From the IMG/VR virus record IMGVR_UViG_3300005529_000068, positions 1-38,156 of that record: 38,156 bases of DNA, one strand, 5' to 3'. A program made the position numbers and the translations under genes. The notes under the pieces are model-generated. The model saw nothing but the letters and a program-made list of their open reading frames with translations, was not told where the DNA came from and searched no databases. Source of the DNA: a virus. Shown here in pieces: positions 1 to 38,156 of the stretch; position 1 is the first letter of the stretch, and the number at the start of each line of letters is the position of its first letter.

Positions 1-111
1 TTCCGACAATCGGCCTTTTGCTGTGGAGCTTAAGCCCGCTCGTCGGAACGCTTTGGTTCGCAGCAAAAGGCCGATTGTCAGAATGACGAAAAAGACGACG
101 AGCCAAATCAT
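1..111 (-). CDS. Small membrane protein, 3' end beyond window
   Basis: The reading frame opens with ATG at 111 and runs off the left edge, giving 37 visible codons. The first 17 residues (MIWLVVFFVILTIGLLL) form one hydrophobic membrane segment, followed by a basic stretch (RTKAFRR). The start overlaps the stop of the upstream HNH gene as ATGA, so it is probably translationally coupled and is the last visible gene of the early left operon. No family is recognised. A 19-bp inverted repeat lies inside the frame, so the sequence beyond the membrane segment may be unreliable or a hairpin-end artefact. Confidence 0.45.
   Translation of the reverse strand, partial: MIWLVVFFVILTIGLLLRTKAFRRAGLSSTAKGRLSE
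5..79. repeat. 19-bp perfect inverted repeat at left edge
   Basis: Bases 5-23 are the exact reverse complement of bases 61-79, separated by 37 bases. The repeat sits inside the partial membrane-protein frame, where coding potential would not normally generate it. It could be a real hairpin, or a fold-back artefact at a contig end. Confidence 0.8.
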
Positions 112-536
112 AGTCGCGCCTCTTTTGCCCGGTGGATCACGTCGCGCATTTTCGCAATGTCGGGCGAAACCGCGGCGAGGTCGGCGGCGAGTTTAAACGG
201 GTCGAGCCCGAGCCTCGCCCAAAAGACAGGTTCGCCGATGTTGTGTTGCGCGTCGGGCCGGCGCGTATGGCAATCGTCGCAAAGCGGAACGGTCCATTTG
301 TCGTCGGGCTTTATCCCGATTCCGGTGATGGGCTTTCCCGGCGCGCTCTTGCGGACGTGCGCGGCGACGCCGGCAGGGTCAACGTCACAGGAAATGCACG
401 GAAGCCGGCGCACCGCGGCAAGGTGCATGTCGTCCGTGTTTCGAGCGGACTTAGCCGGCTTCCGTTTCCGTTTGGGCTCGGTCGATTTCAAGAGCGAGCC
501 GTAGGGCGCCCGCGGCGCGAGACAAAAGCGGCTCAT
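108..536 (-). CDS. HNH-type nuclease, DUF968/Ref-like
   Basis: 142 aa from ATG 536, which overlaps the upstream stop as ATGA; the longer frame extending to 767 lies inside the upstream gene. The basic N-terminus (KRKRKPAKSAR) is followed by a Cys-x-x-Cys (CISC, about residue 48), a His in AAHVRK, a conserved G-x-G-x-KPDD-x-W block, and C-DDCH. This matches the zinc-dependent HNH fold of phage DUF968/Ref proteins, which in other phages act as RecA-dependent or recombination-associated nucleases. Its place downstream of recT supports a recombination role. The family call is by motif; the exact activity is inferred. Confidence 0.65.
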   Translation of the reverse strand: MSRFCLAPRAPYGSLLKSTEPKRKRKPAKSARNTDDMHLAAVRRLPCISCDVDPAGVAAHVRKSAPGKPITGIGIKPDDKWTVPLCDDCHTRRPDAQHNIGEPVFWARLGLDPFKLAADLAAVSPDIAKMRDVIHRAKEARL

Positions 537-1015
537 GCGCGGCGCCTTTCGTCGACGTGATAGGGACCGTCCACCATTTTCAAAAGCTCGTCGCGGACGC
601 TCTCGGCCGTTGTGCCGGCCGGCATCCACCGCTTTGCGATCACATTGCAAGCATTGTTGAAAAACTCGTTGAATTTTGTTTGATCCATCGCCGCCCAAGC
701 AATCGACTTGAGGACGTAAAAGACCTCTCCGGTTTCGGCGTCGATGAATGTTTGCGTTAGCCCGCAAGCGAGCTTTACAGCGTCTTTTATTTGGTCGAGC
801 GAGGCGTTCTCAAAGCGCGAGCAATGCAGCTTGACGAAATTCAGAATTGCAAAAAATAGGCGATGATGGCGCGGATTGCGGCGCTGTTTCACGTCGCATC
901 CAATGTCACGATTGATCTTGAGCCCGCGGAAAAGCTCGGCGCCCTCGTCGTCGACCGGGAAAAGGCCGAACTCGTAGGGCCGAGCTTCGCGGTATCGTAG
1001 AATAACCTCGGTCAA
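533..1015 (-). CDS. DUF1367-like phage protein
   Basis: 160 aa. The block NPRHHRLFFAILNF at about residues 47-60, followed by an acidic/helical region and a C-terminal basic segment (AKRWMPAG), resembles DUF1367 proteins of the phage nin/recombination region, whose hallmark is an N-x-x-x-HR-x-F-F-A-L segment. The function of that family is not established. Start and stop overlap the neighbours as ATGA on both sides (1012-1015 and 533-536), so it is one cistron in a tightly coupled string. The family assignment is moderate. Confidence 0.55.
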   Translation of the reverse strand: MTEVILRYREARPYEFGLFPVDDEGAELFRGLKINRDIGCDVKQRRNPRHHRLFFAILNFVKLHCSRFENASLDQIKDAVKLACGLTQTFIDAETGEVFYVLKSIAWAAMDQTKFNEFFNNACNVIAKRWMPAGTTAESVRDELLKMVDGPYHVDERRRA

Positions 1016-1188
1016 ATGAATCCCTTATCCTTCGCAAGCCACTCGGGCATTGTGAAAGTACCGTCGCCATTGTCCTCGACTAGCGACTTTGGCACCCATG
1101 CCGAGCGGGCGCCGTCGAATAGCAACAATCCGCGCTCACTTTCTTTCCGTTTTTCCGCAGCGATATCGGTCAACGTCTTAGCGGGCAT
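1012..1188 (-). CDS. Small hypothetical protein
   Basis: 58 aa from ATG 1188 (MPAKTLTDIAAEKRKESE...). This start overlaps the upstream gene's last 11 bases; the longer frame to 1236 would run deeply through it. The N-terminal half is a charged helix, and the C-terminal half (LLLFDGARSAWVPKSLVEDN) looks like a small beta unit. No family is recognised. It ends in an ATGA overlap with the DUF1367-like gene. Confidence 0.5.
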   Translation of the reverse strand: MPAKTLTDIAAEKRKESERGLLLFDGARSAWVPKSLVEDNGDGTFTMPEWLAKDKGFI

Positions 1189-1357
1189 CGGCCGGCGGGC
1201 CTCCGCGGCGTTCTTGTTCAGCCTTGAGCGCGGCAATCATGTCGGCGTCGCCGTTCTCGCGCTCGTGCTTTTTGATCGCGTTGTGAAGATGGTAGGGGTT
1301 CATTTCGGCAAGCGGCACGAGGTCGCCCGTCTTTGTTTTGTAATGTGTGACGCTCAT
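1178..1357 (-). CDS. Small hypothetical protein
   Basis: 59 aa from ATG 1357 (MSVTHYKTKTGDLVP...), chosen because a GGAG ribosome-binding site lies about 8 bases upstream. The longer frame to 1465 would translate the structured non-coding leader. The sequence has a helical centre (NPYHLHNAIKKHERE) and ends charged (KAEQERRGG). It is the first gene after the non-coding gap downstream of recT. Function unknown. Confidence 0.55.
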   Translation of the reverse strand: MSVTHYKTKTGDLVPLAEMNPYHLHNAIKKHERENGDADMIAALKAEQERRGGPPADAR

Positions 1358-1704
1358 TGCTCTATCTCCGTTAGTGTTGCCGGCCGCGCCCGTAGTATTC
1401 AGGGGACTTTCACCCCGCCGATTTTGGACCGCCGGTATTAGAGCCGTATCGGGGTCTTGCTCCATTCCGCGAGCCGTTCGCGGCGCCGGTCGGTGGTTAC
1501 TCTCGCCGACACGAGGGCGGTTTTCCGTGCCACCGCCAAGGGTTCAAAGGTGGTTATCCGCTTTCAGTCGCCATCCTTTGACGTTGGCGCGTCCGGTCTT
1601 TCGACCGTTGCGGCGCAAAGAGGGTGCCGGCGGAGCGGCCACGAATGCTCCGCCGGCTTGTGCCGGGCGTGGGGCTTGGGGGGGGTTGCCGCCCGGCGCA
1701 TTGC
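1358..1704 (-). ncRNA. Structured non-coding gap after recT, possible RNA element
   Basis: This is the only gap over 300 bases, and it is transcribed leftward with the early operon. On the minus strand I see four hairpins in series: an 11-bp perfect stem (1626-1636 with 1647-1657), a CGGTC/GACCG stem with a GAAA tetraloop (1594-1607), a GGCGGT/ACCGCC stem (1516-1537), and GGGG/CCCC closing UGAAAGU (1402-1416) just before the next gene's ribosome-binding site. There is no convincing ORF. It could be a terminator/antiterminator leader, a cis-regulatory RNA or a small RNA. No known riboswitch class is recognised. Confidence 0.4.
1626..1657 (-). terminator. Strong hairpin downstream of recT, weak U-tract
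   Basis: A perfect 11-bp GC-rich stem (GCCGGCGGAGC and its complement) with a 10-base loop sits about 50 bases after the recT stop. On the minus strand the stem is followed by ACCCTCTTT, which is only weakly U-rich. It may attenuate rather than fully terminate transcription, or protect the recT mRNA 3' end. Confidence 0.45.
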
Positions 1705-2712
1705 TCAAGCTCCCGCGGAAATTCGGCGGAAGGCGTCGATTGCGAGGTTCGCCGCGCGCTCGTAGTCGGCCGGGCTTACCTTGCCCTTGTAGGGCATTGA
1801 GTATTTCGCAACCGCGTCGGTTAGCTGTGTCGCGTCCTCGCAACCGGCATAAGCGCCCTCAAGGTCGCGTAGCCACGCCTCCACGTCGACGGCTTCGCCT
1901 TCAATCATCGGCGCCTTGACCTCCGTCGGCGCCTCGGGCTCGGGCTTTGGCTCCGGTTGCGCGGCCGGCGGTGTCGGCTCGGGCGGTGTCGGCTCCGGCG
2001 GCTCGGGCTCGTTCGGGTCGACCGGCTCTCCCGGCTCGTCGGCGCGCGGTGTCACGTCGCGAGCGTTGCGAGCGCGCGTTTCAATGTCCTCGATTTCGTC
2101 GTCTGAATAGACGCCGAGAATGACGCCGGGCGCATAGCGCCGGCACCATTGCCGGGCGCCGCGGTAAATTAGCTGGTCGTCCGGTTGTTGGCGCCAGTTG
2201 CCTTTAACGTTGCCCTCTTTGTCTTTTGTGTGCCATTGCGCGAACGTCCCGATTATTTCGCGCGGCTCGTCCTCGCCGGGCAGCGTTCCGCTTACGCTAA
2301 TCGCGCGACCGGCGCCCTCGCCGGAAAATTCATATTGCAAATCAATGCCGAGCTTTTTTTGTATCGCGGCGTGAATCAACTTGCCCTCGTAACCGATCCG
2401 GTTGCCGGGCCCGATATAGGTCGCTTGTGCGACCGCAAAGGGGTCCATGTCCCAATTTGCCGCTTGATTGACGACGAGGAAGCAAGAGGCAATCGCGTTT
2501 TGCAAATCGCCCTTGCGTAGATGCTCGGGCACGAGCGGCGCATTCGCCATCATGGCGGCAATGCGCTGCATGTGTTCAAAGCGCGCGGTATCGTAAACCG
2601 GAATCGGATGCTCGACCGTGCGAACGGCGAGCGGCTTTTTCGTCGGCGCGGCGACCGGCAGCGGGTGAACGTTTGTCGGCTCGGGAGCCGGGAGCTTTTC
2701 GGCGGTGGTCAT
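1705..2712 (-). CDS. recT: RecT-family single-strand annealing recombinase
   Basis: 335 aa from ATG 2712, preceded by AGGAAA at good spacing. An ATG at 2733 is possible but lacks a ribosome-binding site. The core at residues about 55-220 carries RecT hallmarks: VPEHLRKGD, a WDMDPFAVAQATY motif, GYEGKLIHAAIQ, and a RGARQWCRRYAPGVILG segment near its end. RecT proteins coat ssDNA and anneal complementary strands, normally with an exonuclease partner. The C-terminal third is an unusual Pro/Glu-rich linker (about 230-275) followed by a helical tail. No RecE/YqaJ-type exonuclease is recognisable next to it. Confidence 0.88.
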   Translation of the reverse strand: MTTAEKLPAPEPTNVHPLPVAAPTKKPLAVRTVEHPIPVYDTARFEHMQRIAAMMANAPLVPEHLRKGDLQNAIASCFLVVNQAANWDMDPFAVAQATYIGPGNRIGYEGKLIHAAIQKKLGIDLQYEFSGEGAGRAISVSGTLPGEDEPREIIGTFAQWHTKDKEGNVKGNWRQQPDDQLIYRGARQWCRRYAPGVILGVYSDDEIEDIETRARNARDVTPRADEPGEPVDPNEPEPPEPTPPEPTPPAAQPEPKPEPEAPTEVKAPMIEGEAVDVEAWLRDLEGAYAGCEDATQLTDAVAKYSMPYKGKVSPADYERAANLAIDAFRRISAGA

Positions 2713-2736
2713 TGTGTCGGTTTCCTGTGTCATGGG

Positions 2737-3711
2737 TTAAGCGGCGCGTTTCTCGACGTGAATCTCGCAACCATCTGGAACGGTTCCCGTCCGAACGGCG
2801 GCGTCGGCTAATTGCTGAATGAGGTCGCGGACCTTGGAGTTTTCCGCGAAATAGGCGAGCGTCTTTTGATAGTCGGCGATCTTTGCCGACTTGAACTCGC
2901 GCAATGCCGCCTTGCCATTCGTGCCGGCGACCGTGCGGCTTGCCTTGTCGATTGCGGCGGCGGTTTGCGGCGTGTTGTCGCCTACCTTGGCGGCTTGCTC
3001 GCGGAGCTTCGCGGCCTCGGCATCTTTCGCGCGTAGGAACGGGGTCACGACGTAGAGCTTAAGCCGCTCTTTCGCCGAGGCGGCGAGGTCGCGAACCGGA
3101 TTCCAAAGCCCGTCAAGCTTTTTGATTTCAGCCTTGTGCGGCTCGTGCAGCTTTTTCCGGCGCTCGTCGGCCTTGACCTCCAACTTGCGGAGCCGGTCGG
3201 CGAGGTCCGCGGCGCGGTCGCTCGCGTCCTGTGAGGTCGCGGCGCCTTTTTCGACTAAAAGCTCGGCCTCGCGCGCAAGGTTTTCGACGCTATCCCTTAC
3301 CGCTTCAAGCGAGTCCGGGTCGGGAGCGTTCGGCGAATTTTTCATGTCGGCGTGAGCTTCGCGGTCTGATTGCGCGGCCGGGTGAACGTCGGGCCACTCG
3401 CCGGTTGCAACCGCGGTTTTGTAAACCTCGCTCGTAATCGGGTTTGCGGCGCAATGCGTCCAAATCTCGCAAGCGCGCAATTCGTCGTCGATGATCTTGT
3501 CTCCGACCTTGCACAAGACGCGCGGCGGCGTCGTCGACCAGTCGCGCCAGAAGGCGACCGGGCGAAACGATACCTCGCCGGTTTGCTTGTTTTTAATCCG
3601 CATCCGGTAGCGGCCGGAGTGGCGCTCGCTGTCACCGCTGCATGGCGGCGCCTTGCCGGCGAGCGCGGCAAAATAATACGAGTATTCGGTTTGCCGGGTG
3701 ATTTCGGTCAT
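2737..3711 (-). CDS. Coiled-coil phage protein upstream of recT
   Basis: 324 aa from ATG 3711, which overlaps the previous stop as ATGA and has AGGGG upstream; the longer frame to 3972 runs inside the neighbouring gene. The N-terminal about 110 residues are a compact basic domain with aromatic residues (FRPVAFWRDWS). The rest is a long charged helical region (about 130-240) and a C-terminal domain with AALREFKSAKI and YQKTLAYFAEN. Similar proteins sit beside recT in alphaproteobacterial phages, suggesting a recombination accessory factor, but the function is unknown. Confidence 0.6.
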   Translation of the reverse strand: MTEITRQTEYSYYFAALAGKAPPCSGDSERHSGRYRMRIKNKQTGEVSFRPVAFWRDWSTTPPRVLCKVGDKIIDDELRACEIWTHCAANPITSEVYKTAVATGEWPDVHPAAQSDREAHADMKNSPNAPDPDSLEAVRDSVENLAREAELLVEKGAATSQDASDRAADLADRLRKLEVKADERRKKLHEPHKAEIKKLDGLWNPVRDLAASAKERLKLYVVTPFLRAKDAEAAKLREQAAKVGDNTPQTAAAIDKASRTVAGTNGKAALREFKSAKIADYQKTLAYFAENSKVRDLIQQLADAAVRTGTVPDGCEIHVEKRAA

Positions 3712-4037
3712 TGCGGAACCCCTTTCAGAAAGTCGTAAAAGACGACGGCGAGCCAAACGATTCCGGCCCATGCGACGATTGAGAGCGGAGCGGCTAACGC
3801 GAGCCCGCGCATAAGGCGGCGTTGCTTGTCGCGTTGGATTGCTCGCCCGCTTTGTCCGTAGGGAATGATTGCGTCTAACGGCACGTCGGGCGTTTGGTCT
3901 ATCAAGTCGGCAACGGCGTCGATTTCCCGCCGGCCAAACCCGATAGCGTCGCCCGGCTCGTAGCCATCCCACATCGCGCGCCAGTCACAAGAGCGCGTCG
4001 GAATCGGCGGCGGGTCATAGGTCGTTACGATGTTCAT
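3708..4037 (-). CDS. Membrane-anchored small protein, DPPPIP motif
   Basis: 109 aa from ATG 4037, chosen because it overlaps the upstream stop as ATGA; ATG 4046 (AGGAA upstream) is an alternative adding three residues. The N-terminal cytoplasmic part has a YDPPPIPTR motif, WDGYEPGDAIGFG and a helix (REIDAVADLID), a layout I associate with small proteins in rhizobial phages. One membrane segment lies at about 83-105 (LAAPLSIVAWAGIVWLAVVF). Function unknown. Its stop overlaps the next gene's ATG. Confidence 0.6.
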   Translation of the reverse strand: MNIVTTYDPPPIPTRSCDWRAMWDGYEPGDAIGFGRREIDAVADLIDQTPDVPLDAIIPYGQSGRAIQRDKQRRLMRGLALAAPLSIVAWAGIVWLAVVFYDFLKGVPQ

Positions 4038-4201
4038 TGTTTCCATCCCATTTCCTCGGCGTACCGCTCGGCGAACCGCCGGCGCGCGGACTCAATCCAG
4101 TCGAAAGCGGGCGCTCGGTTTTGGCCGTCGCCATCCCGAACCGAGAGCCTAGGAGTCCCGTCCGGTCCCGCTTTCGTTTCTCCGGCTTGAAACGTGTTCA
4201 T
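4034..4201 (-). CDS. Small hypothetical protein
   Basis: 55 aa from ATG 4201 (MNTFQAGETKAG...), two bases after the upstream stop; ATG 4210 would add three residues. The C-terminal half is strongly helical and amphipathic (FDWIESARRRFAERYAEEM), which argues for a real protein. The stop overlaps the next gene's start as ATGA. No family recognised. Confidence 0.5.
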   Translation of the reverse strand: MNTFQAGETKAGPDGTPRLSVRDGDGQNRAPAFDWIESARRRFAERYAEEMGWKQ

Positions 4202-4203
4202 GT

Positions 4204-4293
4204 TCACCATCCGACCACGGTTTGCGTTTGCATGACGCCGGCGAACGCGGCGCCGAGAATGATTGCGACGAGAAGGCAGCGGAGCGGAGACAT
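4204..4293 (-). CDS. 29-aa hydrophobic peptide
   Basis: The frame begins at ATG 4293, immediately after the upstream stop (4295), and ends two bases before the next ATG. Residues 4-20 (LRCLLVAIILGAAFAGV) form a signal-peptide-like or membrane segment. Its exact fit between two genes supports translation, but at 29 aa it cannot be assigned a function. Confidence 0.4.
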   Translation of the reverse strand: MSPLRCLLVAIILGAAFAGVMQTQTVVGW

Positions 4294-4294
4294 T

Positions 4295-4489
4295 TCACGC
4301 GGCCTCTAACGCTATGACGGTCACTTTCCATCCCGTAGCCGAACAAAGCTCGTCGACCTGCTTTTTCGTGAGGATTTGGCGGGGATGAAATTCAACGCTA
4401 TCCGTCACTTTTTCAACGCGGTAATCGTAAACGCCGACGTGATCTTTTGACGGAATGCCATGTGCGACGGTTATGGTTTTAGTTTTCAT
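4295..4489 (-). CDS. Small hypothetical protein
   Basis: 64 aa from ATG 4489, sharing one base with the upstream stop (TGATG). The sequence alternates polar beta-like stretches (MKTKTITVAHG, VGVYDYRVEKVTDSVEF) with a helix (LTKKQVDELCSATG) and a final beta strand. It looks like a compact alpha/beta domain of unknown function in the early left operon. Confidence 0.5.
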   Translation of the reverse strand: MKTKTITVAHGIPSKDHVGVYDYRVEKVTDSVEFHPRQILTKKQVDELCSATGWKVTVIALEAA

Positions 4490-4680
4490 CACGCGGCCTC
4501 CGAATTGGCGCCGCCGTGCAAAAGGCAAATCGCCAGATTGAGCGCGTCGACTTTCTCTTGCGCGCGGTCGCGCAGGAGCGCGTAACGGTTTGCTTCCCCG
4601 CGCGGCGGCGCGAGATAGGCGTTGCGCTCGTGCGCGTACTCGTCGCGGATACTTTCGAGCTTTTTGATAAGAGCGGTCAT
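4489..4680 (-). CDS. Small helical hypothetical protein
   Basis: 63 aa from ATG 4680, directly abutting the upstream TAA. Most of the protein is predicted helix with heptad-like spacing (LIKKLESIRDEYAHE, RDRAQEKVDALNLAICLL), consistent with a small coiled-coil protein. No family recognised. It overlaps the next gene by one base. Confidence 0.5.
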   Translation of the reverse strand: MTALIKKLESIRDEYAHERNAYLAPPRGEANRYALLRDRAQEKVDALNLAICLLHGGANSEAA

Positions 4681-5288
4681 TTACGCAACCTCCATTTCGC
4701 CGTCTTGTGGGCAATGTGGCGCGCCGACCGCTTCAAGCCATTTGCGGGTGACGCGCACGGTGTAACCGCACTCGCCGCATTCACACTTTAGGAGGCGCGT
4801 CGATTGTTTTTTCCGCCGGGCGTCGTTCAAGGTTCCGGCCGGATACTCGCCGACGGTTTTAATGTGGCGCTTGGCCCACTCGATAAACTCGGGGCCTTCC
4901 TCGGTCGCGGTCATTTGCCCGACGAGGCCGACCGCAATGGCAACTCGTTTAAACGGCGCCTTGTGCCCCGCCTTTGGGCCAGCGACCGAATGCGCCTTTC
5001 GTGAGCGAGGACACCGAGAATTTTCACGCTCATGCGCTTGCCGCCAAGCTCCGGCGAAATAAAAATCTCGTGGTGCTTGTCGCTTGAGCCTTCGGCGTAC
5101 CAGCATTGTCCGATAGCGCGACCGCGACCATGCGAGCCGCGCGGCCAACCGATGGAAACACGCACGTTAGCCGGCACGCCAAAACCTTTGTAGGCGAAGC
5201 GCGAGCGGAGAGCGGACACGCCGGCCTCAAGCCAGCGTTGCCGTGCCATGCTTGAGCTTATCGTGGCGTCAATCGTGAGAGCGTTCAT
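4681..5288 (-). pseudogene. SprT-like zinc metalloprotease, frameshifted at HExxH
   Basis: First gene of the left operon, from ATG 5288 with GGGG upstream. Frame 1 (from 5288) ends in ILGVLAHE and then turns to arginine-rich nonsense to 4911. Frame 2 (ending 4681) continues as KAH-S-V-AGPKAGHKAPF, a linker, and a zinc-ribbon tail with CECGECGYTV and HC. A one-base step back at GAAAG (about 5000) joins them as HEKAH, a proper HExxH active site followed by the AGHK-PF motif seen in SprT-like phage proteins. The gene is therefore disrupted exactly at its catalytic motif, by mutation, sequencing error or recoding. The site is not a classic A_AAG slippery sequence in the zero frame. Confidence 0.75.
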
Positions 5289-5317
5289 TTGCAACCCCCG
5301 TTGCTTTGAGGATTGCG

Positions 5318-5345
5318 ATAATAACCTACGTTATCGCCTTGTCAA
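5318..5345 (-). promoter_or_regulatory. Early leftward promoter (PL-like)
   Basis: On the minus strand a perfect -35 TTGACA (5345-5340) is followed after 16 bases by TATTAT (5323-5318), about 30 bases before the SprT-like start. One operator covers the spacer and -10 and another abuts the -35, so the repressor would block it directly. Confidence 0.7.
5321..5334. promoter_or_regulatory. Repressor operator O1 (ATAAC-N4-GTTAT)
   Basis: ATAACCTACGTTAT is a perfect 5+5 inverted repeat with a 4-base spacer, lying over the -10 and spacer of the leftward promoter. The same half-sites recur at 5345-5358 and 6181-6202, flanking the immunity genes, as expected for CI/Cro binding sites. Confidence 0.7.
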
Positions 5346-5358
5346 TAACCTTTGTTAT
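5345..5358. promoter_or_regulatory. Repressor operator O2 (ATAAC-N4-GTTAT)
   Basis: ATAACCTTTGTTAT repeats the O1 half-sites with centres 24 bases apart and abuts the -35 of the leftward promoter. A further single half-site (ATAACC) follows at 5363. The spacing would allow cooperative binding on nearly the same DNA face. Confidence 0.7.
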
Positions 5359-5428
5359 GTGAATAACCGGAAACCGATCGACGTAAAAAGCTCATGGATT
5401 GCAACAACTTAGGGTAGAGGTTAGCCGC

Positions 5429-6094
5429 CTAGCGCCGGGAATACTTGCCGACGACGCGATGGCACTTTTGCCACTCCGAGCGGGACAGGGTGAATTTTTT
5501 AGGCGGATTCCATTGCTCGACGTGCCAATGGCTCTCGCTGGCGCGGTTGAAAATCTTAATCGTTGCCTTGACCGTTGCGCCCGCGTCCTCGCTGTAGAAA
5601 ACGCAAGCCTCGCCGGCAATCGGCGGCAAATGCGGGTGAACAAGCGCGGTGTCGCCCGGCCGGAACTCGGGCAGCATCGAATCACCCGTTACGATGATTC
5701 CGTAGCCGTCTTTTACGTTCTGCAAGGGCGCCGGCCTTCGGACATAATCTATCGGCTCCGATGAGAGGATGATGGCGCCGCCCCCGGCTTCGGTGGAACT
5801 AAATACCGCCAAATCGGCGTCGCCGAGTAAAGTAGCAAAAGCGGACCTTTGCACAGTTCTCCCGGTGGTTGTGGTTCCTCGGTTAACGGCGCGTTGCTGC
5901 AACCCTTCAATTTCGGCTAAATCGCAACCGAGCGCGCGGGCGATATCGGGCAGGAAACGGCTTTTCACCGTCTGCCCGCCTTCGATTTTTTTGATTGCCG
6001 GCTGTGAGACGCCGGACGCCTTTGCGAGTTGGGCTTGCGACCAGCCTCGCGCCACGCGAAGCGCCTTTACGCGCTCGCCGACACTCTCTTTCAT
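5429..6094 (-). CDS. CI-like phage repressor, HTH plus S24 peptidase
   Basis: 221 aa from ATG 6094 (AGGGG upstream). Residues about 5-60 form an HTH_3 domain (WSQAQLAKASGVSQPAIKKIE is the recognition region). A linker with an Ala-Gly pair (A103-G104) fits a LexA/CI autocleavage site. The C-terminal S24 domain has GDSM with the nucleophile Ser139 and a candidate general-base Lys in TVKATIK (176 or 180). It should hold the lysogenic state and be inactivated by RecA-ssDNA after DNA damage. It is divergent from the Cro-like gene, with operators on both sides. Confidence 0.92.
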   Translation of the reverse strand: MKESVGERVKALRVARGWSQAQLAKASGVSQPAIKKIEGGQTVKSRFLPDIARALGCDLAEIEGLQQRAVNRGTTTTGRTVQRSAFATLLGDADLAVFSSTEAGGGAIILSSEPIDYVRRPAPLQNVKDGYGIIVTGDSMLPEFRPGDTALVHPHLPPIAGEACVFYSEDAGATVKATIKIFNRASESHWHVEQWNPPKKFTLSRSEWQKCHRVVGKYSRR

Positions 6095-6180
6095 TAACCG
6101 GCATCCCCTCAAAAACAGCCCGGCGCGCAAATTCTAGCCGCGCGTGGGCTCCGGCGCTCAATAACTTTAGTGCTTGCTTT

Positions 6181-6202
6181 TTCGATAACGTATGTTATCG
6201 AA
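6181..6202. promoter_or_regulatory. Repressor operator O3 ahead of the cro-like gene
   Basis: A perfect 9+4+9 inverted repeat centred on ATAAC-GTAT-GTTAT ends only 5 bases before the cro-like ATG at 6208. A degenerate half-site (ATAACTTTAG) lies at 6161. The rightward early promoter must overlap it, though I cannot place a confident -10. There is almost no leader, so the mRNA may be leaderless. Confidence 0.75.
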
Positions 6203-6207
6203 AAGTT

Positions 6208-6441
6208 ATGAAACGAACTGCCCCCCCGAAAAAGCAGCTTTCGCCGCTCGTGCGCGCAATCAAGCTGGCCGGCTCGGAGGCAAAACTCGGCAAATTGACG
6301 GGCTTTTCGCAAGTCGCAATCCATCGTGCAAAACACCGCGGCCGGGCGAGCGCCGAAATGGCGGTCGCAATCGAGCGCGCCCTAGAGGGCGCGGTTTCGC
6401 GAGCGGAATTGCGCCCCGATCTTTTCGAGGTCGCCGCATGA
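6208..6441 (+). CDS. Cro/YdaS-like HTH regulator
   Basis: 77 aa from ATG 6208; the longer frame to 5995 would cross the operator and repressor gene. The pattern LSPLVRAIKLAGSEAKLGKLTG-F-SQVAIHRAKHRGRASAEMAVAIERAL-G-VSRAELRPDLF is that of YdaS/Cro-type small DNA-binding proteins whose C-terminus reads elRPDif. It is divergent from the S24 repressor and should compete for the same operators to start lytic growth. No ribosome-binding site is obvious. It overlaps the next gene as ATGA. Confidence 0.8.
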   Translation: MKRTAPPKKQLSPLVRAIKLAGSEAKLGKLTGFSQVAIHRAKHRGRASAEMAVAIERALEGAVSRAELRPDLFEVAA

Positions 6442-6746
6442 GCCGCCTCGACCCGCAAGCGTGGCGCGCCTCCGACCCGGCGACCTCGAAAGCCGCGGGC
6501 AAGGCGGCAGCACGTTTTCGCGCCGGCGATCATTCCGACATTCTCCGCTCGCTGCGCTGTGCCGGGCGAGCAATGGCGGCGGAGGAAATCTCCGACGCGC
6601 TCGCATGGGGCAATCACGTTCGCGTCAATCGCCGGCTCGCCGAGCTTGAAAGCGCGGGCCTCGTCATTCGCACGAGCGAGCAACACACAAACAAAAGCGG
6701 ACGAAAGGCGTTCCGTTACGCGGCAACGGCGGAGGTCGCCGCATGA
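6438..6746 (+). CDS. Winged-helix phage regulator or replication protein
   Basis: 102 aa from ATG 6438 (ATGA overlap). After an N-terminus rich in Asp, Pro and Lys/Ala (RASDPATSKAAGKAAARF), residues about 33-95 read as a winged helix: HSDILRSLRCAGRAMAAEEISDAL, a turn, VNRRLAELESAGLVIR, then a wing (NKSGRKAFRYAAT). Such proteins directly after cro often regulate early genes or help replication. The role is inferred from position. Confidence 0.65.
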   Translation: MSRLDPQAWRASDPATSKAAGKAAARFRAGDHSDILRSLRCAGRAMAAEEISDALAWGNHVRVNRRLAELESAGLVIRTSEQHTNKSGRKAFRYAATAEVAA

Positions 6747-6780
6747 ATTATTGCGACGTTCAACGTAGGGGTGGCTCGTC

Positions 6781-7035
6781 ATGCGTACACCATTCGGGAA
6801 TCCGGGCATCGTCGCCAGCGAATTGCAGGGACGTTTTTCGCCCGAGACGGACAAAATTGTCCCTCCTTCAAAATTTGGCGCTGTTGCGCGCGTTCTTTGG
6901 CCGGAAAAAACCGCGGCGCATGTCGCGTGTATCGCCGGAAAGGACGAGCGAACGGCAAAGCGTTGGTTATCTGGGGAGTTTGAGCCGCCGGCTGTTGTCA
7001 TTGCGGCGGTCATTGTCGAACTCGTGAAGCGTTAA
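6781..7035 (+). CDS. Small phage protein, HTH-like (KTAAH motif)
   Basis: 84 aa from ATG 6781 with AGGGG about 10 bases upstream. The stretch [46 protein letters not shown] is a pattern I recognise from short proteins in alphaproteobacterial phages. The [12 protein letters not shown] portion resembles the recognition helix of a helix-turn-helix. It probably binds DNA; its target is unknown. A competing frame from 6743 is Arg/Ser-rich and looks like a shadow. Confidence 0.6.
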
Positions 7036-7062
7036 AGCGCGGCCATTCGGGTCGCGCTTTTT
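7034..7062 (+). terminator. Intrinsic terminator after the early regulator cluster
   Basis: AAAGCGCG pairs with CGCGCTTT (8 bp) around an 11-base loop, followed by TT to complete a T5 run. It lies on the stop codon of the preceding gene and before the DnaA-like gene, so it could be a site of early antitermination. Confidence 0.7.
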
Positions 7063-7070
7063 GTTGCGTC

Positions 7071-7099
7071 GTCGGCCGTCGTCTCGGTCGGCCGTCGTC
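7071..7099. repeat. Two 13-bp direct repeats upstream of the initiator-like gene
   Basis: GTCGGCCGTCGTC occurs at 7071-7083 and 7087-7099, a 16-base period, 25 bases before the DnaA-like start. The position suits a protein-binding site, for example autoregulation by the downstream initiator-like protein, but nothing else supports it. Confidence 0.5.
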
Positions 7100-7123
7100 G
7101 CTTTGTACCGAAAGGGGGATGAA

Positions 7124-7945
7124 ATGCCGCACGTCTCTACCGCGCCCGACCATTGCCAAACCGCCGCCGACGTAATGCGAGCCGCGATTGCGTCGACCCG
7201 GAGACGACAAGAGAGCTACAAGCCGACAATTTTTTCACCGCCGCCCGCCGCACCGCAACCGCTCCCGCCTCGGGAGCCTTGCGCGGAGCTTCCGCCCGAC
7301 CTTGAGCATATCCGCCCGGAAATTGACCGAACCGCTAAAGCCGTCGCCGAGGCATTCGAGGTCACGGTCGACGCGATGCTGCAAACGCTCGGCGACAAGA
7401 CAACGACCGCGGCGCTCCAATTTTCCGCCGCGCTTTGCGTTCGCCGGCTTGTATTGCCGCGCGAGGTCGTTTGCGAGCATTTCGGGATAATCGACGCAAC
7501 GCTTGTCGCCGCCCTTCGCTCGCTCGACAAAATTATTTTGCTGCATTCGGTGACGCGCTTTGCCGAGCTTAGCGCGGTGGCAAGGCTCGTCCATTACGAA
7601 TGGAAAAACTCCGCCGAGTACCGTGCAGTTTACAAAATCGACGACATTGTTCGCGCCGTATCCGAGGCGAGCGGCGTCAGTCGTCGCGACATTTTCTCGT
7701 CGCGCCGTACCGCGAACATTGTTCGCCCGCGTCAAATCGCAATGGCGCTTGTGAAGCATTTGACGCTTAGGAGCTTGCCGGAAATCGGCCGGCGCTTCGG
7801 CGATCGCGACCATACGACGGTCTTACATGCTTGCCGCAAGATGAAGCCGGTCATTGACCGGCTCCCGGACAGCCTCACAACGGCGGCGCCGGCAATCGAA
7901 TGGGCCAACGCCGCGCTCTCAATCGCAAATGAGGTTTTCGGGTGA
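7124..7945 (+). CDS. Phage replication protein with DnaA domain IV
   Basis: 273 aa from ATG 7124, chosen for the strong AGGGGG upstream; the frame opens earlier at 7061. The N-terminal part contains a Pro-rich linker and a helical domain (about 60-150). Residues about 165-245 match DnaA domain [22 protein letters not shown], a basic loop, [32 protein letters not shown]. The last is the DnaA signature that reads the DNA box. There is no Walker AAA+ domain, so it can bind DNA but not melt it by itself. It is a plausible origin-recognition protein for the origin-like region at 9.6 kb, or a competitor for host DnaA. Confidence 0.82.
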
Positions 7946-8139
7946 GAGAGCCGGGACCGGGCGAGGTCGTTCTATCCCTCGGCGCTCGCGAGCAACACGA
8001 GACGCTTGTAAGCGCCGAGGACTACCCGGCGCTCGCCCGCTGGCGGCTGTGCAAATCGGGACAAAGAAAAAATCAAAGGCGGCGGACAAAGGCCGAGCTT
8101 GACGTTGCGGCGATCCTCGCCGGGGGCGAGGCCGCGTGA
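7942..8139 (+). CDS. Small basic hypothetical protein
   Basis: 65 aa from GTG 7942, overlapping the previous stop as GTGA. It begins [39 protein letters not shown] and ends basic then Ala/Gly-rich. The V-S-x-E-D-Y-P-x-L-x-R segment recalls the N-terminal part of phage HNH proteins, but no catalytic HNH residues follow. Function unknown. Confidence 0.5.
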
Positions 8140-8366
8140 GCAAGCCGTCACTCCACGCGCAAGCGGAAGCCGTCGCGCTCGCGTCGGCGAATTTGCGCGG
8201 GCATATCGAAAATCTAACCGGCCTTGTCGAGCGCGGCCGGCGCCCCGCGCACGAGCTTGACCACGCGCGGAGCTATTACCCGGCGCTCAATGCCGCCGCG
8301 AACACGCTCGCATTTATGGAAAAGCACGAGCCGGAAATTCGCAAAATGATTGAGGCGGCGAAATGA
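8136..8366 (+). CDS. Small helical hypothetical protein
   Basis: 76 aa from GTG 8136, again overlapping the previous stop as GTGA. It is almost entirely helical (AEAVALASANLRGHIENLTGLVERG, ARSYYPALNAAANTLAFMEKHEPEIRKMIEAAK). It is coupled to the DNA methyltransferase by an ATGA overlap. No family recognised. Confidence 0.5.
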   Translation: MSKPSLHAQAEAVALASANLRGHIENLTGLVERGRRPAHELDHARSYYPALNAAANTLAFMEKHEPEIRKMIEAAK

Positions 8367-8932
8367 GCGACGCAATCGAAAAGGCCGTCGACGCGCACAA
8401 GTGGAAGCGCGAGCAATTTGAGCATTACGTCGAGCCCCAATGGTGTTCGCAACGGCTCTTTGACGTTGAGAGCTTCGACGGCACCATTCAAGACCCGTCC
8501 TGTGGATTTGGCCGTGTCGTCCTCGCCGCGCTTTCGGCCGGGCTCCCGGCGTTCGGGACCGATATTGTCGACCGCGGCTTTCCCGAGCTTCGCGGCGTCG
8601 CCGACTTTTTCAAGCAAACGACGCGCGTTGCCAACATCGTGAGTAACCCGCCGTTTGACGTTTTCGAGCAATACGCTCTCCGGGCTCTCAGCCTCACGTC
8701 GGGCAAGGTCGCGCTGATTTGGTTGCTCCGCCGCTTGCCGGCCGCGCGCTGGCTCAAGCATACACCGCTCGCCCGAATCTATTTCCTGACGCCGCGGCCG
8801 TCCATGCCGCCCGGTCATGTCATTACCCGCGGCGAAAAGCCGGGCGGCGGGCAACAGGATTTTGTTTGGCTCGTTTGGGACCACAAGCACGAGGGCTCGC
8901 CCTCGGCGCATTGGCTCCGCCGCGATAAGTAA
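8363..8932 (+). CDS. DNA N6-adenine methyltransferase-like protein
   Basis: 189 aa. Motif I appears as DPSCGFG (44-50), with a following acidic residue in GTDIVD, and the catalytic motif IV as SNPPF (94-98), the (D/N/S)PP(Y/F) signature of amino-methyltransferases. Such short phage enzymes (Dam-like) modify the phage genome against restriction or mark DNA for replication or packaging. The target sequence cannot be read from the gene. It is an early gene, coupled to its upstream neighbour. Confidence 0.75.
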   Translation: MSDAIEKAVDAHKWKREQFEHYVEPQWCSQRLFDVESFDGTIQDPSCGFGRVVLAALSAGLPAFGTDIVDRGFPELRGVADFFKQTTRVANIVSNPPFDVFEQYALRALSLTSGKVALIWLLRRLPAARWLKHTPLARIYFLTPRPSMPPGHVITRGEKPGGGQQDFVWLVWDHKHEGSPSAHWLRRDK

Positions 8933-8975
8933 TCCGCCGCGTACCGTTAAGCTCTATCGAAAGGACGGCCGCGCC

Positions 8976-9293
8976 GTGCTTACGCCGATCAAAACAAGCC
9001 TTTTGCCTGTCATTAATGAGGTTTCGACGTTTGCTTGTACCGTTTACGTCGTTCAAGAATCTGGAACGCGCAATATAAAGGTTGGAGTCGCCGTGCATCC
9101 GGCTCGCCGGCTTTGCTCGTTACAAACCGGAAACCCGCGCCCGCTGCACTTTGCGGCGGTGTACGAAGGGCCGCGCTCCGAATGCCTCCGGGTCGAAAAA
9201 TCGTGCCATCGCTTTTTTAATGCGGTCGGCTCCGAATGGTTTGCCGCCGACACTGCCGCCGTCGTCCGCTACCTCGATAGCTTTACGGTGTAG
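8976..9293 (+). CDS. GIY-YIG/T5orf172-like nuclease domain protein
   Basis: 105 aa from GTG 8976 with AGGA upstream. The frame is open further upstream, but no start lies outside the methyltransferase gene. The pattern VYVVQESGTRNIKVGVAVHPARRLCSLQTGNPRPLHF, then Glu in RVEKSCHRFF and EWF, matches the Meiotically up-regulated gene 113/T5orf172 branch of GIY-YIG domains, where a first strand with Tyr, K-V/I-G and R-x-x-x-LQTGNP are conserved. It may be a small DNA endonuclease or a host-takeover factor. The activity is inferred. Confidence 0.65.
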   Translation: MLTPIKTSLLPVINEVSTFACTVYVVQESGTRNIKVGVAVHPARRLCSLQTGNPRPLHFAAVYEGPRSECLRVEKSCHRFFNAVGSEWFAADTAAVVRYLDSFTV

Positions 9294-9295
9294 CA

Positions 9296-9901
9296 ATGGC
9301 GCGCCCTTGGATGCCATTCTACGTCGCCGACTACCTCGCCGACACGGCACACCTGACTACGATTCAGCACGGTGCATATGTTCTGCTTTTGCTCAGCTAT
9401 TGGAAGCGGGGTGCACTACCAAACGACGAACAAAAACTTATGCAAATCGCTCGCATGGATTTGGCCGATTGGGCTGACAACCGCGACACGCTCGCCGAAT
9501 TTTTTGAAAACGGTTGGATTCATCCCCGAATAGAAAAGGAACTTGCGAAAGCGGCCGATATTTCAACAAAGCGCGCCAATGCGGCAAAACAAAAGCATAG
9601 CAATAGTTCTGCAAATGCAGAACAAGTGCACACACCTTCACAATCACCTTCACAATCACCTTCACAAAGTAAGGAATTAATAAAAGAGGTTCCACGTGAA
9701 ACAGTGAAGGCTCGATCACCACGACACGGCGCAATCTCGGCTGACAAGCAATTCGTTTATTTCAGGCGCGGAACGCCAGAGTTTGAGGCTTACGCGCAAG
9801 ACTACCGGGAGGCCAAGGGCGACGAGCCCGAGGCGACGAGCGACGGCCGTTGGTTTCGATGGTCGGGCGAGACGAGTTTTCTTAAAAAGGGTGCAGTATG
9901 A
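9296..9901 (+). CDS. DUF1376 replication protein with embedded origin-like DNA
   Basis: 201 aa. Residues 1-90 are a DUF1376 domain ([29 protein letters not shown], [24 protein letters not shown]), common in phage and prophage replication genes. Residues about 100-140 are a low-complexity Ser/Gln/Pro linker (three PSQS repeats). The C-terminal domain has a Trp/Phe-rich end ([16 protein letters not shown]). The linker DNA carries a palindrome, three iterons, an AT-rich stretch and a parS-like site, recalling lambda, where ori lies inside gene O. It is coupled to nusG by an ATGA overlap. Confidence 0.78.
   Translation: [201 protein letters not shown]
9606..9703. other. Candidate replication origin inside the DUF1376 gene
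   Basis: In under 100 bases there is a perfect 8-2-8 palindrome (GTTCTGCA-AA-TGCAGAAC, 9606-9623), three contiguous 12-bp iterons CACCTTCACAA(T/A) (9633-9668), an A/T-rich stretch (about 9669-9687) and a parS-like site (9688-9703). The local AT content stands out in a GC-rich genome. The codons encode a disordered linker, leaving the DNA sequence free to act as a binding platform. A weak DnaA-box-like TTATGCAAA lies at 9438. Function is inferred from architecture. Confidence 0.55.
9688..9703. other. parS-like ParB binding site
   Basis: The bases GGTTCCACGTGAAACA match the widely conserved bacterial chromosomal parS (TGTTNCACGTGAAACA) at 15 of 16 positions, counting N as free; the inner 14-mer is exact. 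A chance occurrence in 38 kb is very unlikely. I noticed no second copy, and no parA or parB is present, so any partition protein would be the host's. Confidence 0.75.
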
Positions 9902-10464
9902 ATATCAACGCCCGCGGCGCCGTCTCCGGCGAGCCGCTTTACCCGATTTGCTGGCCGGCGGGGGTCGGCTGGTACGTCGCGCGGACGAACATCAAATGCG
10001 AATTTCGCGCGGAAATGGGCCTTAGATCGAAGGGTTACGAGGTCTTTTTGCCGCGCGAAAAAGTATGGGTTCGCCATGCGCGCCGGAAAAGTGAAAGAGA
10101 GCGGCCGTTGTTCGGCCGATACCTGTTTGTCGGCTTCGACCCTAACCTTATGCCGTGGACCCCGATCAAAGAAACCGACGGAATCGAGTGTTTGGTTATG
10201 AATAACGGCATTCCAAGCCGGCTCCCGGCTGGCCTCGTTGAAAAATTACGCGGTGAAATCGAGGTTGGATGCTTCGACGAGACGAAAGCGGTCGCCAAGT
10301 TGGAGCCCGGCGACGAAATTCGGATAACCGAGGGCCCGTTTGCGGATTTTGTCGGCAAGCTCAAGGTGGCGTTGCCTAAAAAGCGTGTGGAAATGTTGCT
10401 TAACTTGCTCGGCGGTGATGTTTGCGTGACGATTCCGCTTGCATGGGTTCGCCCGGTCGAATAA
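9898..10464 (+). CDS. Phage NusG/RfaH-like transcription factor
   Basis: 188 aa. The N-terminal NGN domain begins GWYVARTNIKCEFRAEMGLRSKGYEVFLP (residues 24-52), with KSERERPLFGRYLFVGFDP in the middle. A C-terminal KOW segment follows (EPGDEIRITEGPFADFVGKL, about 136-155). NusG paralogues bind RNA polymerase and suppress pausing or termination in selected operons. As the last early gene, just before an intrinsic terminator (10549) and the late operon with several internal terminators, it is a good candidate for the late antiterminator. Specificity is inferred. Confidence 0.85.
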   Translation: MNINARGAVSGEPLYPICWPAGVGWYVARTNIKCEFRAEMGLRSKGYEVFLPREKVWVRHARRKSERERPLFGRYLFVGFDPNLMPWTPIKETDGIECLVMNNGIPSRLPAGLVEKLRGEIEVGCFDETKAVAKLEPGDEIRITEGPFADFVGKLKVALPKKRVEMLLNLLGGDVCVTIPLAWVRPVE

Positions 10465-10489
10465 TTATTTTGAGCGCGTGATTCGTTTC

Positions 10490-10536
10490 TGCCGACGGAG
10501 CGGTTGAGCTTCACCCGCAGGGCTTTTTACGCTCCG
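10490..10536 (+). promoter_or_regulatory. RNA hairpin between nusG and the late region
   Basis: TCTGC and GGAGCG (about 10490-10502) pair with CGCTCC and GCAGA (about 10530-10540) around a 27-base loop with a four-base bulge. The terminator follows at once. The placement suits a cis element for loading the phage NusG, or a second attenuator. Confidence 0.4.
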
Positions 10537-10548
10537 CAGAATTAAACG

Positions 10549-10572
10549 CCCGGCCTCGTGCCGGGTTTTTTT
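10549..10572 (+). terminator. Intrinsic terminator ahead of the late operon
   Basis: CCCGGC pairs with GCCGGG around CTCGT, followed by seven T residues. It separates the early genes (ending with nusG) from the late genes, so read-through control here would gate late expression. Confidence 0.9.
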
Positions 10573-10587
10573 ATAGGAGCCGACGCT

Positions 10588-10767
10588 ATGAGTGAAAAGG
10601 AAGCAAAATTGGTTCCGACGTATGGCTATCACGCCACCGAGGAACCGCAGATTTTCAATATCCCCGCGGGCGGAAAATTGCCCGACGGCTGGCACGATCA
10701 CCCGGACAAGGCAAAAGCCGCGCCGGAACCAAAGAACGCCAAGGGCAAGGCGCCCGAGGCCGAATAA
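10588..10767 (+). CDS. Small hypothetical phage protein
   Basis: 59 aa from ATG 10588 with GGAG 8 bases upstream. It begins MSEKEAKLVPTYGYHATEEPQIFNIPAGGKLPDGWHDHP and ends in a Lys/Ala/Pro/Glu tail. The Y-G-Y...F-x-I-x-x-G-x-x-LPDGW-H-D-x-P pattern recurs in small phage proteins next to packaging genes. The function is not known. It is the first gene of the late operon. Confidence 0.6.
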   Translation: MSEKEAKLVPTYGYHATEEPQIFNIPAGGKLPDGWHDHPDKAKAAPEPKNAKGKAPEAE

Positions 10768-10791
10768 CGCGCGTTTCATCCCCGCGCGTTT

Positions 10792-10837
10792 AGCTCTCCC
10801 GGCTTAGAGAGGTCCGGCGCCTCTCGCCGGGAGGGCT
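10792..10837 (+). promoter_or_regulatory. Very stable two-part hairpin
   Basis: A 12-bp stem (10792-10803 with 10826-10837, one G-T pair) encloses a second 5-bp stem (AGAGG with CCTCT). No T-run follows, so it is not a standard terminator. It lies just 5' of a GGAGG ribosome-binding site and may stabilise or process the late mRNA. Confidence 0.55.
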
Positions 10838-10858
10838 CCAAATTTCGGAGGTCGGAAC

Positions 10859-11113
10859 ATGGCTCGACTAAGCTCGCTCGCTCGCAAGCAACTCCCGGCC
10901 CGAGACTTTGCCGGGCCGAACAGGTCTTTCCCGATCAACGACAAAACACACGCTCGCCTGGCAATCTCGGGAGCCACGCGCTCGGAGCGCGCCGGCAATA
11001 TCTCGCCGGAGCGAGAGGCGGAAATTAAACGCAAGGCTCGCGCCAAGCTCGGCGAGGGCAAGGGGCGAAAGCCTCGCATGGTGCCGCTTGCCGCGCTCGG
11101 GCGCCGGCTGTAG
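10859..11113 (+). CDS. DUF6582-like small phage protein
   Basis: 84 aa from ATG 10859, with GGAGG upstream. The opening MARLSSLARKQLPARDFAGPNRSFPINDKTHARLAIS matches the short proteins annotated as DUF6582 (L-x-x-x-x-R-x-x-LP-x-x-x-FA-P-R-x-yPi-D-x-x-HA). Those are found among phage head or accessory genes, sometimes fused to proteases. The role is unknown. The remainder is basic and helical. Confidence 0.6.
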   Translation: MARLSSLARKQLPARDFAGPNRSFPINDKTHARLAISGATRSERAGNISPEREAEIKRKARAKLGEGKGRKPRMVPLAALGRRL

Positions 11114-11129
11114 TCCGCCCGTCGAGGTC

Positions 11130-11297
11130 ATGGTGCCGGTATCTGTGAGCCCTGACGGCCTATGGTACGCGCATCGCCCGAAGGCTCCCGACGGCAAGCA
11201 CTACGTTTTTATCGGCTTGGCCGGCGGCAATCCTTGGAGCGCCGTCTTTCGGCTGGAAAGGGTAGAGCAATGCGAACCGTCGTCGGCGGCGCCCTAG
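11130..11297 (+). CDS. Small hypothetical protein
   Basis: 55 aa from ATG 11130, with AGG close upstream. MVPVSVSPDGLWYAHRPKAPDGKHYVFIGLAGGNPWSAVFRLERVEQ looks like a small beta-sheet domain. It overlaps the next small gene by 28 bases. No family recognised; the start is uncertain. Confidence 0.4.
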   Translation: MVPVSVSPDGLWYAHRPKAPDGKHYVFIGLAGGNPWSAVFRLERVEQCEPSSAAP

Positions 11298-11401
11298 CGA
11301 TTGCCCTCGTCTATGCGGCTTCCTGCATTTCGCCGCTCGCCGGAACCATCCTCGCCGTTGGGCTCGTGGCCGGCTTTGCCCTCGGCGTCACCATCGCTTA
11401 A
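11270..11401 (+). CDS. 43-aa membrane peptide
   Basis: From ATG 11270 with a good AAAGGG 8 bases upstream. Almost the whole chain is hydrophobic (two short helices or one long hairpin: VVGGALAIALVYAASCI and GTILAVGLVAGFALGV). It lies directly before the small terminase gene. Function unknown. Confidence 0.45.
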   Translation: MRTVVGGALAIALVYAASCISPLAGTILAVGLVAGFALGVTIA

Positions 11402-11410
11402 CGGCTTCAC

Positions 11411-11992
11411 ATGCCAACGCTCAAAAACTCGAAACAAGAGGCTTATTGCCAAGCCTACGTTAAAGGCGAACACGCCGGCAACGCTACCGCCTGTTACGCG
11501 GAAATTTACGGGAAAGACCCGAGTGCGACCGGCACGAGAGCAAGCGCGTCGAAGCTGAATCGAAAAGACTACATTTGCAAACGTGTAGCCGAATTGCAGC
11601 TACAAGAGGCAAACGTAGAGCAACAGGCGTTTGCAAAGGCCGTCGATACGCTCGCGCTCGACAAGCAATGGATACTTGAGCGGCTAATGGCAATCGTCGA
11701 GCGGTGTATGCAAGCCGAGCCGGTTCTTGACCCGGAAGGCAAGCCGACCGGCGAGTTTCGTTTCGACGGGAAAAGCGCAAACCGCGCTCTCGAATTGCTC
11801 GGCAAACACTTAGGCCTCTTTGTCGAGCGCCGTCTTGTGACTGTGGAACACGCCGACAAGAGCGACGATGAACTCCGCCGTACCGCCTCCGCAATCGTCG
11901 ACCAACTCGCAAGGCTCGGAGTCGATATCCCGTCTATTGCGGGAATTGGCCTCGGTGACGAGCGAGCTACAACGCCGCCACGACCGAACTAG
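11411..11992 (+). CDS. terS: Terminase small subunit
   Basis: 193 aa from ATG 11411. The N-terminus (LKNSKQEAYCQAYVKGEHAGNATACYAEIY, ASKLNRKDYICKRVAELQ) is a helix-turn-helix of the Terminase_2 type that recognises phage DNA. A coiled oligomerisation segment (about 60-100) and a C-terminal tail follow. It recruits the large subunit to the pac/cos site. It overlaps the ATPase ORF by 38 bases. Confidence 0.88.
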   Translation: MPTLKNSKQEAYCQAYVKGEHAGNATACYAEIYGKDPSATGTRASASKLNRKDYICKRVAELQLQEANVEQQAFAKAVDTLALDKQWILERLMAIVERCMQAEPVLDPEGKPTGEFRFDGKSANRALELLGKHLGLFVERRLVTVEHADKSDDELRRTASAIVDQLARLGVDIPSIAGIGLGDERATTPPRPN

Positions 11993-12602
11993 CTTTTTCC
12001 GCTATCGCCCGTATGCAAAGCAAGCCGCGTTTCACGCACAGGGCGCCGTGCACGACGAGCGGCTTTTTAAGGCGGCAAACCAAGTCGGCAAAACTTACGG
12101 CGGCGGTTTTGAGACGGCCGCGCATCTGACCGGGCTCTATCCCGAATGGTGGTCGGGCCGGCGATGGAATAGGCCGGTAAGAGCGTGGGCGGCGTCGGAT
12201 GGTTACGAGGACACGCGCGACGGCATTCAGCGCATCTTGCTCGGCGAGCCGCGCGTTCGCGAAAAGTGGGGAACCGGAATTATCCCCGGCGCGGAAATTT
12301 ACGATTGGTCGCTCCGTCACGGCGTACCCGATGCAATCTCGAGCCTTGTCGTTCGCCACTACACAAACGGAATTTACGACGGGCTCTCAACGCTCGGGCT
12401 CAAGAGCTACGTTCAAGGCCGGCAAGCCTTCCAAGTCGAAACGCTCGACTTTGTTTGGTTTGACGAGGAACCGTCGAGCGATATCTACGGCGAGGGCATT
12501 ACGCGCACCAACGCGACCGGCGGCATCGTGTTTCTGACATTCACTCCGCTTAAGGGCATGTCCGAAGTCGTTTTGAGCTTCAAGGACTGTCCCGGTTTCT
12601 GA
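11955..12602 (+). CDS. terL: Terminase large subunit, ATPase half (split TerL)
   Basis: 215 aa from GTG 11955 (TTG 11946 is an alternative). It has the packaging ATPase motifs: a variant Walker A AANQVGKT (40-47), Walker B FVWFDEE (166-172) and coupling motif III LTFTPLKGM (194-202). The frame ends at TGA 12602, just after SEVVLSFKDCPGF. In intact relatives a short linker and the RNase H-like nuclease follow here; in this window they begin only at 15149. The break lies at the domain boundary and every ATPase motif is intact, so this half could still be an active motor. Confidence 0.9.
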   Translation: MTSELQRRHDRTSFFRYRPYAKQAAFHAQGAVHDERLFKAANQVGKTYGGGFETAAHLTGLYPEWWSGRRWNRPVRAWAASDGYEDTRDGIQRILLGEPRVREKWGTGIIPGAEIYDWSLRHGVPDAISSLVVRHYTNGIYDGLSTLGLKSYVQGRQAFQVETLDFVWFDEEPSSDIYGEGITRTNATGGIVFLTFTPLKGMSEVVLSFKDCPGF

Positions 12603-12615
12603 AAGAGAGGGAACA

Positions 12616-13056
12616 ATGTTTAAACGGCTCTTGCTCGTCGGCGTTCTTGCGCTCGCGGGGATTGTCGGCGCTTCCGCGCAGCAATTCCCGGTGCCAACGT
12701 CGCGGCCAATTTCGATCATTAACAATTCGTCTGGCAACGTTGCCGCTTCCGCGGCGACCGCGACGCTTGCGGCGGCGGTCGACCTCACGAATTACATTTG
12801 CGGGTTTGCGATCACTGGCGCCGGCGCAACGGCCGCGTCGATTATCAGCGTCACGGTGTCAAACCTTGCCGGCGGCGCTATGTCTTTTGCGCTTGTCATT
12901 CCGGCCGGCGCGACGGTTTCTATCAATCCGCTAATCGTGAATTTTCCTGTTTGTCTCCCCGCGAATGCGGCGAACACAGCGATAGCCGTCTCGGCGCCGA
13001 GCTTTGGCGCCGGCAATACCAACGCGCAAGCGACGGCATGGGGTTTTCGGTTTTAG
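12616..13056 (+). CDS. Secreted beta-rich protein
   Basis: 146 aa from ATG 12616, GAGGGA upstream. Residues 1-21 are a clear Sec signal peptide (MFKRLLLVGVLALAGIVGASA, cleavage after ASA). The mature part is Ala/Gly/Thr/Val-rich with NYICGFAIT, VSVTVSNLAGG and CLPANAANTAIAVSAP, and two cysteines that could form a disulphide; it ends with an aromatic WGFRF. Similar proteins occur in alphaproteobacterial phages without known function. A signal peptide argues for a periplasmic or surface role, such as superinfection exclusion. It is the first gene in the insert that separates the terminase halves. Confidence 0.65.
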   Translation: MFKRLLLVGVLALAGIVGASAQQFPVPTSRPISIINNSSGNVAASAATATLAAAVDLTNYICGFAITGAGATAASIISVTVSNLAGGAMSFALVIPAGATVSINPLIVNFPVCLPANAANTAIAVSAPSFGAGNTNAQATAWGFRF

Positions 13057-13142
13057 CGGCTTGATGAGAGCGGGCGACTCCTCGGTCGGGTAAGCGGCTC
13101 CCGGTTCGGCCGATCTTTGAAAGGTAGCTTGCGGGCTCGCTC

Positions 13143-13158
13143 CGGCGCGAATGCGCCG
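13143..13158 (+). repeat. Short GC hairpin in intergenic region
   Basis: CGGCGC pairs with GCGCCG around GAAT in the 183-base gap 13057-13239. There is no T-run. The rest of this gap shows no ORF or recognisable RNA gene. Confidence 0.4.
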
Positions 13159-13239
13159 CATCTGTGCCGTCCAAAGCTATCGACGGGGCCATAAACAAAA
13201 ATGCCGGCAATGACCGGCCAACAAGAAAGGCGAAAAAAA

Positions 13240-13482
13240 ATGGTACGCGCAAAATTCTTTGTGACCTCTATCCAGCACTTTCACGGAACCGGGACCGACC
13301 CTTGCGCCGAGGTTAAACTTGCTCCGGTGTTCGGGAGCTACGGCAACGGTGAGGAAAACAAGTCGTTTTCCAAATACACGCCGCAAGGCACGATTGCGCT
13401 GACGATCACGAACCCGGACGCTATCGACAAATTTTCTCTCGGTGAGGCGTATTACGTCGATTTCACTCCGGCGCCGAAATAG
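13240..13482 (+). CDS. Small conserved phage protein (YYVDFTP end)
   Basis: 80 aa from ATG 13240, with AAAGG upstream; the frame extension to 13201 lacks a ribosome-binding site. The pattern MVRAKFFVTSIQHF..., EVKLAPVFG, ENKSFSKYTPQGTIALTITNPDAIDKF, GEAYYVDFTPA is a small beta-barrel-like protein found near the head genes of many phages. The function is not established. It lies in the insert between the terminase halves, 10 bases before the tRNA-like gene. Confidence 0.65.
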   Translation: MVRAKFFVTSIQHFHGTGTDPCAEVKLAPVFGSYGNGEENKSFSKYTPQGTIALTITNPDAIDKFSLGEAYYVDFTPAPK

Positions 13483-13492
13483 GCGTCGGCAG

Positions 13493-13573
13493 GGTGGCCG
13501 TAGCTCAAGGGTAGAGCGCGTGCAGCCGAGCAATCGGCCCGCGAGGCTGGCGGTTCAAATCCGCTCGGCCACC
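13493..13573 (+). tRNA. tRNA-His-like RNA lacking an anticodon
   Basis: Canonical parts are all present: a perfect 7-bp acceptor (13494-13500 with 13566-13572) plus a G-1:C73 pair (13493, 13573); U8 A9; a 4-bp D stem (GCTC/GAGC) with loop AAGGGTA; a 5-base variable loop AGGCT; and a T arm with TTCAAAT. The anticodon arm starts as a 4-bp stem (13519-13522 with 13540-13543) but, instead of a 7-base loop, carries a further 5-bp helix GCCGA/TCGGC capped by a GCAA tetraloop. There is no readable anticodon and CCA is not encoded. The G-1:C73 pair and GGTGGC start resemble bacterial tRNA-His. It cannot decode in the normal way. Confidence 0.7.
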
Positions 13574-13592
13574 CGCAAGTTTAGGGTGTTCA

Positions 13593-13970
13593 ATGACCGA
13601 AAATCCGTCAACGGAATCGTTCCGCATTCGGAATGAACGCAAGGCCGCGCAATATGCGGCACAAATTCTCGGTATGGCAGCAATCCGCGGCGTGACGCCG
13701 GCCGATTTGTTTCTTTCGCTCGCGGCGGTTGCGGGAAACAAAAACCCGTACTTTGCGCGCAAGCTCCTAGAGGCGCTTGAGGCGACCGTGCGGGCCCGTC
13801 CCGTTCAAGCGGTCAAGGTTGAGCCGGCGACGGAGACGGGCGAGGCGTTGCTTGCAAATGCCGGCGAGGTTTTTGCAGCACAGCCGGTAAGCGACGAATG
13901 CGGTTGCCCAAGTTGCACTAGCGATAACGCGGCGTTGCCGGCGGTCGATTTTGTATCGGAGCGCACATGA
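13593..13970 (+). CDS. Hypothetical protein with CxC-type motif
   Basis: 125 aa from ATG 13593. The first about 70 residues are helical (FRIRNERKAAQYAAQILGMAAIRG, LFLSLAAVAGNKNPYFARKLLEALEATV). The C-terminal half is disordered and acidic with a Cys cluster (DECGCPSCTSD) that might bind a metal. No family recognised. It ends in an ATGA overlap with the next gene. Confidence 0.5.
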   Translation: MTENPSTESFRIRNERKAAQYAAQILGMAAIRGVTPADLFLSLAAVAGNKNPYFARKLLEALEATVRARPVQAVKVEPATETGEALLANAGEVFAAQPVSDECGCPSCTSDNAALPAVDFVSERT

Positions 13971-14185
13971 CCTCGGTCGAGCTTACAGACCTTGCAAACC
14001 GCGCTCGCGCGGAATCGGTTTCGCAAACGGGGCCTGTCACACCGAAAGACACCGCGCGCATTTGGAAATTGCTCGCCGTCGTTTCGGCTCACGCGGCCAT
14101 GCTTGCCGCTCGCGTCGAGGCACTTGAGGCGCGGCCGAAAGCCGGGCGACCGCCGGGCTCGATTAACAAGGCGCGGGCAGCATAA
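13967..14185 (+). CDS. Small coiled-coil protein with basic tail
   Basis: 72 aa from ATG 13967 (ATGA overlap). A helical, heptad-like core (ARIWKLLAVVSAHAAMLAARVEALEA) is followed by a basic AT-hook-like tail (KAGRPPGSINKARAA). This combination suggests a small oligomeric DNA-binding or virion-associated protein. Function unknown. It shares its stop region with the next gene (TAATG). Confidence 0.5.
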   Translation: MTSVELTDLANRARAESVSQTGPVTPKDTARIWKLLAVVSAHAAMLAARVEALEARPKAGRPPGSINKARAA

Positions 14186-14783
14186 TGGCCGACTTTGCCG
14201 ACCTCTCGGGCAAGCCGGCGTTCACATGGCGCGACACTTGGCCGGTTCGGCTCGGCATGACGGCGCTCTCGGCGCTGGCGCTTCCGGGCGACGTTTATGC
14301 AGGGCGCGTCGCGACCGATTACATTTCTCAATCCTCTCCGCGTCGTGGCATAAGTGATTGGGTATGGTCGACCGCGCAACCGATCTTGCCTCGATCGTGG
14401 TCGGCGCTCCGGGCGGCGCCGGCGGGCTCGATTCCGTTATTGAGGATTTTTCGCGTCGCGCTGCGGAAATGAAGCGCGAGGGTCATTGGAATGCTGGCGG
14501 TATTCAATCAATCGTTGACGCGCTCAAGGCTGTGAAATCAGGCAACGCGACATTAGAGCGGCCCGGTCGCATGTATGAGGTAAACATTCTCGCCGACCCC
14601 GAGCGTTTCTTAGATTGGTCAAAGCCAATTTCCGAACAAAGCGCGCCGGTTCGCGAGGCTTACGAAAGAATAACCGGCGCTCGCGACCCGAAGCTCGCCG
14701 AAATTCGGACGCGCGAAATTGACGAGATAATGAATGCGCTCGCAAGCGACCGCGACCCGGTTACGAAATCAAATGCGGAATGA
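14185..14783 (+). pseudogene. Phage accessory gene interrupted by a 59-bp insert
   Basis: The frame from ATG 14185 reads TWPVRLGMTALSALALPGDVYAGRV, then enters the 48-bp repeat (YISQSSPRRGISDWVW) and loses its frame. A second frame (first ATG 14364, ends 14783) reads VDRATDLASIVVGAPGGAGG, later YEVNILADPERFLDWSKPISEQS. Removing 14311-14369 rejoins them as LPGDVYAGRV-DRATDLAS, the order expected in the large-polyvalent/MuF-associated proteins I recognise from phages. The insert is flanked by a GTCG direct repeat (14308-14311, 14367-14370) and shifts the frame by two bases. The second piece may still be translated from 14364. Confidence 0.7.
14321..14368. repeat. 48-bp inverted repeat, copy A
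   Basis: This is the exact reverse complement of 14932-14979. It lies within the insert that disrupts the accessory gene. The two copies enclose 563 bases and could support inversion or a long RNA duplex. Confidence 0.92.
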
Positions 14784-14892
14784 GCGGGATTGGTTCAAGC
14801 TCGCCAAAGACCGCGACGCCGCATGGGCGGAGTGGAAAAAATCGCAATCGGGCCAAACTGCCTATCAGGGAATCTCTTTTTCTGGATGCTGA
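14773..14892 (+). CDS. 39-aa hypothetical protein
   Basis: From ATG 14773, overlapping the upstream frame by 11 bases. The sequence MRNERDWFKLAKDRDAAWAEWKK is a charged helix with regularly spaced tryptophans, more protein-like than random. It overlaps the next small gene in another frame, so one of the two may be spurious. Confidence 0.4.
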   Translation: MRNERDWFKLAKDRDAAWAEWKKSQSGQTAYQGISFSGC

Positions 14893-14972
14893 TCGCGGCT
14901 TGCGTCATTGCGACTGTTTACGACCTGACCAACCATACCCAATCACTTATGCCACGACGCGGAGAGGATTGA
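14823..14972 (+). CDS. 49-aa single-span membrane protein
   Basis: From ATG 14823. Residues about 17-36 (NLFFWMLIAACVIATVYDL) form one membrane segment. The last dozen residues (HTQSLMPRRGED) are encoded by copy B of the 48-bp repeat, and the stop sits just before the next gene's ribosome-binding site. Function unknown. Confidence 0.45.
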   Translation: MGGVEKIAIGPNCLSGNLFFWMLIAACVIATVYDLTNHTQSLMPRRGED

Positions 14973-14979
14973 GAAATGT
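14932..14979. repeat. 48-bp inverted repeat, copy B, carries a ribosome-binding site and ATG
   Basis: Exact reverse complement of 14321-14368. This copy includes the end of the small membrane gene, a GGAGAGG Shine-Dalgarno (14961-14967) and the ATG (14976) of the next ORF. If both copies are in one transcript they could pair and hide that start. Confidence 0.92.
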
Positions 14980-15152
14980 CTAAATTGGCTGACCGGATAG
15001 AGAATGAACAGCACGCGGGAGCGTTCATCCCGACAGAACGAACTCCACCGCATATTGCGGCTCTTGGACCGCAGGAGTGGTGGTTAATCAGGGTGGACAA
15101 AAACGAACGCGACGAAATCATTCGGGCGCTTCGCGCACGGGGTGGGGAATGA
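14976..15152 (+). CDS. 58-aa protein coupled to the terminase nuclease half
   Basis: From ATG 14976 with a strong GGAGAGG inside the repeat. MSKLADRIENEQHAGAFIPTERTPPHIAALGPQEWWLIRVDKNERDEIIRALRARGGE is compact and charged, without a known family. Its stop overlaps the ATG of the terminase nuclease ORF (ATGA at 15149-15152), so translation of the terminase C-half probably depends on this cistron. Confidence 0.55.
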   Translation: MSKLADRIENEQHAGAFIPTERTPPHIAALGPQEWWLIRVDKNERDEIIRALRARGGE

Positions 15153-15892
15153 GCAAGGGCGTCGTTACCATGACGATTGACGACGCCGAGCATTTGTCGC
15201 CAGAGCAACGTCAAATAATTATCGAGCGAACTCCGAAACACGAGCGCGGACCTCGCTTGTACGGAGAGCCCGCCGCCGGCTCCGGCCTCGTGTTTCCGGT
15301 CGACGACGAGGCTATTGCTTGCGACCCGTTCAAGATACCGGCGCACTACCGGCGAATTAACGGGCTCGACTTCGGTTGGGACCATCCTTTCGGCGCCTCG
15401 TCGCTCGCGCACGATTCGGAAGCGGACGTTATTTATGTGACGGCTTGCTATCGCGAGTCACAGGCGACGCCGATCATTCACGCGGCAGCGGTCAAACCTT
15501 GGGGCGAGTGGATTCCGTGCGCGTGGCCGCATGACGGCTTGCAGCACGACAAAGGCTCCGGCGATCAACTCGCCGAGCTTTACCGCAAGCAGGGTTTAAA
15601 CATGCTCCCCGAACACGCCACGCACGAGGAAGGCGGATTCGGGACCGAGGCCGGCGTAATTGAAATGCTAACCCGGATGCAAACCGGGCGCTGGAAGGTC
15701 TTTCGCAATCTCGGCGAGTGGTTTTCCGAAAAGCGGCTCTATCACCGCGAAAAAGGAATCATCGTCAAAGAACGCGACGACATTCTTTCCTCGTCGCGCG
15801 TCGGCTTAATGATGCTCCGCTTTGCAGAACACGAGCCGAAAGCAAAGCCGCGCTCGCGGACAAACGCGCCGGAAGGCGCATGGATGGGTTAA
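15149..15892 (+). CDS. terL: Terminase large subunit, nuclease half (split TerL)
   Basis: 247 aa from ATG 15149 (GGGG-T-GGGGA upstream, ATGA overlap). It begins SKGVVTMTIDDAEHLSPEQRQIII, the segment that follows ATPase motif III in intact large terminases, and contains an RNase H-like nuclease: GLDFGWDHP (Asp74), WPHDG (Asp129) and ERDDILSSSR (Asp210/211). It would cut concatemers into headfuls. All acidic residues are present, so it looks functional as a separate chain. It is followed by the portal gene after 3 bases. Confidence 0.88.
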   Translation: MSKGVVTMTIDDAEHLSPEQRQIIIERTPKHERGPRLYGEPAAGSGLVFPVDDEAIACDPFKIPAHYRRINGLDFGWDHPFGASSLAHDSEADVIYVTACYRESQATPIIHAAAVKPWGEWIPCAWPHDGLQHDKGSGDQLAELYRKQGLNMLPEHATHEEGGFGTEAGVIEMLTRMQTGRWKVFRNLGEWFSEKRLYHREKGIIVKERDDILSSSRVGLMMLRFAEHEPKAKPRSRTNAPEGAWMG

Positions 15893-15895
15893 CGC

Positions 15896-18304
15896 ATGGC
15901 GCCTCGCTCGCTGAAAAACACGGTCGACGAAGCGGAAAAAGCTCCGCCAAAGCGCAAGCGTCCTGGCCGCGCGTCGCTCAAGGCTGAAAAGCTCCCCGAT
16001 GAGACGAGCGAGAAAAAGCCGAGCAAAAAATTCGACAACGATTTTATTCACGAGGCGATGGAGCGCGCGGACGAGGCTTATCAGCGCGAGAAAGACAATA
16101 TCGCCGAGGCTTACGAGGACCTTGAATTTTTGGGCGGCAAGCAATGGCCGGATTGGGCGCAGAAAGAGCGCGCAGCCGAGGGCCGGCCCATTCTGACATT
16201 CCCGGTTCTCTCGCAATTCGTTCGCCAGATTGCCGGCGACATGCGGCTTATGAAGCCCTCGATAAAGGCGACGCCGGCCGACGGACAGGCAAAGCCCGTC
16301 GTCGCCGAGCTTATCTCGGGCATGATTCGCTATATCGAAAACCGCTCCGAGGCGCGCGTTGCCTACGCGCTCGGCGGCGATCAACAGGTATCGTGCGGCT
16401 CCGGCGCTTGGCGGGTCACAACCGAATACGCCGAGGAAACGACGTTTAACCAAGAGATTCGCATTGTCGCAATCGACGACGCGGTTTCGATTCTGTGGGA
16501 TACCGACTCGATTTTGCCGACGCGCGAGGACGCGGAATGGTGTTTTGTGCCGGTCGACATGAGCCGGCGCAAGTTTGAAAAAAAATATCCCGACGTTCCG
16601 GTTTCAGACTTCGCGAGCTACGACCGCCGCTTTCAAGCCTATTGGACGGACAAAGACCGCGTTCGCGTCGCCGAGTATTGGGAGCGCCGGCCGGCAAAGC
16701 GCAAGCTCGCGCTCTTGAGCGACGGCAGCGTTCACGACTTGACCGGCAAGAGCGACGAGGAAATTTCCGCGTACAAGGCACAAAATCAGGTCGAGCGCAT
16801 CGAGGACAAAGACGGTCATAAGGTTTACCGCTCGCTTATCACGCTCGGGCATGTCCTAGAGGAACCGAAAGAGTGGGCCGGGCGGTACATTCCGATTGTG
16901 CCGCTTATCGGCGAGGAAATTCGCATCGGCCGGCGCATCGTTCGGCGCGGCGCAATCCGCGTCGGAAAAGACGCGCAACGGCTGTTCAATTTCGTTCGCA
17001 CACAGCAAGCCGAGTTTGCCGCGCTCGTGCCTAAGTCGCCATTCGTCGGCACCGATAAAAATTTCGAGGAACACGAAGCCGACTGGAACACGGCGAACAC
17101 GAAAAATCATCCCTACTTGCGCTATACGCCCGACGCGCGAAACGGAAATGCTCCGCCACAGCGGCAACCGGGACCGCAAGCAAATTCCGGCCTGACGGAG
17201 CTTGGAGCAAACGCGCTCTCCGATATCAAATCGTCAATCGGCATTTACGACGCCGGGCTCGGCGCGCGGTCGAACGAGACGAGCGGCGTTGCGATCAAGG
17301 CGCGCCAGAACGAGAGCGATGTTGGCAACGTCGCCTATATGGACAACTTTTCACTCGCAATCCGGCACACCGGCCGGATTATCGTCGACCTCATTCCGCA
17401 CGTTTATGACACCGAACGCGACGTGCAGATTGTCCACGAGGACAATCGCGCGGAAACCGTCACGATCAACAAAGGCATGGCGACGCCGTACCTCGCCGAC
17501 GAGGGCGACGACGACGAGGCGCCGGTTTCGGCTGGCGCGGCGCCCGAGCCAACGGACAATTCCGGGCTCGATATGGACGAGGACGACGAGGGAATTGCGC
17601 CGCAGAAAAACAAGGCGCCGAAAATCCTCAACGATGTGACCGTAGGCTCTTACGGAATCATCATCGAAATGGGCCCGAGCTACTCCACCAAGCGCCAGCA
17701 AGCCGCCGACGGTATTGCTGACTTTATCAAGTCGGCGCCCGGCGTTGCCCCGCTTGTTCTCGACCTCTACGCTCGCGCGCAGGATTGGCCGCAAGCCTCG
17801 GAAATTGCCGACCGCATTCAGGCGGTTTTGCCGCCGCCGATTCAGGCGATGATTGCCGCGAAAAAGCAGCACGTCGGCGAAATCCCGCGGCCGAACGTCC
17901 CCGGCGCTCCGCCCGGAATGCCTCCCGGAATGCCTCCCGGCTTGCCGCCGGGAATGCCCGGAATGCCTCCCGGCGCGCCACCGATGCCGCCGGGACCTCC
18001 GCCGCCGCCTCCGCCGTCGCCGGCTGAAATTGCCGAGCAACATGCGAGCGTCGCCGAAGCCGGAGCGAAAGCGCAAACCGCGGCGCTCAACGTGCAGATT
18101 CGCGCGCTCGACAAGGCGATTAAAGAGATCGAGCTAAAGGTCAAACAAGCCGAAGCGGCCGGGCATGGCGGGCAGCTTGACGGGACGCATCACGTTTTGC
18201 GCCAGCTTGTGAATGAACTCGCGCATCAAAGGGGGATGCTCGACGAGATTTTAGGCGGCTCCGCCGCCGGTAGCGGTTCGGCTGGCGATCAACCACCGGC
18301 CTAA
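15896..18304 (+). CDS. P22-like portal protein
   Basis: 802 aa from ATG 15896. After a Lys/Pro-rich N-terminus, the P22-type portal core is visible: YEDLEFLGGKQWPDWA, RPILTFPVLSQFVRQIAGDMR, and SGVAIKARQ near residue 465, the site of the clip/stem region in this family. The C-terminus has a remarkable Pro-Gly-Met-rich stretch (about 665-705, PPGM repeats) and then a coiled coil (ALDKAIKEIELKVKQAEA), which would lie in the portal barrel. It forms the dodecameric DNA entry ring and binds terminase. Length is slightly above P22 gp1. Confidence 0.9.
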   Translation: MAPRSLKNTVDEAEKAPPKRKRPGRASLKAEKLPDETSEKKPSKKFDNDFIHEAMERADEAYQREKDNIAEAYEDLEFLGGKQWPDWAQKERAAEGRPILTFPVLSQFVRQIAGDMRLMKPSIKATPADGQAKPVVAELISGMIRYIENRSEARVAYALGGDQQVSCGSGAWRVTTEYAEETTFNQEIRIVAIDDAVSILWDTDSILPTREDAEWCFVPVDMSRRKFEKKYPDVPVSDFASYDRRFQAYWTDKDRVRVAEYWERRPAKRKLALLSDGSVHDLTGKSDEEISAYKAQNQVERIEDKDGHKVYRSLITLGHVLEEPKEWAGRYIPIVPLIGEEIRIGRRIVRRGAIRVGKDAQRLFNFVRTQQAEFAALVPKSPFVGTDKNFEEHEADWNTANTKNHPYLRYTPDARNGNAPPQRQPGPQANSGLTELGANALSDIKSSIGIYDAGLGARSNETSGVAIKARQNESDVGNVAYMDNFSLAIRHTGRIIVDLIPHVYDTERDVQIVHEDNRAETVTINKGMATPYLADEGDDDEAPVSAGAAPEPTDNSGLDMDEDDEGIAPQKNKAPKILNDVTVGSYGIIIEMGPSYSTKRQQAADGIADFIKSAPGVAPLVLDLYARAQDWPQASEIADRIQAVLPPPIQAMIAAKKQHVGEIPRPNVPGAPPGMPPGMPPGLPPGMPGMPPGAPPMPPGPPPPPPPSPAEIAEQHASVAEAGAKAQTAALNVQIRALDKAIKEIELKVKQAEAAGHGGQLDGTHHVLRQLVNELAHQRGMLDEILGGSAAGSGSAGDQPPA

Positions 18305-18352
18305 GTGTTCGCATGATGCCGGCCGCGTTCGGCGGCTGGCGCGGCGATAGTC

Positions 18353-18379
18353 GGCGACGCTTCGCGCGTCGCCTTTTTT
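18353..18379 (+). terminator. Intrinsic terminator after portal
   Basis: GGCGACGC pairs with GCGTCGCC around TTCGC, followed by six T. It is located inside the late operon between portal and scaffold, so it would reduce downstream transcription unless antiterminated. Confidence 0.85.
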
Positions 18380-18392
18380 ATTGAGGCAAAAA

Positions 18393-19334
18393 ATGGACTT
18401 GCTTAAAAAATATCTGCTTTCCGGTGTTGCGCGCATGGCCGAGGACGGCTCGGGCGCCGGCGCTGGTAGTGCAGAGGGAGCAAGGGCCGGCGCGGACGCT
18501 GGCGCGGGCTCCGACGGCAAAGGCCAGCAGCAACAGCAACAGGAAGGCGCAACGAAAGATTACGTCACGCTCGCGGACGACGACGAGGACGAAATTGTTA
18601 TCGGCGACGACGAGGGCGAGGACGAAGGCGAGCAAGGCGAACAAGAGGGCGAGGGACGGCCGCGGCGACGCTCCGGCTCCGCTCGATTGAGGGCGCGACT
18701 TGCTCGGGTTGAACAAGAGAATCGCGAACTCCGCGATGCTGTGACGCATGGGGCGCGACGCGCTCCGGCCGCTTCCGGCGACGATGATCTTGTAGCTCCC
18801 AAGGAATCGGACTTCCCGAACGATTACCTTGCCTTTGAGGCGGCGATGCAGGACTACCGTGTTCGCAAAGCCATTCGGGAAGAAAATCAGCGCGTCGCGA
18901 AAGAGCAATCGGACGCGGACGCTGAACGGGCTACTCGCGTAAAGCTCTCCGCGTATAACGACCGGCTGGAAACCGTCAAAGACCGAATCCCGGACTTCGA
19001 CGACGTTATGGCCGAAGCGCGCGGACAGCAAATTCGCGACGACGTTCTCGACCAAATCCTCGACTCCGCCAAAGGTCCGCTCATTGCGTACCACCTGGCG
19101 AAAAACCCGGGCAAGGTTGACGCCCTTAACCGCATGTCGCCGCTTGAGGCCGCGAAAGAAATCGGCCGGCTTGAGGCGCGCATTCGCGGTCCACAAGCGA
19201 AAAAAGTTACCCGCGCGGAAGCGCCGCTCAAATCGCCGAAGGGCGGAACAGGCGGCGCCACGAAAGAAATCGACCCGTCAACGATGCCGATGGACGAATA
19301 CATCAAGGCTCGGGAATCGGGCGCGATCCAATAA
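18393..19334 (+). CDS. Head scaffolding protein
   Basis: 313 aa from ATG 18393. The N-terminal third is disordered: Gly/Ala-rich, a poly-Gln run, then an acidic run (DDDEDEIVIGDDEGEDEGE). Helical coiled segments follow (RARLARVEQENRELRDAV; RVRKAIREENQRVAKE). The region GPLIAYHLAKNPGKVDALNRMSPLEAAKEIGRLEARI is typical of phage scaffolds, which guide coat assembly and then leave the procapsid. The position between portal and coat agrees. Confidence 0.82.
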   Translation: MDLLKKYLLSGVARMAEDGSGAGAGSAEGARAGADAGAGSDGKGQQQQQQEGATKDYVTLADDDEDEIVIGDDEGEDEGEQGEQEGEGRPRRRSGSARLRARLARVEQENRELRDAVTHGARRAPAASGDDDLVAPKESDFPNDYLAFEAAMQDYRVRKAIREENQRVAKEQSDADAERATRVKLSAYNDRLETVKDRIPDFDDVMAEARGQQIRDDVLDQILDSAKGPLIAYHLAKNPGKVDALNRMSPLEAAKEIGRLEARIRGPQAKKVTRAEAPLKSPKGGTGGATKEIDPSTMPMDEYIKARESGAIQ

Positions 19335-19396
19335 CTTTCTACGCGCAAGACGTGGGGCGGCGTTCGCGCCGCTCCGCAATGAAAGGCTGAAATAAA

Positions 19397-20629
19397 ATGG
19401 TCAATAACGCCATTCTGACGCCGAGCGTCATTGCTAAAGAAGCATTGATGAGGCTCGACAACAATCTCGTCATGGGAAAGCTCGTAAACCGAGCCTATGA
19501 GGACGAGATTGCAAAGCCGGTCAACGGCTACAAAAAGGGCGGCTCGGTGCAAATCCGCAAGCCGGCCAAATACACGTTCCGCTCGGGCGCTGTGGCCTCG
19601 CCGCAGGACTCGACGGAAAAGACCTTGACCGTCACCGTCTCGACTCAAGGCGGCGTCGATCTGCAATTTTCATCGTCAGACATGACGTTGAAGGTTTCGG
19701 AGTTTTCCGACCGCTTCCTCAAGGGCGCGATGATTACCATTGCGAACCAAATCGAAAGCGACCTGCAAGGGCTCTACAAGAGCGTTTGGAATTGGGTCGG
19801 AACGCCCGGTCAGACAATCGACGCTTTCTCCGATTTCGGAAAAGCTCCGCAGCGTTTGACGGAAATGGCGGTTCCTTCCGACCGAATCGGTACGCTCTCG
19901 CCCGCGGATAAGTGGGGCTTGCTCGGCTCGTTTACCGGCGCATTTGTGACCGACGTTGCAAAGCCGGCAATCACGCAAGCGAAGCTCCCGATGGTCGGCG
20001 GCGTCGACCTCTACGAGACGCAAGCCGTCCGCAATCACACGGTCGGCCCACTCGGCGGCGCGCCGCTTATCAACGGCGCAAACCAAAACGTCACCTATGA
20101 CGGCACCAACGCGCAAAGCCTGATTACCGACGGCTGGACCGCGGCGGCGGCGTCTCGCCTCAAGCAAGGCGACGTGTTCACCATTGCGAACGTGTTTGCG
20201 GTGAACCCGGTCAACAAACAGGTCATGCCGTATTTGCAACAGTTTGTTGTGAACGCGGACGTTTCCTCGGACGGCGCGGGCAACCTGACGGCGAACATTT
20301 CGCCGGCAATCATCATCACCGGGCCCTATCAAACCGTTTCGGCGGCTCCCGCCGATAACGCTGTGATTACGGTCCTCGGCACGGCGAACACCAGCTATCC
20401 GTCAAATATGGTGTTCCACCGCGACGCATTTGCCCTCGTCATGGTGCCGATGGAAATTCCCGCGGCTATCCCGCCAAATCTGGCCGGCCGCGAGACGTAC
20501 AAGGGCCTCTCGGTTCGCTTGTTGCCGTACTATGACGGCACCAACGACATTGATAACTGGCGCCTCGACGTTCTCTATACCGTCAAGGCGATTTTCCCCG
20601 ACCTCGCGACGCGCGTCTCCGGCACCTAA
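19397..20629 (+). CDS. Major capsid protein, P22 coat type
   Basis: 410 aa from ATG 19397, with a GAAAGG upstream. It begins MVNNAILTPSVIAKEALMRLDNNLVMGKLVNRAYEDEI, with GGSVQIRKPAKYT and STQGGVDLQFSSSDMTL, which is the P22 gp5 (HK97 fold with inserted domain) family pattern. It ends VKAIFPDLATRVSG. Its length is close to P22 coat (430 aa). It builds the T=7-type shell around the scaffold. It is followed by a strong terminator, fitting its need for high expression. Confidence 0.9.
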   Translation: MVNNAILTPSVIAKEALMRLDNNLVMGKLVNRAYEDEIAKPVNGYKKGGSVQIRKPAKYTFRSGAVASPQDSTEKTLTVTVSTQGGVDLQFSSSDMTLKVSEFSDRFLKGAMITIANQIESDLQGLYKSVWNWVGTPGQTIDAFSDFGKAPQRLTEMAVPSDRIGTLSPADKWGLLGSFTGAFVTDVAKPAITQAKLPMVGGVDLYETQAVRNHTVGPLGGAPLINGANQNVTYDGTNAQSLITDGWTAAAASRLKQGDVFTIANVFAVNPVNKQVMPYLQQFVVNADVSSDGAGNLTANISPAIIITGPYQTVSAAPADNAVITVLGTANTSYPSNMVFHRDAFALVMVPMEIPAAIPPNLAGRETYKGLSVRLLPYYDGTNDIDNWRLDVLYTVKAIFPDLATRVSGT

Positions 20630-20655
20630 GCGAGTTGAAGGGACAGAAAAAATAC

Positions 20656-20684
20656 CGGCGGGGGCGCAAGCTCCCGCCGTTTTT
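20656..20684 (+). terminator. Intrinsic terminator after coat gene
   Basis: A 10-bp stem (20656-20665 with 20670-20679, one G-T pair) is capped by a GCAA tetraloop and followed by five T. It likely helps set coat protein stoichiometry. Confidence 0.9.
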
Positions 20685-20699
20685 ATAGGAGAGCCCGGC

Positions 20700-21095
20700 A
20701 TGGCGAAAACGCAACGCGACCTCGTGAACCGTGTCCTCTCCGATCTAAACGAGGTCGGGGCAGGGCAAGACGCGGAGATTGAGGATTTTAACGACGTGAA
20801 CTCGCGTGTCGATACGATCATCGCGGAGCTAAACGCTCGCGAAATTATCAACGTCTCGGACACGGCCAATATACCCGATGAGTTTTTCGAGCCGCTTGTC
20901 GAGTACGTTGTTCTCAAGGTCGGGCCCGGCTACGGAAGGCCGATGGCCGACGTTTTGAGTGTGAGCAATGTCGAGGACCGCTTGCGCGAGGTTTCCCGCC
21001 CGCGCGCCGCGCGCCGGCTTCTATCGACTGACGGCGTGTTGCGGCAGGGCGCAAATTGGGCCGGCGTTCGGCCGAATTTCCGAACGGGCAACTAG
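20700..21095 (+). CDS. Tail accessory factor, P22 gp4-like head completion protein
   Basis: 131 aa from ATG 20700 (AGGAG upstream). AKTQRDLVNRVLSDLNEVGAGQDAEIEDFNDVNSRVDTIIAELNAREI is the helical layout of P22 gp4-like proteins, which bind under the portal and prepare the tail hub. The C-terminus (NWAGVRPNFRTGN) is basic. Position between coat and the gp10-like gene supports the call. Confidence 0.75.
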   Translation: MAKTQRDLVNRVLSDLNEVGAGQDAEIEDFNDVNSRVDTIIAELNAREIINVSDTANIPDEFFEPLVEYVVLKVGPGYGRPMADVLSVSNVEDRLREVSRPRAARRLLSTDGVLRQGANWAGVRPNFRTGN

Positions 21096-21098
21096 CGC

Positions 21099-22541
21099 AT
21101 GGTCGCGGTAACTTGGCCGGTCATTTCCGCTCCGGGGCGCCGGCCGCACGAGAGCGGCGGTCGACTGATAAACGCTTATGCCGAACCCTTGGCGCAAGGC
21201 GCGCCGTCCAAATACGGCTGGCGCCGCTCGCCTGGTTTGCGGCAATTCGCCTCGACGGCGAACACAGGCAACCGCGGGCAACTGCTCGTCGGCTCCAATT
21301 TGTTCGCGGCGTGGTCGGGAACCGTCAAGCGTTATAACTCCGCCGGCGTCGAAACGGCCGTCGGCGCCTTCCCCGGAACAAAGGGTGTGTTTTGGGCGGC
21401 TAACAACAAATCGCCGACGGCCGATATTGTTGTTGTCGACCCCGACAACGGCGCAAAGGTTGTCACGACGGGCAGCGTTTCCGACTATCCCGACCCCGAC
21501 TTGCCTCAACCGAATAGCGTCACGTTCGGCGACGGGTTCTTTTTCTTCACGACCGGCGACGGCCGGTGCTTTGCCTCGGCGCTTAACGACACGGCGATTG
21601 ACGCGCTCGACGAGGTAGGCGCGCAAGCCAAGCGCGACGGACTCGTTCGCGGTGTCTTTTTCAACGATCTTTATTTGTGCGGGCAAAACTCAATCGAGGT
21701 TTATCACGACACCGCCGAGGCAACCGGCTTTCCGTTCTCGCGCGCCTACGTCATTCAAAAGGGCATTTTGAGCCCTTACGGAATTACAGGTTTCGAGGAC
21801 GGTTTCGGCAAGGGGATTATTTTTCTCGGCGACGACGCCTCGCATTATGCGATCAATGGGTTCACGCCGACGAAAATCTCGACGCCAGACGTTGACCGGG
21901 CGGTTCGCGACTTTATCGAGGCCGGCGGCGACCCGAACACAATCGAAATGTTTTCCTACGTCGCCGAAGGCCGCTCGTGTTTTGCGACCCGATGCTCGGC
22001 TTTTACATGGGTCTATGATCTTGACTCGCTCATGTGGCACGAGCGCAAGAGCATTAACCCCGCGGACGGCACATATCGCGACTATTGGCGGGCGACTCAT
22101 TCGACGATGGCGTTCGGCAAGTGGATTTGCGGCGACGTGGAAAGCGGAAAACTCGCCGAGATAACGAAAGCGGTTGCAAACGAACTCGGCTCGCCGCTTG
22201 TCTTTCACATGGAGAGCGCGCCGGCGACGGGCTTTCCGTCAGAGGTCGCCGTTCCGCAAGCGACATTCAACATTGCGCGCGGCGTGGGCGTTGCAACGGG
22301 AACGCCGAACCAAGTCGACCCGCAATGTGAAATTTCATGGTCGGATGATGGCGGTTACAATTTTTCGACGCCGCTCTTTCGCCGGCTTGGGAAACAATCC
22401 GAGGTCTTGCGTCGGCCCGTTCGCGTGAACAAGACAGGAAAGACAAAGACGGAAGGCCGGCGCTGGCGCTTGCGCGTCTCCGATGAGGTTGACGTAATTT
22501 TTACCGGCTCCGACATGCAAGCCGAAGCGAGACAAGCGTAA
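21099..22541 (+). CDS. Packaged DNA stabilisation protein, P22 gp10-like
   Basis: 480 aa from ATG 21099. ESGGRLINAYAEPLAQGAPSKYGWRRSPGLRQFA is the N-terminal signature of P22 gp10-like tail hub proteins; later GDGFFFFTTGDGRCFASALND, FNDLYLCGQNSIEVYHDT and PFSRAYVIQKGILSPYGI form beta-propeller repeats. It plugs the filled head and connects to the tail needle or fibre. It shares its stop with the next ATG (TAATG). Confidence 0.88.
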   Translation: MVAVTWPVISAPGRRPHESGGRLINAYAEPLAQGAPSKYGWRRSPGLRQFASTANTGNRGQLLVGSNLFAAWSGTVKRYNSAGVETAVGAFPGTKGVFWAANNKSPTADIVVVDPDNGAKVVTTGSVSDYPDPDLPQPNSVTFGDGFFFFTTGDGRCFASALNDTAIDALDEVGAQAKRDGLVRGVFFNDLYLCGQNSIEVYHDTAEATGFPFSRAYVIQKGILSPYGITGFEDGFGKGIIFLGDDASHYAINGFTPTKISTPDVDRAVRDFIEAGGDPNTIEMFSYVAEGRSCFATRCSAFTWVYDLDSLMWHERKSINPADGTYRDYWRATHSTMAFGKWICGDVESGKLAEITKAVANELGSPLVFHMESAPATGFPSEVAVPQATFNIARGVGVATGTPNQVDPQCEISWSDDGGYNFSTPLFRRLGKQSEVLRRPVRVNKTGKTKTEGRRWRLRVSDEVDVIFTGSDMQAEARQA

Positions 22542-22690
22542 TGCCGACCGCAAGCCCGCCGCCGCCGCCTATGCCGCGCTACGACGTTCCGTTGATTGAC
22601 CCGGACACCGGAAAGCTCACCCCGGAGTGGTACAAGTGGCTAGTCGCGTGGGAAAGAATTTGGCGAATTATCAGGACGGAGATTCCCTAA
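22541..22690 (+). CDS. 49-aa tail-associated small protein
   Basis: From ATG 22541 (TAATG overlap), not long enough to be prominent. MPTASPPPPPMPRYDVPLIDPDTGKLTPEWYKWLVAWERIWRIIR has the Pro-rich start and P-L-I-D-x-x-T-G-x-x-T-x-x-W-x-x-W core seen in tiny phage proteins near tail genes. The role is unknown. Confidence 0.6.
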   Translation: MPTASPPPPPMPRYDVPLIDPDTGKLTPEWYKWLVAWERIWRIIRTEIP

Positions 22691-22691
22691 C

Positions 22692-23588
22692 ATGGGCCTC
22701 TTTGATATTTTCAGCAACCGCAACTCCGAGCAAGCCGCGCAGGACCGCATCAAGGGATTAAATGCGGCCTACGATCAGGCGAGCGGCGCGCTCAATACGG
22801 GCGCGACCAACGCGCAAAATTATTACGGACAGGCGCTAGTCCCGTTTCAGCAGCTTTCCGGCTACGGAATGCGCGGCCTTGACGCTTATTCCGACGCGCT
22901 CGGTTTAAACGGCTCCGCCGGCAATGCGCGAGCGGTCGCGGCGTTCCAAAATAATCCCGGTTATCAGACGCAGCTAAATTATGGCTTGCAAGCAATCGAC
23001 CGCGGCGCCGCGGCGCGCGGAATGCTCTCAAGCGGCAATACCGCGATGGCGGAGCAAAAATTCGGCAATGACCTCGCCAGCACCGGATGGAATCAATACC
23101 TTTCGAGTTTTTCGCCGTTCTTCTCGCTCGCCGGTCAGGGCGCGCAAGGTCAGGCGGGGGTGTACGGGCAGCAAGCCGGCACGGCATACGACCTCGGAAC
23201 GCGGCTTGCGGACCTCGGATGGAAACAGCAAACGGGAATCGGCGACGCCAACGCGAGCGCGGACCTCGCGAACAACGGAGCATCGGCAAATGCTTGGGGC
23301 GCGATTATGAACGGCGCGCGGCTCGCCGTCTCCGCGCTTCCGTTCCTGCCGTCCGACCGGCGCATTAAGACGGATATCAAGCGTATTGGCCGGCTCTCCG
23401 ACGGCTTGCCGTTTTACTCGTATCGCTACAAAGGCGACCCGACGCCGCGAATGGGCGTCATGGCGCAAGACGTTGAAAAGGTCGACCCGCGCTCCGTCGT
23501 CGAGGTCGGCGGCGTGAAGGTGGTCAACTATGACCGCGTGAGCAATCGGGCGGCGACGTTCGACATGCTCCGCGGCAAAGCGGCTTAA
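22692..23588 (+). CDS. Ejection/tail protein with S74 chaperone-like C-terminus
   Basis: 298 aa from ATG 22692 with GGAG upstream. The N-terminal about 210 residues are Ala/Gly/Gln-rich helices (GYGMRGLDAYSDALGLNG, GMLSSGNTAMAEQKFGNDLAS), like internal or ejected podovirus proteins. The C-terminus, from SDRRIKTDIKRIGRLSDGLPFYSYRYKGD to MGVMAQDVEKVDP, matches the Peptidase_S74/intramolecular chaperone domain, normally an autocleaved folding aid of trimeric fibres. Its presence on an ejection-like protein is a little unusual but recurs in phages. Confidence 0.72.
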   Translation: MGLFDIFSNRNSEQAAQDRIKGLNAAYDQASGALNTGATNAQNYYGQALVPFQQLSGYGMRGLDAYSDALGLNGSAGNARAVAAFQNNPGYQTQLNYGLQAIDRGAAARGMLSSGNTAMAEQKFGNDLASTGWNQYLSSFSPFFSLAGQGAQGQAGVYGQQAGTAYDLGTRLADLGWKQQTGIGDANASADLANNGASANAWGAIMNGARLAVSALPFLPSDRRIKTDIKRIGRLSDGLPFYSYRYKGDPTPRMGVMAQDVEKVDPRSVVEVGGVKVVNYDRVSNRAATFDMLRGKAA

Positions 23589-23599
23589 GAGGTTTAAAC

Positions 23600-25390
23600 A
23601 TGGCCGACGCCCTCGACCTTGCCATTGCAGCGGGACCGCCGCGAATCGACTTTTCGCCGCTCTCAAACCTGTTTGGCGACTATACGAACGCGGTCAAAAA
23701 CAAAGCACAGGTTGATTCAATTCAGGCGTTTAGGAATGGCGTCCCGACGTTGCCCGATGGCTCGCCCGACTACGGCGCCATGTCGACGCGGCTCTATCAG
23801 ACGGGCGATTTTTCCAACGCCAACGCGCTCGGAAATCTTAGCGTTCAACGCGCGCCGTTTCAGCTTTTGCCGGGCGCGATCAATCTCATGGGCGGCAACA
23901 CCGGCGCGACCTCTCCGCTTGCCGGCTCGCCGGCGACGAGCGGGGTTCCCGGCATTTCCAACTCGGTTCTCGGCTATTACGCGAAGCTCGCGAATGGCGA
24001 GTCGGGCAATAACCCGAACGCGATAAGCACGGCGCCCGGAAGCCATGCGAGTGGATTGTTCCAATTTCAGCCCGGCACATGGGACGCCGTTTCAAAGGCA
24101 CACCCCGAACTCGGCTTGACGCCGAACGGAATGCTCGACCCCGGACAGCAATGGAAGGCCGTACAGGCTTTGACGGCCGACAACGCGGCGAAGCTCTCGG
24201 GCTCCGGTTTCGACGTTAACGGTCAAAACCTCTATCTTTCGCATTTCCTCGGCGCCGACGGCGCGAGCGCATTCTTGCGCGGGCTTTCTGCAAATCCAAG
24301 CGCGCCGGCGACTTCTCTCGCAAGCCCGGCCGCGGTCAAGGCTAATCAATCGCTCTTTTTCCAGAACGGGCAACCGCTCTCGGCGGCGCAATTCTATACG
24401 CGATTGACGGGGCGCTTTGCCGACAATGCCGGCGCGCCGGCCTCCGCCAACGCCTCGGCCGTCTCGGCGAACAATCCGGCGCTCGTCGGGCTCATTCCGC
24501 CGGGCACCGACCCGAATGTTTACATTCAGGGCTTGCGCCAGTACGCGGCGGCGCTCTCGATATCGCCGCAAACAGCCGCGCTCGGCAAAGTGTTTTCCGA
24601 CCGCGCCGCGGCAATCGAAAAGGCGCTAGAGCCGACGCCGGCGCAAAAGGATTACTACGCCGACCGCCGGCCCGGCGAGAGCATGTCGGATTATCAATCT
24701 CGCGTCGAGCAACAGAAGGGACTCGCGAAAGACACCGCGGAAATGTACGCGGACGCTCGCAAGGATTATAAAGCCTCGCAAGCGGCGACCTACCGGCTCG
24801 GGCTCATTGACAAGAGCATTGACGAACTCGGCTCCGACTGGATGGGGACGACGGCGGAAACGCGCGGCAAGACGGCGCGAGCTTGGAACACGCTAACCTC
24901 GTTTTTGCCCGACGACATAAAGAAAAACGTACAAATCGACCCGCGCAAAATCGCGAGCTTTGAGGACTTCACAAAGCAGACGCAAACGCTCGGCTTTGAG
25001 CTTGCGCGAACGCTCGGAAGCCGCGAAGCGCAAATGATCGTTCAACAGGCGACAAATTCGGTGCCGAATGTCGGGCAATCGCCGCTCGGCGCGAAGCTCG
25101 TCGCATCGTCGCTCAAACAGGCAGCGCAGCGGCAGCAAGACTATTACGAATTTTTGCAAAGCCGCGCGAAAAGCGGAACGCTTCTCGGCGCCGACGCCGA
25201 CTTTAATCGGGCAAATCCGGTTGAAAAATACGTCGACACGGCGATTAAAAGCGTCATGGGCAACGACTATCAGGCGGGAAAGCCGGCCGCGGCGCCAAAA
25301 TTTCAGCCGGGGCAAATGATCGTTCAAAACGGCAATCGCTTTCGGGTTAACCCCGACGGCTCTTTTGCCTATGTCGGGCGAGCGCAATAA
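23600..25390 (+). CDS. Ejection protein with SLT-like lytic transglycosylase domain
   Basis: 596 aa from ATG 23600. Residues about 120-230 form a lytic transglycosylase: LANGESG (likely catalytic Glu134), NPNAISTAPGSHASGLFQFQPGTW, and LYLSHFLGADGASAFL. The rest is long helices (about 330-540). It should be ejected into the cell envelope to open peptidoglycan for DNA entry, like P22 gp16 or T7 gp16. It overlaps the next gene by one base (TAATG). Confidence 0.8.
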   Translation: MADALDLAIAAGPPRIDFSPLSNLFGDYTNAVKNKAQVDSIQAFRNGVPTLPDGSPDYGAMSTRLYQTGDFSNANALGNLSVQRAPFQLLPGAINLMGGNTGATSPLAGSPATSGVPGISNSVLGYYAKLANGESGNNPNAISTAPGSHASGLFQFQPGTWDAVSKAHPELGLTPNGMLDPGQQWKAVQALTADNAAKLSGSGFDVNGQNLYLSHFLGADGASAFLRGLSANPSAPATSLASPAAVKANQSLFFQNGQPLSAAQFYTRLTGRFADNAGAPASANASAVSANNPALVGLIPPGTDPNVYIQGLRQYAAALSISPQTAALGKVFSDRAAAIEKALEPTPAQKDYYADRRPGESMSDYQSRVEQQKGLAKDTAEMYADARKDYKASQAATYRLGLIDKSIDELGSDWMGTTAETRGKTARAWNTLTSFLPDDIKKNVQIDPRKIASFEDFTKQTQTLGFELARTLGSREAQMIVQQATNSVPNVGQSPLGAKLVASSLKQAAQRQQDYYEFLQSRAKSGTLLGADADFNRANPVEKYVDTAIKSVMGNDYQAGKPAAAPKFQPGQMIVQNGNRFRVNPDGSFAYVGRAQ

Positions 25391-27636
25391 TGGCCGATAT
25401 TGCATTCGGTAGCGGCGACGCTCCGGGGCTTCCGGCGGTCAATCTGCCGGCGCTCGATGGTGCGCGGCGCCCGCTGCAAATTACGATATCGAAACCCTCG
25501 CCGGCGGCGCCGACGTTTGACCCGAGCGCGCCGTTCACGGTCGAGGGTGCCGGCCCGGTGGCCGCTACTCCGCCGGCATTCGACCCGAGCAAGCCTTTCG
25601 ACGTAGAGCCGCAAGGTCCGCAAATCTCGGCGAGCGGCGCCGGCATTGCAGGGCTTGAGCAAGGTCTTACGGCCGGATTCGGCGACGAATTGACCGGCGC
25701 AAAAGAGGCCGGCTTGGCCGGGCTCCCGAGCGAGGTCACGAGCAACCTTCGCCTCTCGCCGCTTGGAAATCTCATTGCCGCGGCCGGCGGCGGCGCGAAA
25801 ATCGCAATCGAAAAATTGCTCGGCGGCGACGAGGCGCAGAAAGCCTATCAGGCGGGACGCGACCGCGTTCGCGCCCTAAATAAATCCGCGCAAGAGCAAC
25901 ACCCTTATGCCTATACGGGCGGCGAGGTCGCCGGCGCGCTTGCGACGATTCCGGCAATGCCGGGCGTGGGTGTCGCCAAGGGCGCCGGGTTCATCCCGCG
26001 CGCCGTCAACGCGGCGACAACCGGCGGGCTCTACGGCGCGACCCTTGGCGCCGGAGAGGGCGAGGGTGCCGAGGACACCGCGCGCCGCGCGCTTGCCGGC
26101 GCCGAGCAAGGCTTTATCGGCGGCGGCATTGCCGCGCCAGTTGCGGAAGCCGGCGGCAAGGGCTTTGCGTTGCTGGCGCGGCCGTTCAAGGCCGGCCTTA
26201 ATCCTGACGCCGAAGCGGCGCGGCGCGTCGCCGGGGCGTTTGAAAAAGACCGGCCGGGCACGACGCTTAAGGACGTTGCCAACGCTCTCGAAATGGCCGG
26301 GCAAGCCGGCGAGCCGCTTGTCGTTGCCGACCTCGGCAAAGAGACGGTTCGCGGCGTTGCGCGCTCGGCAGCGAATACGTCGACCGAGGCGCGCAATGCG
26401 CTACAGGAAAACACGAGCCGGCGCTTTCTCGACCAAGGGCAGCGCGTCGCCGATGATGTTCGCTTTGTCGTCGGCGGAAATCCCGAGGCGAGTGGGCTTC
26501 ACGAGGCAATCAGGGACGCCGCGCGAGCGTCAAATAAGCCGATGTATGCGCGAGCCTATGCGGCCGGAGATAGGCCGATATGGTCGCCCGAGCTTGAACA
26601 ACTCGCCGGGAGCGACGCGGTTGTTTCCGCTATTCGCTCGGCGGTGACAAAGGGAAAAGACAACGCTATTAACGAGGGCTTTGGCGCCTTCAATCCCGGC
26701 GTCCGCGTCACAGACGACGGCCGGTTGATGTTCAACAAAGGTCCGAAGGGCATTCCGACGTATCCAAATATCCAGTTTTGGGATTACGTTCAGCGCGAAT
26801 TGAGCAATGCCGAAGGCGCAGCCGGCCGCGCAGGTCGCTCGGCGGAAGCGCGCACAATCGGCGGCTTGCGGCGAAAGCTAAACGCCGAACTCGACAAGCA
26901 AGAGCCGCTATTTGGGCAAGCTCGCTCGGGCGCCGCGCGCTTTTTCAAAGCCGACGACGCGCTTACCGCCGGAGAGGAATTTTTGAGCTCAAAAATGGCA
27001 AACGCGGAGGCGCGTTCGGCGCTCGCGAAAATGACGCCGGCCGAGCGCACGGCATTCGCTTACGGCTTTGCGTCGAAACTGCTTGAAAGCATTTCCAAGG
27101 TTCCGCTCAAGGAACGATCGACGGTTGCGACGAAAATGTTTCTCAATTCGCCACAGGCGAAAGAGCGCATTTTGCTCGCGCTCGGGCCCGACGGCGCGCG
27201 TCGCCTTGAGTCACGCATTCGGCTTGAGAGCATGATGGAGCTAACCCGCAACGCGGTCGCCGGAAATTCGTCGACGGCGCGGCAGTTAATCGAGGCCGGG
27301 CTTGCCGGCGGAGTCGGCTACGGATGGGCTTCCGGCGATTGGTCTTTGCAGAATTTGGAAACGGCCGCTTTGACCGGCGCGCTATTGAAGGCGGGGGCGC
27401 GCCAGATCGACGCCCGCGTTGCGCGGCGCGTCGGCGAGCTTCTTGCAAGCAACGACCCCGAGCAAATCCGCAAGGTCGCCGAACTTGTCTCGAAAAGCCC
27501 GCGCGTCATGGACGGCGTGAGGCGAACCGATGCCCTCGTGTCGCGCGTCCTCGGGCTCTCCGCTCCAAGCGCGCCGCGGTTGCTCCCGGCGCCTGTGGCA
27601 AGCCGCGCCGACGAGCAAAAGCAGGGCGGAAATTAA
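25390..27636 (+). CDS. Large ejection (internal virion) protein
   Basis: 748 aa from ATG 25390. The N-terminus has two FDPS-x-PF-x-VE repeats, then a Gly/Ala-rich amphipathic or hydrophobic zone (about 85-260: GIAGLEQGLTAGFGDELTGAKEAG, TGGLYGATLGAGEGEGAED). Long helices and RRVGELLASNDPEQIRKVAELV follow near the end. It resembles the large DNA-ejection proteins (P22 gp20-like position) of alphaproteobacterial podoviruses. It probably forms part of the trans-envelope conduit. Confidence 0.7.
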   Translation: MADIAFGSGDAPGLPAVNLPALDGARRPLQITISKPSPAAPTFDPSAPFTVEGAGPVAATPPAFDPSKPFDVEPQGPQISASGAGIAGLEQGLTAGFGDELTGAKEAGLAGLPSEVTSNLRLSPLGNLIAAAGGGAKIAIEKLLGGDEAQKAYQAGRDRVRALNKSAQEQHPYAYTGGEVAGALATIPAMPGVGVAKGAGFIPRAVNAATTGGLYGATLGAGEGEGAEDTARRALAGAEQGFIGGGIAAPVAEAGGKGFALLARPFKAGLNPDAEAARRVAGAFEKDRPGTTLKDVANALEMAGQAGEPLVVADLGKETVRGVARSAANTSTEARNALQENTSRRFLDQGQRVADDVRFVVGGNPEASGLHEAIRDAARASNKPMYARAYAAGDRPIWSPELEQLAGSDAVVSAIRSAVTKGKDNAINEGFGAFNPGVRVTDDGRLMFNKGPKGIPTYPNIQFWDYVQRELSNAEGAAGRAGRSAEARTIGGLRRKLNAELDKQEPLFGQARSGAARFFKADDALTAGEEFLSSKMANAEARSALAKMTPAERTAFAYGFASKLLESISKVPLKERSTVATKMFLNSPQAKERILLALGPDGARRLESRIRLESMMELTRNAVAGNSSTARQLIEAGLAGGVGYGWASGDWSLQNLETAALTGALLKAGARQIDARVARRVGELLASNDPEQIRKVAELVSKSPRVMDGVRRTDALVSRVLGLSAPSAPRLLPAPVASRADEQKQGGN

Positions 27637-27686
27637 CGGGCCAATCAGCCCGTAAAGGGCAACCGAAAAATAGAAAATCCACGCGA

Positions 27687-27710
27687 GCCGCGCGAGAGCG
27701 CGGCCTTTTT
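27687..27710 (+). terminator. Intrinsic terminator before the fibre genes
   Basis: GCCGCGC pairs with GCGCGGC around a GAGA tetraloop, followed by C and five T. It separates ejection genes from fibre genes. Confidence 0.88.
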
Positions 27711-27724
27711 CATGGGTGAATCTC

Positions 27725-28657
27725 ATGGCCGGTACAATACCAGCCCTTAGCCTTTCGACGCAATTCGACAAGAACGGCAACCTTTTAGCCGGTGGAAAAG
27801 TCTATTTTTACCAAGCGAATACGTTGACGCCGCAAAATGTGTTCAAAGACACAGGTTTAACGCTCCCGCATCCTAACCCGATCACACTTGACGCCTCCGC
27901 CCGCGTTCCCGAGTTTTATTGCGCCGACGGAAGCATTCGTTGTCGCGTGACGGACGCGGCCGGCGTCGTTCAGATTGACGCATTGAATTTGCTTGTCGTC
28001 GGTGCCTCCGGCGGCGGCGGTGGCGGCTCAAGCGTCGACCCGGCGACGATATTCCAAACCGGCGACGTGATTTGGCTCGACGTTTCGGGAACGCGGTCGG
28101 GTTGGGTTCGCGACAACGGGCGAACAATCGGCTCGGCGACGAGCGGCGCGAGCGAGCGCGCTAACGCCGACTGTCAACCGCTTTTTGAGTATCTTTGGAA
28201 CACTTACGACAATACGCGATGCCCGGTTGTCGGTGGTCGCGGCGCAACCGCGCTCGACGACTGGAACGCGAACAAGCAAATCACGATGCCCGACAAGCGC
28301 GGATATATTCCGGGCGGGCTCGACGATATGGGGAACGTGGCGGCTAACCGATTTGCGAGCGTTCCGGTTGTTTTAGGCAGCACGACGACGGCCGGCTCGG
28401 TTCTCGGAGAAACGACCCACGTCCTTTCAAAATCGGAAGCTCCGACTGGCCTATTTACGCTCAATGACCCCGGACATACACACGCAACGACCGCTATTGC
28501 TCAATCAGGAAGCTCCGGTCCCGTTGGCGGCGTCATTGGCGGTCCAGCGTCTATCAGCCCGGCAATGACAGGAATCACGCTGACAGATCATGCCGGAGAT
28601 ACCGCGCACAACAACGTGCAAAAGACCGTCCTCGGCACATTCTATCGGAAGCTCTAA
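27725..28657 (+). CDS. Tail fibre/spike with collar domain
   Basis: 310 aa from ATG 27725 (a GTG at 27716 is possible). The N-terminal about 95 residues (LSTQFDKNGNLLAGGKVYFYQANTLTPQNVFKDTGLTLPHPNPI) resemble the head-binding domain of podovirus spikes. A Gly-rich hinge (about 100-108) precedes a phage tail-collar region (GDVIWLDVSG, ADCQPLFEYLWN, MPDKRGYIPGG). It should attach to the tail and contact the host surface. Confidence 0.78.
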   Translation: MAGTIPALSLSTQFDKNGNLLAGGKVYFYQANTLTPQNVFKDTGLTLPHPNPITLDASARVPEFYCADGSIRCRVTDAAGVVQIDALNLLVVGASGGGGGGSSVDPATIFQTGDVIWLDVSGTRSGWVRDNGRTIGSATSGASERANADCQPLFEYLWNTYDNTRCPVVGGRGATALDDWNANKQITMPDKRGYIPGGLDDMGNVAANRFASVPVVLGSTTTAGSVLGETTHVLSKSEAPTGLFTLNDPGHTHATTAIAQSGSSGPVGGVIGGPASISPAMTGITLTDHAGDTAHNNVQKTVLGTFYRKL

Positions 28658-28660
28658 CGC

Positions 28661-29005
28661 ATGTTTACTGGCGCTCTCTCCCCCATTTCAAACCGGCAAG
28701 ATTGGGTCGCGACCTTTCAAGTCGCCGACGCCGATACCGACGAGCTTATTGACCTCTCGGCGGCGACCATCGTTTTCGAGGTTCGCAACCCGAACAACGG
28801 CGCGAGCCTGATACTCGCGACAAGCGACAACGGAAAAATTGCCGTCGTCGATACCGGGGTTTTTCAGCTTTCAATCGGCCGCGCCGAGCTTATGCCGCTA
28901 CAAGCCGACACCTACGACGTCGGTTGCACGGTCGCCGTCAACGGCGAGACAATGCAGTTAATCGCCGGCTCAATTCCGGTACTTGACGGCGTGGTGTCGC
29001 AATGA
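28661..29005 (+). CDS. Tail-associated beta-sandwich protein
   Basis: 114 aa from ATG 28661, 3 bases after the collar gene. FTGALSPISNRQDWVATFQVADADTDELIDLSAATIVFEVRNP and PLQADTYDVGCTVAVNGET form an Ig-like or baseplate-upper-protein-like beta fold. It likely belongs to the tail-fibre assembly. It overlaps the next gene as ATGA. The exact role is unknown. Confidence 0.55.
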   Translation: MFTGALSPISNRQDWVATFQVADADTDELIDLSAATIVFEVRNPNNGASLILATSDNGKIAVVDTGVFQLSIGRAELMPLQADTYDVGCTVAVNGETMQLIAGSIPVLDGVVSQ

Positions 29006-29574
29006 CGGTCGCGCTCAAGCTCAAGAGCTACACGGCGACAAATCTCAAGCTCAAGGTCCCCGTTCCGTTTCCGGCGCAAGTGTCTCCGTCGGGTCCTGTC
29101 ACAGTCATAAAACAGTTAGGCGTGTGGATACTTGGACTCTCAACGAGCGTCCTCGGAATAACCCAAGCTCCACAGGCGTCGGCCTTCGCCACTGATTTTG
29201 TCCTCGTTTTTGACGAGCCTAATCAAACATGGCTCAAAATGTCGCTCGCTGATCTTGCGGCAGCAACCGCGGTCGGCTGGCCTCCTGTTTTTGATAGTGC
29301 CGCTGGCGATTACACCGTTACGACCGAAACTCTTTTGCTCGTAAATAAGTCAGTACCGGCAGCGCATAACATCAATTTGCCGGCAGCATCGTCACGCTTG
29401 GGGCGGCCAATTCTCATCAAAGACTATGCGGGCAACGCTTCGACTAATGTCGCGACAATCGTGCCAAATGGTGCCGACACAATTGACGGATTGTCGGCGC
29501 TACCGATCAATTCGGATTACGGCGGCTTTAAGCTTGCGCCAATTGCCGGAGGCCGTTGGATTATATCGCCATAA
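29002..29574 (+). CDS. Tail-associated hypothetical protein
   Basis: 190 aa from ATG 29002 (ATGA overlap). The N-terminus shows repeated beta strands (LKLKSYTATNLKLKVPVPFPAQV). The C-terminus (NLPAASSRLGRPILIKDYAGNASTNVATIVPNGADTIDG, GGFKLAPIAGGRWIISP) is typical of short fibre modules in which Gly/Asn turns separate strands. Probably a tail or fibre component. Confidence 0.55.
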   Translation: MTVALKLKSYTATNLKLKVPVPFPAQVSPSGPVTVIKQLGVWILGLSTSVLGITQAPQASAFATDFVLVFDEPNQTWLKMSLADLAAATAVGWPPVFDSAAGDYTVTTETLLLVNKSVPAAHNINLPAASSRLGRPILIKDYAGNASTNVATIVPNGADTIDGLSALPINSDYGGFKLAPIAGGRWIISP

Positions 29575-29587
29575 GGAAAAACGAACG

Positions 29588-32107
29588 ATGAAAATGCTCC
29601 GAACAATTTTCGGTGCGCTCTTTGCGCTCGCCCTTGTATCGCCCGCAATCGCGCAGGGCGTTGGGCAACTCGGCGCCGGTCAAGTATGGGGGAACCCTAC
29701 CGCCTCGCGGGCTATCGCGCAGCCGTCAACGCCGACCTCGATTATTGACCGTGCAATTTGCACGACACAAGGCTCTATCCTGACGCGCCAAGCGGGCGCA
29801 TGGGTTTGCCTAACTCCGGGCACGTCGGGGCTTGCACTTTTGAGCGCCGGCGCCGGAGCAAACATCGGTTACAATATCCTCCCGCTCTCCGCCGGCGGAA
29901 CGAATGCAAATCTCACGGCGTCGAATGGCGGAATTTTCTACTCCACCGCCGCAGCCGGCGCCATCTTGTCGGGCACGGCGACGGCAAACCAGCATCTTGC
30001 CTCTGGCGCGAATAGCGCACCGTCATGGACGACGGCAACCTATCCGGCGACGACGCTTGCCGGGACGATGCTCGCCTCGGGCTCGGCGAACACGATCACG
30101 GCAACGCGGACGCCAACGCTCGGCGCGGTCGGCGCAACGGGAACGCTCGGATTTTCGGGTACGACCTCGGGAACGGCAACAATCACGCCGCAGGCTACGG
30201 CCGGAACGCCGACGCTCACGTTGCCGAATACAAGCGGCACGTTTGCGGTCGGCGCCACGTCGCCCCTTGCCCTGTCCGCAACGACGGGCGGGCTCACCTG
30301 TACGACATGCGCGACGACGACAAACGGCGGCGCATTGTCGGGGACGGCGCCCGTTGCCATTTCCGCGGGCGGGGCAATCTCTATTACGGGCGCGGCGGGT
30401 CAGGTTCTTGCCGGAGCTTCGCCGGCATTTACGGCGACACCAACGCTCGGCGCGAGCGGAACGCTCGGCTCCGTCACGATGGGCAATGCGACTTCCGGCT
30501 TGCTGACGGTGCAGCCGGTGACGGGCGCGCTCGGCTCAAATACCCTGTCTTTGCCGGCGGTGACAGATACCGTTGTTGCCCGCACGACAACGGACACACT
30601 GACTAACAAGACAGTATCCGCCGGCATTTTTACCGGCCTTGAAGATCATCAAGGCGCCGTCAAATTCTCTACGCAATCACAGCCGGCGCAAATTACGGTC
30701 GATCAAAACGACTATAATCCTTCATCCGTCGTTTGCTCGACGACGACGACGCTTCTCATTAACAGCAATGCCGCGAGAAACATTACCGGACTCGCCGGCC
30801 CGGCATCCGGTTGCGAAATGGCGCTGATAAACAACGGCGCATTTACGATCACGCTGAAAGAGCAAAGCGCGTCGTCGGCAGCGGCAAATCGCTTTAATAC
30901 CGGCGGCGATATTTCGCTTGTTCCGTCCGGCGGCGTTCTCTTGCGCTATGACGGGAATGCGTCGCGCTGGCGCCTTGTCGGAACATCATCGGCGAGCGGC
31001 GGAGGCTCCGGCACGGTGACGAGCGTCACTTGCGGAAATACGGTTATCACGTCAAGCGGGACTTGCATTCAAGACCCCGGCTATGGCTATCAGAATTGCG
31101 GCTTTGCAATTAGCGCGGCAGCGAGCGCGCTTACGATTGCGCTGAAAGACGCGGCCGGAAACGACCCAACGGCGTCCTCTCCATGTGCAATCTTTTTCCG
31201 CAGCGCGACCGGAACGACAGGGACCGTGACCGTTCGCTATGTGACGGCGGCGACCTCCTTGGTTGTTTCCTCTGGCTCAACCCTCGGCGTGACAAGCGCG
31301 ACCGCCTTTCGACTCTGGATTGGCGCCACCGACGACGCCGGAACCGTCCGCCTGTGGGTCATTAACACGCTCTCCGGCACGAATATATATCCGCTTGGCG
31401 CAAGCGACATAATTTCAAGCACGGCGGAAGGTGGCGCCGGCGCGGCTGACAGCGCGCAGGTGTTCTACACCGGAACGGCGGTCACGTCGAAAGCCTCGCG
31501 CACGATGGGTTACATTGAATGGAATACGTCCGGCGTCACCGCCGGAACTTGGACAACGACGAATCTGATCCGCGTGCAGATGTATGGCATCGGCATTCCG
31601 CTGCCGGGCCAGCGCATTCAATCCGTCCGAAATATCACGAGCTCGGCCGCGACCAACTCGACCGACATTCCTTTCGACGACACGATCCCGCAGATCACCG
31701 AGGGCGGCGAGGTTTTGACGCAAGCGATCACGCCGACGTCGGCCGCGAATATCCTCGAGGTTCACGCGCAGGCATCCGCCGCCGTGTCATCGGGCTCGCG
31801 CGTGACGTGCGCCCTATTCAACACAACCTATGATGCGAGCAACGCGCTCACGGCCATCGCCCAGGAATCCGGCACGGCGACCGCAAATCGCATTTTCACT
31901 GTTAGATATTGGGTCAAGGCGGCGACCACGTCATCGTCGACCTGGCGAGTCCGTATCGGCAACAACGCCGCGGCGACGACGACTTTCAACGGCGACACCG
32001 GCGTGCGCAAGCTCGGCGGTGTGATGAATAGCTTTCTCGAGGTCTGGGAAATCATGTCGAGCCTCGAGCCGGCAAACGATAACGCGAAAATCTTGGCGGT
32101 CGGATAG
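29588..32107 (+). CDS. Large fibre-like protein with Sec signal peptide
   Basis: 839 aa from ATG 29588; the frame opens at 29426 inside the upstream gene. Residues 1-23 (MKMLRTIFGALFALALVSPAIAQ) are a textbook signal peptide, followed by LGAGQVWGNPTAS. The body is Thr/Ser/Gly/Ala-rich with repeats such as PTLGA-x-G-x-LG-x-x-x-GNAT and LPNTSGT, as in trimeric fibres. The C-terminal 400 residues contain beta-domains. A signal peptide is unexpected for a virion fibre assembled in the cytoplasm, and suggests a secreted protein or a domain taken from a host adhesin. Confidence 0.68.
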   Translation: MKMLRTIFGALFALALVSPAIAQGVGQLGAGQVWGNPTASRAIAQPSTPTSIIDRAICTTQGSILTRQAGAWVCLTPGTSGLALLSAGAGANIGYNILPLSAGGTNANLTASNGGIFYSTAAAGAILSGTATANQHLASGANSAPSWTTATYPATTLAGTMLASGSANTITATRTPTLGAVGATGTLGFSGTTSGTATITPQATAGTPTLTLPNTSGTFAVGATSPLALSATTGGLTCTTCATTTNGGALSGTAPVAISAGGAISITGAAGQVLAGASPAFTATPTLGASGTLGSVTMGNATSGLLTVQPVTGALGSNTLSLPAVTDTVVARTTTDTLTNKTVSAGIFTGLEDHQGAVKFSTQSQPAQITVDQNDYNPSSVVCSTTTTLLINSNAARNITGLAGPASGCEMALINNGAFTITLKEQSASSAAANRFNTGGDISLVPSGGVLLRYDGNASRWRLVGTSSASGGGSGTVTSVTCGNTVITSSGTCIQDPGYGYQNCGFAISAAASALTIALKDAAGNDPTASSPCAIFFRSATGTTGTVTVRYVTAATSLVVSSGSTLGVTSATAFRLWIGATDDAGTVRLWVINTLSGTNIYPLGASDIISSTAEGGAGAADSAQVFYTGTAVTSKASRTMGYIEWNTSGVTAGTWTTTNLIRVQMYGIGIPLPGQRIQSVRNITSSAATNSTDIPFDDTIPQITEGGEVLTQAITPTSAANILEVHAQASAAVSSGSRVTCALFNTTYDASNALTAIAQESGTATANRIFTVRYWVKAATTSSSTWRVRIGNNAAATTTFNGDTGVRKLGGVMNSFLEVWEIMSSLEPANDNAKILAVG

Positions 32108-32112
32108 CATCA

Positions 32113-32625
32113 ATGACTTTCGATCTTGCACCAGCTTGGTTTAAATGGGCGCTTCACGAAATCGGCACACGCGAGGAAACTGGAAACCGCGGCGCGGCTA
32201 TCCGACGATACATCGCGCTCGCTCACGCCGGCGTTGAAGGCGATCCTTGGTGCGCGATTTTTGCTAATGCCGCATTAGAGGCGAACGGCATTCACGGTAC
32301 GCGGTCGGCAAGCTCACAATCCTTTCGCAATGATCCAAATTTTGTGTCACTTGCCGGCCCGTCATTGGGCGCGATTGTTGTTTTCTGGCGCAACTCGCCG
32401 CAATCCGGCGTCGGCCATGTTGGTTTCTACCGCGGCGAATCCAGCGGCTATGTTTACACGCTCGGCGGCAACGAGGGCGATATGGTCCAGATTGAGCCGC
32501 TTCCAAAATCGGGGCGAACATTGGGATTGCGCGGCTACTACTGGCCGAAATCCGTTCCGCTTCCGGCCATTGCCGCCATTGCAATGCCGCAAGGCGCGCC
32601 GGCGCAAAAAGTCTCCGTCACCTAA
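32113..32625 (+). CDS. Endolysin, NlpC/P60-like amidase (TIGR02594 type)
   Basis: 170 aa from ATG 32113. PAWFKWALHEIGTREETG, GDPWCAIFANAALEANG (catalytic Cys47), GAIVVFWRNSP and GHVGFYRGE (His102), then LGGNEGDMV and LRGYYWP are the TIGR02594/CHAP-like peptidoglycan hydrolase pattern. It has no signal peptide, so export would need the holin. Start of the lysis cassette. Confidence 0.82.
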   Translation: MTFDLAPAWFKWALHEIGTREETGNRGAAIRRYIALAHAGVEGDPWCAIFANAALEANGIHGTRSASSQSFRNDPNFVSLAGPSLGAIVVFWRNSPQSGVGHVGFYRGESSGYVYTLGGNEGDMVQIEPLPKSGRTLGLRGYYWPKSVPLPAIAAIAMPQGAPAQKVSVT

Positions 32626-32643
32626 AACGAGGAATTTTTTACC

Positions 32644-32895
32644 ATGACAATCGACCCTCGCGTTAGCTGTTGGCTCAATGTTTTCGCCGCCGTCATGCTC
32701 TTTACAACGGGAGCGTCGGCCGACCTGACGGCAATTTTCGGCGACAAGGTTGCGTCGCTGATTATCCATCTTTGCGCCTACCTCGGCGGAATCGTTGCCG
32801 CGGTGAATGCAATCCTTCACGCAATCCCGTCGAAACCCGGCGCGACAAACGAGTTTTACCTTGGGCCAAAATCGCCCGAGGCGCCTAAGCCCTAA
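32644..32895 (+). CDS. Holin-like membrane protein
   Basis: 83 aa from ATG 32644 (GAGGA upstream). Two hydrophobic segments (about 8-26, CWLNVFAAVMLFTTGASA; and 38-60, SLIIHLCAYLGGIVAAVNAI) and a polar tail fit a class II holin or a phage membrane protein. The place next to the endolysin supports holin. Not certain. Confidence 0.6.
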   Translation: MTIDPRVSCWLNVFAAVMLFTTGASADLTAIFGDKVASLIIHLCAYLGGIVAAVNAILHAIPSKPGATNEFYLGPKSPEAPKP

Positions 32896-32923
32896 GACCT
32901 CTCAAAAACAGAAAGGAATCACT

Positions 32924-33316
32924 ATGCGAAAGCTCGCTCTCGCGGGCGCGATGGCGCTCGCTCTTTTCGGCTCCGGTTGTGCAAACGTGCAGAACGCTTG
33001 GAACGTTCTCACCGAGGCGCAAGTGTCGCCGCAAGTCGTACTCGTCGCGGCGAATACCTTTGACGCCCTGGAAGCAACCGCGACGAATTATTTGCGGCTT
33101 CCGAAATGTACCGGCACGAACGGGCCGGTTTGCCGGAGCGCGGAAGCGACCGCAAAGCTCATTCCGGCCATCCGCGCCGGCCGTGTTGCTCGAAACAACC
33201 TTGAGCAATTCCTAACCGACCACCCCGGCTCGCTCGGCCCGCAAGGGCTTTACGACTCAATGCAAGCCTCGATTACGACGCTGCAAACGGTCCTCACGCA
33301 ATACAACGTCCACTAG
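32924..33316 (+). CDS. Phage lipoprotein
   Basis: 130 aa from ATG 32924 (AAGGA upstream). MRKLALAGAMALALFGSGC gives a lipoprotein signal with the lipid-modified Cys at 19. The mature chain is helical (VLTEAQVSPQVVLVAANTFDALEATATNYLRLP) with two more Cys (KCTGTNGPVC). It may sit in the outer membrane as an o-spanin-like or exclusion factor, but it is longer than a typical Rz1. Function unknown. Confidence 0.6.
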   Translation: MRKLALAGAMALALFGSGCANVQNAWNVLTEAQVSPQVVLVAANTFDALEATATNYLRLPKCTGTNGPVCRSAEATAKLIPAIRAGRVARNNLEQFLTDHPGSLGPQGLYDSMQASITTLQTVLTQYNVH

Positions 33317-33348
33317 CGCCAACGGCGCGCAAAACAGGAGGTTTTTAC

Positions 33349-33645
33349 ATGCTCGCGTCTGCAATGGCGGCGGTTGTCGCCCTTCTCTCTGAAATTGTTC
33401 CAATGGTGTCGACGGCCAGCACCGCCGGCAAGATCATTTCTATCCTCGTCGAGATTGTCCCGACGCTGGTCAAGGTCGCGCAAGACCTCGTTCAGCCGGT
33501 CAAAAACATCATTGCGGCCTTGCAAAACAATCCCGCGACGACGGCCGAACAACTCGCGACGTTGAAAGAGCTTGACGCCAAGGTTGACGCCGACTTTGAA
33601 GCGGCGGCGACGGCGGCGCAAGTCGAGGATTCGGGCGGGCAATGA
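33349..33645 (+). CDS. Amphipathic/hydrophobic lysis-region protein
   Basis: 98 aa from ATG 33349 with perfect AGGAGG upstream. Residues 1-60 are hydrophobic helices (VVALLSEIVPMVSTAS, GKIISILVEIVPTLVKVAQDLVQPVKNIIAAL); the tail is acidic. It might be a second holin or antiholin. It overlaps the next gene by 4 bases. Confidence 0.5.
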   Translation: MLASAMAAVVALLSEIVPMVSTASTAGKIISILVEIVPTLVKVAQDLVQPVKNIIAALQNNPATTAEQLATLKELDAKVDADFEAAATAAQVEDSGGQ

Positions 33646-33980
33646 GCGAGGCCGGCCTAATCGCAACACTCATCGGCGCGACGAGCGCGGCAATCGGCGC
33701 GGCAATCGGGGTCCTCGCTTTCTGGCTCCGATTTTCCGACGCGATTGCTCGCGCCCGCGCTCGCGCCGATTCCGCGGAAAAGGAAGCGGGCGAATCAAAG
33801 ACGCTTTGCGACCAAGCGCATACGCGCATAACGGCGCTTCACGTCGAATTTGGCATTTATCGGGAGCGCGTTGCCATTGACTATGTGAGCAAAGAGGCAA
33901 TGCGCGAATTGAAGAACGACCTTGTGAACGAGATTAAGGCAATCGACGCCAAGCTCGACCAAGTTTTAGCGCACCGATAA
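33642..33980 (+). CDS. Membrane-anchored coiled-coil protein, i-spanin-like
   Basis: 112 aa from ATG 33642 (ATGA overlap). One N-terminal membrane helix (about 5-27, GLIATLIGATSAAIGAAIGVLAFWL) is followed by a long coiled coil (IARARARADSAEKEAGESKTL..., SKEAMRELKNDLVNEIKAIDAKL). This topology suits an inner-membrane spanin, with the upstream lipoprotein as possible partner, but no Rz similarity is evident. Confidence 0.5.
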   Translation: MSEAGLIATLIGATSAAIGAAIGVLAFWLRFSDAIARARARADSAEKEAGESKTLCDQAHTRITALHVEFGIYRERVAIDYVSKEAMRELKNDLVNEIKAIDAKLDQVLAHR

Positions 33981-34059
33981 TCCCGACAATTTCCGACATT
34001 GAAACCGCGCGCCGGAGGTCGCGCGAGCGAACGCTTGCATCAAAACGAAAGGACACACC

Positions 34060-34536
34060 ATGAAAGGCTATCGAATTATGGCGGCGACCCTTGCCGCTTT
34101 CCTGCTTGCTATCGCTCTTACTCCGGCGGAAGCAAAACGCGCTCGATACGTCGACGCGAACGGAAACCTCGCAATCGTGACGGTTGACACGGCGGCGGGA
34201 ATCAAAATCCGCGTCGCGGCTGATTTTGCCGAACCGATCAAGGCGGTTATTGCCGACCTTGTTGCGCGCGGCATCAAGCCGAAACAAATTCATTGCTTTG
34301 CGTCGAGCGGGCATGTTTACGGCTCGCGCCACTACAGCGGCCACGCTTGCGACTTCGACTTTTACCGCGGTTGCATGGGCTGTTCGGCAAAATGGACGCG
34401 GCACGTCGGCGACATTGTAGCGGCGCATGGGCTCCGAAACGGATGCTCATTCGGCGATTGCGGTCACATTGACGACGGCCGGCAACTCGCGCGCCGGCAC
34501 AGGCACCTAGCGAGGTTTGCCGATGGGAAAACGTGA
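34060..34536 (+). CDS. Secreted M15-type metallopeptidase
   Basis: 158 aa from ATG 34060 (AAAGGA upstream). Residues 1-25 are a signal peptide ending in AEA. The M15_3 signature S-x-H-x-x-G-x-A-x-D appears as SRHYSGHACD (89-98), and the third zinc ligand as GHID (His136). Ligands would be His91, Asp98 and His136. It should cut peptide cross-links in the periplasm, as an additional lysin that reaches the wall through Sec. Extra Cys pairs (CMGC, GCSFGDC) suggest disulphides. Confidence 0.78.
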   Translation: MKGYRIMAATLAAFLLAIALTPAEAKRARYVDANGNLAIVTVDTAAGIKIRVAADFAEPIKAVIADLVARGIKPKQIHCFASSGHVYGSRHYSGHACDFDFYRGCMGCSAKWTRHVGDIVAAHGLRNGCSFGDCGHIDDGRQLARRHRHLARFADGKT

Positions 34537-34729
34537 AGCTCCGACGCAAACGACGCTTTTCCTCGTCGACTACGGCGCCGACGGGCGTTGGTTTTGGGTT
34601 CTCAAGGCACGGCAAAAAACAGTCGCGCGCTCGGCGCGAACATGGCCGCGCAAGTCGAGCGCGATTGCCGCGGCCAACTCCGCAAGGGCATGGGCCCGCA
34701 AGGCGAACGTCGCCGCGACGTTTAAATGA
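34523..34729 (+). CDS. Small basic hypothetical protein
   Basis: 68 aa from ATG 34523, overlapping the M15 gene by 14 bases. KREAPTQTTLFLVDYGADGRWFWVLKARQKTVARSARTWPRK is basic with a Trp/Phe-rich beta part. No family recognised. It ends in ATGA with the next gene. Confidence 0.45.
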   Translation: MGKREAPTQTTLFLVDYGADGRWFWVLKARQKTVARSARTWPRKSSAIAAANSARAWARKANVAATFK

Positions 34730-35097
34730 ACATATCCCGCCTTGAAAACATGACCCGGCGCGCCGCCGGCAACGGCGGAGCGGTCGCGGTTGCTTTGCTC
34801 TCGGCAATCCTTCTCGTGCTGTTTCTCGTGTGGGCTCTCTCGACATACGCGAACGCGCACGAGTCTTGGATTAATCGCGGCGGGTACAAAAACGGCGCCG
34901 GCGAGTGGTGTTGCGGCGACTACGATTGCAAGAGCTACGGAGCCACGACCTCGACGGCGACCGGGTGGATGCTCGACGGCGAGCTTGTGCCTTACGACGA
35001 GGCCATGCCGATCACTCCGCCCGACGGAAAGCTCACCGTTTGCCGGCGCCCTGACGGGACTCGCCGTTGTGTGTTTGGAATCAAACCGGGGCTTTGA
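34726..35097 (+). CDS. Membrane-anchored periplasmic Cys-rich protein
   Basis: 123 aa from ATG 34726 (ATGA overlap). A membrane segment at about 19-41 (AVAVALLSAILLVLFLVWALS) is followed by a periplasmic domain with HESWINRGGYKNGAGEWCCGDYDC and later VCRRPDGTRRCVF. Similar secreted H-(E/D)-x-W...CC-G-x-x-D-C proteins are frequent in Rhizobiales genomes, so it may come from the host. Function unknown. Confidence 0.6.
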   Translation: MNISRLENMTRRAAGNGGAVAVALLSAILLVLFLVWALSTYANAHESWINRGGYKNGAGEWCCGDYDCKSYGATTSTATGWMLDGELVPYDEAMPITPPDGKLTVCRRPDGTRRCVFGIKPGL

Positions 35098-35199
35098 ATG
35101 GCAGCGAAAAAAGAATTTCCGTTTGCATGGTACTTTTTTATTTGCGTTGCGATTGTCGTAATTCTCGGCATCGCGAGCAATTTCATTCCCGACTACTAG
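35098..35199 (+). CDS. 33-aa single-span membrane peptide
   Basis: From ATG 35098, directly after the previous stop (TGA-ATG). MAAKKEFPFAWYFFICVAIVVILGIASNFIPDY is one clear membrane helix with short ends. Last gene of the late operon, 12 bases before a terminator. Function unknown. Confidence 0.55.
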   Translation: MAAKKEFPFAWYFFICVAIVVILGIASNFIPDY

Positions 35200-35211
35200 C
35201 GGACAAAAATT

Positions 35212-35247
35212 AAGAGCCCGGCGCGGTATCCCCGCGACCGGGCTCTT
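35212..35247. terminator. Bidirectional terminator between converging operons
   Basis: A 10-bp stem (AAGAGCCCGG with CCGGGCTCTT) encloses a second CGCGG/CCGCG stem. A and T runs on the two sides serve both the late plus operon and the accessory minus operon. Confidence 0.85.
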
Positions 35248-35253
35248 TGCGTT

Positions 35254-35715
35254 TCAGGCGGCTATTGCTTCCTCAATCATTGCGCGCCAACGGCGAACAA
35301 CCCGGATGGCGGCTTGCCGACACGCTTCCTCGTGAACCGCTCTCCGGTAGGCCGGCCGCGGGTGTTTATAATCAAGCGTTGCGCCCGAGCGAATGCCGAC
35401 CCGGCCGACGCCGGGAATGTGCGGCGTTAGTCGGACCTTGCCGCCGATAACATCAAAATCGACGGTCATGGTTTCGGCCTCGCTTGTCGGCTCGTACTCG
35501 ATGCCGAACGCCTCGACGATACGCTTTGCCTTAAGGAACCGCTCGCGCCACTCGGCTTTAGCCTCGCGGTAGTCGAGCCCTCCCCACGACGGCGCAAGGC
35601 GCGTCTTTGGTCCAAGGTAGTCGCACCATGCGCCGAACTTAGCAGCATCCTCGGCGGCTCTCCGCAAAAATGGCTCGGCGTCGTCGGCCGGCAATGTGAT
35701 TGTGACTTTTGTCAT
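35254..35715 (-). CDS. Hypothetical protein of the right minus operon
   Basis: 153 aa from ATG 35715, with AGG upstream; the longer frame to 35790 overlaps the neighbour. It starts MTKVTITLPADDAEPFLRRAAEDAAKFGAWCDYLG and ends with basic helices (RRAVHEEACRQAAIRVVRRWRAMIEEAIAA). The central SEAETMTVDFDVIGGKVRL is beta-like. No family recognised. Last gene before the converging terminator. Confidence 0.55.
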   Translation of the reverse strand: MTKVTITLPADDAEPFLRRAAEDAAKFGAWCDYLGPKTRLAPSWGGLDYREAKAEWRERFLKAKRIVEAFGIEYEPTSEAETMTVDFDVIGGKVRLTPHIPGVGRVGIRSGATLDYKHPRPAYRRAVHEEACRQAAIRVVRRWRAMIEEAIAA

Positions 35716-35723
35716 TGCCGACC

Positions 35724-35900
35724 TCACAGCGCGATCGGCTTGAGCCGCTCGTATTGGGCGAGCGTGAAGCGGGCCGAGCGCCCGAGACAATCACGGCAGC
35801 GAACCCATTTGCGGCCGATGGTGACTGTGACGTATCGCCAGCCGCAACCGAGGCGCGGTGCCTCATCCTCGAAAAAGATTTTCACCCGTTGCTGTTTCAT
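35724..35900 (-). CDS. Small basic protein with Cys pair
   Basis: 58 aa from ATG 35900 with AGGAG upstream. MKQQRVKIFFEDEAPRLGCGWRYVTVTIGRKWVRCRDCLGRSARF is a beta-rich small domain with CRDC that might bind zinc together with Cys19. It precedes the last minus-strand gene by 8 bases. Function unknown. Confidence 0.55.
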   Translation of the reverse strand: MKQQRVKIFFEDEAPRLGCGWRYVTVTIGRKWVRCRDCLGRSARFTLAQYERLKPIAL

Positions 35901-36116
35901 TGCGCGTTCTCCTAGTTGAGAAGCGCATTCTATCAAATCGACTTTTCGGATTTTTCGCGCGAGAGCAAAACGCGATTCAAAAACCCGCGTCGCGCAATGA
36001 GTCAAAATCGAAAATCGAAAAACTTGACACGATGAAACCGAGTCCGTTTGCGCGCCGACCGTCAATCGCGTTTGCGAAAGTCGTTGCGGCTCTAGTGTAA
36101 TAATTCGTGATAGCAG
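35901..36116. other. 216-base intergenic region, possible promoter
   Basis: No ORF supported by a ribosome-binding site is seen. On the minus strand a TAGAAT -10-like box (35930-35925) precedes the 35900 gene, without a good -35. AAATCGAAAATCGAAAA is a short direct repeat at about 36004-36020. A 114-aa minus frame here is judged a shadow. Confidence 0.35.
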
Positions 36117-36239
36117 CTAATTTTTTGCCGGCGGATATATCTTGCCGAATTGCCAATTCAGAAACCAAATCGTCACCGCAACTCCAAACGCTCCGCCAAC
36201 TATCCCGCCGATGCAAAATGCGAAAAATAATAATAGCAT
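36117..36239 (-). CDS. 40-aa membrane protein (DUF3789-like layout)
   Basis: From ATG 36239, immediately after the methyltransferase stop (TGA-ATG). MLLLFFAFCIGGIVGGAFGVAVTIWFLNWQF is one membrane helix with GG/G-rich packing motifs, followed by a short polar tail. The layout recalls DUF3789-type mini membrane proteins of phages. Function unknown. Confidence 0.5.
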   Translation of the reverse strand: MLLLFFAFCIGGIVGGAFGVAVTIWFLNWQFGKIYPPAKN

Positions 36240-37052
36240 TCACCGAGGCTCCGCCGCCAGATAGCAAACTTGCCCATCCCATTGCGGTTGCCAATAGACC
36301 TCGGCAACTCGAAAGCCGCAATCAGCGACGAGTTGCTTAAGCTCGGAAAATGTCGGATGGAAAATATGGTGATCTTTGAAGCGGTGGAAACCGGCGGCGA
36401 CTAACATAGGCCGCGCAAATTCTTTGAGCGCGACCTTGAGCGGGCGCTTGCCTGATTTTCCGCCGTCAACCCACAATCCGATTATGAGTTTTCCGTTCGG
36501 CTTTAAAACGCGCCGCGCCTCGAAAAGCGCGAGGTCGGGACTCTGGAAATGGTCAATAACGGAGCGCATGTGAACGCAATCAAAGCTCGCTGGTTGGAAT
36601 GGCAAAAACTCGGCGCAAGCGGAAATGAAGTTTAGCGGCTCGGACAGGCAAGCATAGGCGTCGCGCATGGCCGGCGTAACATGCTGCAAGCAATCGGCGA
36701 ACGGGTCGATTGAGATATACTCAGCGCCGGGCGGGAGAAAATGCCGGAGCGTTCCTGCTCCGCCGCCAACGTCGAGGACTCGGCCGGCGACCGAGATTGC
36801 CTCGTACACAGGACGAGTGCCCTCTATCTCGCGCCGGTAGTCGTCGGCGTTTCGTTTTTGCCATTGCTCATAAAATGATTGTCCGCGTTGCCATGCGATA
36901 AAGCCGGGCGAGTGGCGGAGAAAAACCCGAGCGTCAATGGCGCCGTCGCTTGTGCGAAACTCCGCCGGCCGGGCCGGGAGCTTTGTCACCGGGTCGGCGA
37001 GTATCGCCGCAACCCAAGAATCGAGCGGCCGAATGCGAAATTGCTGGTTCAT
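36240..37052 (-). CDS. SAM-dependent class I methyltransferase
   Basis: 270 aa from ATG 37052. The N-terminal region (LADPVTKLPARPAEFRTSDGAIDARVFLRHSPGF) resembles the Trm112-like head of small-molecule or sugar methyltransferases. Motif I is VLDVGGGAG (92-100), and a post-motif acidic residue lies in ISIDPF. FDCVHMRSVIDHFQSPDLALFEARRVLKPNGKLII is the Methyltransf_11 body. A likely role is modification of surface glycans (lysogenic conversion) rather than DNA, as no DPPY-type motif exists. The local composition is slightly richer in AT. Confidence 0.75.
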   Translation of the reverse strand: MNQQFRIRPLDSWVAAILADPVTKLPARPAEFRTSDGAIDARVFLRHSPGFIAWQRGQSFYEQWQKRNADDYRREIEGTRPVYEAISVAGRVLDVGGGAGTLRHFLPPGAEYISIDPFADCLQHVTPAMRDAYACLSEPLNFISACAEFLPFQPASFDCVHMRSVIDHFQSPDLALFEARRVLKPNGKLIIGLWVDGGKSGKRPLKVALKEFARPMLVAAGFHRFKDHHIFHPTFSELKQLVADCGFRVAEVYWQPQWDGQVCYLAAEPR

Positions 37053-37085
37053 TGGTGCCGTAAAAACTACGAATCGCGCGCCTGT

Positions 37086-37175
37086 TTACCCGGCGATTTT
37101 GTCGGCAAGCGCCCTTATGTCTCCGGCGACTTTAAGCGCGGATTGCTTGTCGAGCAATACATGGGCGAGCGCCAT
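37086..37175 (-). CDS. 29-aa peptide, tentative
   Basis: From ATG 37175 with GGAGA 6-7 bases upstream. MALAHVLLDKQSALKVAGDIRALADKIAG is an amphipathic helix. The good ribosome-binding site and the lack of another gene in 37053-37198 are the only support. Confidence 0.3.
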   Translation of the reverse strand: MALAHVLLDKQSALKVAGDIRALADKIAG

Positions 37176-37198
37176 CGAAAGTCTCCATCGTTCCAATT

Positions 37199-37309
37199 CT
37201 AGCTATTCATAAGCGTGCGCGTTGCGATTATCGCGCCTAGCGCGAACCCAACAGCAAAAGTTATGAGCAACATCGGCACACCGATCACGATTATTAAAAA
37301 AAGGTCCAT
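37199..37309 (-). CDS. 36-aa membrane peptide, tandem paralogue 1
   Basis: From ATG 37309 with TAGGTAA upstream. MDLFLIIVIGVPMLLITFA then VGFALGAIIATRTLMNS is a single long hydrophobic helix. It is clearly homologous to the adjacent gene at 37318-37413 (MDLFLI-x-V-x-GVP-x-LL..., FALGAIIATRTL), including its leader. Function unknown; holin-like, toxin-like or regulatory micro-protein are open options. Confidence 0.55.
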   Translation of the reverse strand: MDLFLIIVIGVPMLLITFAVGFALGAIIATRTLMNS

Positions 37310-37317
37310 GTTATTAC

Positions 37318-37413
37318 CTAGCCAGTAAGGGTGCGGGTTGCGATTATGGCACCAAGCGCGAAAGCACCCAGCAAGAGGGGAACTCCGACAACTAATATAA
37401 GAAACAGGTCCAT
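37318..37413 (-). CDS. 31-aa membrane peptide, tandem paralogue 2
   Basis: From ATG 37413 with TAGGTA upstream. MDLFLILVVGVPLLLGAFAL then GAIIATRTLTG differs from its neighbour by a 5-residue internal deletion and a shorter tail. The two copies share their ribosome-binding region, so the duplication unit includes translation signals. The substitutions are conservative, suggesting selection on the protein. Confidence 0.55.
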   Translation of the reverse strand: MDLFLILVVGVPLLLGAFALGAIIATRTLTG

Positions 37414-37427
37414 GTTCTACCTAGCCA

Positions 37428-37634
37428 TCATGCATTTTGGGTGAGTTTCAAGCGCCAGCCTTTTTCATAACAATCGGTGCAGATGGCGGCGACTTGAGCG
37501 CAATAGTCCAAATCCATATGGGTTGGACGTTCTTCAAGGTCATGAAGCTTGTCGCCCCGATCATAGTTCAGGGCTGCGTCATAGAATGCTTTGCCGTCGC
37601 AAACCTCACAAAGCCTATAATCGGATTTCGCCAT
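37428..37634 (-). CDS. Small CxxC zinc-binding-like protein
   Basis: 68 aa from ATG 37634 with GGGAG upstream. CEVCDGKAFYD (Cys 9 and 12) and ICTDCYEKGW (Cys 52 and 55) would form one zinc site, separated by an acidic helical part (RGDKLHDLEERPTHMDLDYCAQVAA). Such small Cys4 proteins are common in phage early operons. Function unknown. Confidence 0.6.
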   Translation of the reverse strand: MAKSDYRLCEVCDGKAFYDAALNYDRGDKLHDLEERPTHMDLDYCAQVAAICTDCYEKGWRLKLTQNA

Positions 37635-37678
37635 TTAGAAACTCCCTGTCGTCGCAAGAGGGCGCAAGAATGACGGGT

Positions 37679-37760
37679 GGGCACTTTCCTGCCAGCCCAA
37701 TCTCACGAAGGGGCCACTCTCACCACATTGGATGAGTAGCTTTGTACGAAGAAAGTGCCC
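37679..37760. repeat. 10-bp inverted repeat in leader region
   Basis: GGGCACTTTC (37679-37688) and GAAAGTGCCC (37751-37760) flank the otherwise empty 131-base gap between two minus genes. It could be an operator or a long-loop hairpin. Nothing else is recognisable in the gap. Confidence 0.55.
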
Positions 37761-37765
37761 GCCGA

Positions 37766-37951
37766 TCATTCCCCACCCCTTAATCGCTTGGTGCATCTAC
37801 ACGGCGACCATGAGTCGTATTCAACCGTTTCGCGCCATGTCGCGTATTGCTGCTTGCTGACCACATAACCGGTGCCGCCGCATTGGCTACAGTCAGGATC
37901 GGCTGGCCTTGGCGGTGGCGCCTGATACTGTCGTGAAATCTCACCGGGCAT
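37766..37951 (-). CDS. Small DnaJ-zinc-finger-like protein
   Basis: 61 aa from ATG 37951, chosen for a strong GGAGAGG 6 bases upstream; ATG 37975 is weaker. PADPDCSQCGGTGYVVSK gives a CxxCxGxG half-finger of the DnaJ type, with a second half in SPCRCTK. Such mini zinc proteins occur in phage early regions. Function unknown. Confidence 0.6.
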   Translation of the reverse strand: MPGEISRQYQAPPPRPADPDCSQCGGTGYVVSKQQYATWRETVEYDSWSPCRCTKRLRGGE

Positions 37952-37975
37952 CGCTAACCTCTCCAAAGCGGTCAT

Positions 37976-38156
37976 GCCGCCGCTAAAGTGAATCGGAAAA
38001 CCCCGGTTCCCAACGGTCGCGATTGATGGTATCGCCCCCCCGCTACCAACTAAATCAACGACTTACCGGAGATTCTGCCGATCAGGCCACGCGCTGCGAT
38101 CACATTGCGTGCGTTGCCGAGCCCGCCGGTTCAATCAGCGGGTCAACCTCATGCTG
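37976..38156. other. Right-end non-coding sequence
   Basis: No ORF with a ribosome-binding site is seen in these 181 bases. A GGTA/TACC inverted element around a run of seven C lies at 38030-38048. If the window were circular, the left-edge minus gene would continue here for 18 codons before a stop, which proves nothing. Confidence 0.3.

Follow-up and report, generated by a model that had tools for sequence, protein, structure and literature searches.

A P22-family large terminase encoded in two separate reading frames, with genes in the junction, in a metagenomic virus and some of its relatives

Large terminases (TerL) of the P22 gp2 type are encoded by a single gene. In the TerL of D6E, the ATPase domain is composed of an ASCE and a lid subdomain, and the lid leads through a 12-residue linker (residues 230 to 241) into the nuclease (PMC5727402). 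ATPase and nuclease on separate, consecutive genes were described for most members of the Arthrobacter phage cluster AY (PMC11920828), the only report of split or two-gene terminases that we found in the open-access literature. Given this precedent, split TerL is treated here as a kind already known. The TerL gene of cyanophage Mic1 is also interrupted, but there protein splicing rejoins the product (PMC7156551).

The terminase locus investigated here lies in a virus record from IMG/VR, a 38-kb metagenome contig (IMGVR_UViG_3300005529_000068; 38,156 nucleotides, analysed over its whole length and called the window below), and the hosts of this virus are soil-type bacteria. Similarly to cluster AY (BillyTP, PP978841), the window carries ATPase and nuclease on separate genes. 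However, the two BillyTP genes are consecutive and overlap by 17 nt, whereas 2.5 kb of genes lie between those of the window, and no similarity was detectable between the BillyTP TerL sequence and the TerL family of the window. By eye, chain 2 of BillyTP starts about 14 residues before the first nuclease aspartate, compared to 73 residues in the window. The BillyTP cut would thus fall after the lid, at the start of the nuclease, and leave the lid with the ATPase. Family and domains are shared with P22 gp2, to which the C-terminal chain of the window is about 47% identical, but P22-type TerL is one gene and the window has two. The nearest TerL proteins, those of Rhizobium phages RHph_N2 and RHph_N3_2, are likewise encoded by a single intact ORF of about 1.4 kb, and in contrast to Mic1 the window lacks an intein. 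To our knowledge, the site of the break, the TerL family affected, the wide spread of the split and the gene-filled junction are new.

The genes of the locus, mostly overlapping or tightly spaced on one strand, are in the order small terminase subunit (TerS), TerL chain 1, about eight small ORFs, TerL chain 2 and a long ORF (802 aa) whose position suggests the portal; those from TerS to chain 2 are on the plus strand. TerS (11411-11992) matched phrog_51 (E=8e-19) and, under the Pfam cut-off, Terminase_2 (E=0.0016). Chain 1 (11868-12602, 244 aa) contains the ATPase core. It matched Terminase_6N above the Pfam cut-off (E=1.2e-14), covering positions 2-146 of the 215-position profile, and its best PHROGs family (phrog_31467, E=5.5e-45) is labelled "unknown function". 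Chain 2 (15149-15892, 247 aa) matched Terminase_6C (E=2.6e-20) and the missing end of the Terminase_6N profile (positions 163-214); it comprises a putative lid segment (residues ~1-41) and an RNase H-like nuclease. The Walker A (NQVGKT), Walker B (VWFDEEP) and motif III (TFTP) sequences of chain 1 did not vary in 22 split sequences (the window and 21 relatives), and the nuclease acids D74, D129, D210 and D211 were invariant among the aligned split sequences. The TerL of an intact relative matched the window at two places only, which are the two halves (E=1e-61 and 3e-100). An intact terL elsewhere in the record had been named by the initial annotation as evidence that would count against a split, and no second TerL copy was found in the 38 kb. 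ATPase and nuclease are thus located on separate ORFs 2546 nt apart and not on the one polypeptide that characterizes canonical P22-type TerL, and we filed the window's terminase as a split variant of that type.

The Pfam matches agree with the initial annotation in assigning ATPase and nuclease to separate ORFs, at 11955-12602 and 15149-15892, respectively, but the start of the former probably has to be moved. An upstream ATG at 11868 extends chain 1 over TerS and is judged likelier than GTG 11955 because the added residues resemble those of the related locus L160, a similarity that the overlapping TerS gene could also preserve. At the other end of the gap, the start codon of chain 2 overlaps the stop codon of the ORF at 14976-15152 by 4 nt (ATGA), in agreement with the initial annotation, which had described chain 2 as translationally coupled to a small ORF.

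We then investigated where the break falls in the protein fold. AlphaFold2 was run on L013, an intact relative, with an alignment of 36 rows (mean pLDDT 88). The model resembled known terminase structures, its ATPase domain (residues 37-279) aligning with P74-26 TerL (4ZNL; Z 21.3, rmsd 2.8, 209 aligned residues) and its nuclease (276-466) with that of P22 (4DKW; Z 28.6, rmsd 2.3, 188 aligned residues). The break falls at residues ~232-238 of this model, separating a helix (225-232) that follows ATPase motif III from a strand (238-243) that leads into the lid. This is about 40 residues ahead of the nuclease and of the ATPase/nuclease boundary, and chain 2 would therefore consist of lid plus nuclease. 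The model of chain 2 itself (pLDDT 81) aligned with 4DKW only from residue 42 onward (Z 28.5, rmsd 1.9, 191 residues). The initial description of a break at the natural domain boundary is thus incorrect, since the C-terminal chain holds some 40 residues that belong to the ATPase fold. By its position, this N-terminal piece of chain 2 is predicted to be the ATPase lid, and its exact equivalence to the D6E lid is likewise suggested by position in the models. The placement of the lid on chain 2 is consistent with T4 gp17, whose subdomain II is taken up again near residue 314.

The DNA between the two chains contains a series of small genes. The first ORF (12616-13056, plus strand, 146 aa) has a possible signal peptide by eye and did not match Pfam, PADLOC or NCBIfam; neither PADLOC nor NCBIfam gave a match to defence or other named cargo anywhere in the insert. 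The second (13201-13482, plus strand, 93 aa) matched the C-terminal part of phrog_6978, a family of unknown function (E=9.8e-15). It is followed by a tRNA-like element (13494-13574, plus strand) that ARAGORN reported as tRNA-???. By eye its acceptor, D and T arms are sound and its anticodon arm is enlarged and malformed; the element folds strongly (z -3.4), with the cloverleaf not being the minimum. It had no Rfam match, and no tRNAs were found in the gaps of the other split loci. Further plus-strand ORFs follow at 13593-13970 (125 aa), 13967-14185 (72 aa, in ATGA overlap with the ORF upstream), 14185-14472 (95 aa), 14358-14783 (141 aa) and 14976-15152 (58 aa). The ORF at 14358-14783 appears to continue the gene at 14185 in another frame and contains a GRMYEVN..DPERFLDW stretch that is widespread among viral contigs.

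The arrangement nearest to that of the window was observed in L160, a locus of Xanthobacteraceae bacterium Astr-EGSB 3 that lies on a bacterial contig of 361 kb. A 1401-nt gap separates the TerL halves of L160; it consists of a run of ORFs, which opens in overlap with the chain 1 stop (AAATGACC) and closes in the chain 2 start (GTGA). Two of these ORFs are homologous to, and colinear with, those at 13593-13970 (34% identity over 64 aa, E=5e-9 in a small comparison; same relative position) and 14185-14472 of the window. The latter corresponds to the 5' part of a gene whose L160 homologue lies at 5210-6004 (68% identity across 28 aa, E=3e-8). No relative of the L160 insert protein was found in viral contigs. 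The window copy of this gene is, as judged from its reading frames, damaged and frame-broken. A perfect 48-nt inverted repeat has its first arm at 14321-14368 (plus strand), where the frame of the ORF at 14185 runs into it and where the gene is unbroken in L160. The second arm (14932-14979, minus strand), 563 nt away, contains the ribosome-binding site and the start of the ORF at 14976. The repeat has the appearance of a templated inverted insertion or of an error in assembly, and a search of viral contigs did not find its sequence elsewhere.

A search for the same split order, as suggested by the initial annotation, showed that it is widespread. The halves were in separate frames with the break at the same position in 46 of 158 viral-contig loci (window included), as well as in 20 of 80 bacterial-genome loci; both sets were picked by similarity to the window, so these proportions are not population frequencies, and the sets overlap (L005 and L161, for example, are one Bradyrhizobium sequence). 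Split genome loci include those of Bradyrhizobium, Methylobacterium, Sphingomonas, Pelagibius, Denitrobaculum and a Xanthobacteraceae bacterium, and the split set is a deep group of mainly alphaproteobacterial phages and prophages. In split relatives, chain 1 ends between a few and about 25 residues past TFTPLxGMSxVV and chain 2 starts near M(S/T)RxVTxMTIDDAEH, where fused relatives read straight through. Among 66 split cases, the commonest junction was a 4-nt stop/start overlap of the form NTGA (31 cases); 8-nt overlaps occurred in 6 and inserts in 21, about one third. Insert sizes ranged from 49 to 5111 nt, and insert content was unrelated between relatives. The gap of L031 holds an ORF for an HNH endonuclease. 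On two MAG contigs the gap carries bacterial-type genes, NnrU in L203 (5139-6000) and FAD oxidoreductase and GST genes in L194 (890-6000); these largest inserts might be cargo or assembly products. Three of five genomes examined (Bradyrhizobium C9, Sphingomonas Root720 and Denitrobaculum) had no intact Terminase_6N protein, and in the other two (G001 and G003) further intact ones, possibly of other prophages, were located on different contigs. None of the best matches in 50,697 phage records was an isolated phage with this exact split, so we infer functional virions from selection.

The split appears to be old. On a maximum-likelihood tree, the split/fused label changed 5 times, compared to 39 times in shuffles, and trees built from the N-terminal or C-terminal half alone required 6 to 8 changes. 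One group comprises 32 split sequences including the window, and 12 more form a second group enclosing 3 fused sequences. The split would thus have one or a few origins on this tree, which is unrooted and has several long branches. Median dN/dS was 0.14 (N half) and 0.105 (C half) in split pairs, compared to 0.11 and 0.07 in fused pairs, indicating, on substitution patterns, that both halves are under purifying selection.

Taken together, we consider it highly probable that the window's TerL arose by natural fission of a P22-family gene and acts as two chains, made by coupled or serial initiation, that would form a heterodimeric motor subunit. This reading is preferred because the break is shared, both halves are selected, and intron, intein, slippery site and second TerL were not found. 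Fission of terL would have stayed functional through the stop/start overlap, at which ribosomes finishing chain 1 would start chain 2. The junction, then outside any reading frame, could later take up genes, with the overlaps at its edges being kept or remade. Both chains would be produced from one polycistronic message and fold together, chain 2 giving lid and nuclease to the ATP-binding core of chain 1. Each motor subunit would then consist of the two chains together and would carry out DNA packaging and cutting as a one-chain TerL does. The two-chain terminase of the initial annotation is therefore the best-supported reading, while the binding of the two chains to each other and their assembly in trans are predicted from sequence. 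A different expression of motor and nuclease, also proposed there, was not borne out, since a single weak promoter-like match was found, no more than in shuffles. A further possibility, which we regard as unlikely, is that the lid and nuclease chain makes the terminase a regulated two-component engine. Chain 2 could then load, exchange or vary in ratio and in this way switch between cutting and pumping, whereas one-chain terminases do so through domain movement.

Other explanations for the interruption were weighed against fission. Decay of TerL in a defective phage could be suspected from the frame-broken insert gene of the window and from the Sinorhizobium-type loci L042, L174 and L200, which resemble recent breaks. 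It is nevertheless very unlikely, given a dN/dS of about 0.1 in both halves, unvaried motifs, well-placed start codons and the deep persistence of the split. Misassembly of the metagenome, placing unrelated DNA between the halves, deserves mention because the window is an IMG/VR contig whose insert contains the perfect inverted repeat of 48 nt, at which local damage or misassembly is possible. The colinear insert of L160, two genes of which are homologous to genes in the window's insert, makes a chimeric assembly unlikely, and many further split loci are in isolate genomes, so that we see little chance of this explanation holding.

Removal of the 2.5 kb as an intron or other splicing element would yield a single joined protein. 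Inteins are known in phage terminases, the TerL of Mic1 having two (PMC7156551), and an HNH endonuclease ORF lies in the gap of L031. Against such an element, insert length varies between zero and 5 kb and insert content is unrelated, a stop/start overlap lacking any insert is the most frequent junction, and the tail by which chain 1 exceeds the shared core, a few to about 25 residues, is too short for an intein half. Moreover, Rfam revealed no intron in the window, as the initial annotation had noted from the sequence, or in 14 split loci, and splicing is extremely improbable. Programmed frameshifting could still yield a full chain in overlap-type relatives, as many pairs have a 4-nt overlap at which a -1 shift would fuse the halves. 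However, an in-frame X XXY YYZ heptamer was absent from the last 60 nt in all 32 overlap-type loci, and a frameshift could not join the halves across the window's insert; we give this explanation almost no credence.

The coupling of ATP hydrolysis, through the lid, to movement and to the nuclease is central to models of the packaging motor. A chain cut just before the lid, with both parts selected, would allow separate purification, mutation and mixing and thus a direct test of these models. In addition, an essential single-copy gene has here become a place where accessory genes can settle. Surveys that rely on full-length TerL as their marker will overlook phages with split TerL or count them wrongly.

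Some further observations concern individual loci. In three Sinorhizobium-type loci, a fused-type terL is interrupted at or near the older fission site, by a frameshift in L042 and L174 and by an in-frame TAG stop in L200. These look like recent breaks of fused genes and may represent incipient fission or decay. A freer exchange of N and C halves once the gene is split was considered and dropped, because discordant half pairs occur among fused genes as well. Recombination of halves was observed between L002/L003 and L004/L005, whose C halves are 84-89% identical but whose N halves are only 60-63% identical. Finally, L003 carries an Rfam skipping-rope RNA (2203-2317) upstream of its split terL.
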